Source of the DNA: Acidimicrobiales bacterium
Lineage (GTDB): Bacteria; Actinomycetota; Acidimicrobiia; Acidimicrobiales; DATDAH01
Assembly (NCBI GenBank): GCA_016794585.1
Contig: JAEUJM010000019.1
Coordinates: forward strand, 62,001 to 126,000
Length of the DNA stretch: 64,000 bases
Direction: 5' to 3'
The position numbers and the translations under genes were made by a program. The notes beneath the pieces are model-generated. The model had not been told where the DNA came from. It searched no databases and saw nothing but the letters and a program-made list of their open reading frames with translations. Within the stretch, counting starts at the first letter, position 1, and each line of letters begins with the position of its first letter. This document shows, piece after piece, positions 1-64,000 of the stretch.

Positions 1-877
1 CGAGACCCCGGGGCGCGTCCGGGGGGCTGTCGGGGTCGAGGAACCGCTCGAGGAACGGCCCGTAGTAGGCGTCGACCTGGGCGTAGACACCGGGGAAGTC
101 GGCCAGCGCGCAGCCCTCGCCGAAGCTGGTGACCCCGATCTGGAGCGGCGAGCCGCCGTTGTCGACGACGATGGGCCCGCCGCTGTCGCCCTGGCAGGTG
201 TCGACCCCGCCGACCTCGAGGTCGCCGGCGCACATCATGTGGGCGACGATGATCGAGCCGCTGTACGCGGCGTTGCAGGCGGAATCGGACACGACCGGCA
301 CCTGGGCCACGTGCAGGTCCGTCGGGAAGTTCTGGTCGCCGGTCAGGTCGCCCCAGCCGGTGATGGTGGCCAGGGTGTCCGCCGGCCACAGCCCGGACTG
401 GCTGGGCTGCGCCAGAGCGACCGGGGTCTCGGGCAGCGTCGTGGCCAGCTGGAGGACTGCGATGTCGTTGTCACTGGTGTCAGCGTCGTAGCCGGGGTGC
501 ATGCGGATCTGGCGCACGTTGGCCCGGTGGCCGATGTCGTCGACCAGGTCGACGATGCCCGTGCGCACCGCCAGGTCGCCGGCCACCTCGCCGTCGACGC
601 AGTGGGCGGCGGTCAAGACGGTGTCCGGAGAGATCAGGGAGCCGCCGCAGAACTGGGCCTGGAAGGGGTTCGCGACCCCGCGACTGACGAGCGCGACCTG
701 ATAGGGGAAGTCGGCGGCGTCCTCGACGGGCACGCCCCCCACGATCTCGGGGTCGCCGGCGCCCTCGGGCACCTGGGCCGACGCCGACGGACCCGTGCCG
801 GCCGCCACGGCGACCAACGCGAGTGCCGCGGCGACGAGGAGCGCCAGGCGGCGCCGGGTGGGTCGGGTGCTGATCAT
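1..877 (-). CDS. Secreted trypsin-like serine protease (C-terminus beyond window)
   Basis: Chymotrypsin-family (S1) protease, exported and probably acting outside the cell. The start at 877 gives an Arg-rich N-terminus (MISTRPTRRR) followed by an Ala/Leu/Val signal peptide. The three catalytic blocks are visible in order: the His block LTAAHC, the Asp block DNDIAVLQL, and the Ser block GDSGGPIV preceded by DTCQ. The His and Asp blocks lie in the middle of the chain and the Ser block near the left edge. The reading frame runs off the window start, so the last residues are missing. It begins 29 nt downstream of folD on the same strand and may be read through from the purine operon, although it has no evident link to folate or purines. 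Substrate unknown. Confidence 0.9.
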   Translation of the reverse strand, partial: MISTRPTRRRLALLVAAALALVAVAAGTGPSASAQVPEGAGDPEIVGGVPVEDAADFPYQVALVSRGVANPFQAQFCGGSLISPDTVLTAAHCVDGEVAGDLAVRTGIVDLVDDIGHRANVRQIRMHPGYDADTSDNDIAVLQLATTLPETPVALAQPSQSGLWPADTLATITGWGDLTGDQNFPTDLHVAQVPVVSDSACNAAYSGSIIVAHMMCAGDLEVGGVDTCQGDSGGPIVVDNGGSPLQIGVTSFGEGCALADFPGVYAQVDAYYGPFLERFLDPDSPPDAPRGL

Positions 878-906
878 GGGTCCGCCTTCGAGTCGTCGGC
901 GCCGCC

Positions 907-1773
907 TCAGCTCTCGGCCGCGGCCCGCCGTTCCGCCGCTTCCACGGTGTTGCGCAACAGCATGGCGCGGGTCATGGGCCCGACGCCACCGATGCGGGGC
1001 GAGAGCCAGCCGGCCACCTCGGCCACCTCGTCGGCCACGTCGGACAGGAGCTTCTTGCCCTCGAAGGAAACCCCGGCGGCAACGACCGCGGCGCCGGGCT
1101 TGACCATGTCGGCCGTGATCATCCCGGGTGATCCCGCCGCGGCGATGAGGATGTCGGCCTGTCGGGTGTACGACCCGATGTCGGCGACGCCGGTGTGGAC
1201 CACGGTCACGGCGGCGTTGGCGTTGGGCCGCTTCAGCGAAAGCAGGTTGGCGAGGGGGCGGCCGATGGTGAGGCCGCGTCCGACGATCACCACGTGGGCG
1301 CCGGCGATGGGCACGTCGTGGTGCTCGAGCAGCACCTGGATGCCGTGGGGGGTGCAAGGCAGCGGCGCATCGACGCCCATGACCAGCAGGCCCAGGTTCA
1401 CCGGGTGCAGGCCGTCGACGTCCTTCGCCGGGTCGACGGTGAGGAGTGCCGACTCGTAGTCGAGGCCGGCCGGGAAGGGGTACTGGGCGAGGTAGGCGTC
1501 GATGAGGGGATCGGCGTTGAACTGGCGGATGACCTCGAGGACGTCGTCCTGGGTGGCCGACGCCGGCAGGTGCTCGTGCACCGAGCCGATGCCGATCTCG
1601 GCGCAGTCCCGGTGCTTCATGGAGACGTAGTTGCTGCTGGGGCCGTCGTCGCCGACGAGGATCGTGCCGAGCCCGGGGGTGACGCCGGCCTCGGCGAGGG
1701 CCTCGACCCGCACCCGCAGCTCGCCCTTGATCTGAGCGGCGAGGGCCTCGCCGTCGAGCGTGATGGCCGTCAT
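907..1773 (-). CDS. folD: FolD: methylenetetrahydrofolate dehydrogenase / cyclohydrolase
   Basis: Cytosolic bifunctional enzyme that interconverts 5,10-methylene-, methenyl- and 10-formyl-tetrahydrofolate. It supplies the 10-formyl-THF used by the PurN and PurH encoded just upstream. The 288-residue length is normal. Family motifs are present: the substrate region [11 protein letters not shown], the conserved [11 protein letters not shown] and PCTPHG segments, and the nucleotide-binding turn [12 protein letters not shown] followed by [10 protein letters not shown] near the C-terminus. The start at 1773 shares one base with the purH stop (TGATG), so the two are translationally coupled. Assignment is secure. 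Confidence 0.97.
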
Positions 1774-3326
1774 CAGTGGCGGAAGTGGCGTTCGCCGGTG
1801 AAGACCATGGCGAGGCCGTGCTCGTCGGCCGCGGCGATGACCTCGTCGTCGCGGATGGACCCGCCGGGCTGGATGACCGCGGCGGCGCCGGCGTCGATGG
1901 CGCCGTCGAGGCCGTCGGGGAACGGGAAGAAGGCGTCGCTGGCGTAGGCGCCGCCCCGGGCCCGACCGTCGGCCTTCTCGCCGGCGAGTCGGCCGGCGTC
2001 CCGGCGGTTCTGCTGGCCGCAGCCGATGCCCACGGCCTGGCCGTCCTTCACCAGCACGATGGCATTGGACGACGTGCGGGCCACGACCCGCCAGGCCAGC
2101 TCGAGGTCCAGCCACTGGGCCTCGGTGGGGGCCACCTTGGTGACCACCCGCCAGGTGCTGCGGTCGACGGTGACCTTGTCCGCGGTCTGCACGAGGAGGC
2201 CGCCGTCGATCGAGCGCATCTCCAGGGGCGCCGGGCTGGGGGCCGGCGCCGACAGGATGCGCAGGTTCTTCTTCGCCGACAGGATGGCGAGGGCCTCGTC
2301 GTCGAACGACGGGGCCACGACGACCTCGGTGAACACGGGGGCGAGGGCCTCCGCCAGGCTGGCGGGCACGGGCCGGTTCACCGCGACGATGCCGCCGAAC
2401 GCCGACGTCGGGTCGCACTCGTGGGCCCGCTGGTAGGCCACCGTGATGTCGTCGTGCACGGCCACGCCGCAGGGGTTGGCGTGCTTGATCACCGCCACCG
2501 CAGGCCCGTCCCCCAAGGTGTGGACCAGGCGCCACGCCGCCTCGGTGTCGTAGAGGTTGAGGTAGGACAGCTCCTTGCCGCCGTGCTGGGTGGCCCCGTC
2601 CCACCAGCCGGTGCCGTGGGTGTGCCGGTACCGGGCCCCCACCTGGTGGGGGTTCTCGCCGTAACGCAGGTCCTGGGCCCGGTCGAGGGCGAGGTGCAGG
2701 GTGGGCGGCAGCGGGTCGCCGTCACCCTTCCCGTCGAGGTCCTCGAGCTCGCGCTCGTCGAGCCAGTTGACGATGGCGGCGTCGTAGGCGGCGGTGTGGG
2801 CGAACGCGGCCCGAGCCAGGGAGCGGCGGGTGGCCAGGGAGACCTCGCCGGTGGCCCGCAGCTCGTCGAGGACCGCCGGGTAGGCGTCGGGCTCGACCAC
2901 GATGGCCACGTGGTCGTGGTTCTTGGCCGCAGCCCGCACCATCGTGGGGCCGCCGATGTCGATCATCTCCACCGAAGGCTCAGCCACGAACGGGTAGAGG
3001 TTGCTGACCACGAGGTCGATGGGCCCGATGCCCTGACGCTCGAGGTCCTGCAGGTGCTCTGGCTTCGAGCGGTCGGCGAGGATGCCGCCGTGGATCTTGG
3101 GGTGCAGGGTCTTCACCCGGCCCCCGAGCATCTCGGGCGATCCCGTCACCTGCTCGACGGCCAGCACCTCGAGGCCGGCGTCGGCCAGCGCCGAGGCGGT
3201 GCCGCCGCTCGACACGAGCTCCCAGCCCAGCTCGGAGAGGCCCTGGGCGAAGTCGACGAGGCCGGTCTTGTCGTAGACGGAGAGCAAGGCCCGCCGGGTG
3301 GGGGCGTCGGGGTCGGTGTCGCTCAT
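1773..3326 (-). CDS. purH: PurH: AICAR formyltransferase / IMP cyclohydrolase
   Basis: Catalyses the last two steps of purine synthesis: formylation of AICAR, then ring closure to IMP. The 517 residues include an N-terminal MGS-like cyclohydrolase domain (about 1-140, ending with signature VSNLYPF) and the AICAR transformylase domain with [37 protein letters not shown] and [10 protein letters not shown]. The ATG at 3326 lies in an ATGA overlap with the purN stop and matches the family's usual start. Middle gene of a coupled purN-purH-folD operon, so enzyme and cofactor supply are made together. Confidence 0.97.
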
Positions 3327-3907
3327 GGGGCGGTCCTCGTGGGGGTCAGGAGGGCGGCGTCGTCCACGACCGCCCGGATGGTGGCCGGGTAGAGCCGGCG
3401 CTCGACGTCCTTGATGCGCTCGTGCAGGGTGTCGACGGTGTCGTCGGGCAGGACGGGCACGGCCTCCTGCGCCAGGATCGGGCCCTCGTCCACCTCGGAG
3501 GTCGCGAGGTGCACCGTGCACCCGGTGACCTTCACCCCGTGGGCGAGCGCCGCCTCGACCGCGCGCCACCCCCTGAACGAGGGGAGCAGCGCCGGATGGG
3601 TGTTCAGGATGCGACCGGGGAAGGCCCGGTGGATGGGCTCGGCCAGGATGGTGCCGAAGCCCGCCATGACCACCAGGTCCACCTCGTGGCCTTCCAGGGC
3701 GTCCACCACTCTCTGCGTGTAGGCCTCACGGTCGAAGTCGGGCCCGAAGCCCTCGCGCTCGACCAGCACGCCGGGCACCCCGGCGGCTTCGGCCACCTCG
3801 GTGGCCCGGCACGGCCGGTCGACGAGCACCACCACCACGGGCAGGTCGGCGCCGAGGATGGCTTCGAGGATCGTCCCACTGCCCGATGCCAGCACCCCGA
3901 TGCGCAC
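3323..3907 (-). CDS. purN: PurN: phosphoribosylglycinamide formyltransferase
   Basis: Formate transfer from 10-formyl-THF to GAR, the third step of purine synthesis. The 194-residue protein starts MRIGVLASGSGT, the family's phosphate-binding turn. It carries the catalytic region with RILNTHPALLPSFRG (Asn and His of the active site) and HLATSEVDEGPIL, which holds the catalytic Asp. First gene of the purN-purH-folD operon; its TGA overlaps the purH ATG by four bases. A TAGGTT -10-like box lies just upstream, so the transcript may be nearly leaderless. Confidence 0.97.
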   Translation of the reverse strand: MRIGVLASGSGTILEAILGADLPVVVVLVDRPCRATEVAEAAGVPGVLVEREGFGPDFDREAYTQRVVDALEGHEVDLVVMAGFGTILAEPIHRAFPGRILNTHPALLPSFRGWRAVEAALAHGVKVTGCTVHLATSEVDEGPILAQEAVPVLPDDTVDTLHERIKDVERRLYPATIRAVVDDAALLTPTRTAP

Positions 3908-3913
3908 GGACCG

Positions 3914-3970
3914 AACCTACCAGCGGGGCCGCGACGCTCCCGCGGCGGGAGGAGCGCCTGCGACTAGGTT
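3914..3970. promoter_or_regulatory. Divergent promoter region between purN and the membrane-protein operon
   Basis: The 115 bp between purN and the plus-strand gene at 4023 contain two facing TAGGTT hexamers that fit the actinobacterial -10 pattern TAnnnT: 3914-3919 read on the minus strand and 3965-3970 on the plus strand. No clear -35 boxes were found. Assigned only by pattern and position. Confidence 0.35.
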
Positions 3971-4022
3971 GACGGGCACCCGCGAGCGGCCCACGCCGAC
4001 GCCCATGAGGAAGGAACCCCCG

Positions 4023-4538
4023 ATGGACGACAAGCAGGTTGGCCCTCCGGAGATCATCGCCATCGCCTCCGTCGCCGTGTTCTTCATCGCGACGTTCCTC
4101 CCCTGGTTCACGGTGAGCGTGGGGGGCGACTCCAGCGGCATCCTCAGCGGCCAGGACTTCCCCAGCGCGAACGGCTGGGACGCCGGGTTCCTGTGGTCGG
4201 GCCTGCCCCTCCTCTGCGGCTTCGCCCTGCTCGCCCTGTTGCTGCTGCCCAAGTTCGCTCCCGACGTCACCCTGCCCGACCTGCCGCCCTTCCTCCCGCT
4301 CGCCATCGCCGGCTTCGCCGCCTTCCTCGTGCTGGTCAAGCTGCTGATCGGCGCCGACGTCGAGGGCGCCGGAGCCGCCGAGGCCTTCGGCCTGAGCATC
4401 GACGTCAGCCGCTCGTTCGGGATCTTCCTGGCGTTCCTGGCCTCCCTGGGCATGGTCGCCGCCGGCTTCCTCGCCATGCAGGCCGGCGGCAAGCCCCTCG
4501 GCGGCAGCAGCGGCAGCACGCCGCCGCAGCCCTTCTGA
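4023..4538 (+). CDS. Small four-helix membrane protein, paralogue of the next gene
   Basis: Unknown function. The 171-residue protein has about four hydrophobic segments (roughly residues 10-30, 60-80, 90-110, 130-150) separated by short loops, and a Gly/Ser/Pro-rich tail. The segment ATFLPWF recurs as SMFLPWF in the following gene, and both end their third segment with a RxFGIFLA motif, so the two are duplicates. The ATG at 4023 is chosen because AGGAAGGA sits at 4008-4015 at Shine-Dalgarno distance. First gene of the glycan operon that runs to 13434; it may be a membrane accessory of that pathway (inference). Confidence 0.75.
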   Translation: MDDKQVGPPEIIAIASVAVFFIATFLPWFTVSVGGDSSGILSGQDFPSANGWDAGFLWSGLPLLCGFALLALLLLPKFAPDVTLPDLPPFLPLAIAGFAAFLVLVKLLIGADVEGAGAAEAFGLSIDVSRSFGIFLAFLASLGMVAAGFLAMQAGGKPLGGSSGSTPPQPF

Positions 4539-4555
4539 CCCCAACCGGCCCCACC

Positions 4556-5011
4556 GTGGCACTCGACCGCCTCACCACGGGCGACAAGGTGCTCGCGCTC
4601 TCGACCCTCGCGTTCGTGCTGTCCATGTTCCTCCCCTGGTTCGGCCAGGGCCCGCGATCGACCCGCGGCTGGGACTACGCCTTCTTCGGCATCGTCCCAC
4701 TCGTGCTGGTCGTGGCCTCGACCGGGATGGCCCTGACCCGCCGCCTGACGGGCACCTCCCTCCCCGAGCTGCCCGTGCCGATGTCCCAACTCGCACTCAC
4801 CGACGCCGGGGTCGCCGCGCTCCTCGTCCTCGTCAAGGTGGTCCTCGGCGACGACGAGACGGTCCTCGACGTGACCGTCGAGCTGCGCCGCAGGTTCGGC
4901 ATCTTCCTCGCCCTGGCGGCGAGTGCCGGTGCCTGCCTGGGCGCGTCCTTGAACGTGCCGTCGGTCGACGACGCGCCGAGCCATGGCCCGCTCCCACCGC
5001 ACCCCTCCTGA
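4556..5011 (+). CDS. Small membrane protein, second paralogue
   Basis: 151 residues from a GTG at 4556, 17 nt after the previous stop. It shows the same plan as its neighbour: SMFLPWF in the first membrane segment, a central hydrophobic pair, and a RRRFGIFLALAASAG segment near the end. The 3' end overlaps the start of the next gene by 29 nt. No function is recognised; a duplicate membrane subunit or accessory to the GT-C protein that follows is possible. Confidence 0.65.
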   Translation: MALDRLTTGDKVLALSTLAFVLSMFLPWFGQGPRSTRGWDYAFFGIVPLVLVVASTGMALTRRLTGTSLPELPVPMSQLALTDAGVAALLVLVKVVLGDDETVLDVTVELRRRFGIFLALAASAGACLGASLNVPSVDDAPSHGPLPPHPS

Positions 5012-6434
5012 CCCCCTCGCCGCCGGGGCACCCACTCCCGCGCGCGCCCGGACAGACCCGGCCGCGGCCACGGTCACCGACCCGGCACGAGAGCGCCCGC
5101 CCCTGCGCGTCGCGGTGCTCGTCCTCGCCGGCCTCGTCGCCGCGAGAGCCGCGGTCTACCTCGCCCTCGGTCCCGGCTTCGTGAGCGACGACTGGAGCCT
5201 CGCCGGCGCGATGCACCTCGACGGCCACCAGGGCCGCTTCATCCTCGAGAGCCGCCCCGGCTCGTACCTCGTGTTCACCGCGGTCTTCGGCATCGGCGGG
5301 GTGCACCCGGTGGCGGTGTTCGCGGTGGTGACCGCGCTCTACCTCGGCGTGGTGCTCGCCCTGCACGCCCTGCTGCGCCGCTTCCTGGCCCCCGCCACCG
5401 CGCTCGCGGTGGCCGCGGTGTGGGTGCTGCTCCCGACCCACACCACCATCGCCACCTGGGGCTCCACCACCAACTCGCTGGTGGGCATGATCCTCGCGAT
5501 CGTGGGCCTGCTCCTTCTCACCCACGGCCGGTGGGTGCTCGCCGCAGCCGCGATGGCGGCGTCGGTCCTCTGCTACGAGCTCTCCACGCCGCTGCTGTTG
5601 CTGGGGGCGATCGTGCTCCCCTCCTCCTACCAGCGGGTCACCGCCGAGCGGACGGTGGGACGGGTGCCGCGGGTGGTGACGTTCGCCGTGGTGGCGGCCA
5701 CGGCGCTGTGGTCGGCCACCCATTCCGTCTACGACGAGGCCTTCACGCTGCTGGTCCCCAACCCGGTCGTCTACGCCTCGGCGCACTTCGGCAGCGGCCT
5801 GTTCGCGTCGGCGAGCGCACCGGGCGTGCTGCGCTTCGGCACCCTGGCCCTGCTCCTCGGTGTCCTCGCCTCGGCGTGCGTGGCCTGGCTCCGGGGTGAG
5901 CGACGGCTCGAGTCAGGGCCTGGCCTCGTGGTCGCCGGCCTCGCCCTGCTCGCCACGGGCGCCTGGATCGCCGTCGTCCTGCCCATCGGCTCGCACGGCG
6001 TGGTCGACCGGCTCTACGCAGTGTCCACGATCGGGTCGGCCGTCGCCCTCGTCGGCGCCTACCGCTACGTCCGGAGCCTGCGTCCCGGCGTGGCCACCAC
6101 GGGCGCGGTCGCGCTCGTGACCGTGTGCCTCGTCGGCCAGTTCGTGGCCCTGCGCTCGTGGAGCGACGCCGGCGCCGACGCCGTCGCTCTGATGCACCAC
6201 CTCGAGCGCAACTACCCCGACGCCGCCCAGCAGCGCTTCGTGGTCGGCCCCACCCCGCCCTACCGCAACGGCATCCTGGGTGTGTCCGGGGGCCACGGCA
6301 AGTGGACCCAGTGGACGTGGTTCGGGGTCAAGGGCGGGAACATCCGCACCGCGGAGGCGCCCGAGCAGTTCGTCGCCGAGGACGGCGAGATCCTGGTGGC
6401 GTGGCCCGACGTTCTCGCGGAGGCGAACCGGTGA
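4983..6434 (+). CDS. Polytopic GT-C-like membrane glycosyltransferase, paralogue A
   Basis: 483 residues with about ten hydrophobic segments. After the first segment comes VSDDWSLAG, an acidic DD pair in the first extracytoplasmic loop, where GT-C enzymes using polyprenyl-phosphate sugars keep their catalytic acidic residues. ESRPGSYLVFTA and PTHTTIATWG follow. A soluble C-terminal part holds VVGPTPPYRNGI. The gene at 12022 is a full-length paralogue that shares DDWSLAG, ESRPG, WSATHS, WLRGER and the RNGI/RNAV region. It probably adds a sugar to a lipid-linked or surface glycan (inference). The stop forms GTGA with the next start. Confidence 0.75.
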   Translation: MARSHRTPPDPLAAGAPTPARARTDPAAATVTDPARERPPLRVAVLVLAGLVAARAAVYLALGPGFVSDDWSLAGAMHLDGHQGRFILESRPGSYLVFTAVFGIGGVHPVAVFAVVTALYLGVVLALHALLRRFLAPATALAVAAVWVLLPTHTTIATWGSTTNSLVGMILAIVGLLLLTHGRWVLAAAAMAASVLCYELSTPLLLLGAIVLPSSYQRVTAERTVGRVPRVVTFAVVAATALWSATHSVYDEAFTLLVPNPVVYASAHFGSGLFASASAPGVLRFGTLALLLGVLASACVAWLRGERRLESGPGLVVAGLALLATGAWIAVVLPIGSHGVVDRLYAVSTIGSAVALVGAYRYVRSLRPGVATTGAVALVTVCLVGQFVALRSWSDAGADAVALMHHLERNYPDAAQQRFVVGPTPPYRNGILGVSGGHGKWTQWTWFGVKGGNIRTAEAPEQFVAEDGEILVAWPDVLAEANR

Positions 6435-7246
6435 GCACCCCCACGTCCGTCGCTCCCGCCGAGCTCGCCCGCACGATCCGGCGGGTGGTGCTCGAGCAGT
6501 CGAAGCGCGCCGGCGTGGGACACATCGGCTCGGCGCTGTGCGTGGCCGACATCGTCGCCGCGCTCTACGGGGACGTGCTGGCCGGCCTCGATCCCGACGA
6601 TCCCGACCGTGACCGCGTCGTGATCTCGAAGGGCCACGCCGTGCTCGCGGTCTACGCGGCCGTGCAGGCCCGAGGCTGGCTCAGCCAAGACGAGCTCGAC
6701 ACCTTCTGCGGCGACGACACCCTGCTCGGCGTGCATCCCGACGTCGGCCTGCGCGGCATCGACTTCTCCACCGGCTCGCTGGGCCAGGGCCTGTCGTACG
6801 CCGCCGGCGCCGCCCTCGCCGCCCGGCTCCAAGGGTCGGCACGCAGCGCTTACGCCCTCGTCAGCGACGCCGAGTGCAACGAGGGCGCACTGTGGGAGGC
6901 GGTGATGTTCGCGGCCCACCACCGCCTCGCCAACCTGGTGGCCGTGGTCGATCTCAACGGGCAGCAGGCCCTCGGCGCCACCGAGGCGGTGCTGTCGCTC
7001 GGCCACCTCGCCGACCGCTGGCGGGCCTTCGGCTGGGACGTGCACGAGGTCGACGGGCACGACGTCGACGCGCTCGCCGCCACGCTGTCGGGCCTCGACC
7101 GCACGGAGGGCCCGCCCCACGTCGTGGTCGCCCGCACGACCTTCGGCAAGGGGGTCGCGTTCATGGAAGGCCAGTTGGGCTGGCACTACTGGCCCATGGA
7201 CGACGAGCAGTACGCCACGGCCCTCGCGGAGGTGACCGCCGGCTGA
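6431..7246 (+). CDS. Transketolase, N-terminal (TPP pyrophosphate-binding) subunit
   Basis: 271 residues equal to the first half of transketolase. Visible are HIGSALCVADIVAALYG, SKGHAVLAVYAAV, TGSLGQGLS and the TPP/metal block SDAECNEGALWEA with LVAVVDLNGQQ. The usual GDG of the metal site reads SDA here: the Asp is kept and the flanking glycines are lost. It pairs with the next gene, which encodes the pyrimidine-binding half. Split transketolases in sugar clusters usually make or transfer two-carbon units for unusual sugars (family knowledge), so a dedicated role in the local glycan is more likely than central metabolism (inference). Confidence 0.93.
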   Translation: MSTPTSVAPAELARTIRRVVLEQSKRAGVGHIGSALCVADIVAALYGDVLAGLDPDDPDRDRVVISKGHAVLAVYAAVQARGWLSQDELDTFCGDDTLLGVHPDVGLRGIDFSTGSLGQGLSYAAGAALAARLQGSARSAYALVSDAECNEGALWEAVMFAAHHRLANLVAVVDLNGQQALGATEAVLSLGHLADRWRAFGWDVHEVDGHDVDALAATLSGLDRTEGPPHVVVARTTFGKGVAFMEGQLGWHYWPMDDEQYATALAEVTAG

Positions 7247-7263
7247 GCCGGCGGTCAGAGCCC

Positions 7264-8202
7264 GTGCGACGCGCCCTCATCGAGACCCTCGTCGGCCTGG
7301 CCGAGCGCGATCGACGCGTGGCCCTGCTCACCGGCGACCTCGGCTTCACCGTGGTCGAGCCGTTCGCCGAGCGCTTCCCCGACCGCTTCGTCAACGTGGG
7401 CGTCGCCGAGCAGAACCTCGTCGGGCTGGCCACCGGGATGGCCGACGCCGGCCTCGTCCCCTACACGTACTCACTCGCCAGCTTCACCGCCCTGCGCCCC
7501 TACGAGTTCATCCGCAACGGCCCGGTGCTGCACCAGCTGCCGGTCCGCCTCATCGGTGTGGGCGGCGGCTTCGACTACGGCGTCCAGGGCCCCACCCACC
7601 ACGGCCTCGAGGACCTCGGCGTCCTGCGCCTGCTCCCCGGCCTCACCGTGGTGGCCCCCGCGGACACCGCCCAGCTCGTGACCGCGGTCGAGGCCACCGC
7701 CGGCTTGCCCGGCCCGGTGTACCTCCGGGTGGCCAAGGCCGACCCGCCGCCGGTCCCCGGCCTCGACGGGCGGTTCCGGGTCGGCCGTGCCGAGGTGCTG
7801 CCCGCACCGGGGGGCCCGCCCGACGTGGTGCTGATCGCCACCGGCACCGCGGCCGGCGCCGCGGTGGCCGCCGCCGACCTCCTACGAGCGGACGGCGTCA
7901 GCGTCTCGGTCGTGGTCGCGGCCTCGATCGCACCAGCGCCCGTGGACGACCTGATCGAAGCGCTCGCGGACGCGCCCCTCGCCGTGACCGTCGAGGCCCA
8001 CCACGCGACCGGCGGGCTCGGCTCCCTGGTGGCGGAGGTCATCGCCGACCACGGCCTCGGGTGTCGCCTGGTCCGCCAAGGGGTGCGCCTGGATCCCGGG
8101 GGCCGGGTGGGCAGCCAGGCCTGGTTCGAGACCGAGGCCGGGCTCACCGCCGAGGCCGTTGCCGCCGCCGCCCGCGCCCACCTGGGGGCGGGCCGTGGCT
8201 GA
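7264..8202 (+). CDS. Transketolase, C-terminal (pyrimidine-binding) subunit
   Basis: 312 residues from a GTG at 7264, 17 nt after the N-terminal subunit. It contains the catalytic Glu segment NVGVAEQNLVGLATGMA, the FTALRPYEFIRN region, GPTHHGLEDLGVLR, and a C-terminal transketolase domain ending with a Gly/Ala-rich tail. With the preceding gene it should form the alpha2beta2 equivalent of a full transketolase. The 3' end overlaps the next gene by eight bases. Sugar specificity cannot be told from sequence. Confidence 0.93.
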   Translation: MRRALIETLVGLAERDRRVALLTGDLGFTVVEPFAERFPDRFVNVGVAEQNLVGLATGMADAGLVPYTYSLASFTALRPYEFIRNGPVLHQLPVRLIGVGGGFDYGVQGPTHHGLEDLGVLRLLPGLTVVAPADTAQLVTAVEATAGLPGPVYLRVAKADPPPVPGLDGRFRVGRAEVLPAPGGPPDVVLIATGTAAGAAVAAADLLRADGVSVSVVVAASIAPAPVDDLIEALADAPLAVTVEAHHATGGLGSLVAEVIADHGLGCRLVRQGVRLDPGGRVGSQAWFETEAGLTAEAVAAAARAHLGAGRG

Positions 8203-8878
8203 GCTCTCCGTCGTCCTCCCGGTGCACGACCAGGCCGACCACATCGCCGCGGTGGTGCACGAGCACGTGGCCGCGTTGGCGACCCTCCCCCACCCGTTCG
8301 AGCTGCTGCTCGTCCCCAACGGCTGCCACGACGACTCGCCGTCCATCTGCGCCGACCTCGCCGAGCGCCACCCCGAGGTCCGCACGCTCGTGCTCGACCG
8401 CGGCGGCTGGGGGCGGGCGGTGCGGCACGGCCTCGCCGAAGCCGAGGGAGCCACCCTCTGCTACACCAACTCGGCCCGCACCGACCCCGATGATCTGCGC
8501 CGCGCCCTGGCCTACGCCGCCGCCCTCCCCGAGGACGTCGTGGTCAAGGCCAACCGCAAGATCCGGGAAGGGGTGGTCCGCCGTGCGGGCTCACTCCTCT
8601 ACAACCTCGAGTGCCGCGCCCTGTTCGATCTCTCCGCCTGGGACATCAACGGCACCCCCAAGGTGTTCCCCCGCGCCTTCGACCGCCTCCTGTCGCTGAC
8701 CCGAGACGACGACCTCATCGACACCGAGTTCGCGCTCGTGTGCCGGGCCGAGGGCTACCCGATGATCGAGCTACCCCTCTTCTCCACCAGCCGCGCCGGC
8801 GGTCGCTCCACCACGGGCTTCAAGACGGCTTGGCGCCTCTACCGCGGCGCCTTCGAGCTCAAACGGGCCCAGCCGTGA
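8195..8878 (+). CDS. Family 2 glycosyltransferase
   Basis: 227-residue soluble GT-A enzyme. The N-terminus ELSVVLPVHDQADHI is the nucleotide-binding strand typical of GT2. LLLVPNGCHDDS, RGGWGRAVRHGLAEA and TNSARTDPDD follow, and the last occupies the place of the metal-binding DxD. The later segment NGTPKVF, then LIDTEFALVC with ELPLFSTSRAGG, resembles dolichol-phosphate-sugar synthases, though no C-terminal membrane helices are present. It starts at GTG 8195 inside the transketolase gene. It probably transfers a sugar to the polyprenyl carrier or glycan built by this operon (inference). Confidence 0.87.
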   Translation: MAELSVVLPVHDQADHIAAVVHEHVAALATLPHPFELLLVPNGCHDDSPSICADLAERHPEVRTLVLDRGGWGRAVRHGLAEAEGATLCYTNSARTDPDDLRRALAYAAALPEDVVVKANRKIREGVVRRAGSLLYNLECRALFDLSAWDINGTPKVFPRAFDRLLSLTRDDDLIDTEFALVCRAEGYPMIELPLFSTSRAGGRSTTGFKTAWRLYRGAFELKRAQP

Positions 8879-8902
8879 CCCATGCGCCCGGCCGCACAAC
8901 TC

Positions 8903-8942
8903 TGGAGGAAATGGCAGTCACAGGTGACTGCTATTTCCTCCA
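8903..8942. repeat. Near-perfect 19-bp inverted repeat with 2-nt loop
   Basis: Arms 8903-8921 and 8924-8942 (core GGAGGAAATGGCAGTCAC against GTGACTGCTATTTCCTCC) match with one G/T exception around an AG spacer. It lies in the 103-nt gap after the GT2 gene, the only sizeable gap inside the glycan operon, and is A+T-richer than its surroundings. It has no T-tract, so a classical terminator is doubtful. It could instead be an attenuator, a recombination or insertion scar, or a palindromic repeat. Confidence 0.8.
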
Positions 8943-8981
8943 ATGTTGCCGAGGGACCCGTTCGATGCGGGAGGGCAGCAC

Positions 8982-10136
8982 GTGAGCGACGCCGACGCCG
9001 CCTGGCGCGATCCGCTGCAAGTGGTCACCGGTGCTACCCAACCGGTCGACCCGCGCCTGCTCCTCCACAGGACCCACGGCCCGTTCTGGGAGCTCCTCGA
9101 CGAGGCCGGGATCCTTTTGCTCGTCTCACGAGAGTACGAGCACCTTCTGATGGCGCTGTCCGGACGCGGTGGGCGGCGTGAGATCACCTACCTGCCCGTC
9201 CCCCATCCATCGGGCGTCGCGTTCGACGCATCGCGAGGGATCGTCCACGTGGCCAGCACGCGGAATCCGAACCAGGTGCTGGAGCTCGAACCAGTGGCGT
9301 CGCCCGATTGGAGGCACACAGACGGTCAGCTCGGCGGCGGTCCACTGATCCCGCTACGCACCGCTGTCCTTCCCGGACGTCTGTACCTCCACGATCTGGC
9401 GCTCATCGGCGGACGCCTGCACGGCAACGCCGTTGGCCACGACGCCGTGATCCGCATCTCTCACGGCTCCTACGCGGACGTGTGGGCGCCCAAGGTGATC
9501 GAGGAGGAGACGCCCGACCGACGCGTGAACTTCCTCCAACTCAACTCCATCGCGGCCGGCCGCACCCTGGCGGCGTCGTTCTTCACCGCATCCACGGATC
9601 GCCCGGGCGACAAGACACCCGGGCATCCGGCCTTTCCCGTCGACGGACGGGGTGTGGTGTTCTCAGGACGCACCCGAGAACCGGTGGTGCGCGGACTGAC
9701 CCGGCCCCACTCAGCGCGACTCTCCGCCACCGACGACAGCCTCTGGGTCCTCAACAGCGGGTACGGCGAACTCGGGACCGTCGACATCCGTGCGGGGCTG
9801 TTCGAGCCCGTCATCAGTCTCCCCGGTTGGACCCGTGGCCTCGCCCTCCACGGCCACCTCGCCATCGTGGCGACCTCCAGGGTGCTCCCCCGGTTCCACC
9901 AGTACGCACCCGGGCTGGATCCGGACGCCTGCGTGTGCGGTGTTCACATCATCGATCTCAGGTCGGGAACGGCTCTGGCCTCGCTCCGCTGGAAGAACGG
10001 CGACCAGGTCTTCGCCGTCGAGGCCGTGCCGGCGCAGTTCACCAGCGGGCTACCGGCTGGACCGAACAGAGGTGCAGGCATGCGCGACTCCCTGTTCTAC
10101 GATTTCGAGCCGACGAGGGGGAAGGGACCGCAGTGA
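8982..10136 (+). CDS. TIGR03032 / DUF4915-type protein
   Basis: 384 residues from GTG 8982, preceded by GGGAGGGC. It resembles the TIGR03032 family of beta-propeller-like proteins of unknown function found in polysaccharide clusters. Family-like segments are LPVPHPSGVAFD, NFLQLNSIAAGR, LTRPHSARL, DDSLWVLNSGYGELG and SLPGWTRGLAL. No signal peptide is seen. The gene looks a little less G+C-rich than its neighbours and begins directly after the 19-bp palindrome, so it may have joined the operon separately. The stop overlaps the sulfotransferase start (GTGA). The partner in a glycan pathway is not known. Confidence 0.75.
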   Translation: MSDADAAWRDPLQVVTGATQPVDPRLLLHRTHGPFWELLDEAGILLLVSREYEHLLMALSGRGGRREITYLPVPHPSGVAFDASRGIVHVASTRNPNQVLELEPVASPDWRHTDGQLGGGPLIPLRTAVLPGRLYLHDLALIGGRLHGNAVGHDAVIRISHGSYADVWAPKVIEEETPDRRVNFLQLNSIAAGRTLAASFFTASTDRPGDKTPGHPAFPVDGRGVVFSGRTREPVVRGLTRPHSARLSATDDSLWVLNSGYGELGTVDIRAGLFEPVISLPGWTRGLALHGHLAIVATSRVLPRFHQYAPGLDPDACVCGVHIIDLRSGTALASLRWKNGDQVFAVEAVPAQFTSGLPAGPNRGAGMRDSLFYDFEPTRGKGPQ

Positions 10137-11065
10137 CCGCCGACGCGACCGAGTTCCGCCTGCTCATGCTGGGCGCCATGTACGAGAACGGGGGGAACGT
10201 CACCCACCGCAGCCTCGACGGGCACCCGCAGCTGGCGGTGTACCCCTTCGAGTCGCAGTTGGGCACCCGCCACGTCCAGGACGGCCTCAGCTCGATGTTC
10301 CCCCTCAAGTACCGCTGGCCCGAATTCCTGCTGGACGCCACGCCGGCGCAGGACTTCCACGCCATCATCGACGAGGAGGCCAAGGTCCGGGCCCGCACCC
10401 CCCACGTCAGCAAGTTCCGCCACGTCCGCTTCGACCTCGACGACGAGGAGCGCAAGGCCGTGTACGCCGAGCTCGTCGCCGCCTCGGGCCGCTCCCGGGG
10501 CGACAACGTGGCGGCGTTCTTCCGGGCCACGTTCGCCACGTGGAAGAACTGGAACGCCTCGGGCGCCGAGGAGGTCTACGTCGGCTACAGCCCGATCGTC
10601 ACCGTCGACACCGTCCGCATCCTCGACGACCTGCCCGGCGCCCACGTCCTGCACGTCGTGCGCAACCCCTGGTCGGCGTACGCCGACACCAAGAAGCGAC
10701 CCGTCCCCATGGGCATCGACGCCTACCTCCAGGCGTGGACGACCTGCCAGCAGCACGCCCTCCTCGCCCAGCGCCGGGACCCCGAGCGGGTCCACATCGT
10801 GAAGGCGGAGGACGTCATGGCCGACGCGGTCGCCGCCCTCGGCCCGGTGTGCCGGGCCCTCGGCCTCGAGGTGCGGGACTCGCTGGCCACCCCGAGCTGG
10901 AACGGCGAGGCCCTCGACGAGGTCTACCCGTGGGGCACCATCCGGTCTGCCACGCCCGAGGCCAACCTCGCCACCGCCCACGAGCTCAGCCCCGCAGAGG
11001 TCGAGCACGTCCGCGCCGGCGCCTGGCCCTACCTCGACGAGCTGGGCTACTCGGACCTCCTCTGA
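10133..11065 (+). CDS. Sulfotransferase-like protein
   Basis: 310 residues. The 3'-phosphate-binding signature of PAPS sulfotransferases is visible as VVRNPWSAYADTKKR (about residues 178-192). The usual 5'-phosphosulfate loop (PRSGTT) is replaced by GAMYENGGNVTHRS near residue 15, so PAPS binding is less certain. A plausible role is sulfation of the glycan made here (inference); a nucleotide-binding relative without sulfotransferase activity is the alternative. It starts at a GTGA overlap with the preceding gene and ends at the first of three TGATG junctions. Confidence 0.68.
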   Translation: MTADATEFRLLMLGAMYENGGNVTHRSLDGHPQLAVYPFESQLGTRHVQDGLSSMFPLKYRWPEFLLDATPAQDFHAIIDEEAKVRARTPHVSKFRHVRFDLDDEERKAVYAELVAASGRSRGDNVAAFFRATFATWKNWNASGAEEVYVGYSPIVTVDTVRILDDLPGAHVLHVVRNPWSAYADTKKRPVPMGIDAYLQAWTTCQQHALLAQRRDPERVHIVKAEDVMADAVAALGPVCRALGLEVRDSLATPSWNGEALDEVYPWGTIRSATPEANLATAHELSPAEVEHVRAGAWPYLDELGYSDLL

Positions 11066-11101
11066 TGGCACGGCTCTGATGGCGCGGCTCTGATGGCTCG
11101 G
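11060..11101 (+). repeat. Three tandem 14-bp repeats forming a TGATG start-stop ladder
   Basis: CTCTGATGGCACGG (11060-11073), CTCTGATGGCGCGG (11074-11087) and CTCTGATGGCTCGG (11088-11101) differ at one base each. Each holds TGATG. The sulfotransferase TGA (11063-11065) overlaps ATG 11065, which opens a four-codon frame (MARL, stop). That stop overlaps ATG 11079, which opens a second identical frame, and its stop overlaps ATG 11093, the epimerase start. The duplication leaves two mini-ORFs between the genes. Confidence 0.9.
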
Positions 11102-12025
11102 GTGGCGGTCACCGGCGGGACCGGGTTCGTGGGGGCAAACCTCGTGCGCCGCCTGCGCCACGACGGCCACGAGGTGCACCTCCTCGTGCGCCCCGGCCAC
11201 CACCGGTGGCGCCTGGAGGACGTGGCCGACGACCTGCACTGGCGCGAGGTCGACCTCGGCGCCCGTGATGAGCTGGCCGACCTCGTCCACGTCATGGCGC
11301 CCGACCAGGTCTTCCACCTGGCCGCCCACGGCGCCTACTCCTGGCAGACCGACGAGCGGGCCATCTTCGCGACCAATGTCGTCGCCACCGACCACCTGGT
11401 GGCCGCCTGCCGGCGCGCCGAGGTGCCGGTCCTGGTGCACACGGGCTCTTCGTCCGAGTACGGCGCCGTCGACCACGCCCCGGGCGAGGACGAGGCCCCG
11501 CACCCGAACAGCTACTACGCCCTGACCAAGAGCTGGGCCAGCCTCGCCGTCCAGCACGCCGGCTACACGTCGCTGCGCCTCTACTCGGTGTACGGACCGT
11601 GGGAGGACCCGCGGCGCCTGGTGGCCACCCTCGTCGAGCACGGCCTCGAGGGCCGCCTGCCGCCACTGGCCGACCCGGCCACGGCGCGGGACTTCGTGCA
11701 CGTGGACGATGTGGTCGACGCCCTCGTCTCCGCTGCGGCCCGACCGGCGGTCGCAGGCGGCCGCATCTACAACGTCGGCACGGGCGTGCAGACGTTGTTG
11801 CGCGATGCCGTCGCCGTCGCCCGGGCCACCTTCGCCATCGAGGCCGAGCCGGCGTGGTCGACGCTGACCCCTCGTTCGTGGGACACCGACGTCTGGGTCG
11901 CCGACCCCCGCCGCATCGCCGCCGAGCTGGGCTGGCGCCCCACCACGACCTTCGCCGACGGCTTCGCCCGCACCGTCGCGTGGCAGCGCGAGCTCGCCGG
12001 CCGCAGCGAGGTCGTCGAGCCGTGA
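11093..12025 (+). CDS. NAD-dependent sugar-nucleotide epimerase/dehydratase
   Basis: 310-residue extended SDR enzyme. The Rossmann turn VTGGTGFVGANLV is at the N-terminus, VFHLAA follows, and the catalytic Ser/Tyr/Lys are in HTGSSSEYG and NSYYALTK (YxxxK). Later come LRLYSVYGP and DFVHVDDVVDA, typical of UDP- or GDP-sugar 4-epimerases and dehydratases. The substrate cannot be chosen. It probably makes the activated sugar for the glycosyltransferases of the operon. ATG 11093 is the last of three TGATG junctions; its stop overlaps the next start (GTGA). Confidence 0.92.
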   Translation: MARVAVTGGTGFVGANLVRRLRHDGHEVHLLVRPGHHRWRLEDVADDLHWREVDLGARDELADLVHVMAPDQVFHLAAHGAYSWQTDERAIFATNVVATDHLVAACRRAEVPVLVHTGSSSEYGAVDHAPGEDEAPHPNSYYALTKSWASLAVQHAGYTSLRLYSVYGPWEDPRRLVATLVEHGLEGRLPPLADPATARDFVHVDDVVDALVSAAARPAVAGGRIYNVGTGVQTLLRDAVAVARATFAIEAEPAWSTLTPRSWDTDVWVADPRRIAAELGWRPTTTFADGFARTVAWQRELAGRSEVVEP

Positions 12026-13434
12026 CCGCGCTCGCCGCCCGCCTCGCCGAACGACGCTGGGCCCTCGGCGCACTGGCCGCCCTCGTGCTCGGCCGGGCCG
12101 CCTGGTACGCCGTGCAGGGCGTCAACTTCGTGCTCGACGACTGGAGCCTCGCCGGCTACCGCCACTTCAACGGCGCCATGACCGAGCCCATGCTCGAGAG
12201 CCGCCCCGGCACGTGGGCCTCGCTCACCGCGATCTACACCGTCGCCGACACCCACCCGTTGGTGCTGTTCGGCGTGATCACCGCCCTGTACCTGGCCGCC
12301 ACCGTGCTGCTGTACCTGCTGCTCGGCCGCTACCTGTCCCCCCTCGTGGCGGTGGCGGTCGCCGCGGTCTGGGTGGTCCTGCCCAACCACAACACCATCG
12401 CTTTGTGGGGGGCCATCGGCAACGGCCTCACCGCCCTCGTCCTCACCCTCGCCGGGGTGCTCGCCCTCACCTATGGGCGCTGGGCCATCGCCGCGGTCCT
12501 CCTCGGTGCCTCGGTGCTCAGCTACGAGCTCTTCACCCCACTGTGCCTGCTCGCCCCCCTGCTGGTGCCCGGGCCGTGGCAGCGCCACACCAGCCCCCGA
12601 ACGGTGCGGCCATGGCAGCGGGCCGTCGTGATCGGCGCCGGCCTCGCCGCCGCGGCCTGGTCGGCCACGCACTCGATCTACCCGCTCGAGCTCCGCCTGC
12701 CCGACCCCGTCGTCTACTGGTCCGGCCACTTCGGCACCGGCTTGCTGGCCAGCGCCGCCCCACCGGCGGCACTGCGCCTCGCGTTGGCCGCCCTGGCCGC
12801 GGTCGGCGTGGTCGTGTGCCTGGTCGCCTGGCTGCGGGGCGAGCGAGGGCGCGAGTCCGGCCCCAGCCTCGTGCTCGCCGGCATCGCCCTCATGGTCGTG
12901 AGCGCCTGGGTGGGCTTCACCCTGCCGCTGGGGTCACACGGCCAGAACGACCGGCTGTTCGCGGCGTCCTCCATCGGCTCGGCCCTCGTCGTGGTGGGCA
13001 TCGTGCGCTTCGCCTGGGACCGCAGCCACGCCTCGCTGCCGTCCCATCGGATCGCCCGGGGCCTGATCTACGCCGGCGTGGCCGCCTTCGTGGGTGTGTG
13101 CCTCATCGGCCAGCGCATCTCCCTCGGCTCGTGGATCGAGGCCGGGGACGACGCCGTGGCCGCGATGGCCTACATCCGCGAGAACGCCGACGGCGACCCG
13201 GGGGCCAGCCACTTCGTCATCGGTCCCACCCGCATCTACCGCAACGCGGTGAGCGGCATCCAGGACGGCGACGGCAAGTGGGCCCTGCGCCTCACCTTCG
13301 GTGACGAGGGCGGCGGCACCCTACGCATCCCCGACACCCCCGACGGTTTCATCCAGCAAACCGATGACGAGGTGCTTGTCGAATGGTCGCAGGTCTTGCC
13401 AGGACCACCTCCCCCGCCGGCCACCGACCCCTGA
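12022..13434 (+). CDS. Polytopic GT-C-like membrane glycosyltransferase, paralogue B
   Basis: 470 residues and about ten membrane segments, aligned over its full length with the protein at 4983. Shared features are VLDDWSLAG after the first segment, ESRPGTWASLTA, PNHNTIALWG, WSATHSIYP, WLRGERGRESGP, PLGSHGQNDRLF and a C-terminal soluble domain with VIGPTRIYRNAV. The acidic DD in the first outside loop fits GT-C catalysis. Having the pair at both ends of the operon suggests two successive transfers on the same lipid-linked product (inference). Last gene of the run. Confidence 0.75.
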   Translation: MTALAARLAERRWALGALAALVLGRAAWYAVQGVNFVLDDWSLAGYRHFNGAMTEPMLESRPGTWASLTAIYTVADTHPLVLFGVITALYLAATVLLYLLLGRYLSPLVAVAVAAVWVVLPNHNTIALWGAIGNGLTALVLTLAGVLALTYGRWAIAAVLLGASVLSYELFTPLCLLAPLLVPGPWQRHTSPRTVRPWQRAVVIGAGLAAAAWSATHSIYPLELRLPDPVVYWSGHFGTGLLASAAPPAALRLALAALAAVGVVVCLVAWLRGERGRESGPSLVLAGIALMVVSAWVGFTLPLGSHGQNDRLFAASSIGSALVVVGIVRFAWDRSHASLPSHRIARGLIYAGVAAFVGVCLIGQRISLGSWIEAGDDAVAAMAYIRENADGDPGASHFVIGPTRIYRNAVSGIQDGDGKWALRLTFGDEGGGTLRIPDTPDGFIQQTDDEVLVEWSQVLPGPPPPPATDP

Positions 13435-13445
13435 GAAACGGGGTA

Positions 13446-13551
13446 GCGGGCCGGGGGTGGCGCCGTTCCGGAGGGTCCAGGAGCCGCCGCCGGTTCTTGG
13501 TTTTGGCGGCGGTCCTGGATACCGGAACGGGGACAGGACCCGCCGGCCCGC
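13446..13551. ncRNA. Structured intergenic element, copy A
   Basis: Helices found by eye. P1: 13446-13458 with 13538-13551, the inner pairs being GGGT/ACCC, with one unpaired G. Internal loop: GGC against GACAGG. P2: GTTCCGG 13465-13471 with CCGGAAC 13522-13528. Loop: AGGG against TA. P3: 13476-13491 with 13505-13519, with an unpaired G at 13483. Terminal loop 13492-13504. Copies B (43190) and C (55351) keep the loops but have different, still paired, stems. It lies between the convergent 13434 and sucD stops. Strand and function are unknown: a 3'-UTR RNA, a REP-like palindrome or a terminator. Confidence 0.7.
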
Positions 13552-13664
13552 GGGGGCAGCCCCCTAGAGCCGGCGGTCCTGGATACCGGAACGGGGACAG
13601 GACCCGCCGGCCCGCGGGGCAGCCCCCTGGAGCCGCCGGCCCGCGGGGGCAGCCCCCTAGAGCC
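13507..13664. repeat. Tandem partial duplications of copy A reaching into the sucD stop codon
   Basis: The 3' half of copy A with its flank (13507-13570) is repeated with a 64-nt shift at 13571-13633, including GGATACCGGAACGGGGACAG and a GGGGGCAGCCCCC-type hairpin. A third, shorter unit (GGCCCGCGGGGGCAGCCCCC onward, about 13637-13664) includes the TAG and last codons of sucD. The units differ by single bases. This indicates local slippage or unequal duplication. The G/C hairpins may act as a sucD terminator. Confidence 0.8.
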
Positions 13665-14547
13665 CTAGGTCTTTGACGATGCCGGCCATGAGCTCGCCGG
13701 CCTCGGTGGGGTTCTGGCCCACCTGGGCGCCGGCGGCGCGCAAGGCGTCCATCTTCGCCGAGGCCGTGCCCTTGCCACCCGAAACGATGGCGCCGGCGTG
13801 GCCCATCTTCTTGCCGGGAGGGGCGGTCACGCCGGCGATGTACGCGGACACCGGCTTCGTCATGGAGCTCTTGATGAAGTCCGCCGCCTCCTCCTCGGCC
13901 GAGCCACCGATCTCGCCGATCATCATCACGGCCTTGGTGTCCGGGTCGGCCTCGAAGCGCTCGAGGCAGTCGATGAAGGTGGTGCCGGGGACGGGGTCCC
14001 CGCCGATGCCCACGCAGGTGGTCTGACCGATGCCCTTCTGGGTGAGCTCGTGCAGGGCCTGGTAGGTGAGCGTGCCCGAGCGGCTCACGATGCCCACCGG
14101 ACCGCCGCCCATGGCGATCTCGCCGGCGGTGATGCCGATGTTGCACTTGCCGGGGCTGATGATGCCGGGGCAGTTCGGGCCGAGCAGCTGCACGTCGGGG
14201 AAGTTGCGCTTGAGGTCGTTGTAGAACAGCGCCTCGTCCTGGGCAGGCACGCCCTCGGTGATGACCACGATCATCTTCACGCCGCCCTCGGCGGCCTCCA
14301 TGACCGCGGCCTTGACGCCGGGGGCGGGGATGAAGATGCAGGACACGTCGGCGCCGGTGGCCTCGACCGCGTCGCCCACGGAGGCGAAGATCGGGATGCC
14401 GTCGACCTCCTCGCCGGCCTTCTTCGGGTTGGTGCCGGCCACCACCTGGGTGCCGTAGTCCCGGTTGCGCAGGCCGTAGAAGCGGCCCTGGCTGCCGGTG
14501 AGGCCCTGGTAGACGACCTTGGTGTTCTCGTCGACGAAAATTGCCAT
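13657..14547 (-). CDS. sucD: Succinyl-CoA synthetase alpha subunit
   Basis: TCA-cycle enzyme that interconverts succinyl-CoA and succinate with ATP or GTP formation. The 296-residue protein shows the CoA-binding N-terminus with GLTGSQGRFYG, AGTNPKKAG, the LLGPNCPGIISPGKCNIGI region, VSRSGTLTYQ, and the active-site His in GKKMGHAGAIVSGGKGTA. It lies five nucleotides after sucC in the same operon. The final codons fall inside a duplicated intergenic unit. Confidence 0.97.
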   Translation of the reverse strand: MAIFVDENTKVVYQGLTGSQGRFYGLRNRDYGTQVVAGTNPKKAGEEVDGIPIFASVGDAVEATGADVSCIFIPAPGVKAAVMEAAEGGVKMIVVITEGVPAQDEALFYNDLKRNFPDVQLLGPNCPGIISPGKCNIGITAGEIAMGGGPVGIVSRSGTLTYQALHELTQKGIGQTTCVGIGGDPVPGTTFIDCLERFEADPDTKAVMMIGEIGGSAEEEAADFIKSSMTKPVSAYIAGVTAPPGKKMGHAGAIVSGGKGTASAKMDALRAAGAQVGQNPTEAGELMAGIVKDLGL

Positions 14548-14552
14548 CGGGA

Positions 14553-15701
14553 TCAGGCTCCTTCCGCGGCAAGGGCCACGGCGCGGCGGGCCGCCTCGAG
14601 CATCGTCGGCTCGGACAGCAGCTTGTCGGATGCGTGCTCGGCGAGGATCGCCCGGCCCTCGTCGGCGTTGGTGCCGTCGAGGCGGATCACGATGGGGGAG
14701 CTGATCTCCACGCGGCTCAGGGCCTGGACGATGCCGTTGGCCACCTCCTCGCCGCGGGTGATGCCGCCGAAGATGTTGATGAAGATCGAGCGGACTTTCT
14801 CGTCGTTGTTGATCACCTCGAGGGCGCCGGCCATCACGTCGGCGTTGGCGCCGCCACCGATGTCGAGGAAGTTGGCGGGCGAGCCGCCGACCTGGCTGAC
14901 CACGTCGACGGTGCTCATGGCCAGGCCGGCACCGTTGGCGATGATGCCGACGCTGCCGTCGAGGCCCACGTACTGGAGGCCCTTCTCGTGCGCCGCCTCC
15001 TCGCGCTCGTCGCGCACCTGGGTGGCGTCGTACTGCTCGTAGTCGGGGTGGCGGAACAGCGCGTTGGTGTCGAGGGTGACCTTCGCGTCCAGCGCGTGCA
15101 CGGCCCCGTCCGGCTTGACGATGAGCGGGTTGATCTCGACGAGGTCGGCGTCGCCCTCGACGTAGGCCCGGTAGAGCTTGAGGAGGATGTCGACGGCCCC
15201 GTCGGTGACGTCGGGGTTCAGCTTGGCGGCCAGCACCCACTCACGGCAGGCCTCGGGGGTGAGGCCGTCGACCGGGTCGATGTGGATCTTGGCGATGGCG
15301 TCGGGGTCGGTCTCGGCCACGGCCTCGATCTCCACGCCGCCCTGGGCCGAGAGCATGCCGAGGTGCTTCTTGGCCGCACGGTCGAGGGTGAAGCTGGCGT
15401 AGTACTCCTCGGCGATGTCCGAGGCGAGCTCGATCCAGAGGATCTCGACGGTGTGGCCCTTGATGTCCATGCCCAGGATGTTCTGGGCGTGCTCACGGCA
15501 GGACGCAGCGTCGTCGGCGAGCTTGATGCCGCCGGCCTTGCCGCGACCGCCGACCTGCACCTGGGCCTTCACCACGACCGGGTAGCCGATGCGGTCGGCG
15601 GCGGCCACGGCGTCGTCCACCGTGGTGACCGCCTCACCGGGCGAGACGGGGATGTCGTAGGAAGCGAAGAACTGCTTCCCCTGGTACTCGTACAGGTCCA
15701 C
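14553..15701 (-). CDS. sucC: Succinyl-CoA synthetase beta subunit
   Basis: ATP-grasp subunit of succinyl-CoA synthetase, 382 residues. Seen are MDLYEYQGKQFF, the nucleotide-binding VVKAQVQVGGRGKAGG, the metal site VEINPLI, GLDGSVGIIANGAGLAM, and the FLDIGGGA and NIFGGITR loops of the CoA/phosphate domain. The start is a GTG at 15701 that shares one base with the stop of the B12-binding subunit (TAGTG), so the three genes are coupled. Succinyl-CoA made by a B12 mutase could feed this enzyme directly. Confidence 0.97.
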   Translation of the reverse strand: MDLYEYQGKQFFASYDIPVSPGEAVTTVDDAVAAADRIGYPVVVKAQVQVGGRGKAGGIKLADDAASCREHAQNILGMDIKGHTVEILWIELASDIAEEYYASFTLDRAAKKHLGMLSAQGGVEIEAVAETDPDAIAKIHIDPVDGLTPEACREWVLAAKLNPDVTDGAVDILLKLYRAYVEGDADLVEINPLIVKPDGAVHALDAKVTLDTNALFRHPDYEQYDATQVRDEREEAAHEKGLQYVGLDGSVGIIANGAGLAMSTVDVVSQVGGSPANFLDIGGGANADVMAGALEVINNDEKVRSIFINIFGGITRGEEVANGIVQALSRVEISSPIVIRLDGTNADEGRAILAEHASDKLLSEPTMLEAARRAVALAAEGA

Positions 15702-16123
15702 TAGGCGTGTGCCTCCATGTTTCGCTCACGCGCCTCGAGGGCGGTCGTGAGCCAGTCGGTGATGGTGTCGATCGAGGTGCCGGGGCTGAAGACCGCGGCC
15801 ACGCCGGCCGCTTCGAGGGCCGGCACGTCGGCGTCGGGGATGATCCCGCCGCCGAACACGAGGGCATCCTCGCGCCCCTGGGCCCGTAGCTCGGCGATGA
15901 CGCGGGGGAACAGCGTGAGGTGGGCGCCGGAGAGCACCGAGAGGCCGACGGCGTCGGCGTCCTCCTGCACGACGGCGGCGGCCACCTGCTCGGGGGTCTG
16001 GAAGAGGCCGGTGTAGATGACCTCGAACCCGGCGTCGCGGAGCGCCCGGGCGATGACCTTCACGCCGCGGTCGTGACCGTCGAGGCCGGTCTTGGCCACG
16101 ACGACCCGGTAGCGGTGCTCCAC
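15701..16123 (-). CDS. Free-standing B12-binding subunit of an acyl-CoA mutase
   Basis: 140 residues that correspond only to the cobalamin-binding domain of methylmalonyl-CoA-type mutases. The segment VVVAKTGLDGHDRGVKVIA holds the DxHxxG motif whose His is the lower cobalt ligand. GLFQTPEQ, VGLSVLSGAHL and FGGGIIPDAD complete the fold. Length and layout match small subunits such as IcmB/HcmB or a split McmA. The catalytic large subunit is not in the window. It is coupled to sucC, so a methylmalonyl-CoA to succinyl-CoA route is the favoured reading; isobutyryl-CoA mutase is the alternative. GTG 16123 was chosen as start. Confidence 0.88.
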   Translation of the reverse strand: MEHRYRVVVAKTGLDGHDRGVKVIARALRDAGFEVIYTGLFQTPEQVAAAVVQEDADAVGLSVLSGAHLTLFPRVIAELRAQGREDALVFGGGIIPDADVPALEAAGVAAVFSPGTSIDTITDWLTTALEARERNMEAHA

Positions 16124-16144
16124 GACGGCCGATAGTAAGAGGGT
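16124..16144. promoter_or_regulatory. Very short divergent start region
   Basis: Only 21 bp separate the divergent GTG starts at 16123 and 16145. On the minus strand it contains TACTAT, a good TAnnnT -10 box, eight bases before the GTG, which suggests a leaderless transcript for the B12-binding gene. The plus-strand gene must use the same A+T patch or a promoter within its neighbour. Confidence 0.35.
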
Positions 16145-16645
16145 GTGACCAAGGGCACCAAAGCCGTCGTGATCGCCGTCGTGGCCGTCGTGGCCGGCCT
16201 GGGCGTCGGGTGGCTGGTGCTCCAGCTCGCCTCGTCCGGGCAGGCCGACATCAACCTCGGCGAGGACGAGTTCAACGCCGGCTTCACCGAGGTGCTCGCC
16301 GACGCCATCGACGAGGGCGACGGGCAGCCGCTGATCTTCAGCGACGTGTCCGGCGGCGACCGCGACATCTACGTCCAGCACCTCGGCACGGACGACGACG
16401 AGGGCTGGACCGCGTTCGAGACCCGGGTGCCCGATCGCGAGGACTGCTTCGCCGAGTGGGACGTCGCCACCGGGCAGTTCGTGGCCACCTGCGACGCCGA
16501 GCTCACCTTCCCCGCCGATGGCGAAGGGCTCACGGCCTACCCCACCACCGTCAACGCCGACGGACGCCTCATCATCGACCTGCGCTCGACCACCGGCGGG
16601 AGCGGCGGCGACACCACCACGTCCACCGCGGCGCCGGCGCCGTAG
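16145..16645 (+). CDS. Membrane-anchored protein of unknown function
   Basis: 166 residues from GTG 16145. There is one N-terminal membrane helix (about residues 7-30, Val/Ala-rich, ending GWLVLQLA), then an acidic extracytoplasmic domain with two cysteines (EDCFAEW and ATCDAEL) that may form a disulfide, and a Thr/Ala/Pro tail. The segment LIFSDVSGGDRDIYVQHLG has the look of a small beta-rich domain. No family is recognised. It is followed 17 nt later by the LuxR regulator and may be co-transcribed. Confidence 0.7.
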   Translation: MTKGTKAVVIAVVAVVAGLGVGWLVLQLASSGQADINLGEDEFNAGFTEVLADAIDEGDGQPLIFSDVSGGDRDIYVQHLGTDDDEGWTAFETRVPDREDCFAEWDVATGQFVATCDAELTFPADGEGLTAYPTTVNADGRLIIDLRSTTGGSGGDTTTSTAAPAP

Positions 16646-16662
16646 CTGGTCGGGGTCGGACC

Positions 16663-19578
16663 ATGGGCGACGGGGCGGGCGACGGGGCGGGCAACGTGGC
16701 GGGGTCGGGCCGATCGAGGGTCCCTGGCACCCGCGACCTGCTCGAGCGCAGCGCAGAGCTCGCCCACGTCGACCAGGCCTGCGAGGCGCTGCGGGCGGGC
16801 CTCGGCACCCTCACCCTCGTTCGGGCCGCCCCGGGACTGGGCAAGTCGAGTCTGCTCGACGCCGTCGCCGGCACCGCCGCCGCCGAAGGCATCGAGGTGC
16901 TGCGGGCACAGGGCAGCGAGCTCGAGCAGGACTTCGCCTTCGGTGGCGTCCGACTCCTGCTCGAGCCCGCCCTGGCGCGGCTGGACGAGCCGACGAGGCG
17001 CCGGGTGCTGTCCGGCGCGGCCGCACGAGCCGCCGGCCTGCTCACCGCCGACGGCGAGGAGGGGGGTGGCAACCTCGCCGGTGACCTGCCCAGCGTGCTC
17101 CACAGCCTGCACTGGGTGGTGGCCAACCTCGCAGATCGGCGTCCCGTCCTCGTGGTGGTCGACGACCTGCAGTGGCTCGACCAGCCCAGCCGCCGGTTCC
17201 TGCTCCACCTCAGCCGCCGCATCGGCGACGTCGCGGTCGCGGTGGTCATCGCCTCCCGCCCCGAGGAGCCGGCGAGCGATGACGGGATCGAGGCGCTTCG
17301 TCGGCTCCCGGCCGCGGTCGTCCTCGATCTCGCGCCCCTCAGCGACGCGGCGGTCCTCGCGCTCCAGCGGACGGGAGGGGCCGGCGCGAGCATCGCCGGG
17401 GACGACTTCGTGCGCCTCGTGGGTGGGAACCCGCTCGTCGCCTCCCAGCTCCTCGCCGACGCCGACGTCGTCTCGTTGCGGGGATCCGACGTCGGCGATG
17501 CCGAACCGTCGGGTCTCCCGGGCGTCGAGGACCTGGTGCACCGCTCCGTCGAGCACCGGATGCGCGATCTCGACGCCTCCGCGCTCGGCGTGCTGCGGGC
17601 GGCGGCCCTCGTCGAGGACGGCACCACGGTCGACGTCGTGGCGGCGATGGCGGGCGTCAGCGCCGCCGTCGCCCGCCGTGCCGTCACCGGACTCGCCGAC
17701 GCCGCCCTCCTCGCCGCGGGCCCCTCGGTCACCTTCGCCCATCCCGTCGTGCGGGCCGCGGTGCGCGACACCGTCGTGCCCGATGAGGCGGCGGCGCTGC
17801 ACGAACGGGCCGTCGAGGTCCTCCTGGCCCGGCAGGCACCGGCAGAGGTGGTCGCCCCGCACCTCGCCGCGTCCCCACCCCGCGGCGACGCCGGCCGGTT
17901 CCGCCTGCTCCACGCCGCCGGACGCCGGGCCCTCAGCGCGGGGTCGCCGCACGCGGCCGTCCGGTGGCTCCGACGGGCGTCCTACGAACCACCGCCGGAC
18001 GAGCGGCGCATCGCGCTCCTGACCGACCTCGTGCGGGCCGAGATCGGTGCCCGCGACGACGAGTCGTGGCGGACCCACCTCGACGAGCTGACGGCAGGGG
18101 GCGACGCCCAGGAACGGTCGGCGGCGCTGGCCAGGGTGGGCGACGCCCTCCTCGTCGCGGGCGAGCTCGCCGCCGCCGGCGACGCCTTCCGCCAGGGCCT
18201 CGCGCTCTTCGCCGACGACCCGACAGGTAGTGACCCCCACCTCGACCTCCGCCTCCGACTGGTGGCCGGGCTGGCCTTCGCGGCCCGCTCGGACCCTGCG
18301 GCCCGACGCGAGCGGGAGCGGGCGCTCGCCCTCGTCCTCGCCCAACCGCCGACGGCGCTCACGCCGGGCGGCAGGGCCCTCCTGGCCCAGGTGGCGTTCG
18401 AGCGGGCTCGTCGTGTGGACGGGGCCCACGACGTGCGCGAGCTGGCGGAGCGAGCCCTCGCCCACGAGCCCGGCGGCGCCGGTCTCGCGCCGGGCTCGAG
18501 GCCCTACCTGTTGGTCGTGCTGTGCCTCACCTTCCTTGACGACTGGGAGGCGGCGGGGACGCTCCTCGACACGGCGGTCGACACCGCTGCCCGTTCCGGG
18601 CGAGTGGTGCCCTACACCGCCTCGCTGCTCTACCGGGCCCGGGTCCGGTTCCACACGGGTCGCATCGCGGACGCCCTCGGCGACATCAACGATGCCCACG
18701 ATGCCGGTCGGGACCTCTTCGACCTGGACCTCCCCGGCCTCGAGGCCACACGGGCCCTCGCCCGCCTCGAGGCCGGTGATCCCGCCCCCGACGTGCTGGC
18801 CGACCTGGTCCTCCCGTCCGGGCGGGCCTGGGACCAGGGGCCAGGTTTGGATCTCTGGCTGCTGGCCCGATCCCAGGCGCGCCTCGCCGTCGACGACGTC
18901 GCGGGCGCCGTGGCCGACGCCCGCGAAGCGGGGCGGCGACGGCAGGCCGCGGGATCCGAGAACCCGGCGACGGCACCCTGGCGGCGCACCCTGGCGCTGG
19001 CCCTGCACCGGTCCGGCGACCACCGCGGGGCGATGGCGCTCCTCGACGAGGAGCTCGCGCTGGCGCGCGCCTTCGGCGCACCACGACTGACCGCGGTCCC
19101 CCTTCGCCTGCTGGGGTCCATCGAGCAGGACCGCACCGCCGCGCTCGACCATCTCGAGGAGGCGCTGGCGCTGATCGAGTCCACACCCTGCGCGCTCGAA
19201 CGGATGAAGGTGCTGCTGGCGCTGGGGGCGGAGACCCGGCGCCAGGGGCAGCCGGTGGCGGCCCGCGCCCACTTGCGTCGAGCCGTGCAGGAGGCCGATG
19301 CCGGCGGCGCCCGGGCCGTCGCCGATGCCGCCCGCGCCGAGCTGCGCCTCGCCGGCGGGCGCCTGCGACGGGTCGCGCTCGTGGGCCCGGCCGCGCTCAC
19401 GCCGGGCGAGCGCCGCGTCGCCGAGCTCGCCGCCGAAGGACTCACCAACCGTGAGGTCGCCCAACAGCTGTTCGTGACCGTGAAGACCGTCGAGTACCAC
19501 CTGGGGAACGCCTACGGGAAGCTCGGCGTGCGGTCGCGGCGCGAGCTCCCCGCCGCCCTCACGCCGGCGAGCGCCTAG
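16663..19578 (+). CDS. LuxR-family large ATP-binding (LAL) transcriptional regulator
   Basis: 971-residue MalT-like STAND regulator. A short N-terminal leader precedes an AAA/NACHT-type ATPase with P-loop AAPGLGKSSLLDA (about residue 55) and Walker B VLVVVDDLQWLDQ (about 165). A long helical, TPR-like middle follows. The C-terminal LuxR DNA-binding domain has LTPGERRVAELAAEGLTNRE and VKTVEYHLGNAYGKLGVRSR. Such proteins bind an effector in the middle part and activate transcription when ATP-bound. The target genes are not evident. It ends stop-to-stop with the convergent ligase gene (CTAG shared). Confidence 0.93.
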   Translation: MGDGAGDGAGNVAGSGRSRVPGTRDLLERSAELAHVDQACEALRAGLGTLTLVRAAPGLGKSSLLDAVAGTAAAEGIEVLRAQGSELEQDFAFGGVRLLLEPALARLDEPTRRRVLSGAAARAAGLLTADGEEGGGNLAGDLPSVLHSLHWVVANLADRRPVLVVVDDLQWLDQPSRRFLLHLSRRIGDVAVAVVIASRPEEPASDDGIEALRRLPAAVVLDLAPLSDAAVLALQRTGGAGASIAGDDFVRLVGGNPLVASQLLADADVVSLRGSDVGDAEPSGLPGVEDLVHRSVEHRMRDLDASALGVLRAAALVEDGTTVDVVAAMAGVSAAVARRAVTGLADAALLAAGPSVTFAHPVVRAAVRDTVVPDEAAALHERAVEVLLARQAPAEVVAPHLAASPPRGDAGRFRLLHAAGRRALSAGSPHAAVRWLRRASYEPPPDERRIALLTDLVRAEIGARDDESWRTHLDELTAGGDAQERSAALARVGDALLVAGELAAAGDAFRQGLALFADDPTGSDPHLDLRLRLVAGLAFAARSDPAARRERERALALVLAQPPTALTPGGRALLAQVAFERARRVDGAHDVRELAERALAHEPGGAGLAPGSRPYLLVVLCLTFLDDWEAAGTLLDTAVDTAARSGRVVPYTASLLYRARVRFHTGRIADALGDINDAHDAGRDLFDLDLPGLEATRALARLEAGDPAPDVLADLVLPSGRAWDQGPGLDLWLLARSQARLAVDDVAGAVADAREAGRRRQAAGSENPATAPWRRTLALALHRSGDHRGAMALLDEELALARAFGAPRLTAVPLRLLGSIEQDRTAALDHLEEALALIESTPCALERMKVLLALGAETRRQGQPVAARAHLRRAVQEADAGGARAVADAARAELRLAGGRLRRVALVGPAALTPGERRVAELAAEGLTNREVAQQLFVTVKTVEYHLGNAYGKLGVRSRRELPAALTPASA

Positions 19579-21065
19579 CCCTCGGCGGCCTCGAACAGCG
19601 CGATGACCTCGCGCTTCTGCACCTTCGTCGTGCCCGTGCGGGGCAGGTCCTCGACGAAGAGCACCCGCTGTGGCGCCTTGTAGGAGGACAGGCGATCGGC
19701 CGCCCACGCCACGAGGTCGTCCGGCGACAGGTCGACGGTCCCGTCCACTCGAACGGCCGCCGCGGGCACCGCTCCTTTGACCTCGTCGGGCAGGCCGACC
19801 ACGGCGGCTTCGAGCACCGCGGGGTGCTCCTCGAGCGCGGCTTCCACCTCACGGGCGTAGACCGAGTAGCCGCCGTGCATGAACACGTCCTTCTTGCGAC
19901 CGGCGAAGGTCGCGGTGCCGAGCATGCCCTTGCGCACGAGGTCGCCCGTGCGCAGCCAGCCGTCTTCGGTCACCGCGTCGGCGGTGGCCTCGGGGCTGCC
20001 CCAGTAGCCCTTCAGGACGCCGGGTCCCTTCATCCAGAGCTCGCCCTCGCCACCGACCCCGACGTCCTGGCCGTGCTCGTCGACGACCTTGAACTGGTAG
20101 CCGGGCAGGGGCAGGAGCGAGTCGCCGACGGCGGGCAGCGAGAGCTTGGCCGCCGCCGCGCCCCCGGTCTCGACCATGCCGTAGCCCTCGACGAACAGGG
20201 CGTCACCGACCGCTCCGACGACCGGGAGGTGCGCGGTGGCCCCCATCCGCCGGAAGGCCGCGGCGAGGTCCGGAGGCATGGCGTCGGCCCCGGAGATCCA
20301 CACCCGCACCGACGACAGGTCACGCTCGGCGGCACCGGCCTCCCACATCATGCGGTACATCGCCGGCACTCCGATGAACAGCGACGACTTCCGCGCCTCG
20401 AGCGCATCGAGCACGTCGGTGGGGCGGAACCGGCCGAGGAAGTACACGGGGATGCCGGCGCAGGCGAGGCCCACGAGGGCGGCGAAGCCCATGATGTGGG
20501 CGATGGGCAGGCCGACGACCGCCTCGTCACGGCGGAGCCAGTCCGGGTTGGCCGCGCCGGCGTTGACCGCACCGATCAGGGCCCGGTGGGTGAGCTCGGC
20601 GCCTTTCGGCTTGCCGGTGGTGCCCGAGGTGTAGAACAGCGCGGCGATGTCTCCCGGCTCGGCCGGAGCCGCCTCGTCGAGCGGAGACCCGCCGTCGAGC
20701 TCGTCGAGGTTCCGCACGACGAGATGGGCGCCCGAGTCGGCGATGACGTGGTCGACCTCCTCGGGGCGCATGCGGTCGTTGACCGGCACGGGGAGCGCAC
20801 CGGCGCGACTCACCGCGAGGCAGGCGAGGAGCAGGTCGTAGGTGTTGGGCAGCGCGAGCACCACCCGATCACCCGGCTCCACGCGCTCGGCGACGGCACC
20901 CGCCCAGCGAGCCACCCGGTCGGCGGCGTCGGCGTAGCTCAGGTCTTCGCCGTCGGCCTCGGCGACGAGGCGGGTCGAGCCGTGGAACGACGCCAGTCGG
21001 GCGAGCAGCGTGCCGAGGGTCAGATCACGACCCAGGGCGAACTGGGCCCGGGCGAAAGGGTTCAT
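19575..21065 (-). CDS. Acyl-CoA synthetase (AMP-dependent ligase)
   Basis: 496-residue member of the ANL adenylating superfamily, converting a carboxylic acid to its CoA thioester via acyl-AMP. The phosphate-binding loop FYTSGTTGKPKG, GYGMVETGG (motif with the aromatic Glu), WLRTGDLV and FAGRKKDVFMHGGYSVYARE are present. The C-terminal catalytic Lys lies in RTGTTKVQKREV. The chain length preferred cannot be read. Nothing nearby suggests a pathway; fatty-acid activation is the default. Confidence 0.93.
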   Translation of the reverse strand: MNPFARAQFALGRDLTLGTLLARLASFHGSTRLVAEADGEDLSYADAADRVARWAGAVAERVEPGDRVVLALPNTYDLLLACLAVSRAGALPVPVNDRMRPEEVDHVIADSGAHLVVRNLDELDGGSPLDEAAPAEPGDIAALFYTSGTTGKPKGAELTHRALIGAVNAGAANPDWLRRDEAVVGLPIAHIMGFAALVGLACAGIPVYFLGRFRPTDVLDALEARKSSLFIGVPAMYRMMWEAGAAERDLSSVRVWISGADAMPPDLAAAFRRMGATAHLPVVGAVGDALFVEGYGMVETGGAAAAKLSLPAVGDSLLPLPGYQFKVVDEHGQDVGVGGEGELWMKGPGVLKGYWGSPEATADAVTEDGWLRTGDLVRKGMLGTATFAGRKKDVFMHGGYSVYAREVEAALEEHPAVLEAAVVGLPDEVKGAVPAAAVRVDGTVDLSPDDLVAWAADRLSSYKAPQRVLFVEDLPRTGTTKVQKREVIALFEAAEG

Positions 21066-21079
21066 CGCCGCGACCCTAC

Positions 21080-21111
21080 CCAGGCCCCGGACGCAGACGC
21101 CCGGGGCCTGG
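21080..21111 (-). terminator. Hairpin after the lipoprotein gene
   Basis: Perfect 11-bp inverted repeat CCAGGCCCCGG / CCGGGGCCTGG around a 10-nt loop, 26-57 nt downstream of the lipoprotein stop and just upstream of the acyl-CoA ligase start. There is no T-tract, which is common for actinobacterial terminators. Confidence 0.6.
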
Positions 21112-21136
21112 ACAGTGGTGAGCGAAGGAGTGGACC

Positions 21137-22447
21137 TCAGGCCTCGCCGACCACCACGAGGTCGTCGTAGGTGTACGTGGTCGTCACGCCGGCGGCGGCG
21201 TCCTGGCTCACGGTTCCGCAGAACGACAATCCCGAGAAGCCCTTCACCACGTCATCGTTCACCGACACCAGGCGCTCGCCGTCGACGAACACGTCGAGGT
21301 TGCTGCTGTCCCCGTTGGTGTTCCAGCCCGCGGAGAGCCGCCAGGGGCCTTCGCCGGCGAACGCTCCCGTCACCTCGTCGAGCAGCACGAACTCGCCGTC
21401 CACGGGGTACAGCCCGATCGAGGCGTAGCCGTCAGCCGAGAGCGCGAACTCGTAGGTGCCCTCGGCGCCCTGGAGGCACAAGCCACCGAAGGCACCGGTG
21501 AGATCGCCGTCGAGGGTGGCGGTGATCGTGCCCACGTCGGGGATCGGTGCCTTCACCGGCACGCCGGCGTCCACGATCCCCGTCATCTCGAACGCGTACG
21601 CCCCGTCGACGTAGCCGGCCGTGCCGCTGGGGCCCGAGAGTTCGGGGAAGCCGCTGTCCGGATCCGAGAAGTCGTCCTCGAGCTCCAGTGAGCCGTCGCC
21701 GGCCTCGCCGGCGATGTCCACGCTGGTGAAGGTGGCCCCGCCGGCGGTGGTGCCGTCGAGGTTCACCGCGATGCCGGTGAACCCGGCCCCGAGGCCGTCG
21801 TCGTCGGTCGCCGACGCCACCTCGACGCCCCCGACGGTCAGGGTCAGCGTCACGGGACCACCGTCTCCCTCGCCGAGACACGTACCCGCCACTTCGACCG
21901 GCTCCGAGGTGGCCAGCCCCTCGTCGACGCCCTCCTCGAGCACGACGGGCTCGTCCGGCGCGGCCTGGCTCCACCGGGCGATGGCGAAGGCACCGGAACC
22001 GGGGTCGACGGTGAGGGTGTAGAAGGCGTTGGGACCGGTCCGGCTCACCCGGCAGGACACCCCCGCCTGGGCGCCGCCTTCGGTCGGCCCGGCGAGGCCC
22101 ACCGTCGTGGTGCTGTCGGCGACGTCGACCGGACCGTCGTCGGCGTAGCCGAAGAACGACGGGGTGCCATCGACCGACACCTCGTAGCCGTCGGCGGTGA
22201 AGGCGGCGGAGAACTGGTCGGTCTCGGACTCGCCCCAGCCGTTGGCGTCGTCCCCCATGTCGTCGTCGAACAGGGGCTCGAGGTCCGGCGCCGTCGTGGC
22301 CGTGGGGGCCACCGTCGTGTCGACGGAGGCATCGGCCTCCTCGTCTCCACCGTCTCCACCACCGCCTCCACAGGCGGCCAGGACGAGCGCAGCGGCCACC
22401 AGGCACGCGAGCGCGCCGCGCCGGGTCGAGAGGCGAGAGGTCGTCAT
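21137..22447 (-). CDS. Secreted lipoprotein with two laminin-G/concanavalin-like repeats
   Basis: 436 residues. The ATG at 22447 follows AGGAG at Shine-Dalgarno distance. The signal peptide ends in a lipobox (LVLAAC, Cys about residue 26), so the protein should be lipid-anchored outside the membrane after a Gly/Asp/Thr-rich linker. Two homologous beta-sandwich halves follow, starting LFDDDMGDDANGW and EDDFSDPDSGFPE, each with a G-Y-x-(V/F)-x pattern and a cysteine pair, like jelly-roll or concanavalin-like domains that often bind carbohydrate. The ligand is unknown. It is divergent to the YibE/F gene. Confidence 0.8.
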   Translation of the reverse strand: MTTSRLSTRRGALACLVAAALVLAACGGGGGDGGDEEADASVDTTVAPTATTAPDLEPLFDDDMGDDANGWGESETDQFSAAFTADGYEVSVDGTPSFFGYADDGPVDVADSTTTVGLAGPTEGGAQAGVSCRVSRTGPNAFYTLTVDPGSGAFAIARWSQAAPDEPVVLEEGVDEGLATSEPVEVAGTCLGEGDGGPVTLTLTVGGVEVASATDDDGLGAGFTGIAVNLDGTTAGGATFTSVDIAGEAGDGSLELEDDFSDPDSGFPELSGPSGTAGYVDGAYAFEMTGIVDAGVPVKAPIPDVGTITATLDGDLTGAFGGLCLQGAEGTYEFALSADGYASIGLYPVDGEFVLLDEVTGAFAGEGPWRLSAGWNTNGDSSNLDVFVDGERLVSVNDDVVKGFSGLSFCGTVSQDAAAGVTTTYTYDDLVVVGEA

Positions 22448-22645
22448 GAGAGTTCGGCTCCTGGGAGATCGGGGGGAGGGCACAGCCATGCCGCGGGAGA
22501 GGTGCCCCGGCACTGTCGCGGGCGGCCCCGCGGTCAGCACTAGGGGTCGCCCCCAGGATTAGGACGGCGGTCCGCGTCGGCCGCGCCCTCGCGCGCGAGC
22601 CTGGGCCCCGGTCGAATCGAGAAATCACCCGAAGGACGCGACGAG

Positions 22646-23944
22646 ATGGCCCATCGCCACGGCAACCGGCCCGAGGCCGAGCACGTGCGCCGCGGCCTCA
22701 ACTGGTTCGTGGGCGCCGTCGCCCTCGTCACGGTGCTCGGCGTCGTGGTGCTGTGGCCCCGCGGCGAGGGCCCCGACCTGGGCGCCAGCACCCAGGGCCT
22801 GATCTACGTCGACGCCACTGTCACCCGGGTCGACACCACCGACTGCACCGACATCGACGAGCAGCTGCCGACCGAGTGCCAGGAGGTGACCGTCCGGCTC
22901 ACCTCCGGCCCGGAGCGCAACGACCTCGCCACCTTCCTCAGCTCGGACATCGACTTCAGCGCCCCGGAGTTCTCCGAGGGGGACGACGTGGTGCTGCTCT
23001 ACAACGCCCTCGCCCCCGAGGAGTTCCAGTACAGCTTCGTCGAGTACCAGCGCTCGACGCCCCTCGTCTGGCTGACCGTCGTGTTCGTGGTCGTCGTCGT
23101 GGCCGTCGGCCGCTGGAAGGGCGTGCGCTCGCTCGCCGGGCTCGCCCTCAGCCTGGGCGTGATCATGCTCTTCCTGTTGCCGGCCCTGCTCCGGGACCAG
23201 AACCCGGTGGCCGTCGCCCTCGTCACCACCTCGGTCATCGCGTTCGCTGCCCTCTACGTCGCCCACGGCATCCGCGCCTCGACCACGGTCGCGCTCGTGG
23301 GCACCCTCGCCAGCGTGGCGTTGATCACCGTGCTCGCCGCCGTCCTCGCAGGGGTCGCCGAGCTCACCGGCCTCAACGACGCCAACGTCCAGACCCTCCG
23401 GGTCACCGCGTCAGCGCTGGACCTGCGCGGCATCGTCATCGCCGGCATGGTGATCGGCGCGCTGGGCGTGCTCGACGATGTCACCGTCACCCAGGTCGCC
23501 GCCGTCGACGAGCTTCGCCACGCCAACCCCGACCTCAGCGCACGCGCCCTCTACCAGGGGGCCATGCGCATCGGCCGCGACCACGTTGCGTCCACGATCA
23601 ACACGCTGGTCCTGGCCTACACCGGCGCGTCGCTCGCCCTCCTGCTCTTCTTCCAGCAGGAGGGGCGCGAGCTCGGTCGGGTGATCACCCGAGAGGTGGT
23701 GGCCATCGAGATCGTGCGGGCGCTGGTCGGCAGCATCGGCCTCGTGCTGTCGGTGCCCATCACCACCGCCCTGGCCGTGGCCACCCTGCGTGACGACGCA
23801 CCCGGGGACGCCTCGGCCGCGTCCGCGACGGGTGCCGACCGTGCGGACGAGGCCTCCGATCACCCGGGAGCGACAGCCGACGAGCCCGGCGGGGGCCAAC
23901 CCCGCTGGGACGACTTCGGTCCCGCCGACCAGCTGGACCTCTAG
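22646..23944 (+). CDS. YibE/F-family membrane protein
   Basis: 432-residue polytopic protein. An N-terminal helix (about 20-40) is followed by an outside beta-rich domain of about 100 residues, then six or seven membrane helices typical of YibE/F. These include VGRWKGVRSLAGLALSLGVI, GALGVLDDVTVTQ and the segment AYTGASLALLLFF. A hydrophilic acidic tail ends the protein. The family has been linked to transport, but no substrate is established. The start ATG 22646 is preceded by GAAGGA. Confidence 0.88.
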   Translation: MAHRHGNRPEAEHVRRGLNWFVGAVALVTVLGVVVLWPRGEGPDLGASTQGLIYVDATVTRVDTTDCTDIDEQLPTECQEVTVRLTSGPERNDLATFLSSDIDFSAPEFSEGDDVVLLYNALAPEEFQYSFVEYQRSTPLVWLTVVFVVVVVAVGRWKGVRSLAGLALSLGVIMLFLLPALLRDQNPVAVALVTTSVIAFAALYVAHGIRASTTVALVGTLASVALITVLAAVLAGVAELTGLNDANVQTLRVTASALDLRGIVIAGMVIGALGVLDDVTVTQVAAVDELRHANPDLSARALYQGAMRIGRDHVASTINTLVLAYTGASLALLLFFQQEGRELGRVITREVVAIEIVRALVGSIGLVLSVPITTALAVATLRDDAPGDASAASATGADRADEASDHPGATADEPGGGQPRWDDFGPADQLDL

Positions 23945-23945
23945 G

Positions 23946-24527
23946 TCAGGCGCTCTGCGCCTCCCAGGTGAACCCGGCAGTGGCCGAGCGCCCCTGGGCG
24001 GCGTTGTCGTCGCGCAGGACGACCGTGACCCGGTACGTCCGGGAGGCGGGGTCGGTCGCGCCGGTGAACCCGCCGAGGCCGCTCGCGTAGCCCGTGTGGG
24101 CGGCCCCGAACTCGGCCAACGTGCCGGAGAAGAGAGTGGTCGAGGGCACGAAACCGCTGCATGACGACGCCCCGCCACCGCTGCCGGCCTCGATGTCGAC
24201 CTCGAGGAAGCCAGCCAGGCCGTTCCCCCCGACCTCACCGTAGAGACGGACGTCGGCGGTCAGCGACCCGTTGTAGTCGACCGCGATGCAGCGCGTCCGC
24301 GCGTCGCCGGGGGCGAGGTTGGCGACGTCGAACAGGACGCTGCCGGCGTCGTCGTCGCTCAGCACCACGTCGCCGGCGCTGAAGGTGTTGGTCGAGTTGT
24401 CGGTGGTGTCGACGAAGGCCGCCCGGGTTCCGCCCAGCAGGAGCACCGCCACGAACGCGGCCGACACCACGGCCGCCACGGAGACGACCGCAAGTGCCCG
24501 CCGTGACCGCTCGCGTCCTGTACCCAC
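23946..24527 (-). CDS. SipW-type exported protein (TasA/camelysin-like), copy 1
   Basis: 193 residues from GTG 24527. The N-terminus has twin basic residues, a hydrophobic stretch and then LLGGTRAAFVDTTDNSTNTF, followed by SAGDVVLSD. This is the hallmark of SipW-dependent signal peptides, with cleavage expected near GGTRA. The rest is a beta-rich domain with a cysteine pair (RTRCIAVDY and SSCSGFVPS). A paralogue at 28026 shares DDDAGS-LF, a PG turn, C-I-V-Y-G and the TFTWE-like end. It is divergent from the signal peptidase gene that probably processes it. A surface fibre or matrix subunit is the likely role (inference). Confidence 0.82.
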   Translation of the reverse strand: MGTGRERSRRALAVVSVAAVVSAAFVAVLLLGGTRAAFVDTTDNSTNTFSAGDVVLSDDDAGSVLFDVANLAPGDARTRCIAVDYNGSLTADVRLYGEVGGNGLAGFLEVDIEAGSGGGASSCSGFVPSTTLFSGTLAEFGAAHTGYASGLGGFTGATDPASRTYRVTVVLRDDNAAQGRSATAGFTWEAQSA

Positions 24528-24683
24528 CCTGTGCCCTTCGCTGCCGACGGCGCTGACGGTTCCCCTGTCGGCGGCGCCCGGACCGGCGCCAATGGGCCGA
24601 ACGACCTATTTGGCCGGCCCCGACCTCCCCTCGCCGAAAACCTCGCCTCGGGGCGGGAACGACCGATGGGTCCCGGAGAGCAC

Positions 24684-25289
24684 ATGGCTGTGGACATGAC
24701 TGTTGCCGAGCCGGCCGCACCACCGTCGGGCGAACGAACCACCAACGACCGAGGGCGGACCGGGGAGCGCACCCTCCTCCAGCGCGCCGCGCCGGTGGCC
24801 AGCCTGGTGTGCTGGTTCTACCTGTCGATCGTCGCCTGCCTCCTGGTCTGGGTGTTCGTCGTCCGCCTGCTCGTCGGGTGGACACCGATGGTGGTCACGA
24901 GCGGATCGATGCAGCCCAGCATCAATCCGGGCGACATCATCCTCTCCGGCGCACCCGCGGATGGCGGCGAAGGTCTCGAAGAGGGGACGGTGGTCACGTT
25001 CTCCGACCCGGTACGTCCCGGAGGGACCCTCACCCATCGCATCGAGCGGGTCACCGCCGACGGCACCTACGTGACGAGGGGAGACGCCAACGTCGCCGCC
25101 GACTCCTACGAGGTGGCTCCCGGCGACGTGGAGGGCGTGGGCCGCCTCCTGATCCCTGCGGTGGGCCTCCCCAAGGTGTGGCTGGAGCGAGGCGACCTGG
25201 CGCTGATGGCGCTCTGGGCCGTGGGCACCGGACTCGCGCTCTGGGCCGTGCTGCGGCGGACCCGGCGACCCGGCGAGGCCATGCCGTGA
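24684..25289 (+). CDS. ER-type/SipW-type signal peptidase I
   Basis: 201-residue S26B-type peptidase. After a polar N-terminus and one membrane helix (about 30-60), the catalytic Ser lies in VVTSGSMQPSINPGD. A His in LTHRIERV replaces the Lys of ordinary type I peptidases, which defines the SipW/ER/archaeal class. The GDAN segment follows, and a second helix sits at the C-terminus. The start ATG 24684 is preferred over 24666 because GGAGAG lies before it. Co-transcription with the GGDEF-EAL gene is implied by a GTGA overlap. Expected substrates are the proteins at 23946 and 28026. Confidence 0.92.
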   Translation: MAVDMTVAEPAAPPSGERTTNDRGRTGERTLLQRAAPVASLVCWFYLSIVACLLVWVFVVRLLVGWTPMVVTSGSMQPSINPGDIILSGAPADGGEGLEEGTVVTFSDPVRPGGTLTHRIERVTADGTYVTRGDANVAADSYEVAPGDVEGVGRLLIPAVGLPKVWLERGDLALMALWAVGTGLALWAVLRRTRRPGEAMP

Positions 25290-27940
25290 CCGCTCCACCC
25301 GTCGGTACCCCCGACACCGCCCTGGCCCCTCCCCCTCCCCCTCCCCCGCCGGCCCCGTTCGCCACCGCACCAGCATCGACGCCGCACCCGGGCGTCACGC
25401 CCGGCGCCGCCCCACCGTCCGCACCGCCGGCGCCCGCGGCGGCACCGACGGCCGGCGGTGCCCCGGCCGGCTCCGCCCCGCCGCCCCACGAGGTGACACC
25501 CAAGGTCGAGCGGCGCACGTCGGTCCGGTCCAACCCGCGCCGGTCGGCCCAGGTCATCGGCTCCGCGCTGCGGCGGATGCGCTTCATCGTCGCCGCGCTG
25601 CTCTTCGTCCAGTACGCCACCTACCGGCCGGGCCCCGGCGACCCCACCCTGCCGACCTCGGGGGTGATCTTCGGCCTCGCCGTCGCGGCCGTGCTCGGGC
25701 TCATCAGCCTCATCTCGCTCGCCGGTGAGCGGACCTCCGACCCTCGCAAGCAGTCGCTGCTGTCGTTCGTCGAGATCTCCGCCGACAGCGCCCTGGTGCT
25801 GGCCCTCGCCACCTCACTCGACGTGTCCGGCCGCGACATCATGTGGGTGTTGCTCGTGGTGCCCGTCCTCGAAGGCGCCCTGAAGTACCGACTGCGCGGC
25901 GCGATGGCGGTGTGGGCCCTCATCTCCACCGCGTACATCGCCCTCATGGTCAACGCCGCCGGCGCCGCCCAGGAGGAGGTGCTCGCCGCCATCGACCTCG
26001 CCGTCCAGCGCGTGGGCGTCATCCTGCTCGTCACCATCCCGGCCGGCTACCTGTCCGAGCAGCTCCTGATCGACATCCGCAGCCAGCGCGACGCCTGGGA
26101 GCAGGCCTCCGAGCGGGGCAAGCTCCTCGAGACGGTCGCCGAGGCCGGTCACCGCGTCACCAGCATCGAGGTCGAGGTCGTGTCCGCCGTCACGTCGTCC
26201 GCCCTCGGGCTCGGCTTCGACGCGGTCGACCTCGCGGTGCGGCGTCCGTCGGGCGATTGGTTCGTCACCGGCACCCAGTCCACCAGTGACCTCCATCTTC
26301 CCGGCCCCGAGCGGCCCGCGGGTGGGGCCGTGGCCGCCGCCGCCACCCACCGCACCATGGTCAGCGATCGCTCCACCGACGTCCCCGAGGAGCTCGTCGA
26401 CCTCCAGAGCGCCGGCCTCGAGGTCGTGGTGGCGAGCCCGCTCCACGCGCTGGGCGCGTCGGCGTCGCTCCGGGCCGGCGCCCGGGCGGGCTCGACGGTG
26501 AGCGCCGCACAGTTCGAGTGCCTCGAGCTGTTGGCGGCGCAGGCCGGCGTGGCCATGCGCAACAACGATCTGGTGGCCGAGCAGCGGGCCATGCGGGACC
26601 AGCTCGAGCACCGGGCCTTCCACGACGGTCTCACCGGCCTGCCCAACCGGGCCCGCTTCCTCCAGAAGCTCGAGGAGTCGGTCACCCGGCCCGCGCCCGT
26701 CGACGAGCAGGCCGCCGTGCTGTTCATCGACCTCGACCGCTTCAAGCCCGTCAACGACAGCCTCGGCCACGACGCCGGCAACGAGCTGCTCATCGCGGTG
26801 GCCCAACGCCTCGTGCGGGCGGTCGGGGCCGAGGACATCGTGGGTCGCCTCGGCGGCGACGAGTTCGTGGTGCTGCTCGACCGGGTCGCCACCGCGGACG
26901 ACGCCACCAGGGTCGCCGAGCGCCTGGTGGGCGCCCTCAACGAGCCCTTCGTGGTCGCCAGCCACGAGGTGGCGATCTCCTGTTCCATCGGCATCGCCCT
27001 GGCGCCGCGCCCGTTCACCAACCCCGCCGAGCTCGTCCGTCGGGCGGACCAGGCCATGTATCGGGCCAAGGCCGGTGGTCGGGCCCGCTGGGCGCTCTAC
27101 CAGGCCGGACACGACACGGCGTCGGTCACCCGCCTCCAGCTCGAGGCCGACCTCCGGACCGCGTTGCAGCGCGACCAGCTACGCCTCGTGTACCAGCCCA
27201 TCTACCGGGCGTACGACCAGTCCATCGTGGCGGTCGAGGCCCTCGTGCGCTGGGATCACCCCCAGCACGGGGCCATCCCGCCGAGCACCCTCATCCCGAT
27301 GGCCGAGGAGTCGGGACTCATCGTCGACGTCGGCCGGTGGGTGCTGCGCACCGCCACCCGCGCCCATGCCCAGTGGCGCCAGGCCCCCCGGGGCGCCACG
27401 CTCCTGCTCGCCGTCAACGTCTCCCCCAGCCAGCTGAACCACCCTGCCTTCAGCGCCGACCTCGACCGCATCCTCGGCGAGACGGCCATGCCCCCGGCAT
27501 CGCTCCTCCTCGAGGTGACCGAGAACGTGGTCGCCCTCGGCAGCGATCTCGTCGACCTTATGAAGAGCCTGCGGGCCCGCGGCGTGCGCCTCGCCCTCGA
27601 CGACTTCGGGCAGGGGCAGACGTCATTGCGCCACCTCCGCGAGCTCCCCCTCGACGTGTTGAAGATCGACAAGGTGTTCGTGGACGGCCTCGCCGGCGAG
27701 GAGGACCACGACCGGGCCATCGTCCGATCCGTCATCGGCCTGGCCCACGAGCTCGGCCTCCGCGTGATCGCCGAGGGCATCGAGGTCGAGGAGCAGCTCG
27801 TGCTGTTGCGGGAGATGCGCGCCGACCTCATCCAGGGCTACCTCCTGCACCGGCCCACGAGCCCGGAGCAGGTCGCCGTCCTCCTCGGCGGCGTGCCCAC
27901 CCCGCTGGCGGCCCGACCGCCCATGGGGGTGCGAGCATGA
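25286..27940 (+). CDS. Membrane GGDEF-EAL c-di-GMP turnover protein
   Basis: 884 residues. A long Pro/Ala N-terminal tail (about 1-85) is followed by five or six membrane helices (about 95-260), a GAF-like region (about 290-430), a diguanylate cyclase domain with intact LGGDEFVVL, and a phosphodiesterase domain with AVEALVRW (ExLxR), DDFGQGQTSL and IAEGIE. Both catalytic signatures are complete, so either activity is possible. It overlaps the signal peptidase stop (GTGA), and its own stop overlaps the next micro-ORF (ATGA). It probably controls the neighbouring export module, or answers to it. Confidence 0.95.
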   Translation: MTAPPVGTPDTALAPPPPPPPPAPFATAPASTPHPGVTPGAAPPSAPPAPAAAPTAGGAPAGSAPPPHEVTPKVERRTSVRSNPRRSAQVIGSALRRMRFIVAALLFVQYATYRPGPGDPTLPTSGVIFGLAVAAVLGLISLISLAGERTSDPRKQSLLSFVEISADSALVLALATSLDVSGRDIMWVLLVVPVLEGALKYRLRGAMAVWALISTAYIALMVNAAGAAQEEVLAAIDLAVQRVGVILLVTIPAGYLSEQLLIDIRSQRDAWEQASERGKLLETVAEAGHRVTSIEVEVVSAVTSSALGLGFDAVDLAVRRPSGDWFVTGTQSTSDLHLPGPERPAGGAVAAAATHRTMVSDRSTDVPEELVDLQSAGLEVVVASPLHALGASASLRAGARAGSTVSAAQFECLELLAAQAGVAMRNNDLVAEQRAMRDQLEHRAFHDGLTGLPNRARFLQKLEESVTRPAPVDEQAAVLFIDLDRFKPVNDSLGHDAGNELLIAVAQRLVRAVGAEDIVGRLGGDEFVVLLDRVATADDATRVAERLVGALNEPFVVASHEVAISCSIGIALAPRPFTNPAELVRRADQAMYRAKAGGRARWALYQAGHDTASVTRLQLEADLRTALQRDQLRLVYQPIYRAYDQSIVAVEALVRWDHPQHGAIPPSTLIPMAEESGLIVDVGRWVLRTATRAHAQWRQAPRGATLLLAVNVSPSQLNHPAFSADLDRILGETAMPPASLLLEVTENVVALGSDLVDLMKSLRARGVRLALDDFGQGQTSLRHLRELPLDVLKIDKVFVDGLAGEEDHDRAIVRSVIGLAHELGLRVIAEGIEVEEQLVLLREMRADLIQGYLLHRPTSPEQVAVLLGGVPTPLAARPPMGVRA

Positions 27941-28029
27941 TCCTCGAGGCTGCGGAGCGGAGCGGAGCAGCGGCGCTCGACGAACCGGATCCCGAAGGGG
28001 CACCGACGGAGGAGGTGCAAGGCGAATGA
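27937..28029 (+). CDS. 30-residue coupled micro-ORF
   Basis: Encodes MILEAAERSGAAALDEPD and twelve further mostly acidic residues. It begins in an ATGA overlap with the GGDEF-EAL stop and ends in an ATGA overlap with the next gene start, filling the gap exactly. GGAGGTG near its end can serve as ribosome binding site for the gene at 28026. It may be a real small acidic protein or only a translation bridge; no homology is recognised. Confidence 0.5.
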   Translation: MILEAAERSGAAALDEPDPEGAPTEEVQGE

Positions 28030-28655
28030 GCCGGATCCTGGAGCGTGAGAGCGGCCCCATCGACCTCGCCGCGGAGGAGGCCAGCACCGGGCGCACCACC
28101 GCCCGCTCGCTCGCCACCGCCATCGCACTGTTGATCGTGAGCGTCCTGGTGGTGACCCGGTCACGCGCCGCACTCGGCACCCAGGACGCCGGGGCCGACG
28201 TGAGCCTCGGCGTGGGCTCGGTCGAGCTGACCGACGACGACGCCGGCAGCTCGCTCTTCGCGGTGGACGACATGGTCCCCGGTCGGCCCGAGCGCGACTG
28301 CATCGTGGTCAGCTACGAGGGCAACGTCCTGCCCGTGACCGTCGGCCTGTCCACCGAGGCCGAGGGGACGCTCGCCGGGCTCCTCGACGTGCAGGTCGAG
28401 CGGGGCACCGGTGGCGCCTTCCAGGACTGCACCGGCTTCACGCCGACCGAGACGGTCTACGACGGCACGCTCGCCGGCCTGGCCGCACGCGGCGACGGTG
28501 TCGAGGCGGCCACCGTGACCGAGCTGCCTGCCGCGGAGACGTTCCGCTTCACCTTCGAGCTGGCCGGCGTGCCCGAAACCGACGAGACCGACGCCACGGC
28601 GTCCGCCCGGTTCATCTGGCAGGCCGACCCCGCCGACGTCCCCGACGAGAACTGA
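28026..28655 (+). CDS. SipW-type exported protein (TasA/camelysin-like), copy 2
   Basis: 209 residues. There is an N-terminal cytoplasmic stretch of about 25 residues, one hydrophobic helix ending VVTRSRAALGTQDAG, then a beta-rich domain. It is homologous to the product of 23946: VELTDDDAGSSLFAV, MVPG, CIVVSYEGN, a second cysteine in QDCTGFTPTETVYDGTLAGL, and the end ASARFIWQ. The signal is less canonical than in copy 1 because GGT is missing. As last gene of the sipW-like operon it is probably its direct substrate. Confidence 0.78.
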   Translation: MSRILERESGPIDLAAEEASTGRTTARSLATAIALLIVSVLVVTRSRAALGTQDAGADVSLGVGSVELTDDDAGSSLFAVDDMVPGRPERDCIVVSYEGNVLPVTVGLSTEAEGTLAGLLDVQVERGTGGAFQDCTGFTPTETVYDGTLAGLAARGDGVEAATVTELPAAETFRFTFELAGVPETDETDATASARFIWQADPADVPDEN

Positions 28656-28704
28656 CGGGCCAGCTGCCAGGCCCTCAAGCACCGCCAACCAGGCCTCACT
28701 CAGA

Positions 28705-31689
28705 TCACGCCCACGCCAGCGAACTCGCTATCGCCGTCTCAGCTTCCTCAACGAACCTGGTGAGAAGAGGACCAGCTCCAGCGCCGCAGGTGCCACGCAC
28801 AAGCTCATTGAACGGCTCAAGGAGGCTGAGTGCTGGCTCCGCGACTCCTGGGGAGTTCAATACATTCAACTGCCGCCCGAACTCAGATCGGTCATCGATA
28901 CGACTCCACACCGGTGATTCGCAAGGAATACGATCACCCCAGCCGAACTCAAAGCTCGCGGCGCTCAATGACAAATCGTCAATCGTTCGGCGTCGTCGCT
29001 TCCGCTGATCCGACCTGCCCCCGGACCGATGACCGACCTGAATGGACATTGCCAAACTAGAGGCATATATAGGTGCCTCGAAGCGCCCCGTCTCTCGATA
29101 CTCTTGGAGTAACTGAGAGCCAGACCGAACAAGATAACCACCTACGACCACACATCTCTCAAGGGACAAATTGTTGAGGAATGCCAGTGGCATACGAAAG
29201 TCAAGGAGAAGGAGACACGACTCGAGAACGCCAGTAAACTGGGTATCGACCTCACTGGTGAAGTCAGCGCCACCTACCAGGCGACCCAGACTTGCCCCCG
29301 GCCGAATAGTGACGAGCGAATCCACGGCTTCGATACGACTCACTGCCGAGGATTGAGCCTGCTCGACCCTGATCTCAGACACCGATTCGGCAATGCTCAA
29401 ACGCCTAATAGCTCCTCCGCGGACACTCACGACGCCCTTGACTAGGTCGACGCTGGTAGCGGTCCCACCGTCCACCGACACCGCCAACCGGTCGCACTCG
29501 GTGAGAGCCACCGCGCTCACGTCACGGAGCACCATCTCTCCGACCACATCCTCGCACGTCACCGACTTGGCTCCACGAAGTTCCAAGCGAACGTCAGATC
29601 TCAGAATACTTGTGGCGTCAATACTGCCGTTAAGCACGCACTGATCAAGCTTGCAATCCTCAAGCGACAGCTCCAAAATGTCCAGTTGGTCGAACACGAT
29701 GTCTCGCAAGTGGGATTCCCTGATCCGCAAGGTCCTTCGTCGAACATGTGGAACCGAACCCTTGTCCAGGTCTGCGTGAGACACGTCTTGGGGACCATAG
29801 AACAAAACGGCGAGCAGATTACTCCGGATCGCAGATTCACGCGATCTTCCTGCGTCTTGCAGTCGATTCGTACGAGAGATCCACTCCGCAATCGCTACAT
29901 GCAGGTCATTCGATCCGCCTGAGTCGGTCACAACCGTCATGGCGCCGAGAAAGTACAGCACTTCTTGCGAAAGCGGTGTCTCCAATTCCGTCATATCAGA
30001 GCCGACAAGCACCGTCTGGCGTATTTTCGACGCCAAGAAGAATTCTAGGAACGACTTGTGGACGAATCGAAGATTGCCGTCATCATCCGTTGTGAGGAAG
30101 GAACACGTACGAAGATCGGTCATGACACGTTCGACAGCATTACCGTGTGTCTCCGAACTAACTCGCGGTGGGCTCGGTTCCAGTCGCCGGGCGAGTCGTT
30201 CTGCTTCCTCCCGACTTAGATGAAGTTGCTGTAGGGATGTCATTCTCCACGCACACAGCTCAGCGAACTGTCGACGCTTCGTGACACCCAGACCCTTCCT
30301 ACGTGCTGGTACCTTATGCGGATCGTCTTCCAGCCGGATCTCGGTATAGACCTCGTAAAGCTCAGATGCCCCAAGCGACCGAGTGCGATCATATATGTCG
30401 ATACCTCCCGAAAGCACGGTCCTGACTATCATCTGCAGAAGAATCGGTCTAGTAACCAAGTCCGAAAGGTCGTATACCGCCTCTAGGAAGTCTAGAACAT
30501 CACCAGGATCCGCTATACCCAGATCTGCAAACTCATCGCCTAGAGCGCATACATACGAGCGCACTTGATCCATCGTCAGAGGTTGAATTACGAAGGTCTT
30601 GCACTCCCACACCGGTGCCGGTCGATCTCCACGCTCGCGCTGCATTTCCTGCTGTAGTGTCGAATACAGTGTTCGGGCGCGCGAACTCGTGACGTGGCGG
30701 TCTTCATCACCGGTGGCAGCGCGCGAAGACACTGAGCCGGCAGCCGGTTTCGTCAACCGTTGATACTCAGCTCTTGTAGCGAAATAGCTGGGCCGGCTCG
30801 ACAGGATTGCTGGAGACCTGCTGAAGAAGAGTGGCGCTATGCGTGCCATATACGCAGCGCGATCCTTTGCCGAAGGTTGGACGGCGATCTCGTCAAATCC
30901 ATCGAACAGCAGCAGGTACTGTTCCTCGTCAACCAGACGCCAGAACGTACGAAGATCGCATTGACTGCCCAGGTCCTGCATTAGAGATGCTCGTATGTAC
31001 GAGTCGAGATCGGGATAGTCTAGCAGGCCCTTAAGGCTCATCATGAATGGAACGCGCCCCTCTTTAGATGCAAGATGAGACTGAAGGAGTTGGTATTTGA
31101 TGCGCTCCAACGCTGTGGTCTTGCCCGCACCATAGTCGGCAAGAAGAACGACGGAGTTGGTCTCGGGGTCTGCATCAAGAGTAGAAACCAGCGTCAGCAC
31201 AGTGGCCCCTGACGCTCGGCGGCCTTTCAAGGCGAGTCCTATGTCAATGAACCGCGTCGAAACCTGCGTGCGCTCGTACTCCAACATCCAGTTGCGCAAA
31301 TGATCCTCGTTGTAGACGAGGTCTCGGCGTACATCATCGATGGTGGATAGTCTAATCCGGTGATCTGTCTCGACCAGCGCTCGAGATGCGCGCGTAATCG
31401 CTGTGTTGGTAACGAGTACCGCCGTAGCAACTTCTCCGGCGGTTAGCAGAATAGTTGCCGTATGAATGAAGTCTCGCACCTCTTGTATCGGAACCGAGCC
31501 TGTCCTACGGTGCTTAACCTCAACTGCTATTCGTAGAGGGCGGATTCCTCCAACTGAGCGCTCCGCAAGAACATCAATCTGACATTGCCGGATCAGCACA
31601 TCCTCGGTGACGCTGTAGCCAAGAGCCCGATATAGACGCGCCACTTCGTGTTCAAAGGCGCGCCATTCCTCATCGTCCTTAGAGGTCAT
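28705..31689 (-). CDS. Mrr-like nuclease-NACHT NTPase fusion, probable anti-phage protein
   Basis: 994 residues. Residues 1-80 form a PD-(D/E)xK restriction-endonuclease-like domain: Glu13, Asp39 in QIDVLAE, Glu57 and Lys59 in VEVKH. A NACHT/STAND NTPase follows, with Walker A ADYGAGKTT (184-192), Walker B LLLFDGFDE (259-267) and sensor SSRPSYF (297-303). A helical part comes next, then from about 650 short repeated beta segments (DLRxLxLxxC type) that could form the sensing region. Bacterial NACHT proteins are known to defend against phage. The gene is much A+T-richer than all others here and uses TTA, ATA and AGA codons, which points to recent transfer. Confidence 0.88.
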   Translation of the reverse strand: MTSKDDEEWRAFEHEVARLYRALGYSVTEDVLIRQCQIDVLAERSVGGIRPLRIAVEVKHRRTGSVPIQEVRDFIHTATILLTAGEVATAVLVTNTAITRASRALVETDHRIRLSTIDDVRRDLVYNEDHLRNWMLEYERTQVSTRFIDIGLALKGRRASGATVLTLVSTLDADPETNSVVLLADYGAGKTTALERIKYQLLQSHLASKEGRVPFMMSLKGLLDYPDLDSYIRASLMQDLGSQCDLRTFWRLVDEEQYLLLFDGFDEIAVQPSAKDRAAYMARIAPLFFSRSPAILSSRPSYFATRAEYQRLTKPAAGSVSSRAATGDEDRHVTSSRARTLYSTLQQEMQRERGDRPAPVWECKTFVIQPLTMDQVRSYVCALGDEFADLGIADPGDVLDFLEAVYDLSDLVTRPILLQMIVRTVLSGGIDIYDRTRSLGASELYEVYTEIRLEDDPHKVPARRKGLGVTKRRQFAELCAWRMTSLQQLHLSREEAERLARRLEPSPPRVSSETHGNAVERVMTDLRTCSFLTTDDDGNLRFVHKSFLEFFLASKIRQTVLVGSDMTELETPLSQEVLYFLGAMTVVTDSGGSNDLHVAIAEWISRTNRLQDAGRSRESAIRSNLLAVLFYGPQDVSHADLDKGSVPHVRRRTLRIRESHLRDIVFDQLDILELSLEDCKLDQCVLNGSIDATSILRSDVRLELRGAKSVTCEDVVGEMVLRDVSAVALTECDRLAVSVDGGTATSVDLVKGVVSVRGGAIRRLSIAESVSEIRVEQAQSSAVSRIEAVDSLVTIRPGASLGRLVGGADFTSEVDTQFTGVLESCLLLLDFRMPLAFLNNLSLERCVVVGGYLVRSGSQLLQEYRETGRFEAPIYASSLAMSIQVGHRSGGRSDQRKRRRRTIDDLSLSAASFEFGWGDRIPCESPVWSRIDDRSEFGRQLNVLNSPGVAEPALSLLEPFNELVRGTCGAGAGPLLTRFVEEAETAIASSLAWA

Positions 31690-31906
31690 GGTAATGTTCC
31701 AGTTGTTCGGTTTGCCTCATCGTCTACGAGCATCGGAACGGTAGCATCGTCGAACGGCAGTTGGCGATGAAGTCGGGCGGTGAGCGCCCCTGCGACGGTT
31801 ATCGCTGTTTGTCGAATCCTCCCTACATGTGTGTGCTCGCGGACCTGGGGCCCGGCACAGGGTCCTCACTTGACCCGATCTGGACAGGGTGGTTCTCGGT
31901 GCCCGG
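31690..31906. promoter_or_regulatory. Upstream region of the NACHT gene
   Basis: 217 bp between the NACHT start and the pcrA stop; no gene was found. Base composition rises from A+T-rich near the NACHT start to normal near pcrA, so the boundary of the transferred segment probably lies here. TACCGT, a weak TAnnnT -10 candidate, reads toward NACHT. No att site or terminal repeats were recognised. Confidence 0.3.
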
Positions 31907-34201
31907 CTAGAGCTTCTCCAAGGGTGCCCAGGAGAGGAGCAGCACCTTCTGGCCGGCGTCGCGGAAGTGGACGGTGGCCTGCGTCTTGTCGCCGCTGCCC
32001 TCCATGTCGATGATGACGCCCTCACCGAAGGTGCCGTGGCGGACGTCGTCGCCCACCCGCAGGCCGAGGGCATCGGCACCGCTGGGTTGGGGGGGCGCCG
32101 GCCGCAGGGCCCGCTCGACCACCTCGTCGCGGTGGCGGTCCATGGACGAACGCCCGGGTGAGTGCGACGAGTACGACGAGCCGCCACCCCCAGAGGACCG
32201 ACCCTCACCGGCGAACGTGGAGGCCTGGCGCCGCCGTCCCACCGCCCGGCTGCCCTCCACCACCTCGACCAGCGCCTCCGGGATCTCGTCGAGGAAGCGG
32301 CTGGGCGGGTTGTACTGCGTCGACCCGTAGAGCATCCGGCTCCACGCGTGGCTGAGGAAGAGGCGCTCCCGGGCCCGGGTGATGCCGACGTAGCAGAGGC
32401 GGCGCTCCTCTTCGAGCTGGTCGGGCTCGCCCAGCGAGCGCAGGTGCGGGAACACGCCGTCCTCGAGGCCGATGAGGAACACGTTGGGGTACTCGAGGCC
32501 CTTGGCCGAGTGCAGGGTCATCAGCACCACGAACGAGTCGTCGTCGTCGAGCTGGTCGGTGTCGGCCACCAGGCTCACCTGCTCGAGGAACTCGTCGACG
32601 CTCTCGAACTCCTGCGCGACGCCCACGAGCTCGGCGAGGTTCTCGAGACGGCCCTCCGCCTCGACGCTGTGCTCGGCCTCGAGCTCGTCGGCGTAGCCGG
32701 TGCGATCGAGCACGGCCTGCAGCAGCGAGGCGGGCCCGTCGGCGGCGATGCGACCGAGCTCGTCGAACAGCTCGAGGAAGGCGGCGATGCCCTTGACCGC
32801 GGTGCCCTTGACCCCTGCCTCCTGTGCGGCCCGCAAGGCGTCGATGAAGGCGAGGTCGTGCGACTTGGCCCAGGCGTCGAGCCGGCCGATGGTGCTGTCC
32901 CCGATGCCGCGCTTGGGGACGTTGAGGATGCGCTTGATGCTGACCTCGTCCACCGGGTTGACCGCCGCCTTCATGTACGCGAGGGCGTCCTTCACCTCGC
33001 GTCGGTCGTAGAAGCGCGTGCCCCCGATCACCTTGTAGGGCACGCCCTGGCGCATCAGCTGCTCTTCGAGCACCCGGCTCTGGGCGTTGGTGCGGTAGAA
33101 GACCGCGAAGTCCCCCCACCGGGCGTCGCCGTCGTCGTGGAGGCGCGACATCTCGTGCACCACCCACTGGGACTCGTCGCCCTCGTCGTCGGCGTGGTAG
33201 CGGGCGATGGCCATGCCCCCGCCCTGGTCGGTCCAGAGCTCCTTGGGCTTGCGGCCCATGTTGTTGGCGATGACGGCGTTGGCGGCGTCGAGGATGGTCT
33301 GGGTGGACCGGTAGTTCTGCTCGAGGACGATCACCGTGGCGTCGGGGAAGGCCTCCTCGAACTCGAGGATGTTGCGGATGTCGGCGCCGCGGAACTGGTA
33401 GATCGACTGGTCGCTGTCGCCCACCACGCAGACGTTGCGGTGGCCGCCGGCCAACAAGAGGACCAGCTCGTTCTGCACCCGGTTCGTGTCCTGGTACTCG
33501 TCCACCATGATGTGGCCGAAGCGCCGCCGGTAGTGCTCGAGCACGTCCGGGTTCTTCTGGAAGAGCTCGACGGCCACCATGAGCAGGTCGTCGAAATCCA
33601 TGGCCCCCGCCCGACGCAGGCGCAGCTGGTACTCGGAGTAGACGTCGGCCACCTTGCGCTCGTAGATGACCTGCGCACGTTCGGCGTACTCGTCGGCGCG
33701 GATCAGGTCGTTCTTGGCCGCGCTGATGGTGGCGTGCACGCCCCGTGGCGGAAACCGCTTGGGGTCGAGGTTGAGGTCGCGGATGACGTAGCCGGTGAGG
33801 CGGCGGGCGTCGGACTGGTCGTAGATCGTGAACGACGACGGGTAGTCGAGGCGGGCCGCGTCACGGCGCAGGATGCGCACGCAGGCCGAGTGGAACGTCG
33901 ACACCCACATCTTGGCGGCCACCGGGCCCACCAGCGCCGCCACGCGCTGCTTCATCTCGTCGGCGGCCTTGTTGGTGAAGGTGATGGCCATGATCTCGAA
34001 GGGCGAGACGCGGTGCTCGCGGATCAGGTGGGCGATGCGGTGGGTGAGCACGCGCGTCTTGCCCGAGCCGGCGCCGGCGACCACCAGCAGCGGGCCCTCG
34101 TGGTGCAGGACCGCCTCCTGCTGCGCGGGGTTCAGACCGTCGAGCAGGCTGGCCGCGCCGCCCCCGCCGAAGGGGTCGGCGGAGGGGCCGGACGAGCTCA
34201 C
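31907..34201 (-). CDS. pcrA: UvrD/PcrA-type DNA helicase
   Basis: 764-residue superfamily 1A 3'-5' helicase for repair and removal of recombination or replication intermediates. The motifs appear in order: Q-motif LNPAQQEAV, motif I VAGAGSGKTRVL, Ia TFTNKAADEMK, II VDEYQDTN, III GDSDQSIYQFRGAD, IV LEQNYRST, V TLHSAKGLEYPNVFL and VI LCYVGITRARERL. The C-terminal Tudor-like end (HGTFGEGVIIDMEG) is typical of PcrA. The start is a GTG at 34201. Secure assignment; the actinobacterial name UvrD1 is equally used. Confidence 0.96.
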   Translation of the reverse strand: MSSSGPSADPFGGGGAASLLDGLNPAQQEAVLHHEGPLLVVAGAGSGKTRVLTHRIAHLIREHRVSPFEIMAITFTNKAADEMKQRVAALVGPVAAKMWVSTFHSACVRILRRDAARLDYPSSFTIYDQSDARRLTGYVIRDLNLDPKRFPPRGVHATISAAKNDLIRADEYAERAQVIYERKVADVYSEYQLRLRRAGAMDFDDLLMVAVELFQKNPDVLEHYRRRFGHIMVDEYQDTNRVQNELVLLLAGGHRNVCVVGDSDQSIYQFRGADIRNILEFEEAFPDATVIVLEQNYRSTQTILDAANAVIANNMGRKPKELWTDQGGGMAIARYHADDEGDESQWVVHEMSRLHDDGDARWGDFAVFYRTNAQSRVLEEQLMRQGVPYKVIGGTRFYDRREVKDALAYMKAAVNPVDEVSIKRILNVPKRGIGDSTIGRLDAWAKSHDLAFIDALRAAQEAGVKGTAVKGIAAFLELFDELGRIAADGPASLLQAVLDRTGYADELEAEHSVEAEGRLENLAELVGVAQEFESVDEFLEQVSLVADTDQLDDDDSFVVLMTLHSAKGLEYPNVFLIGLEDGVFPHLRSLGEPDQLEEERRLCYVGITRARERLFLSHAWSRMLYGSTQYNPPSRFLDEIPEALVEVVEGSRAVGRRRQASTFAGEGRSSGGGGSSYSSHSPGRSSMDRHRDEVVERALRPAPPQPSGADALGLRVGDDVRHGTFGEGVIIDMEGSGDKTQATVHFRDAGQKVLLLSWAPLEKL

Positions 34202-34266
34202 GCGCTCACCCTACCCGTGCATCACATCCCTGGGATTTCGAAGGGTGGGCCCGTTCGGACCCGGCC

Positions 34267-35079
34267 TCAGGCCTCGCTCAAGAGGCGCTCGCGGAAGAGA
34301 TCGAGCACCTGGTTGAGCGCGTCGTGGGTGGGGTGGCCGGGCTCGTCCACCAGGTGCTCGGTGAGCACCGAGTGGGCGTTGGTGGGGATGCCGTGGGGGT
34401 TGCCCTTCGACGAGTCGATCTCGACGCCCACGAAGCCGTCCCCCAGCTCTTCGCGCAGGCGGGCGAATCGGTCGGCGGGCATCACCGGGTCGCCTGTGAA
34501 GCGCAGGCCGAGCACGCAGACGCCCTCGTCGACCCGCTCCTTGACGCGGGCGAGGTCCGCGTCGGAGATGCCGAGGTCGCGCTTGCGGCCCCTGCCGACC
34601 GGGAAGGGCAGCGACGGCTGGCTGAGCACGGGGGCCACCACCTCCTCGTCGACCATCATGGCCAGCGCGAACCCGCCGGTCAGGCACATGCCGACCACGC
34701 CGACGCCGGGCCCGCCCAGCTCGTCGTGCAGGTCCCGGGAGAGGTGCCGGAGCCACGCCGTGACCGGAGAGGTCCGACCCGCTGCCCACGTGGCGAACTC
34801 CTTCGAGACGCAGGCACCGGTCAGCGACCGGGCCGCGTAGCCGTTCGAGATGGGCCGGCCAGGGTCGCCGAACAGCGACGGCATCGCCACGGTGCAACCG
34901 AGGTCGACCACCCGGCGGGCGAAGTCGGCCACGGCCGGCGTGATGCCCGGGATCTCGGAGATGACGACGACCGCGGGGCCCTCACCCTTTCGGTAGACGG
35001 TCTTGCGCTGACCGTCGTAGGTGACTTCGTGCGCGACGAAGTCGTCCAGTGGGTCCCAACCGTCGGGGGTGTCCGCCAT
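34267..35079 (-). CDS. Dienelactone hydrolase family protein
   Basis: 270-residue alpha/beta hydrolase. GVVGMCLTGGFAL (about residue 125) carries the Cys nucleophile in the GxCxGG elbow typical of dienelactone hydrolases. An early VVVISEIPGITPAV strand and VLGLRFTGDPVMPADRF, which supplies the acid, precede the His region GNPHG. The physiological substrate is unknown. No catechol-degradation genes lie nearby, so a general esterase role is likely. It is divergent from the F420 oxidoreductase 24 bp away. Confidence 0.88.
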   Translation of the reverse strand: MADTPDGWDPLDDFVAHEVTYDGQRKTVYRKGEGPAVVVISEIPGITPAVADFARRVVDLGCTVAMPSLFGDPGRPISNGYAARSLTGACVSKEFATWAAGRTSPVTAWLRHLSRDLHDELGGPGVGVVGMCLTGGFALAMMVDEEVVAPVLSQPSLPFPVGRGRKRDLGISDADLARVKERVDEGVCVLGLRFTGDPVMPADRFARLREELGDGFVGVEIDSSKGNPHGIPTNAHSVLTEHLVDEPGHPTHDALNQVLDLFRERLLSEA

Positions 35080-35103
35080 GGGCCGAAAGTAGTCTCTGCC
35101 GCC

Positions 35104-36039
35104 ATGCCCCACCCGTTCCGCTTCGGCGTCCAGTGCGGCCACTGCGAAGGCGGCGCCGCCGGCTGGGCGGCCCTCGCCCGCAAGGCCGAGGAGCTCGGGT
35201 ACGCCACCTTCACGATGGGCGACCACCTGGACGCGCAGTTCTCCCCCACCGTCGGCCTGATGGCCGCGGCCGCGGCGACCAGCACCATCCGCATCGGCGC
35301 GCTCACCTATGCCAACGACTACCACCACCCCGTCGTCCTGGCGAAGGAGGCGGCCACCCTCGACCTGCTGTCCGACGGCCGCCTCGAGCTGGGGGTGGGG
35401 GCCGGCTGGATGACGAGCGACTACGAACAGGCCGGCATCCCCCTCGACCCTGCCGGCACCCGCATCGACCGCCTGGGCGAGGCACTGACCGTGATGAAGG
35501 GCCTCTTCGCCGACGGTCCCGTCGACTTCCGCGGCGACCACTACGAGATCCGCGGGCTCGAAGGCACACCGAAACCGGTCCAGCGCCCCGGACCGCCCTT
35601 GCTCCTCGGGGGCGGGGGTCGGCGGATGCTGACGCTGGCGGCCCGCGAGGCCGACATCGTGGGTCTCAACTTCAACCTCCACGGCGGACGCATCGACGCC
35701 AGCGTCGGCCCCGACGGCACCGCGGAGCACACCGCCGAGAAGATCGCCTGGATCCGGGAGGCCGCCGGCGCCCGCTTCGACGACCTCGAGCTCCAGGTGC
35801 GCATCCACCTCGCGGTGATCACCGACGACCGCGTCGGCCTGGCCGAGCAGCTCGGGCCGGGCTTCGGCCTCACCCCCGAAGCCGCCCTTGCCAGCCCCCA
35901 CTCGCTGGCGGGCACCGTCGACGAGATCGTCGACGAGTTGGTCGAGCAACGCGAGCGCTTCGGCATCTCCTACATCGGCCTCAGCATGAGCGCGATCGAC
36001 GACATGGCGCCCGTCGTCGCCCGCCTCGCCGGCACCTGA
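35104..36039 (+). CDS. F420-dependent luciferase-like oxidoreductase (TIGR03621-type)
   Basis: 311-residue TIM-barrel protein of the LLM class. Family features include FRFGVQCGHCEGGAAGW, the barrel strands YATFTMGDHLDAQFSPT and GALTYANDYHHPVVLAKEA, DLLSDGRLELGVGAGWMTSDY, and PLLLGGGGRRML for cofactor phosphate binding. Such enzymes transfer hydride from coenzyme F420, or less often from FMN, to varied substrates. The substrate is not inferable. It begins divergently to the dienelactone hydrolase; the two may share regulation. Confidence 0.9.
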   Translation: MPHPFRFGVQCGHCEGGAAGWAALARKAEELGYATFTMGDHLDAQFSPTVGLMAAAAATSTIRIGALTYANDYHHPVVLAKEAATLDLLSDGRLELGVGAGWMTSDYEQAGIPLDPAGTRIDRLGEALTVMKGLFADGPVDFRGDHYEIRGLEGTPKPVQRPGPPLLLGGGGRRMLTLAAREADIVGLNFNLHGGRIDASVGPDGTAEHTAEKIAWIREAAGARFDDLELQVRIHLAVITDDRVGLAEQLGPGFGLTPEAALASPHSLAGTVDEIVDELVEQRERFGISYIGLSMSAIDDMAPVVARLAGT

Positions 36040-36040
36040 C

Positions 36041-36159
36041 ACTGGCTCCTCGTCCCTCGGAGCGGCTCCGCCACCCGGTTCGATCACCCCGCTGCCCGCC
36101 TCCGGCGGTCAACCTCCCCCGCCCCAGACTGGCTCCTCGCCCCTCGGAGCGGCTCCGCC
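36041..36159. repeat. Pair of 32-bp direct repeats with small hairpins
   Basis: 36041-36072 and 36128-36159 are identical except one C/T (start ACTGGCTCCTCG). Each ends with CGGAGCGGCTCCG, a 6-bp hairpin. They lie in the 127-bp gap between the convergent F420 gene and zapE stops. A terminator pair or a small extragenic repeat is possible. Confidence 0.75.
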
Positions 36160-36166
36160 GGCGGGA

Positions 36167-37219
36167 TCAGGTGGTGGCTTCGGCCAGGAGCGCCGACAGG
36201 CGGGACTCCGCCCGCCCGTACTTCTTGCGGTAGCCCCCCGAGCGATAGGGCTCGGGGAAGAGCTCGTGCACCCCGCACCCGGTGGCGGCCACGGTGACGC
36301 CGGCGTCGTAGAGCTCGTCGACGAGGTGGACGAACAGGAGCGCGTCGCCCTGGTTGGCGATGGGGTGCAGGCCTCGGAGCACCACGGTGTCGAGCCCGTC
36401 GATGAGGGCGGCGAACTGCACCGGGTGCACCACCCGGAGGTGGGCGAGTAGGGGGTCGAAGTCGTCGTCGGACACCGGCCCCGCCGCCGCGGCAGCCACG
36501 CCGGCCACCTCGTCGTCGTCGAGGGACTCGACGGGCACGATCGACGACGCCCGGTAGTCGGGCCCGTCGATGCGCAGCACGTCGAAGTGCGCGGCGATGG
36601 CCGCGATCTCGCGCTTGAAGTCGTCGGCGGCGAAGCGACCCTCGCCCAGCTGGTCGGGCACGGAGTTCGAGGTGGTGGCCACCCGGGTGCCCGTGGGCCG
36701 CTCCTCGCCCGGCAGGACGCGACGCAGGAAGGTGACCGCCATCAGCGTGTTGGCCACGTCATCGAGCTCGAACTCGTCGATGCACAGCAACCGGTAGCGG
36801 GAGAAGGCCCGCACGGCCTCGTCCATCCCCACGAAGCCGATCACCGCAGTCAGCTCGGCGAAGGTCAGGTAGGCCGCCGGCCCCGGCACGGCGTGGAAGA
36901 GGGCAGCGATCAGGTGGGTCTTCCCGACCCCGTACCCGCCGTCGAGGTAGAGCGCCGCGGGCGAGGCCGGTGCAGAGGTCCTCGCTCGGCGGAAGAACCG
37001 GCCACCCCCGTCGCCGGCCGCCGGCTCGGCCGGCACGGCGCCGAACGCCTCGAGGGCACCCAGCGCCGCCGCCTGCGAGGGATGGGCCGGGTTGGGCACG
37101 TAGTTGTCGAAGCGGACGCCGGCGAAGCGGGCCGGGGGCACGAAACCGGCCGCCAGCTCGTCGGCCGTGAGCGAGGGGCGGCGGTCCACCAATCGAGCGC
37201 AGGTCATGGGCGGGCGCAT
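36167..37219 (-). CDS. zapE: ZapE-type AFG1-like ATPase
   Basis: 350-residue AAA-like ATPase that in other bacteria acts at the division ring. Walker A LDGGYGVGKTHLIAAL (about residue 95), Walker B LLCIDEFELDDVANT and the sensor/arginine region TRVATTSNSVPDQL are typical, followed by FKREIAAIAAHF and LRIDGPDYR. Two in-frame ATGs (37219, 37207) exist; the outer one is used. The assignment to the AFG1/ZapE family is firm, but the division role in actinobacteria is inferred. Confidence 0.88.
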   Translation of the reverse strand: MRPPMTCARLVDRRPSLTADELAAGFVPPARFAGVRFDNYVPNPAHPSQAAALGALEAFGAVPAEPAAGDGGGRFFRRARTSAPASPAALYLDGGYGVGKTHLIAALFHAVPGPAAYLTFAELTAVIGFVGMDEAVRAFSRYRLLCIDEFELDDVANTLMAVTFLRRVLPGEERPTGTRVATTSNSVPDQLGEGRFAADDFKREIAAIAAHFDVLRIDGPDYRASSIVPVESLDDDEVAGVAAAAAGPVSDDDFDPLLAHLRVVHPVQFAALIDGLDTVVLRGLHPIANQGDALLFVHLVDELYDAGVTVAATGCGVHELFPEPYRSGGYRKKYGRAESRLSALLAEATT

Positions 37220-37296
37220 GGTAACGAGTCGCCGGGTCCGGCCCGACGTTCGCCGCCGAGAGCCCACGGCTACGATCGGCCCCGAGGTCGCGAACG

Positions 37297-38601
37297 ATGG
37301 CTGACGGGGACAACGAGCGCGAGGCGATCGCGCGCCTCTACCGGCGGGCGGCGTTCGGACTCGCCCCGGGCGAGCTCGACGAGCTCGCCGCCCTCGGGGT
37401 CGACACCGTCATCGACCGCCTGGTCGAACCGGACACCCATGGCCTGCCCAACGGCCCCGCCGACCCCTGGGTGGGGGTCGACATGCCCTTGGCCGACGGC
37501 GGCGGCGGAGCGCTCAACGCGTCGAGCCGGTGGATGGACCACCTGCTGGTGGCCGAGCGGCCCTTCGAGGAGTGGATGGCCTGGTACTGGCACGGCCACC
37601 TGGTCTCGAGCATCGCGGTCGTCGTGCACGTGCCCACCATGGTCAACCAGATCCAGCTGTTCCGGCGGGCCGGGCTGGGCCCGTTCCCGGAACTCCTCCG
37701 GGCGATCACCATCGACGCCGCCATGCTGCGCTACCTCGACGGGGGCGACAGCACGGGGACGGCACCGAACGAGAACTACTCCCGGGAGCTGCTCGAGCTC
37801 TTCGCCCTCGGCGTCGGCGAGTACACCGAGGAGGACGTCCGAGCCGGGGCGCGAGCGCTCACTGGCTGGCGCATCGACGCCGACATCGCGAACCCGGACC
37901 CACTCCGGTCGGCGGGCCGCGGCGTCTTCGTGGCCGCGGACCACGACGACACCGCGCAGCGCTACCTAGGTCGTGACAGGGTGCACGACGTCGACAGCGT
38001 CATCGCCGCGGTGGTCGAGCACGAGGCCTGCGCCCGCTTCGTCGCCGCGCGATTCGGCCGCGCCGTGCTGGGGCCGGAGGCCGACCCCGCGCTCCTGGCC
38101 GAGCTGGGCAGACGCTTCCGCGCCGCGGACCTCGACCTGAGGGTGCTCGCCCGGGCCACCCTCGAGGCCGTGGCCGAGGGACGCACCGCCGGCCTCGTGC
38201 TCGGCCCTCTGCCCTGGCTCCTCGCCGCGCAACGCGCCACCGGGGCCACCATCGATCGCATCGACCGCTACTGGACCCTCTACGACGCCGGGCACCTGCC
38301 GCTGTGGCCCCCCAATGTGTCGGGATGGACGGGAGGCACCACGTGGCTCACCTCCTCCACGACGGCCCATCGGTACAACCTGGCCGGCGTCGTGGCCGGG
38401 GCCACCGGCGAGGACAACCCGGCCCGCCGCGCCGCGGCGAGCGGGGACCTGGGTGCCCTCGCCGACGCCCTCGGTCGCCCCGAGGGATTCGGCCCGGCCA
38501 CCCGCGAGGCGCTCGCTGGCCTCGCGTCGTCGAGCCGGAACGACGACGGGATCGGCGTGCTGGCCGTAGCGCTGGCCTCCCCGGACCTGGTCCAGGCGTG
38601 A
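37297..38601 (+). CDS. DUF1800 family protein
   Basis: 434 residues without a clear signal peptide. The family signature NENYSRELLELFALGVGEYT is present around residue 165, then ARALTGWRI, HDDTAQRYLG, and the C-terminal PLWPPNVSGWTGG. DUF1800 genes are nearly always paired with DUF1501, as here (GTGA overlap). The function is unknown. Known context in other bacteria is export or surface-linked oxidation or polymer-modifying systems (weak). Confidence 0.93.
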   Translation: MADGDNEREAIARLYRRAAFGLAPGELDELAALGVDTVIDRLVEPDTHGLPNGPADPWVGVDMPLADGGGGALNASSRWMDHLLVAERPFEEWMAWYWHGHLVSSIAVVVHVPTMVNQIQLFRRAGLGPFPELLRAITIDAAMLRYLDGGDSTGTAPNENYSRELLELFALGVGEYTEEDVRAGARALTGWRIDADIANPDPLRSAGRGVFVAADHDDTAQRYLGRDRVHDVDSVIAAVVEHEACARFVAARFGRAVLGPEADPALLAELGRRFRAADLDLRVLARATLEAVAEGRTAGLVLGPLPWLLAAQRATGATIDRIDRYWTLYDAGHLPLWPPNVSGWTGGTTWLTSSTTAHRYNLAGVVAGATGEDNPARRAAASGDLGALADALGRPEGFGPATREALAGLASSSRNDDGIGVLAVALASPDLVQA

Positions 38602-39842
38602 CGTCCCCCCTGACCCGTCGCCGCTTCCTGGCCCTGGCGGGTGGGACCGCGGGAGCGCTGGCGGCCGGCACCGCGCTCTGGTCCCAGCTCATCGACGATC
38701 AGGTGCAGGACGCCGCGACGTCCACGCCGAGCAGCTCGAGCCGGCGGGTGTTGCTCGTCATCGAGCTCGCCGGCGGCAACGACGGCCTCAACACCCTCGT
38801 GCCCGCGAGCGGCCGCTACCGGAGTGCCCGGCCCACGGTCGCGGTCCCCGAGGCCGACCTGCTGGCCCTCCCCGGTGAGGACCGGTACTCCCTGCACCCG
38901 GCCCTCGCCCCACTGCTCCCCCTCTGGGAGGCCGGTCGTCTCGCCGCGCTCCAAGGGATCGGGCTCGACGACCAGAGCCGTTCCCACTTCGTCGCCACCG
39001 ATGTGTGGCGCGCCGGCGGACGCACCCCGTTCACCGACTCGTGGCTGGGGCGCTGGCTCGACGCCACGGGGGGCGAACGGCCGACGCCGCTGCGTGCCGT
39101 GGCCCTCGGCGCGAGTAGTCAGGTCCTGCTGGCCGAGCGCAGCCTCTCCACGGTGGTGACCTCCCCCCGGTCCTTCCAACTCCTCGCGCCGCCGGGCCCG
39201 GGGGTCGATGCCGACGCCGTGGCCGCAGCGTTCGCCGCGTCTGCGGCCCCCGTCAGCGCCGATCCGCTCGTCGCCGCGGCGCAGGTCGCCATCCCGGCCA
39301 CCATCGAGGGCGTTGACGTTCTCGCCCGAGCGGGCGGGGGCGTCGGCGGCGGGTCCACCAAGGCCGTCGACCCCACCCCGGCCACGACGCTGCTCGAGGT
39401 CGCGGCGCAGATCATCGGCCTCGACGTGGGCACCGAGGTGGTGGTGGTCGGCGTCGACGGGTTCGACACCCACGCCAACCAGCCCGAGCGCCACGCCCAG
39501 CTCCTCGCCGACGTCACCACGGGCCTGACCCGCTTCCTCGCCGCCATGGAGGCCCAAGGCCGGGCCGACGACGTGCTCGTGATCACCACGAGCGAGTTCG
39601 GCCGACGGGTCGCGGAGAACGGGAGCCTCGGCACCGATCACGGCAACGGCAACGTCCAGTTCGTCGTGGGCCCGCTGGCACGCGGTGGCATCGTCGGCGA
39701 GTTGGGCCTCGGCGCACTCGTCGACGGCGACCTCCCCTCCACCCTCGACGCCCGCTCGCTCCAGGCGCTCGCACTCGATTGGCTCGGCGGCCCGAGCGAC
39801 GAGCTCCTCGACACCACCCCCGACCGCTACGGCCTTCTCTGA
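38598..39842 (+). CDS. DUF1501 family Tat-exported protein
   Basis: 414 residues from GTG 38598. The N-terminus LTRRRFLALAGGTAGALAAG is a Tat signal. The body resembles sulfatase-like DUF1501 proteins: VLLVIELAGGNDGLNTLVP, a metal-type GGND loop, LGRWLD, VVGVDGFDTHANQ, VITTSEFGRR and TDHGNGNVQF. Partner of the DUF1800 protein before it. Activity is not established. Export would use the Tat components encoded about 2 kb downstream. Confidence 0.93.
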   Translation: MTSPLTRRRFLALAGGTAGALAAGTALWSQLIDDQVQDAATSTPSSSSRRVLLVIELAGGNDGLNTLVPASGRYRSARPTVAVPEADLLALPGEDRYSLHPALAPLLPLWEAGRLAALQGIGLDDQSRSHFVATDVWRAGGRTPFTDSWLGRWLDATGGERPTPLRAVALGASSQVLLAERSLSTVVTSPRSFQLLAPPGPGVDADAVAAAFAASAAPVSADPLVAAAQVAIPATIEGVDVLARAGGGVGGGSTKAVDPTPATTLLEVAAQIIGLDVGTEVVVVGVDGFDTHANQPERHAQLLADVTTGLTRFLAAMEAQGRADDVLVITTSEFGRRVAENGSLGTDHGNGNVQFVVGPLARGGIVGELGLGALVDGDLPSTLDARSLQALALDWLGGPSDELLDTTPDRYGLL

Positions 39843-39866
39843 GCGAGGACACCCGAGCGCGCCACA

Positions 39867-39902
39867 CGGCCCGACCAGGCACCTGAGCACCTGGTCGGGC
39901 CG
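39867..39902. terminator. Strong bidirectional hairpin terminator
   Basis: The 13-bp perfect stem CGGCCCGACCAGG / CCTGGTCGGGCCG encloses a short loop between the convergent DUF1501 and ferritin-like stops. There is no T-run on either side. Position and stability make termination of both genes likely. Confidence 0.75.
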
Positions 39903-39921
39903 CGCGAGCGGCCGTCGTGGA

Positions 39922-40626
39922 TCAGCCGGAGAGGACCGACTGGTCGGTGTTCTGGAACGTGTCCGGGACGGGGTACTCGCCCAGGACGTAGTTGAGGATG
40001 GCGATGTGCTGGCGGTCGATCACCTGGATGGAACCCGCCAGCGCCTTGGCATCGCTGCCTTCCAGCATGGACTGGGCGTCCAGGTACGTGTCCGCCGCGA
40101 TGCCCTCGAGCATCAGCGCCAGTTCCGCGACACCGATGACGTCGGTGACCTCGGCGAACGCATCGTTCACCGTGGTCTCGAGGTCGGCCGGGGGATCGCT
40201 GACCTCGGCCTCGCCGTTGTCGGCGAGCACACCGTTCCACGCGTCGAGCGCGGCCTGGTGCTGGTTCTTGGCCTTGGTCGCGAACTCCGCCACGGCGGGC
40301 GGCACTTCGCCGAGGTCACCGGCGGTGGCGGCGTCGAGCGCCGCCCCATAGGTGTTGACGGCGAGGACCTCGAGCCCGGCCGCACCGGCGGCGATGGCGA
40401 GGTCGCCCCCGCCGCCGCCCGCGGTCGTCGTGGTGTTGCCACCAGCAGCCGTGGTCGCGGTGGTCCCGGCTGCGCCGGAGCCGCTGTCGTCATCGCTGCC
40501 GCAGGCGACCGCGAGGACCGCGACGCCGGCGGTCATGCCGCTGACCGCCAGGAACTTGCGCCGGCTGAGCCCACTCGACGTGGGAGCCGCCGACACGGGA
40601 TTGGATCCTTGGGTATCGATGGTCAT
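39922..40626 (-). CDS. Ferritin-like domain lipoprotein with Tat signal
   Basis: 234 residues. The N-terminus has LSRRKFLAVSGMTAG (Tat motif) and ends its hydrophobic stretch with LAVACGS, a lipobox, so a Tat-exported lipoprotein is expected. A Ser/Thr/Gly linker leads to a helical domain of about 150 residues with regularly spaced Glu and His (KNQHQAALDAW, ELALMLEGIAADTY, IDRQHIAIL), as in the Ferritin_2/DUF4439 families. Metal or redox role unknown. ATGA overlap with the related upstream gene. Confidence 0.82.
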   Translation of the reverse strand: MTIDTQGSNPVSAAPTSSGLSRRKFLAVSGMTAGVAVLAVACGSDDDSGSGAAGTTATTAAGGNTTTTAGGGGGDLAIAAGAAGLEVLAVNTYGAALDAATAGDLGEVPPAVAEFATKAKNQHQAALDAWNGVLADNGEAEVSDPPADLETTVNDAFAEVTDVIGVAELALMLEGIAADTYLDAQSMLEGSDAKALAGSIQVIDRQHIAILNYVLGEYPVPDTFQNTDQSVLSG

Positions 40627-41480
40627 CGGACGGCACCCTCCTCGGGCGGGCTGGCCATGTCTGGCTCTTCGAACGGCTGTGGGAAGGCCACGCTGCCGGC
40701 CGCTGCCGGGTAGGCGGCGATGTCGGGCGGCAGGGCGATCAGGTCGGCCGCGTCGGCCTCCAGGAGCGCCTTGACGGCACGCAGGACGGCGAGGTGCTGC
40801 GACTCCACGCCCATGACGCTGCCGAACAGGGTGCGGGTCTCCGCATCCTGGACGAGCGACAGGTTGGCGAGGTACGTGTCCGTGGCCACCTCCTCGAGGG
40901 TGGCCGCCAGATCGACGACCTTCAGCGGGGAGTTCAGGCCGGGGGTCGCGTCCTCGACGATGGGGGCGTACTTGGGGTTCGCCTCCGTCTGACGCTGGCC
41001 GCCCAGGTCCTCGGCCTGGGCGTTGAACGAGGCACCGTGCTCGGCGTGCTGCTCCATGGTGGTCATGGCGAAGGCCTTGACCACCTCGTTGCCGTTCTTG
41101 ATGAACGGCAGGGTCAGCGCGGCCTCGTAGGTCGCCACGGCGAGGTTCTCCAGCGAAGCCGCCGTCTGGAGCGTCATCACGTCGACGTCCTCCTGGGCCC
41201 CGGCCGGGCGGGCCACGATGTTCAACACCGCAGCACCGAAGGCCGAGCCGAGCAGGCCGCGGGCGGCCAGGGCGCTCACGCCGAAGCCGCCGTTGCGCAG
41301 CAGGCGGCGTCGCTCGCTGTTGACCTGCCTCGTCTTGTCCAGATCCGGCTTCCGCCCACGTCGGGACGCGCCGAGCTCCTGCACCGCTGGGGCGTTCGCC
41401 CTGGCCTCTCGCAGTGCATCGCTCTGCAGGTCCTGGGACTCCGAGATCAGCTCTCGAAGCCCTCGGTCATCGACACTCAT
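40623..41480 (-). CDS. Ferritin-like domain protein, probably exported
   Basis: 285 residues. A polar N-terminus of about 55 residues is followed by ERRRLLRNGGFGVSALAARG, a Tat-like twin-arginine stretch with hydrophobic segment ending PAGAQ. The helical domain carries LENLAVATYEAALTL, TTMEQHAEHGASFN, a conserved E/H set, and DTYLANLSLV. It is homologous to the next gene in the operon. Both lie immediately downstream of tatB-tatC, consistent with Tat-dependent export of a folded metalloprotein. Confidence 0.82.
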   Translation of the reverse strand: MSVDDRGLRELISESQDLQSDALREARANAPAVQELGASRRGRKPDLDKTRQVNSERRRLLRNGGFGVSALAARGLLGSAFGAAVLNIVARPAGAQEDVDVMTLQTAASLENLAVATYEAALTLPFIKNGNEVVKAFAMTTMEQHAEHGASFNAQAEDLGGQRQTEANPKYAPIVEDATPGLNSPLKVVDLAATLEEVATDTYLANLSLVQDAETRTLFGSVMGVESQHLAVLRAVKALLEADAADLIALPPDIAAYPAAAGSVAFPQPFEEPDMASPPEEGAVR

Positions 41481-41548
41481 GGTGTGTCTCCTCGTTGTGG
41501 GTGTTGGTACTGGGTGGTATCCGGAGCCGTCGGGGTCGGCGGATGACC

Positions 41549-42328
41549 TCATGCCTCAGCGGCCGCCAGCCGGCGACGGCGCAGGGCGCGACCGATCAGG
41601 ATCGAGATCTCGTAGAAGAGGACCATCGGGATGGACAGCACGAACTGGCTGTAGGGGTCGCCGCTCGGGGTCAGCACCGCCACCGCCACGAAGATGACGA
41701 CGATGGCCCAGCGCCGCGCACCGGCCAGCTTCTCGGGCGAGACGATGCCCACCATCTGGAGGAACACCAGGAAGACGGGAAACTCGAAGCCCACGCCGAA
41801 CGCCAGCATCATGTAGGTGATGAGGCTGAGGTACTTCGCGGGCGAGTAGATCTCCTGCAACTCGCTGCCGCCGATGCTGATCAGGAAGTCGAGGGCCTTC
41901 GGCAGCGTCACGAACGCCAGCGCGGCACCCATGGCGAACAGCGTCAACGCCGAGCCCACGAACGGTACGGCGTAGCGCTTCTCGTGGTCGTGCAGTCCCG
42001 GCGTGACGAAGCGCCAGACCTGCCACAAGATCACGGGCATGGCCAGGAACACGCCGCCGTACCCGGCGATCTGCAAGCGGGTGCGGAAGCCCTCGAGCGG
42101 ATCGGTGACGAACAGGGCACAGTCCCCGCCCTGGACCTCGCAGTAGGGCTGGACGAGGAAGTCGAGGATCTGGTTGTAGAAGAGCCAGCCGACCGCCCCT
42201 CCGAGCACCACGGCCAGCACGGCCTTGAACAGCCGGTTGCGCAGCTCGGTCAGGTGCTCGAACAGCGTCATGTGGGGTGCCTCGTCGACCGGCGCCTCTG
42301 ACGGAGGTCCCGTCGCGGTGGCGGTCAC
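41549..42328 (-). CDS. tatC: TatC: twin-arginine translocase subunit
   Basis: 259-residue protein with six membrane helices that recognises twin-arginine signals. Seen are MTLFEHLTELRNRLF (conserved N-terminal loop with Glu), FVTDPLEGFRTRLQIA, a helix starting PVILWQVWRFVTPGLHDHEK, FGVGFEFPVF with the conserved Glu, and a final pair with TPSGDPYSQ. The GTG start at 42328 overlaps the tatB stop (GTGA). It sits upstream of two Tat-type ferritin-like genes. Confidence 0.96.
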   Translation of the reverse strand: MTATATGPPSEAPVDEAPHMTLFEHLTELRNRLFKAVLAVVLGGAVGWLFYNQILDFLVQPYCEVQGGDCALFVTDPLEGFRTRLQIAGYGGVFLAMPVILWQVWRFVTPGLHDHEKRYAVPFVGSALTLFAMGAALAFVTLPKALDFLISIGGSELQEIYSPAKYLSLITYMMLAFGVGFEFPVFLVFLQMVGIVSPEKLAGARRWAIVVIFVAVAVLTPSGDPYSQFVLSIPMVLFYEISILIGRALRRRRLAAAEA

Positions 42329-42630
42329 GGCGCCACCTGCTCGGCCGGTGGCTCACCCGCCGAGTCGACACCAGGACCGTCAGCGGTCGGCATCGAGGAT
42401 CGCGGCGTCGACGGGCGGCCGGCGTTGTCCTCCTTGCCCACCCGTCCTGCCTTGGCGTCCTCGACGACGAGCGCCGATTGGATCTCCTGGCGGAAACCGC
42501 CGGCGACCCGCTGGAACTCTCCGACGAAGTGGCCCACCTGACGGGCGGCCTGGGGCAGCTTGTCCGGCCCGAGGACGAGCAGCGCCACGAGCAGGATCAC
42601 CAAGAGCTCGGCCCCACCGATGTTGAACAC
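42325..42630 (-). CDS. tatB: TatB: Sec-independent translocase subunit
   Basis: 101 residues. One N-terminal membrane helix (FNIGGAELLVILLVALLVLG) is followed by the hinge PDKLPQAARQVGHF, an amphipathic helix and a long polar tail. Pairing with tatC and the GPDKLP hinge favour TatB over TatA. It starts at GTG 42630, with a hairpin directly upstream in the leader. Confidence 0.9.
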   Translation of the reverse strand: MFNIGGAELLVILLVALLVLGPDKLPQAARQVGHFVGEFQRVAGGFRQEIQSALVVEDAKAGRVGKEDNAGRPSTPRSSMPTADGPGVDSAGEPPAEQVAP

Positions 42631-42637
42631 GGGACTA

Positions 42638-42668
42638 CCCGTGTGCGGCCACGAGGGCCGCGCACGGG
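42638..42668 (-). promoter_or_regulatory. Leader hairpin of tatB
   Basis: Inverted repeat CCCGTGTGCGGCC / GGCCGCGCACGGG, 13 positions with one wobble pair, and a 5-nt loop, eight bases upstream of the tatB GTG. It would hide or present the ribosome binding area. A regulatory role is inferred only from position. Confidence 0.45.
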
Positions 42669-42795
42669 ATCGGGATCAGCGAGGACATGCCCCTGGTACG
42701 GAGGCGAGCCCGGATCTGGACGGGTCCGGGCGAATTCTCATCCAGACCAGGGGGTGGCTCCGTAGACCAGGCAACCCCGTGAAAGGACCGTCCCC

Positions 42796-43020
42796 ATGAA
42801 CCTCGGTGCCCCCGAGCTCCTCATCGTCCTCGCCGTCGTCATGCTCCTCTTCGGCGCCCGCAAGGTCCCCGACCTCGCCCGCTCCCTCGGCCAGGCCCAG
42901 CGCGAGTTCAAGGCCGGCAGCAACGACGCCGCCGCCCCCAAGCCCGTTCCCGCGTCCCCCGACCCCGTCGTCGTGCCCGCCGACCCCACCATCACCCCCG
43001 AGGCCCCCGCCGACCGCTAG
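42796..43020 (+). CDS. tatA: TatA: twin-arginine translocase pore subunit
   Basis: 74 residues. One membrane helix ([16 protein letters not shown]) is followed by [20 protein letters not shown], the amphipathic helix of TatA, and a Pro/Val tail. AAAGGA precedes the ATG. It is transcribed divergently from tatB-tatC, so pore and receptor components are on separate transcripts. Confidence 0.93.
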
Positions 43021-43320
43021 GCCCCGCCACGAGACGGCTGGGCCTCACCCGCCACAAGACGTGGGTCACCACCGGTGAGGCTCGGCCCCCAAGCAAGGAA
43101 CGGCGGAGCCGCAGCACGTCCCCGCCGCCGGACACGATCGCCCCGAGGTGCGCAACGACCGCCCCACGACCGCCGAAGGCGGCAGGGGAGGTCGGCGGGT
43201 GGCGGCGGAACGGCTTCCGGCCACGCGCAGGGACGAGCATGGCCGGAAACGGACTCCGCCGACAGGACCCGCCGACCGGTCAGTGACGGAAGACGAAGAG
43301 GAAAGCGAGGAGAGGAGAAG
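43021..43320. other. 300-bp intergenic region between tatA and guaA stops
   Basis: No gene was found. A G+C-rich stretch with short inverted repeats is followed by copy B of the structured element (43190-43277) and a purine-rich tail (43285-43320) before the guaA stop. Confidence 0.6.
43190..43277. ncRNA. Structured intergenic element, copy B
   Basis: P1: GGTCGGCGGGT 43190-43200 with ACCCGCCGACC 43267-43277, perfect. Internal loop: GGC (43201-43203) against GACAGG (43261-43266). P2: GGCGGA 43204-43209 with TCCGCC 43255-43260. P3: TTCCGGCCA 43215-43223 with TGGCCGGAA 43240-43248, 16-nt terminal loop. P1 and the GGC/GACAGG loop match copies A and C, while the upper part is a variant. It ends 43 nt downstream of guaA, read on the minus strand. 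Confidence 0.68.
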
Positions 43321-44876
<1,556 letters not shown>

Positions 44877-44880
<4 letters not shown>

Positions 44881-46040
44881 TGACCCATCCCCACGCCCTG
44901 GGCCTTCTGGAGGTTCTTGCCCTCGGTCTGGAGCGCGGGCGCCACCATGACCTCGGCCTTCTGGAACTCCTTGACCGACTCGTAGCCGCACGTGGCCATC
45001 GAAGTGCGCAGGCCCCCGAAGAGGTTCATGCGGCCGTCGTTCTCGTGGGCGGGGCCGACGAGGATCTCCTCGAGGGTGCCCCGGGTGACGGTCTGGACCC
45101 GGGCGCCGCGGGGCAGCGTCGGGTGGAAGGTGGCCATGCCCCAGTGGTAACCCCGGCCCGGCGCCTCGCTGGCGGCGGCGAGGGGCGAGCCGATCATCAC
45201 GGCGTCGGCGCCACAGACGATGGCCTTGGCGATGTCGCCGCCCGTGCCCATGCCGCCGTCGGCGATGACGTGGACGTAGACGCCGGTCTCGTCGAGGTGA
45301 CGCATGCGGGCGGCCCGGGCGTCGGCGATGGCGGTGGCCTGCGGGACCCCGAGGCCGAGCACCGCACGGGTGGTGCAGGCGTGGCCGGGGCCGACACCCA
45401 CGAGCACGCCGGCGGCGCCGGTGCGCATGAGGTGCAGGGCGGCCTGGTAGCTGGCGCAGCCGCCCACGATCACGGGGATGTCGAGCTCACGCACGAAGCG
45501 CTTCAGGTTGAGGGGCTCGGCGGTCTTGGAGACGTGCTCGGCCGACACGACCGTGCCCTGGATGACGAGGAGGTCGAGCTCGGCGTCGAGGATCTCCTTG
45601 GCGAAGGCCTCGGTGCGCTGTGGGGTGACCGAGGCGCACGACACGACCCCGGCCTCTTTGATCTGGCGGATGCGCTCACCGATGAGCTCGGGGATGATGG
45701 GCGCCGAGTAGATGTCCTGCATGCGCAGGGTGGCCTTCTCGGGCGGGAGCTCGGCGATCTCGGCGAACAGCGTGTCGGGGTCCTCGTAGCGGGTCCAGAG
45801 GCCCTCGAGGTTGAGCACGCCCACGCCGCCCAGCCGGCCGATCTCGATGGCGGTGGCCGGGCTGACCACGCCGTCCATGGCCGAGGCCATGAGGGGGAGC
45901 TCGAAGTTGAAGGCGTCGATCTCCCACGAGATGTCGACGTCTTCGGGGTCGCGCGTGCGACGGCTGGGGACGATGGCGATGTCGTCGAACCCGTAGGCCC
46001 GCCGCCCCGACTTGCCGATCCCGATCTCGATCTCAGCCAC
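44877..46040 (-). CDS. GuaB3: GuaB-family IMP dehydrogenase-related protein
   Basis: 387 residues, shorter than GuaB because the CBS domains are missing. It matches the actinobacterial GuaB3 type. Seen are [43 protein letters not shown] with the catalytic Cys, [16 protein letters not shown] and [14 protein letters not shown]. The GTG start at 46040 is used. Related proteins may act on IMP or GMP; activity is not settled. It is directly upstream of guaA and overlaps it, supporting a role in guanine-nucleotide metabolism. Confidence 0.92.
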
Positions 46041-46089
46041 GCCGGTTCACCCCTTGTCTGTCGGTGTCATCGTCTTTGTGAAGGTGGTC

Positions 46090-46095
46090 AGTCTA
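46090..46095 (-). promoter_or_regulatory. Putative -10 box of guaB3-guaA
   Basis: TAGACT on the minus strand, fitting TAnnnT, 50 bp before the guaB3 GTG in a 183-bp divergent spacer. No convincing -35. Confidence 0.3.
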
Positions 46096-46223
46096 GTCGG
46101 GCGTCGCGGCCGGCGAGACCGGCGCACGCGGGATTCTCGACCGGGTCCTCGGGCGCGGGCCGCCGGCGTTCGCACCCCTGGTCGCGGACCGACGGGTCGG
46201 GCCGCCGCGGTAACGTCGCCGCC

Positions 46224-47855
46224 ATGTCCGCGGCCCTCGGCGAGCGGCTCGCGGCGGCGGTGGCGGTGACCCTCGGCCTGCTCTTCCTCACGGAGTGGGC
46301 CCTGCTCCGCCGTTCCCGGCGGGCCCGACGATCACAGCGCACGCACCGCGTCCGGCCTGCGGTCGCGGTCGCGGCTGCGGCGGCTTCGGCGGCTTCGGCG
46401 GCTTCGGCGGGGGCCCGCTCCTCGACCCACCGTGCGCACGCAACCGGCGTCCGTGCCGCCGGCGCCGTGCGCCGCCGACGACCGGGCGGGGGCCGACGAG
46501 CGGTCTTCGTCGCCGCGATCGTCGTGGGGTTCGCCGTGCGCCTGGTCTGGGTGGTGTGGGCGACCCGCACGCCGACCGGGCTGCGAGACCCTGCCGAGTA
46601 CCTCCGCATCGCGGTCGGGTTCTCCGAGGGCGACATGCCCACGTTCGGCGGAGGTGGAGGCCCCAGCGCCTTCTGGCCACCCGGCTATCCCGCTGTCCTC
46701 TCGCCCTTCGTGTGGCTGGCCCGCCAGACCGGCTGGGCCAGCACGGCCTTCGTGGCCTCGCTCGTCAACGTGGCGGCGGGCACGGCCACCGTCGCGCTCG
46801 CCGGCGTCCTCGCCGACCGCTGGCTCGGCCGAGCGGCACGCAACACCGCCGCGTGGCTGGTCGCGCTGTGCCCCGCGCTCGTCTACTGGACGTCCACGGC
46901 CCACACCGAGACGGCCTTCACCCCTCTGTTCCTCGGCGCGCTCTCGATGGCCTCGATCGCCGCGGCCCGGCCATCGACCCGCCGATGGGTGGCGGTCGGC
47001 GCACTCGTGGCCGCGGCCTTCCTCGTCCGCAGCCCCGGCGTCATCGCGCTCGCCGCGCCCGCATTGGCCGTCCGCGGCACGCGGGGCTCGTGGCGCGGTG
47101 CGCTGCGGCCGACGCTGATCGTGGTGGGGGTCGCGGCGGCCTGCCTCGTCCCCTGGACCATCCGCAACGGCGTGCAGGTCGGCTTCTGGTCCCCGGCCTC
47201 GACCAACAACGCGGGGGCAGTGTGCTTCGGCCACCACGACGAGGCGCCGGCCCTGTGGGAGCCCGAGAAGCTCAGCCAGGAGATCCAGGACGACTGCTAC
47301 GGCACCTCGCCCTACGCCGAGCGCCGCTTCGCCACGCTCTACGGCCTCTCGGGGTCGGCCGCGGAGGCGATGCCCGTCGACACCGACGAGGTCGCGTGGT
47401 ACCGGGATGCCACCGGCCGCGGCGTCCGCTGGGCCGTCACCCACCCCGTGGAGGAGGCCGAGCTCAGCGCCCGCAAGGTCTGGGAGACGTGGAGCAGCGA
47501 GGGCCGGGTGGTGGACGGCGCCCGCAACTTCGAGGATCCGGGCTGGGCGGGCCACTGGCACGGGCCCCTCGAGGCGGTCGCCGACTGGTGGGGGTGGCTC
47601 GTGGGCGCGGGGGCCGTGGCCGGACTGGCCCTCGTCCCGGCCTGCCGTCGGGCCTCGGTCGTCTGGGTGCCCATCGCCCTCTACACCCTCGCCATCGCCG
47701 GCGGCGTCGTCGATCCCCACTACCGCTACCCGGTCGTCCCCTTGGTCGCAGTGCTGGCCGCCGGCGCGCTGGTCCACCTCTGGCCCGGCGCCGACCCCCT
47801 CCCGGGGGTTGCGGTGGGCGAACATGGACGGTCCAGCGAGAGGACGGCCCCCTGA
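46224..47855 (+). CDS. GT39/ArnT-like polytopic glycosyltransferase
   Basis: 543 residues. A short cytoplasmic Ala/Arg-rich N-terminus after one helix is followed by about ten membrane segments. The first outside loop carries TGLRDPAEYLRIAVGF and then PSAFWPPGYPAVLSPFVWL, as in protein-mannosyltransferase/ArnT relatives that use polyprenyl-phosphate sugars. PWTIRNGVQVGFWSP and a soluble part with GHHDEAPALWEPE come later, and HYRYPVVPLVAVLAAG closes the protein. Acceptor unknown. Its stop overlaps the probable CTG start of the SGNH protein (CTGA), so the two may modify the same glycan. Confidence 0.82.
   Translation: MSAALGERLAAAVAVTLGLLFLTEWALLRRSRRARRSQRTHRVRPAVAVAAAAASAASAASAGARSSTHRAHATGVRAAGAVRRRRPGGGRRAVFVAAIVVGFAVRLVWVVWATRTPTGLRDPAEYLRIAVGFSEGDMPTFGGGGGPSAFWPPGYPAVLSPFVWLARQTGWASTAFVASLVNVAAGTATVALAGVLADRWLGRAARNTAAWLVALCPALVYWTSTAHTETAFTPLFLGALSMASIAAARPSTRRWVAVGALVAAAFLVRSPGVIALAAPALAVRGTRGSWRGALRPTLIVVGVAAACLVPWTIRNGVQVGFWSPASTNNAGAVCFGHHDEAPALWEPEKLSQEIQDDCYGTSPYAERRFATLYGLSGSAAEAMPVDTDEVAWYRDATGRGVRWAVTHPVEEAELSARKVWETWSSEGRVVDGARNFEDPGWAGHWHGPLEAVADWWGWLVGAGAVAGLALVPACRRASVVWVPIALYTLAIAGGVVDPHYRYPVVPLVAVLAAGALVHLWPGADPLPGVAVGEHGRSSERTAP
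46381..46407 (+). repeat. Three 9-bp repeats inside the GT39-like gene
   Basis: CGGCTTCGG is repeated three times in tandem, encoding Ala-Ala-Ser units in the cytoplasmic N-terminal linker. A site of likely length variation without frame change. Confidence 0.7.
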
Positions 47856-49549
47856 CCACCGACGCGCACCCGAGTACCTGGGACACTTGGGGACCGGTCG
47901 CGTCCACCGACCCGGTGACGAGCGGATCGCACCGCTGGTTCGCCCGCCTCGCCCCGGTGGGCGGGCTGGTGGTCGCAGCGGTCCTGGTCGTCCGTGGCCA
48001 CCTCTGGCTGGCCCTCGCGATGGCGGCCCTGGTGTTCGCTCTCCTCCAGGCGCGCCTCGTCTCGCCCCGCTTCCGGGGCTGGTTCGAGGCCACGGCGACG
48101 CGCGCCGCGCACCTGGTGGCCCACGTGGTCGGCACGGGATTGTCCTGGTTCCTGCTGTCCGTGGTGTTCGTGGCGATCGTCGTCCCCGTCTGGGTGCTCA
48201 CCGTCCCGTTCCACCGCCGCCGGTTCGGCCGACCGCGTGGCGTGAAGGGCGACGGCTGGATCACCCGCGGGTCCGCGGTGTCGTCCCCGCCGTCGCACCG
48301 GACGTTCGGACCGGAGCGGGGCTTCGGAGGCTCGGCCGGCACGCCGACGGAGGCGCGTGCCCCCGCGACCGACGAGCCCGCCCGTGACAACCCCCCTTCC
48401 GCCCCTGTCCGTCCGCCACGCTGGTCCGGGAGACGCCACCGCGTGCTCGTGGGCTTCGGCGTCGTGCTCGCCCTGCTCGTGGCCGACCTGGCCCTCGGCG
48501 CGGTGCTCTCGGCCACCGGTGTGCGTGAGGGACCCCGGGGCGACACCCGCCGCCAGGTCGAGCAGGCCGTCTCGGCCACCATGGCAGCCCCTCCCCTCGC
48601 CGACGAGCCGTGGGTCGAGGAGTACCGCCAGGCGCTGATCGACTACCAGCTCGGCGGCGGCACCTACACGCCCTTCCTCGTGCGAGGACCGCGAGCTTTC
48701 ACCAGCGAGTCGTTGAACACGACCGAGGACGAGCGCTTGTCCTACACACCTGCCGCCGGCGAGGGCGAGCCCCTGCGGGTGGCGTTCTTCGGCGGGTCGG
48801 TCATGTTCGGGGTCGGCCAGCGCGACGAGCACACCATCCCCTCGGAGGTCGCCCGCCTCGCCGAGGAGGAGGGCATCGCGCTCGAGGTCGACAACTACGG
48901 GCTGCCCGGCTGGGTGAGCTGGCAGGAGGTGCAGTACCTCGAGCGCCTCCTCGCCCGTGGCGACCAGTACGACCTGATCGTCTTCTACGACGGCTTCAAC
49001 GAGCTGTTGGTGCAGGGCACCGGCTACTCCCCCGACCCGACCCACCTCGGCGCCGACGTGATGGACCGGTTCGCTTCGGACTACCACGCCGAGCACGAGG
49101 AGGACCCGGGCCTCTGGGACGGTGCCTCCGAGCTCGCCACGGCCTACCGGCGCAACAGCGGGATCGCCCTCCTGCTGGGCGAGGCCGTCCCCGACCCGAC
49201 CGCCTCGCAGGGCGGGCTGCGACGCGCCACCGCCACCCCCGAGGAGCAGGCGGATGCCGCGATCGACATCTACGGACGGGCCATCGCCTTGGCGAACGCC
49301 CTCGGCGACGCACACGACACCCCCGTCCGCTTCTTCTGGCAACCGGCGAAGGCGGGATGGCCCGACGAGCTCATCGACCGCCTCCCGGACGGCGTCATCG
49401 ACGTCTCCCATGCGCTCGACGGCCGGGAGGACGAGGTCTACATCGACGAGGTGCACACCGACGAGGTGGGAGCCCGGATCATGGCCGAGGCGCTGTGGGC
49501 CGAGATCGGGCCCGAGCTCGAGGCGCTCTCAGATGACGCCGAGCGCTGA
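47852..49549 (+). CDS. Membrane-anchored SGNH-fold protein, paralogue 1
   Basis: 565 residues if CTG 47852 (CTGA overlap, preceded by GAGAGGA) is used; GTG 47915 is the next canonical start. Two or three N-terminal helices (about 33-65, 90-115) and another near 195-220 precede an outside domain. SGNH blocks are visible: FFGGSVMFGVGQRDEH (Ser, about 315), DNYGLPGWVSW (Gly), VFYDGFNELL (Asn) and DEVHTDEVGAR (Asp and His, about 533). GGS replaces the usual GDS. Relatives act as O-acyl esterases or transferases on polysaccharide. It is coupled to the GT39-like gene. Confidence 0.8.
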   Translation: MTTDAHPSTWDTWGPVASTDPVTSGSHRWFARLAPVGGLVVAAVLVVRGHLWLALAMAALVFALLQARLVSPRFRGWFEATATRAAHLVAHVVGTGLSWFLLSVVFVAIVVPVWVLTVPFHRRRFGRPRGVKGDGWITRGSAVSSPPSHRTFGPERGFGGSAGTPTEARAPATDEPARDNPPSAPVRPPRWSGRRHRVLVGFGVVLALLVADLALGAVLSATGVREGPRGDTRRQVEQAVSATMAAPPLADEPWVEEYRQALIDYQLGGGTYTPFLVRGPRAFTSESLNTTEDERLSYTPAAGEGEPLRVAFFGGSVMFGVGQRDEHTIPSEVARLAEEEGIALEVDNYGLPGWVSWQEVQYLERLLARGDQYDLIVFYDGFNELLVQGTGYSPDPTHLGADVMDRFASDYHAEHEEDPGLWDGASELATAYRRNSGIALLLGEAVPDPTASQGGLRRATATPEEQADAAIDIYGRAIALANALGDAHDTPVRFFWQPAKAGWPDELIDRLPDGVIDVSHALDGREDEVYIDEVHTDEVGARIMAEALWAEIGPELEALSDDAER

Positions 49550-49558
49550 GCGGCTCCG

Positions 49559-49954
49559 TCAGGTGCCGTGGAGCTGCTTGAGGATCTGCTTGGCCACCGC
49601 CACGTTCATCTCATAGATCGCATCGCGGCCGGTGTCGCGCACCTCCTTGACCACGCCCCCGCCGGTGGCGTCCTCGATCGCCCCCACCCCGGTGACGAGG
49701 GCGTTCCGGGTGGCGTCGGTCGCCTTGTACCCCATGCCGGTGAGGCGCTGGAACACGTCGTTCTGGGCGATGGGGGCGGGCGCGGCCTGGGCGATGATGC
49801 GCAGCGCGTCCTTGGTGACCTCAGCGCCTTGGGTGATGGCCTCGGCCGGCGTCAGCGGGCCCTGGGGCTCGGCCTCCACGGTCTCCAGCCATTCCCGCAC
49901 CTGTGTCACGACGTGCGCGTGGTCGTCGCCCTCGAAGGTCACGGTCACCGACAT
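49559..49954 (-). CDS. Small soluble protein of unknown function
   Basis: 131 residues. A short beta-like N-terminus (MSVTVTFEGDD) and Pro-rich linker lead to a helical part with GYKATDATRNALVTGVGAIED, AVAKQILKQL at the end, and no membrane or signal segments. No family is recognised. It is convergent with the SGNH gene before it and divergent from the one after it. Confidence 0.65.
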   Translation of the reverse strand: MSVTVTFEGDDHAHVVTQVREWLETVEAEPQGPLTPAEAITQGAEVTKDALRIIAQAAPAPIAQNDVFQRLTGMGYKATDATRNALVTGVGAIEDATGGGVVKEVRDTGRDAIYEMNVAVAKQILKQLHGT

Positions 49955-50052
49955 GGGCAAAACGGTACCCGGCCACCGGCGATCACGGCGGGCGCTCCCC
50001 CGAATCCGACAATGGGCCGCCTGAAGATCGAGATGACGGCGAAGTAGCCCCT

Positions 50053-50066
50053 GAGCCGATCGGCTC
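50053..50066. promoter_or_regulatory. 14-bp perfect palindrome before SGNH paralogue 2
   Basis: GAGCCGATCGGCTC ends two bases before the ATG at 50069, in the divergent spacer to the gene at 49954. It could be an operator or a translation-blocking hairpin. Confidence 0.5.
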
Positions 50067-50068
50067 CG

Positions 50069-51760
50069 ATGACTACGATGGCCGTCATCGGTACTGGGGT
50101 CGCGGCCGAAATGGCGACGTCGAGTGCGTTCGGGGCGGAGGACAAAGCCGACGGACGGGCGGGTGACCGGCCGCGCGCCGCGCTCGGCCCTGGGACCTTG
50201 GCGGTCATCGCCACGACCCTCGCGCTGGCCGTGGCCCTGTCCGCTCGTCGGCCCGTCCTCGGCGGGGCGATCATCGTGGTCGCGGCGGGTTGGGCACAGC
50301 TCGTGGTTCTCCGCCCCCGCCTCGCCCGACGAACCGTCACCTTCGTCCTGGCCGCACCACGAGCAGTGGCGCTGGCCGCAGCGCGGGTCGCGTTGACCAT
50401 GGTCTTCGTGGTCCTGGTGGTCCCCGGCTGGATCCTCGGCCTGCTCTTTCGGAGCCCGCCCCTCGGAACCACCCGGCGCCAACGCGACAGCCGGTGGCGC
50501 ACCCGGGCACCCAACGACCCGAGGGCGGCCCGCCGTGCCCACACAGCAAGAGCGACCGGCGACCCTCCCCCGGCCACCCGGGCTCGGCCGACCTCGCCGG
50601 GTCGCCGGCGCCAGGCTCGGCGACGGAGTCTGCCGCGACCCCGACCGGCCCTCGTCGCCTCCTTCGTCCTGGGACTCCTTGCCGTCGACGTCCTCGCCGG
50701 CGCCCTGCTCTCGGGGACCGGGCTCCTCCCTCCCGCCGACCGTGGGGATCTCGTGACCCAGAAGCGGGAGGCGGCGGCCGAGACGATGGCCATGCCCAAC
50801 GTCGTCGACGAGCCCTGGGCCGCGAGCTTCGGTGAGTCCCTCGCCGACTTCCAGCTCGTAACACCCACGTACGTCCCCTTCATCGTCGCCGCACCTCACC
50901 CTTTCCGGAGCCCTCACCTCAACGTGGAGGACGGGGCGCGGCGGTCCTACCGGCCCTCACCATCACCTGGCGCGACCCCGCTCCGGGTGGCGTTCTTCGG
51001 TGGGTCCACGACCTTCGGCATCGGACAGCGCGACGAGCACACCGTCCCCTCGGAGGTGGCTCGCCTCGCCGAGGAGGACGGCGTCACCCTCGAGGTGCAC
51101 AACTACGGCTTCCCGGCATGGGTCTCCTGGCAGGAGCAGGCCTACTTCGAACGTCTCCTCGCCGCAGGGCGTGAGTTCGATCTGGCGGTGTTCTACGACG
51201 GGTACAACGAGTTCCTGGCGCAGCGCACCGAGTACTCCACCGATCCCACGCACTTCGGCGCCAGCAGCCTCCAGTCCCTCGCCACCCGCTTCCACGAGGA
51301 ACACGAGACCGCCCCCGGCTTCCTCGGAGGACCGCGGGAGCTCCTCGACGCCTACCGCCGCAGCAGTGGGCTCTGGCGGACGGCGGACCACCTCTTCGGC
51401 ACGGCACCGGCACCGTCGTGGCAAGCCCACCTGAGCGATGAGAGCGAAGAAGAGCAACGGGCCGCCGCCCTGTCGGTCTACCGCCGGTCCCTGGACCTGA
51501 TCCGACCACTCGCCCGGACGCACCGCGTACCCGTCCGCTTCTTCTGGCAGCCGACCTCCACGGGGTGGAGCCCCGCGGTCCTCACCGGCCTGCCGAACGA
51601 CGTCGTCGACATCTCCGACGCACTGGACGGACGTCAGGACGAGGTCTACATCAGCGACGTCCACACCAACGAGATCGGCGCCCGGATGGTGGCGGAGGCC
51701 ATGTGGGCCGAGTTGGCCCCGATGCTGACGGAGATGGCAGACGTGGCTCCGCCCCGCTGA
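50069..51760 (+). CDS. Membrane-anchored SGNH-fold protein, paralogue 2
   Basis: 563 residues, same plan as the protein at 47852. A hydrophobic pair (about 45-120), a basic cytoplasmic stretch rich in Arg/Pro (about 130-200), one helix (about 195-220), then the outside catalytic domain with FFGGSTTFGIGQRDEH (Ser, about 313), HNYGFPAWVSW, VFYDGYNEFL and SDVHTNEIGARM (about 530). It lacks an adjacent glycosyltransferase. ATG 50069 or 50078 may be the start, and no clear ribosome binding site is seen. Activity is inferred from fold motifs only. Confidence 0.8.
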   Translation: MTTMAVIGTGVAAEMATSSAFGAEDKADGRAGDRPRAALGPGTLAVIATTLALAVALSARRPVLGGAIIVVAAGWAQLVVLRPRLARRTVTFVLAAPRAVALAAARVALTMVFVVLVVPGWILGLLFRSPPLGTTRRQRDSRWRTRAPNDPRAARRAHTARATGDPPPATRARPTSPGRRRQARRRSLPRPRPALVASFVLGLLAVDVLAGALLSGTGLLPPADRGDLVTQKREAAAETMAMPNVVDEPWAASFGESLADFQLVTPTYVPFIVAAPHPFRSPHLNVEDGARRSYRPSPSPGATPLRVAFFGGSTTFGIGQRDEHTVPSEVARLAEEDGVTLEVHNYGFPAWVSWQEQAYFERLLAAGREFDLAVFYDGYNEFLAQRTEYSTDPTHFGASSLQSLATRFHEEHETAPGFLGGPRELLDAYRRSSGLWRTADHLFGTAPAPSWQAHLSDESEEEQRAAALSVYRRSLDLIRPLARTHRVPVRFFWQPTSTGWSPAVLTGLPNDVVDISDALDGRQDEVYISDVHTNEIGARMVAEAMWAELAPMLTEMADVAPPR

Positions 51761-51786
51761 AGCAGGCGCGCGCGTCGGCGCACCCG

Positions 51787-53214
51787 TCAGGCCAGACCGG
51801 CGATGCGCTGCCAGGCGGCCTCGACGTGGCGGCGCTCGGTGGTGGTCTGGCCGACGCACAGGCGCAGGGTGAGGTGTCCGTCGAGCCGGGTGTGGGTGAG
51901 GTGGAGGGCCCCCGATGCGTTGCAGGCGTCGAGGACGCGCTGGTTGACCTCGTCCCCGCCGACGTGGCGGAAACACACGAGGTTCAGGGGCACGGGGGCA
52001 GCCAGTTCGAAGCGGTCGTCGGCGTCGATCCAGCCCACCAGCTCGCGGGTGAGCTCGACGTGGCGCCGGAGGTGGTGGCGCAGGCCCTCGGCGCCGTAGT
52101 GGCGGATGACCATCCAGAGCTTCAGGGCGCGGAAGCGCCGGCCCAGGGGCACGTGCCAGTCGCGGTAGTCGACGACCGCGCCCGCCTCGGAGGCGGCGTT
52201 GCGCAGGTACTCGGGCAGCACCGAAAGCGCCCCGACGAGGGCCGAGCGGTCGGCCACGTAGAAGCAGTCGCAGTCGAAGTTGGTGAACAGCCATTTGTGG
52301 GGGTCGAAGCAGTAGCTGTCGACCCGCTCGAGGCCGTCGTTCACGAAGCGCAGCTCGGGCACCACCGCTGCGGATCCGCTCATGGCCGCGTCCACATGGA
52401 GCCAGAGGCCGTGGCGCTCGCACACGTCGGCGATGGCCGGCACCGGGTCGAGCGCCGTCGACGACGTCGTGCCCACGGTGGCGCACACGAAGAATGGCCG
52501 AAGTCCGGCGGCCAGGTCGGCCTCGACCGCGGCGGCGAGGGCGTCGGGGCGCATCGCGAACGACTCGTCGACGTCGATGGTGCGCAGGGCGGACGCGGGC
52601 AGCCCGGCGACCCGCACGCCCTTCTCGACCGACGAGTGGGCCTGGTTCGAGGTGTAGGCCACCAGGCCGGTCAGGTCGCCGTCGGGGGCCGCCCGGTGAC
52701 GGGCGGCGATGACGGCGCAGAGGGTGGCGCTCGACGCCGAGTCCTGGATCACGCCTCCCCCCGCACCGGTCGAGCGGAAGCGGTCGGGCAGATCGAGCAG
52801 ATCGATGACCCAGTCGAGCACGACGGTCTCGAGCTCGGTGCAGGCCGGGCTGGTGGCCCAGAGCATCCCCTGCACGCCGAGGCCCGACGAGAGCAGGTCG
52901 CCGAGCACCGACGGGCCCGACGAGTTGGCCGGGAAGTAGGCGAAGAAGTTGGGGGACTGCCAGTGCGTGACCCCGGGGAGGATGACCCGCTCGACGTCGG
53001 CCATGACCGCCTCGAAGGGCTCCGGGTGCTCGGGCGGGTGCTCGGGCAGCTGCGACCGGACCTCGCCCGGCGCCACCTGCGACAGCACCGGTCGGTCCTC
53101 GACTCCCTCCAGGTAGCGGGCGATCCAGTCCACGACCTCGTAGCCCCGCCGGCGGAACTCGTCGGGCGTCATGTGGAAGCTGGGCGGCTCCACGGGGCCC
53201 GTCCCCTCGCTCAT
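51787..53214 (-). CDS. PLP-dependent aromatic-L-amino-acid-type decarboxylase
   Basis: 475-residue group II decarboxylase. The N-terminus has FRRRGYEVVDWIARYLEG and THWQSPNFFAYFP, typical of DOPA/tryptophan decarboxylases. The cofactor site has LWLHVDAAMSG (Asp) and CFDPHKWLFTNFDC with the Schiff-base Lys. The product is probably an aromatic amine. The usual VDAAYAG reads VDAAMSG. It overlaps the NUDIX gene start-stop (ATGA), but no pathway link is evident. Confidence 0.93.
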   Translation of the reverse strand: MSEGTGPVEPPSFHMTPDEFRRRGYEVVDWIARYLEGVEDRPVLSQVAPGEVRSQLPEHPPEHPEPFEAVMADVERVILPGVTHWQSPNFFAYFPANSSGPSVLGDLLSSGLGVQGMLWATSPACTELETVVLDWVIDLLDLPDRFRSTGAGGGVIQDSASSATLCAVIAARHRAAPDGDLTGLVAYTSNQAHSSVEKGVRVAGLPASALRTIDVDESFAMRPDALAAAVEADLAAGLRPFFVCATVGTTSSTALDPVPAIADVCERHGLWLHVDAAMSGSAAVVPELRFVNDGLERVDSYCFDPHKWLFTNFDCDCFYVADRSALVGALSVLPEYLRNAASEAGAVVDYRDWHVPLGRRFRALKLWMVIRHYGAEGLRHHLRRHVELTRELVGWIDADDRFELAAPVPLNLVCFRHVGGDEVNQRVLDACNASGALHLTHTRLDGHLTLRLCVGQTTTERRHVEAAWQRIAGLA

Positions 53215-53891
53215 CGTCCCGTCCCCGTGACGACCGAGAGCAACTGGTGCAACAACCGCGCGGTGGCGCCCCAGACGGTGTCCCCCGGGATCTCGAAGAA
53301 GTAGAGCGGGTGGTACCCCTGGGGAAAGCGCCAGAGCTCCTCCCGGTAGGCGTCGTCGTGCAGCAGCTCGGAAAGCGGTACGTGGAGGATGGCCTCGACC
53401 TCGGCCTCCTGGGCCACGAGCTCGGGACGCCCGGCGAGTCGTCCCACCACGGGCACGATGAGGGACTGGCTCGAGAAAGTGGCGAGGGGGTCGAGTTCGC
53501 CGATCACCTCGACGGTGGCCGGGGGCAGGGCGGTCTCCTCCTCGGCTTCGCGCAGTGCGGTCTCCGTCGGCACCTCGCCGGGCTCCTGGCGACCACCCGG
53601 GAAGCTCACCTCGCCCTTGTGCGCGCGCAGGTGCTGGGCACGGCGAGTGAGCACCACCACCGTCTCGCCCGCGTCCTCGTAAAGAGGGACGAGCACGGCC
53701 GACGGTCGCGCCCCCGGGGGTGCGCCGCCGGTGATGGGACGCGGCTCGCCGAGGCGCTCCACCGCCTCGACCACGGTTCCGAGGGGGACGCGGCGCTCGT
53801 CCGGCGCCAGACCCGCCCACGGGGCGGGCCCGCCGGGCTGTACGTCGGCCGGGCGGGGGATGACCTGCGATCCGCCCCGAGCGCCCGGCAT
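53211..53891 (-). CDS. NUDIX hydrolase, CoA pyrophosphatase type
   Basis: 226 residues. The NUDIX box GGRQEPGEVPTETALREAEEE sits in the first half after GEVSFP. The layout with an upstream AQHLRAHKGEVSF segment and EAEVEAILHVPLSELL resembles NudL/YeaB-type CoA diphosphatases. It would hydrolyse CoA or acyl-CoA to phosphopantetheine. ATG 53891 shares a base with the preceding small gene's stop (TGATG) and its own stop overlaps the decarboxylase start. Confidence 0.88.
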   Translation of the reverse strand: MPGARGGSQVIPRPADVQPGGPAPWAGLAPDERRVPLGTVVEAVERLGEPRPITGGAPPGARPSAVLVPLYEDAGETVVVLTRRAQHLRAHKGEVSFPGGRQEPGEVPTETALREAEEETALPPATVEVIGELDPLATFSSQSLIVPVVGRLAGRPELVAQEAEVEAILHVPLSELLHDDAYREELWRFPQGYHPLYFFEIPGDTVWGATARLLHQLLSVVTGTGR

Positions 53892-54046
53892 CAAGGCGTG
53901 GGCGGCTCGACCATGGCCTCGAGGAGCTCTCGCAGGCCGCCGACCTTCAGGTTCTTCATCACGGTGCCCGGCGTGGTCTCGCCCTTCTCCCACTCCATCC
54001 AGTACGAGAGGAGCTTGGCGGGGTCGGGCGGCGGGCGCTGGTCCAT
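53891..54046 (-). CDS. 51-residue conserved-looking small protein
   Basis: Encodes MDQRPPPDPAKLLSYWMEWE, continuing KGETTPGTVMKNLK, then VGGLRELLEAMV and a Pro-rich end. Its composition (helical, Trp- and Leu-bearing, charged) and the tight TGATG coupling to the NUDIX gene support expression. No Walker, metal or membrane motif is present. Function unknown; it may be an accessory of the NUDIX enzyme. Confidence 0.65.
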   Translation of the reverse strand: MDQRPPPDPAKLLSYWMEWEKGETTPGTVMKNLKVGGLRELLEAMVEPPTP

Positions 54047-54052
54047 GGGCCG

Positions 54053-54847
54053 ATGGTACCGGCGCGTGTGCTAGCAAACGGAGCTGTGGGGCGTGCACAG
54101 GATCCGGCCAAGCCGCCGAAGCTGGTCGACAGCTATGGGCTGTTGCTCGTGGTCATCCTCGCCCAGTTCGTCCTGATCCCCTTCCTCGACGACAACAAGT
54201 GGGGGGCCACCATCCAGGGGTTCCTGATGGCGGCGGTGCTGCTCCTGGCCCTGCGCATCTCCCACGTGACGCCCCGCACCCACCGGCTCGCCCTCGGCGC
54301 CGTCACCCTGGCCCTGCTCGGCCTGGCCGGTAACGCGTTGGCCGGGGTCACCGACAGCGAGGCCTTCTCGAGCCTGCTCCTCGGCGTCCTCGTGGTCGTG
54401 ACCCCGGTGGTGATCCTGCGCCGCATCTTCCAGCACCTGGTGATCAGCGGCCAGACCGTGCTGGGCGCCATCTGCGCCTACCTGCTGTTCGGCATGGCCT
54501 TCGCGTTCGTCTACCACGCGATGTGGGACATCGATCCCAGCGTGTTCGGGGGGAACCTCGGGGAGAGTCCCCAGTTCGGGCTGCTCTACTTCAGCTACGT
54601 CACCCTGGCCACCCTCGGCTACGGCGACATCGTGCCCGTGGGCCAGCTGGCGCGGTCGTTCGCCATGATCGAGTCGCTGGTCGGCCAGATCTTCCTGGTG
54701 ACCCTCGTGGCCGCGCTGGTCGGCAACCTCGGGCGGGTCCGCCACCAGACCGGCCGCCTCCTCGCCCGTTCCGAGGAGGAAGCGGTCGAGGAGGTCCAGC
54801 AGGCCGAATCCGAGGACGGCGGCGTGCCGCCCGACGAGGTGCCCTAG
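54053..54847 (+). CDS. Two-pore-type potassium channel protein
   Basis: Up to 264 residues. About four to five helices in the first part are followed by a pore region FSYVTLATLGYGDIVPVG with the K+ filter TLGYGD, an inner helix and an acidic cytoplasmic tail. No RCK/TrkA domain follows. The start is uncertain (ATG 54053, GTG 54068 or GTG 54086), since ATG 54053 would leave only six bases to the divergent small gene. It ends in a shared CTAG with the convergent SRPBCC gene. Confidence 0.9.
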   Translation: MVPARVLANGAVGRAQDPAKPPKLVDSYGLLLVVILAQFVLIPFLDDNKWGATIQGFLMAAVLLLALRISHVTPRTHRLALGAVTLALLGLAGNALAGVTDSEAFSSLLLGVLVVVTPVVILRRIFQHLVISGQTVLGAICAYLLFGMAFAFVYHAMWDIDPSVFGGNLGESPQFGLLYFSYVTLATLGYGDIVPVGQLARSFAMIESLVGQIFLVTLVAALVGNLGRVRHQTGRLLARSEEEAVEEVQQAESEDGGVPPDEVP

Positions 54848-55227
54848 CCCTCGAGCTTGTCCTTCAGGGCGCCGAGCGCTCCCTGGTAGATGTCCTTGAA
54901 CATGGCGGCGCCCTCGGGCTCCACGTCGACCTGCCAGGTCACCCGGGAGCCGCCGTCGGCGCCGTCGTGCACGGTGATGGTGGCGAGGTGGCTGTCGAGC
55001 GGCACGGGGCCGTCGACGATGGCGTAGGCGATGGAGCGGGCGTCCTCGTCACGGCCCTTCAGCTGCTCCTTGATCTCCATGCCCATCATCGAGATCGTCC
55101 GGACGTCGCCGTCGACGGTGCACTCGTCGATCCCGGGCATCCAGATCAGCCCCCCGAAGTCCCCCACGACCGCCCACGTCTCCGAGGGCGAAGCGTCGAT
55201 CTCGATCTCTGCAGTCTCCGAATCCAT
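54844..55227 (-). CDS. SRPBCC (START-like) family protein
   Basis: 127 residues of the Bet v 1-like fold: EIEIDASPSETWAVVGDFGG at the N-terminus is the classic polyketide-cyclase/dehydrase opening, with a middle WMPGIDECTVDG and the end TWQVDVEPEG and GALGALKDKLEG helix. Such proteins bind hydrophobic ligands. No ligand can be named. The ATG at 55227 lies just beyond the groEL terminator. Confidence 0.88.
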   Translation of the reverse strand: MDSETAEIEIDASPSETWAVVGDFGGLIWMPGIDECTVDGDVRTISMMGMEIKEQLKGRDEDARSIAYAIVDGPVPLDSHLATITVHDGADGGSRVTWQVDVEPEGAAMFKDIYQGALGALKDKLEG

Positions 55228-55266
55228 GGCGCCTGACCCTAGACGCGCCACGGCGTCCGAAAACCC

Positions 55267-55299
55267 GAAGAGCGCCGGCCCGAAGGGCCGGCGCTCTTC
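55267..55299 (-). terminator. 15-bp perfect hairpin after the groES-groEL operon
   Basis: GAAGAGCGCCGGCCC / GGGCCGGCGCTCTTC with a GAA loop, the most stable hairpin in this region. It lies downstream of groEL on the minus strand, beyond structured element copy C, and before the SRPBCC gene. Read toward SRPBCC it would end the chaperonin transcript. Confidence 0.75.
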
Positions 55300-55350
55300 C
55301 AGACTCGGAATGAGCATGAGGTGATCAGCCCCACCGGGGCGAGGAGCGAG

Positions 55351-55450
55351 CCCCCGGGGGGTGGCGCCGATCCGGAGGGTCCGAGAGATCGCCACATGCC
55401 TTTCCGTGGCGATTCTCGGATACCGGATCGGTGACAGGACCCGCCGGGGG
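55351..55450. ncRNA. Structured intergenic element, copy C
   Basis: P1: 55351-55362 with 55439-55450, one G/G mismatch at the position bulged in copy A. Internal loop: GGC (55363-55365) against GACAGG (55433-55438). P2: GATCCGG 55369-55375 with CCGGATC 55423-55429, extended by GCC/GGT. Loop: AGGG against TA. P3: 55380-55395 with 55406-55420, unpaired G at 55387, terminal loop 55396-55405. Nine or more base pairs differ from copy A and all remain paired. It lies 26 nt beyond the groEL stop and before the hairpin at 55267. Confidence 0.72.
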
Positions 55451-55476
55451 CGGTCAGCCGCGCCCCAGCGGGAGGA

Positions 55477-57129
<1,653 letters not shown>

Positions 57130-57420
57130 CTACTTGACGATCGCGAGGACGTCGCGGGCCGAGAGGATCAGGAGATCCTGGCCGCCCGAGGAGATCTCGG
57201 TGCCGCCGTACTTGCTGTAGACGACGGTGTCACCGACGCTCACGTCCATGGGGATGAGCTCGCCGGTCTGATCGGAGCGCTTGCCGGGGCCGACGGCGAG
57301 GACTTCGCCCTGCTGGGGCTTCTCCTTGGCGGTGTCGGGGATGACCAGGCCGCTGGCGGTGGTCTCCTCGGACTCGCCGGGCTTGACGACGATGCGGTCG
57401 TCGAGGGGCTGGAGGTTCAT
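57130..57420 (-). CDS. groS: GroES co-chaperonin
   Basis: 96-residue GroEL lid. [20 protein letters not shown], the mobile loop [11 protein letters not shown], and [15 protein letters not shown] are typical. Only six bases separate it from groEL, so both are one operon. A perfect CIRCE lies upstream, indicating heat-shock repression by HrcA. Confidence 0.98.
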
Positions 57421-57483
57421 TGCGGGTAACTCCCTGTGTCTTCTCGGACGTTGCTTCTCGGCTGCGTGCTTCTGGTGGAAGCT

Positions 57484-57510
57484 TTAGCACTCTCGGGTGC
57501 CGAGTGCTAA
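57484..57510 (-). promoter_or_regulatory. CIRCE operator (HrcA binding site)
   Basis: TTAGCACTC (57484-57492), a 9-bp spacer, then GAGTGCTAA (57502-57510). This is a perfect match to the CIRCE consensus TTAGCACTC-N9-GAGTGCTAA, 63 bp before groES. HrcA is expected to repress groES-groEL here. It also lies 51 bp before the divergent SGNH gene at 57562, which could be affected. Confidence 0.96.
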
Positions 57511-57561
57511 TGCTACGACCGCGACCGCGAAGGCGGCAACCCGGAGTGCGAGACTCTGCGC

Positions 57562-59166
57562 ATGGGGACGGTGGTGACGACCGGCCCTCCGGCGACCCGC
57601 AGCGGTCCCGGAGCGGCCCGTGCGACCCGCAAGTGGGTCGGTCCGTTCGTCGCGGCGTCGTTGGCCCTCGCCCTGGTGGCGTGGGGTCGCCCCCTGGCGG
57701 CCCTCGCCGTCGCCCTCTTGGCGCTGGCGCTCGGCCAGGCCCAGACCCTCCATCCGGGGTTCGGTCCGGCGGTCCGCCGTGGCGTTGCCTCCCTGCGCCA
57801 CGGTGCGGGACGCGCCCTCTCGTTCGTGGCGCTGGGCGCCCTCTTCGTCGTGGTCATCGTGCCCTTCTGGGTCGTGACCACCCCGTTGCGTCGACGGCCG
57901 TTCGGCGTGCCGCGCGGGGCGGACGGCTGGGTCCCCAGGACGCCCGCACCCCGGGTCGCGGCGGGCGGCGAGACCCCGACGGAGGAGACCGGCCCGATCG
58001 AGGCCGCGCCCCGGCGGGCTGTCGGCGGCGAGCCCTCCCGTCGGCGCCTGACCACGGGGGGCCTGCTCGGCCGGCTCGCCCTCGCGGTCGTGGCGCTGGT
58101 GGCGCTCGACGTCGCGCTCGGTGCGTTCCTCGGCGGCACCGGGATCGCGCCGGGCGAGCAGGCGGCGTTCCTCCAGGCCCAACGCTGGCTCGTCGACACC
58201 ATGGACGCGCCCGCCGTCCGCGACGAGCCCTGGGCCGAGCAGTACACCGAGGACGGCCTGCGTCTCTTCGCCGAGCGCCAGGACTACGAGCCCTACCTGA
58301 TGTACGGCTTCCATCCCTACGAGAGCCGCTACATCAACACCACGGACCTCGAACGGATCTCGTACCAGCCCGCCGTGCCCGACGGCGAGGAACCCCTCCG
58401 GGTGGCCATCTTCGGGGGCTCGGTCGTGTGGGGGGTGGGCCAACGTGACGATCACACCATCGCCTCCGAGCTGGCACGCGTCGCCGAGTCCGAAGGGATC
58501 GCCCTCGAGGTGCACAACTACGGCATGTACGGCTGGGTCGCCTGGCAGCAGTACCAGTACTTCGAGCGACTCCTCGCCGCCGGCGAGCGCTACGACCTGG
58601 CGGTCTTCTACGACGGCCTCAACGACTTCGCCGTGCAGCAGAGCGACTTCTCGGAGGACCCCACCCACGGTGGATCGCAGCTGATGCGCCACCTCGGCGG
58701 CGAGGTCCACCAGCGGTACTACACCGAGCCCGGCTACCTCGACAGCGTGCGGGACCTCGCCACCGCCTATCGCCGCAACAGCGGCGTGGCCCGCCTCGTC
58801 GACCGCTTCACCCGCGCACCCGGCGAGCTGCCCTCGTGGATGCAGAGCGAGCGGGTGGCCAGCCCGGCGATCGTGGTGGACACCGCACTCGACGTGTACG
58901 CCCGCAGCCACGCCGCCGCCCGCGACGTCGCCGCCCGCCACGACGTGCCTGTGCGCTTCGTCCTCCAGCCCCAGGCCCACGGCTGGGACCCCGCCTTCCT
59001 CGACGGGCTCCCGCCGGGCACCATCGACGGCACCCGCGTCTACGACGGCGTCGAGGACGACGTGTACCTCGACGGCGCCCACACCAACGAGCTCGGCGCC
59101 CGCCTCGCCGCCGAGGACCTGTGGGGCCACGTGCGCCCGGCGCTGGACCCGGCAACTGCCGAGTAG
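57562..59166 (+). CDS. Membrane-anchored SGNH-fold protein, paralogue 3
   Basis: 534 residues, the shortest of the three related proteins. There are hydrophobic segments at about 25-60 and 90-115, a hydrophilic Pro/Arg stretch, and a helix near 170-195. The catalytic domain carries IFGGSVVWGVGQRDDH (Ser, about 287), HNYGMYGWVAW, VFYDGLNDFA and DGAHTNELGARLA (about 505). Active-site residues are intact although the GDS is GGS. It is transcribed divergently from groES across the CIRCE. Probable acyl-esterase or acyltransferase on a surface glycan; substrate unknown. Confidence 0.8.
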   Translation: MGTVVTTGPPATRSGPGAARATRKWVGPFVAASLALALVAWGRPLAALAVALLALALGQAQTLHPGFGPAVRRGVASLRHGAGRALSFVALGALFVVVIVPFWVVTTPLRRRPFGVPRGADGWVPRTPAPRVAAGGETPTEETGPIEAAPRRAVGGEPSRRRLTTGGLLGRLALAVVALVALDVALGAFLGGTGIAPGEQAAFLQAQRWLVDTMDAPAVRDEPWAEQYTEDGLRLFAERQDYEPYLMYGFHPYESRYINTTDLERISYQPAVPDGEEPLRVAIFGGSVVWGVGQRDDHTIASELARVAESEGIALEVHNYGMYGWVAWQQYQYFERLLAAGERYDLAVFYDGLNDFAVQQSDFSEDPTHGGSQLMRHLGGEVHQRYYTEPGYLDSVRDLATAYRRNSGVARLVDRFTRAPGELPSWMQSERVASPAIVVDTALDVYARSHAAARDVAARHDVPVRFVLQPQAHGWDPAFLDGLPPGTIDGTRVYDGVEDDVYLDGAHTNELGARLAAEDLWGHVRPALDPATAE

Positions 59167-59176
59167 GCCGACGGAC

Positions 59177-60181
59177 TCAGACCAGGCGCAGGGACGGGTC
59201 GGCGCCGGCGCCGAGGCTCGTGGGCCCGTCGTGGTGCAGGCGCCACCAGCCCGCGGCGGCCACCATGGCGGCGTTGTCGGTGCACATGGCCAGGCTGGGG
59301 ACGTAGCCCTTGCGGCCGCTGGCGTCGCAGGCGTCGAGGAACACCTCGCGCAGGCGGGAGTTGGCGGCCACGCCGCCGCCGAGGCACAGCACGTCGGCGC
59401 CGACCTCGTCGGCCGCGGCCAGGGTCTTGGCCACCAGCACGTCGACCACGGCCTCCTGGAACGAGGCGGCCACGTCGGCCACGGCCACGTCGGGGTGCTT
59501 GCGCACGTGGTTGACCACCGAGGTCTTGAGACCGCTGAAGGAGAAGTCGAGGCCGTCGTGGCGCATCGCCCGGGGAAAGGCGATGGCGTCGCGGTCGCCC
59601 TCGACGGCCAGGCGGTCGATGACCGGGCCGCCGGGGTAGCCGAGGTCGAGGTAGCGGGCCACCTTGTCGAAGGCCTCGCCGGCGGCATCGTCGATGGTCG
59701 AGCCGAGCACCCGGTGCTGGCCGTACGACTCGGTGGCGACGAGCAGCGTGTGGCCGCCGGACACGAGCAGGGTCACGAAGGGTGGCTCGACCTCGGGCGC
59801 CTCCAGTCCGGCGGCGTACAGGTGGGCCTCGAGGTGGTTGACGCCCACGAAGGGCACGCCCCAGGTGAGGGCGAGGGCCTTGGCGGTGCTGACCCCGACC
59901 AGCAGCGAGCCGATGAGGCCGGGGCCCACCGTGGCGGCGACGGCGTCGATGTCGCCCTCGGTCAGGCCCGCGCCGACGACGGCCTCGGCCACCACCGGCA
60001 CCGCCAGCTCGACGTGCGCCCGGCCGGCGATCTCGGGCACCACCCCGCCGAACTGGGCGTGGAGGTCGATCTGGCTGCTGACCACCGAGGACAGCACCCG
60101 CCGCGGCCCCTGGAGCACGGCCGCCGCCGTCTCGTCACAGGACGTCTCGATGCCGAGGATGCGGGCGTCGTCGGCGATCAC
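59177..60181 (-). CDS. tsaD: TsaD: tRNA N6-threonylcarbamoyladenosine synthase subunit
   Basis: 334 residues. Transfers threonylcarbamoyl to A37 of ANN-decoding tRNAs. ILGIETSCDETAAAVL, the metal site HLEAHLYAAGL, TLLVSGGHT, GEAFDKVARYL, FSFSGLKTSV and GGGVAANSRLR are all present. It starts at GTG 60181, overlapping the rimI stop (GTGA), and is the last gene of tsaE-tsaB-rimI-tsaD. Confidence 0.97.
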   Translation of the reverse strand: MIADDARILGIETSCDETAAAVLQGPRRVLSSVVSSQIDLHAQFGGVVPEIAGRAHVELAVPVVAEAVVGAGLTEGDIDAVAATVGPGLIGSLLVGVSTAKALALTWGVPFVGVNHLEAHLYAAGLEAPEVEPPFVTLLVSGGHTLLVATESYGQHRVLGSTIDDAAGEAFDKVARYLDLGYPGGPVIDRLAVEGDRDAIAFPRAMRHDGLDFSFSGLKTSVVNHVRKHPDVAVADVAASFQEAVVDVLVAKTLAAADEVGADVLCLGGGVAANSRLREVFLDACDASGRKGYVPSLAMCTDNAAMVAAAGWWRLHHDGPTSLGAGADPSLRLV

Positions 60182-60810
60182 GTGCGGTCCTCCCCGGGTG
60201 CGGCGTCGGTGCGGTCGGCCTCGGCGGTCACCCGGAGGCCGGCGGTCGGCACCGTGCCCGTGGGGTCGAGCTCGGCCGCGAGCCGGGCGAGGCGGGTGGC
60301 GTACTCGTCGGTGCCGATGTCGTTGGCCCACATCACGAGCGCGTCCTCCTTGACCTCGGCGTAGTAGTTCTTGCGCACCCCGGCCGGGACGAAGCCGAAC
60401 CGACGGTAGAGGGCGATGGCCGCGTCGTTGCTCACCCGGACCTCGAGGGTCAGGTTCTCGGCGCCGTGGGCCACCGCGGCGCGGGCGAGGCCCAGCAGCA
60501 CGCGGCCGGCGATCCCCCGGCGATGGAACTCGGGGGCGGTGGCCAGGGTGGTGACGTGGGCGTCGGGGCCGATGTACATCACGCCGCCGTAGCCCACGAC
60601 CTCGCCCCGGCTGCGGGCCACGAGGTAGCAGCGCAGGCCCCCGAGGGCCAGCTCGCTGAGGTAGAGCCCGTAGGTCCACGGCTTGGGGTACGCCTGCGTC
60701 TCGATGCGCAGCACCCCGCGCAGGTGTCGGCGGCGCATGGGCACGATGGCGAGGTCGTCAGGGGCACCGGCGGGGACCGCCACGACCTCGAGCTCGGTCG
60801 GGTCGATCAC
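60178..60810 (-). CDS. rimI: RimI-type ribosomal-protein-alanine acetyltransferase
   Basis: 210-residue GNAT. VPMRRRHLRGVLRIE opens the domain, VGYGGVMYIGPDAHVTTLATAP is followed by the acetyl-CoA loop EFHRRGIAGRVLL, and NDAAIALYRRFGFVPAGVRKNYY closes it. The C-terminal extension of about 45 residues is longer than in E. coli RimI. Its place between tsaB and tsaD is the usual actinobacterial order. Starts at GTG 60810. Confidence 0.92.
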   Translation of the reverse strand: MIDPTELEVVAVPAGAPDDLAIVPMRRRHLRGVLRIETQAYPKPWTYGLYLSELALGGLRCYLVARSRGEVVGYGGVMYIGPDAHVTTLATAPEFHRRGIAGRVLLGLARAAVAHGAENLTLEVRVSNDAAIALYRRFGFVPAGVRKNYYAEVKEDALVMWANDIGTDEYATRLARLAAELDPTGTVPTAGLRVTAEADRTDAAPGEDRT

Positions 60811-61514
60811 GAGGGCCCCTCGTCGGCGCGGGAGGTCCAGTTGGCGATCGCGTCGGGGGTGCGCAGGTACAGCGGCTCGAGCTCCCACGGCTGGATGAAC
60901 TCCTCACGCAGCGCCTGGGCGTGGGCGAGCTGCACGAGCGAGGCCGCGCTCGGGTGGGCGACCTCCTGATCGGCGACCCGCACCCGGCTGAGGCCCTCGA
61001 AGTCGTCGTTGTAGCGGCGGGCGCCGTCGCCCACGAGCAGGCACTCCTCGCCCCGGGCCACGAGCTCGGAGACCAGGTCGCCGGGCGAGCCCACCTGGTA
61101 CTCGCCGAGGCGCTGCACGCCGCCGGGCACCGGCCGGTAGAGCGCGTAGAACAGCTCACCCCGTCGAGCGTCCACGGCGGCGACGATCAGGCGGCCGGTC
61201 TCCCGCAACGGGAAGGCCACCAGGTCGAGGCTGGCCACGCCGATCATGGGCACCCGCAGCGCGTACGCCATGGCCTTCGCCGTGGCGATCCCGACCCGCA
61301 GGCCGGTGAACAGCCCCGGCCCGACGTCGACGGCGACCACCCCGATCTCGTCGAGGCCGACATCGGTCTGGGCCGCCAGGAACTCGATGGCGGGGGTCAG
61401 GGTCTCGGCGTGGCGGCGCCCACGGGCGACGGCCACCGAGCCGAGCACGCCCTCGTGGCCGCCGATGGCCACGCTCACCTGATCGGTGGCGGTGTCGATG
61501 CCGAGGATCAGCAC
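60807..61514 (-). CDS. tsaB: TsaB: tRNA threonylcarbamoyladenosine biosynthesis scaffold
   Basis: 235 residues, ASKHA fold, partner of TsaD. Typical parts are VLILGIDTATDQVSVAI, GRRHAETLTPAIEFL, VDVGPGLFTGLRVGIATAKA and DARRGELFYALY. Its GTG start at 61514 overlaps the tsaE end by seven bases, and its stop overlaps rimI (GTGA). Confidence 0.96.
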   Translation of the reverse strand: MLILGIDTATDQVSVAIGGHEGVLGSVAVARGRRHAETLTPAIEFLAAQTDVGLDEIGVVAVDVGPGLFTGLRVGIATAKAMAYALRVPMIGVASLDLVAFPLRETGRLIVAAVDARRGELFYALYRPVPGGVQRLGEYQVGSPGDLVSELVARGEECLLVGDGARRYNDDFEGLSRVRVADQEVAHPSAASLVQLAHAQALREEFIQPWELEPLYLRTPDAIANWTSRADEGPS

Positions 61515-61990
61515 GGGACGACCTCGGCGATGGCCTCGGCCAGCGCCGGCAGGCGGTCGGTCCAACCGGGGCCGACGGCGGTGAAGGCGATGCTGCGATC
61601 GTCGTCGCCCTCGCCGAGGGTGAAGCGCACCTCGAGGAAGTCGGGGGGCAGGGCGGGACGGATGGTGTCGCCCCACTCGATCAGGGTGACGGCCTCGTCC
61701 TCGAGCAGGTCGGCGATGTCGAGGTCGGCGGCCTCCTCGGGCCCGCTGAGGCGGTACACGTCGAGGTGGTGGACCCGCAGGCGACCCTCGTAGCGCTGCG
61801 CCAGCGTGAACGTGGGGCTGGTGATGGGCACCTCGACACCCAGCGCCGCGCCGAAGCCCTGGGTGAAGGCGGTCTTGCCGGCCCCGAGGTCGCCGGCGAG
61901 CACGAGCAGGTCCCCGGCGCGGACCTGACCGGCGACGGCGGCGGCGACGGCCCTGGTGCCCGCCGCCGAGGTGGTGGCGACCTCGAACAT
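61508..61990 (-). CDS. tsaE: TsaE: ATPase of the t6A pathway
   Basis: 160 residues. The Walker A LAGDLGAGKTAFTQGF (about residue 38) and ITSPTFTLAQRYEG with HHLDVYRL follow the family pattern, then LIEWGDTIRPALP. It couples ATP hydrolysis to the TsaB-TsaD cycle. First gene of the operon. Confidence 0.96.
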   Translation of the reverse strand: MFEVATTSAAGTRAVAAAVAGQVRAGDLLVLAGDLGAGKTAFTQGFGAALGVEVPITSPTFTLAQRYEGRLRVHHLDVYRLSGPEEAADLDIADLLEDEAVTLIEWGDTIRPALPPDFLEVRFTLGEGDDDRSIAFTAVGPGWTDRLPALAEAIAEVVPC

Positions 61991-62133
61991 CGTGCCCAGG
62001 CTAGGGCCGTCGCCCCCACTCGACCCCTCCCCGGACCCCACCCCCCTCGTTCCGGGTCCACCCCGTTGTTCCCTGCGACAACACGGTGGTCCCAGAAGGG
62101 GCCGAACGGGCCGGCAGGGCAGGATCGGGACGG

Positions 62134-62991
<858 letters not shown>

Positions 62992-63079
62992 GGCACGAGC
63001 GTAGGTCTACGGTCGGGGCGGGAACCGCGCGACGACCGATCACGGGACGTCGCACCGCTACGGAGAGGGAGCAACCCCC

Positions 63080-63451
63080 ATGCTCGAAGGCTTCAAGAAG
63101 TTCATCATCCAGGGCAACGCCATCGACCTGGCCGTCGGCCTCATCCTCGGCCTCGCCTTCAAGGAGGTGGTCAACGCGCTCGTGGACGGCATCATCATGC
63201 CGATCGTGGCGGCCATCATCGGCAAGCCCGACTTCAACGACCTGACCATCGGCATCGGCGACAGCGTGATCCGCTACGGCGTGCTCATCACCGCCATCGT
63301 CAACCTGCTGCTCGTGGGTGCGGCGCTGTACTTCTTCCTGGTCGTGCCCATGAACGCCCTGCGGGAGCGTCGCGCCGCCGGCGCCGCACCGGCCGACCCC
63401 ACCAACGAGGAGAAGATGGTCCTGCTGCTCGAGCAGATCGCCGCCAAGTAA
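63080..63451 (+). CDS. mscL: MscL: large-conductance mechanosensitive channel
   Basis: 123 residues. It opens under membrane tension to release solutes. The N-terminal amphipathic helix MLEGFKKFIIQGNAIDLAVG runs into the first membrane helix. LVDGIIMPIVAAI and a second helix (ITAIVNLLLVGAALYFFLVV) follow, and the C-terminal helix has EEKMVLLLEQIAAK. Normal length. Confidence 0.97.
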   Translation: MLEGFKKFIIQGNAIDLAVGLILGLAFKEVVNALVDGIIMPIVAAIIGKPDFNDLTIGIGDSVIRYGVLITAIVNLLLVGAALYFFLVVPMNALRERRAAGAAPADPTNEEKMVLLLEQIAAK

Positions 63452-63461
63452 CGGCGGAGCC

Positions 63462-64000
63462 TCAGCCGCCCCGGTAGACCCGGGGCACCCGCGGGCCGAT
63501 CCCGCACACCACCTCGTAGCCGATGGTGCCGAGGCGGTCGCCCCACTCGTTGGCGGTGACCGCCTCGGCGCCCTGGCGGCCGATGAGGACGACCTCGTCG
63601 CCGACCGCCACCGGGTCGTCGCCGCAGTCGACCATCAGCTGGTCCATGGTGACCACGCCGACGATGGGTCTGCGCCGGCCTCCGACGAGGACCTCGCCGC
63701 CCACCCCGCTGAGGCGCCGGGGCACGCCGTCGGCGTAGCCCAGGGGGACCGTGGCGACGGTGGCGTCGCGGCCGAACTCGTGGCGGAGGCCGTACGACAC
63801 CCGCTCGCCGGCGCCCACGCGCTTCACGTGGGTGACGTGGGCGTGCAGCGACAGGGCCGGCTGGAGGGCGGCCACGCCGGTCAGCGCCGGCGCCGGATCG
63901 ATGCCGTAGACGGCGATCCCGGCTCGGACGAGGTCGAAGCGGGCTTCGGGATGCACGAGCGCGGCAGCGGAGTTGGCGGCGTGCAACAGGGGCGGGTGCA
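63462..64000 (-). CDS. alr: Alanine racemase, C-terminal part (5' end beyond window)
   Basis: The reading frame enters from the right edge. HAANSAAALVHPEA, VRAGIAVYGIDPAP and RVGAGERVSYGL are seen, the last with the catalytic Tyr that attacks from the other subunit, followed by VPLGYADGVPRRL and VTMDQLMVD. PLP enzyme converting L- to D-alanine for the cell wall. The N-terminal PLP-lysine segment lies outside the window. Confidence 0.95.
   Translation of the reverse strand, partial: HPPLLHAANSAAALVHPEARFDLVRAGIAVYGIDPAPALTGVAALQPALSLHAHVTHVKRVGAGERVSYGLRHEFGRDATVATVPLGYADGVPRRLSGVGGEVLVGGRRRPIVGVVTMDQLMVDCGDDPVAVGDEVVLIGRQGAEAVTANEWGDRLGTIGYEVVCGIGPRVPRVYRGG

Follow-up and report, generated by a model that had tools for sequence, protein, structure and literature searches.

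Among the NLR-like proteins of bacteria, bNACHT25 and bNACHT32 carry an N-terminal PD-(D/E)xK DNase; a D48A substitution abolishes their defence, and DNA is degraded on MS2 infection (PMC12169576). Bacterial TRADD-N conflict proteins have been described with pentapeptide repeats among their C-terminal repeats (PMC8195603), so a pentapeptide tail on an immune-type protein has precedent. In the literature we found no beta-helix pentapeptide sensor experimentally shown in a bacterial NLR-like protein, and no characterisation of the Rhizobium Mrr-NACHT proteins described below. The NACHT switch domain itself is of the same kind as in animal NLR immune receptors.

The window analysed here, a 64-kb stretch of DNA from an Acidimicrobiales genome, contains on its minus strand (28705-31689) an open reading frame of 994 aa with an ATG start and no internal stop, which in our view probably encodes an NLR-like protein of the bNACHT type (STAND class), a horizontally acquired single-gene system with a predicted role in defence. 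The observations behind this reading are the domain order, the catalytic residues, the existence of homologues of the same build, the foreign base composition and the sporadic distribution; from these we infer, by analogy with described systems, sensing, oligomerisation, DNA cleavage and defence. The protein has the tripartite bNACHT-type layout, with an N-terminal effector, a central NACHT module and a C-terminal part of putative sensing role, and its parts map onto the window as follows.

28690..31900, no strand: A+T-rich insert, approximate extent, comprising one gene and, up to pcrA, about 215 b of intergenic sequence (100-b G+C profile, same-order synteny)
31297..31689, minus strand: Mrr-type PD-(D/E)xK nuclease, residues about 1-130 (Pfam, conservation in relatives, AF2, Foldseek)
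30720..31272, minus strand: NACHT NTPase core, residues about 140-323 (Pfam NACHT, Foldseek, motif table)
29890..30612, minus strand: post-NACHT helical or winged-helix-like region, residues about 360-600 (alignments, AF2 helices, profile matches)
29080..29739, minus strand: degenerate pentapeptide-like, strand-rich region and putative beta-helix sensor, residues about 651-870 (family profile, AF2 strands, period-5)
28705..29079, minus strand: C-terminal tail including the stop codon, residues about 871-994, poorly conserved (8-20% identity, pLDDT < 45)

Residues 8-120 match Pfam Mrr_cat (5e-11, 43.2 bits against a cut-off of 21), and the motif table has the entire catalytic set in place, E13, D39, E57 and K59, just as an earlier note on this DNA had it. 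The three Rhizobium relatives all have E13, D39 and K59, and one of them has D in place of E57; among all aligned relatives with a nuclease domain D39 is always kept, and E57 and K59 are kept apart from that one E57D and a K59R in a Magnetococcales protein (L005). The AF2 model is confident over this domain (pLDDT 73-93) and its fold matches the Mrr-like AF1548 (Foldseek, 7.5e-4); the predicted nuclease fold is thus retained on structural modelling. With the Mrr_cat match and the D...(E/Q)xK set, the domain can be assigned to the Mrr-type PD-(D/E)xK nucleases on sequence grounds. An alternative assignment to the inactive NA-iREase1 type was rejected: its score does not reach the cut-off of that model and is lower than the Mrr_cat score, and none of the catalytic residues is missing.

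The central module matches Pfam NACHT at residues 180-301 (3.4e-10, 40.4 bits against a cut-off of 26.7). Walker B (LLLFDGFDEI, 259-268) is preserved with both acidic residues of the NACHT pair. Walker A reads ADYGAGKTT (184-192), in which GxGK[ST] is present and the first residue, a Gly in every aligned relative, is Ala184; Walker A is therefore not fully canonical, and the earlier claim of complete Walker motifs stands for Walker B but not for Walker A. By its P-loop and hhhhDGxDE motifs, the module can be assigned to the NACHT-clade STAND NTPases. The region that follows has a motif conserved in alignments with relatives (RFVHKSFLEFF, 541-551), profile matches to NOD2 and NLRC4, and AF2 helices. 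Model confidence is moderate over the NACHT/winged-helix part, and a Foldseek search of the AF2 model against the PDB returns NOD2 (1.7e-13), NLRP3, and Avs4 bound to a phage portal (8dgf, 1.8e-9); the uncertain arrangement of the domains in the model keeps the TM-scores low, and the matches accordingly speak for domain identity and not for the overall shape.

The Ala184 substitution could also mark a defence gene that has lost its function since capture and persists by chance, as could a sigma-70 promoter scan in which no promoter was recognisable for the gene. We consider such decay quite improbable, since the first Gly is the most tolerant position of the P-loop, sigma-70 scans carry little weight in genomes of high G+C, the frame runs for 994 codons without a stop, the catalytic residues are all kept, and the protein aligns with its relatives over its full length.

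Identity to the relatives is 28-37% in the nuclease, NACHT and post-NACHT parts but only 8-21% in the C-terminus, as would fit a rapidly changing sensor. The earlier note had described pentapeptide-like repeats in this C-terminus. The 994-aa sequence alone does not support them significantly (Pfam finds no C-terminal repeat match, and A(D/N)LXX-type repeats are not above cut-off), but a family profile made from it and the three Rhizobium plasmid proteins does: against solved pentapeptide-repeat PDB chains the profile gives 3e-12 for the whole protein and 1.3e-9 for the C-terminus only. Other lines of evidence are as follows: i) in a profile-profile comparison (hhalign), the C-terminus aligns with the clear pentapeptides of five other proteins (L001, L002, L005, L007 and L015) at 72% probability; ii) the three Rhizobium relatives have sub-threshold Pentapeptide_4 matches just after the NACHT part; iii) AlphaFold places successive strands at residues 653-788, at low confidence (pLDDT 50-60); and iv) a test for period 5 over residues 646-860 is not significant overall (p 0.053), although across the protein as a whole the 60-residue windows with the highest signal for this period are those that start at 630-670 (strongest at 630-720). 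A single-sequence AF2 model of residues 585-994 had a mean pLDDT of 40.8 and was left out of the fold search. Taking together the family-profile matches, the profile-profile alignment and the low-confidence strands, we conclude that the C-terminus is likely to be a degenerate pentapeptide-like beta-helix.

The chains matched by the family C-terminal profile include MfpA, Qnr and McbG-like proteins. MfpA, Qnr and McbG bind a topoisomerase, and the C-terminal beta-helix might similarly hold a topoisomerase, so that an attack on gyrase by a phage or toxin would free the nuclease and the protein would guard a host process. This strikes us as very improbable indeed: the repeat is very degenerate, and by itself it would be expected to match any pentapeptide fold.

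That the gene is A+T-richer than its surroundings, as claimed before, is plain from its composition: 55.5% G+C (57.7% at third positions) compared with 72.4 ± 1.6% (average and sd) and a minimum of 68.3% for 2985-b stretches elsewhere in the window, a deviation of z about -10. The genes of the Rhizobium relatives have a similar 52-56% G+C. The gene does stand alone between SipW/TasA-like genes and pcrA. The former belong to a compact module of normal high G+C adjoining the insert (23946-28655), which encodes two camelysin/TasA-like proteins (one with Pfam Peptidase_M73), a SipW-like signal peptidase and a GGDEF-EAL protein. No tRNA and no clear flanking direct repeats were found, a single 25-nt match at 76% being probably due to chance.

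None of eight relatives aligned around pcrA has the nuclease-NACHT gene there, and the site differs among them; in the closest (G017, 77% PcrA identity) 0.9 kb separates pcrA from the AMP-ligase-like gene, compared with 10.6 kb in the window. Relatives differ in the interval (21137-31906) that separates the AMP-ligase-like gene (19575-21065) from pcrA. Together these comparisons suggest a variable site downstream of pcrA. The gene is the only NACHT match and the only Mrr_cat match in its genome, and searches of 58 further genomes from its order and about 396 from its phylum, a set that lacks any second genome of its genus or family, yielded no full-length relative and only a few partial matches. 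A conserved position with normal base composition was thus not seen at order level (58 genomes, and eight relatives aligned around pcrA). We conclude from the deviant composition, sporadic presence and variable site that the gene is a horizontally acquired islet, in agreement with the earlier description of a transferred segment.

The closest relatives, QND17926.1, WP_082366437.1 and WP_167377947.1 (902-928 aa), are encoded on Rhizobium plasmids; they align with the 994-aa protein from one end to the other, with about 25% identity, and the core tree, built from 31 proteins, unites the four in one clade (support 100/99). A separate clade (100/100) contains, among others, proteins in which a ParA/MinD-like N-terminus precedes the Mrr-NACHT-pentapeptide core, some of them with WD40. 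Among its members are L005, L060, L002 and L007, and the N-terminal part of L005 and L007 matches the PADLOC candidate PDC-M28B. The combination of nuclease, NACHT and pentapeptides, taken in the earlier note for a possible variant architecture, is therefore not peculiar to this Acidimicrobiales genome, being common to the Rhizobium plasmid proteins and the larger ParA-like family. In 399 other sampled Pseudomonadota genomes all members recognised were distant, none of them belonging to the close clade.

Two of the plasmid relatives lie beside or near defence-type genes. Directly upstream of the Rhizobium gallicum relative is a PDC-S73 gene (PADLOC candidate, 2e-135); its product (L024:7552-9840) combines Mrr_cat with nSTAND3, and its first about 180 residues match short-Argonaute-associated (TIR/REase-PNTD) models. 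Another Rhizobium relative is flanked by IS66/IS21 transposases, with a DRT reverse transcriptase (RT_UG20, 6.5e-144) about 8 kb off. Just upstream of the Rhizobium leguminosarum relative, on the same strand, are two hypothetical genes with a 4-b overlap (L022:8139-9835), neither with a Pfam match; they are a possible operon partner of that relative and are absent from the window. In its own genome the gene does not lie in a defence island, and no recognised defence neighbours are present.

Two of the three Rhizobium plasmids are typed conjugative, and phage records contain no homologue of the 994-aa protein; viral contigs yield NACHT matches that are all remote, and the two of them that were annotated lack Mrr_cat and pentapeptide matches. 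It could accordingly be asked whether the same switch and nuclease respond to an incoming plasmid or conjugating DNA, in competition between mobile elements. We think this unlikely, since the PDC-S73 and DRT genes nearby are candidate or known anti-phage types. Plasmid defence systems, moreover, commonly target phage as well. In searches with the 994-aa protein, PADLOC (E <= 1) gave no named system and only PDC-S02 (1.5e-4) over the Mrr part, phmmer against the PDB gave one weak, irrelevant match, and NCBIfam gave nothing meaningful.

Returning to the reading that we prefer, a horizontally acquired NLR-like defence protein, we propose by analogy with bNACHT25/32 (PMC12169576) that the putative degenerate pentapeptide/beta-helix region at the C-terminus would keep the protein inactive until it recognises an invader-derived or invader-induced cue; that nucleotide exchange and oligomerisation of the NACHT module would follow and draw the N-terminal Mrr nuclease domains together; and that the assembled nuclease domains would degrade the DNA of host, phage or both and so stop the infection, probably through abortive infection. 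The plasmid neighbours of the close relatives and the bNACHT25/32 precedent would count for a defence role; Ala184, the absence of recognised defence neighbours, of a named PADLOC system and of a recognisable sigma-70 promoter, and the low-confidence C-terminal model count against it. The overall reading of the earlier note, an Mrr-NACHT defence gene, keeps its domains and its foreign insert and gains plasmid relatives, but loses its possible variant architecture and its complete Walker A.

We wish to stress that a further step is doubtful, namely that these proteins represent a small, undescribed clade of nuclease-NACHT receptors, spread between phyla by plasmids, with a degenerate pentapeptide beta-helix sensor, possibly one that senses a DNA-mimic or topoisomerase-linked cue. 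If the protein is active, it would extend the C-terminal detectors of bacterial NLR-like proteins by a beta-helix sensor, encoded compactly in one gene with relatives that move between phyla on plasmids. A sensor of pentapeptide type also points concretely to a trigger, DNA-mimic or topoisomerase-associated, which can be put to the test; failing that, the gene would be one more instance of a common nuclease-NACHT defence plan.

Compared with known proteins, i) those of the Rhizobium plasmids share the domain order, near-equal length, the catalytic and NACHT motifs, and pentapeptide-type matches after NACHT, but come from another phylum, are only 8-21% identical in the C-terminus, and have an intact first Walker A Gly; ii) L005 (Magnetococcales) and L007 and L002 (both Chlorobiota) share the Mrr_cat-NACHT-pentapeptide core at 21-25% identity, but have an extra N-terminus of about 320 aa (ParA/MinD-like where annotated), clear canonical pentapeptides and, in some, WD40, and they belong to the separate clade (100/100); iii) bNACHT25 and bNACHT32 (bNACHT clade 6), compared by description, likewise have an N-terminal PD-(D/E)xK DNase and a central NACHT in a single protein, but carry an NCH1 C-terminal domain (PMC12169576), whereas Pfam (E <= 1), which may hold no NCH1 model, finds no NACHT C-terminal domain in the 994-aa protein; and iv) Avs4/AVAST shares the nuclease-STAND-sensor layout (Foldseek match to 8dgf, 1.8e-9), but the 994-aa protein has no large TPR sensor and no match to the AVAST profiles in PADLOC, and the solved Avs4 chains are far longer (1534-1541 residues). 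By analogy, we infer that the 994-aa protein would work like a nuclease-type bNACHT or Avs protein.
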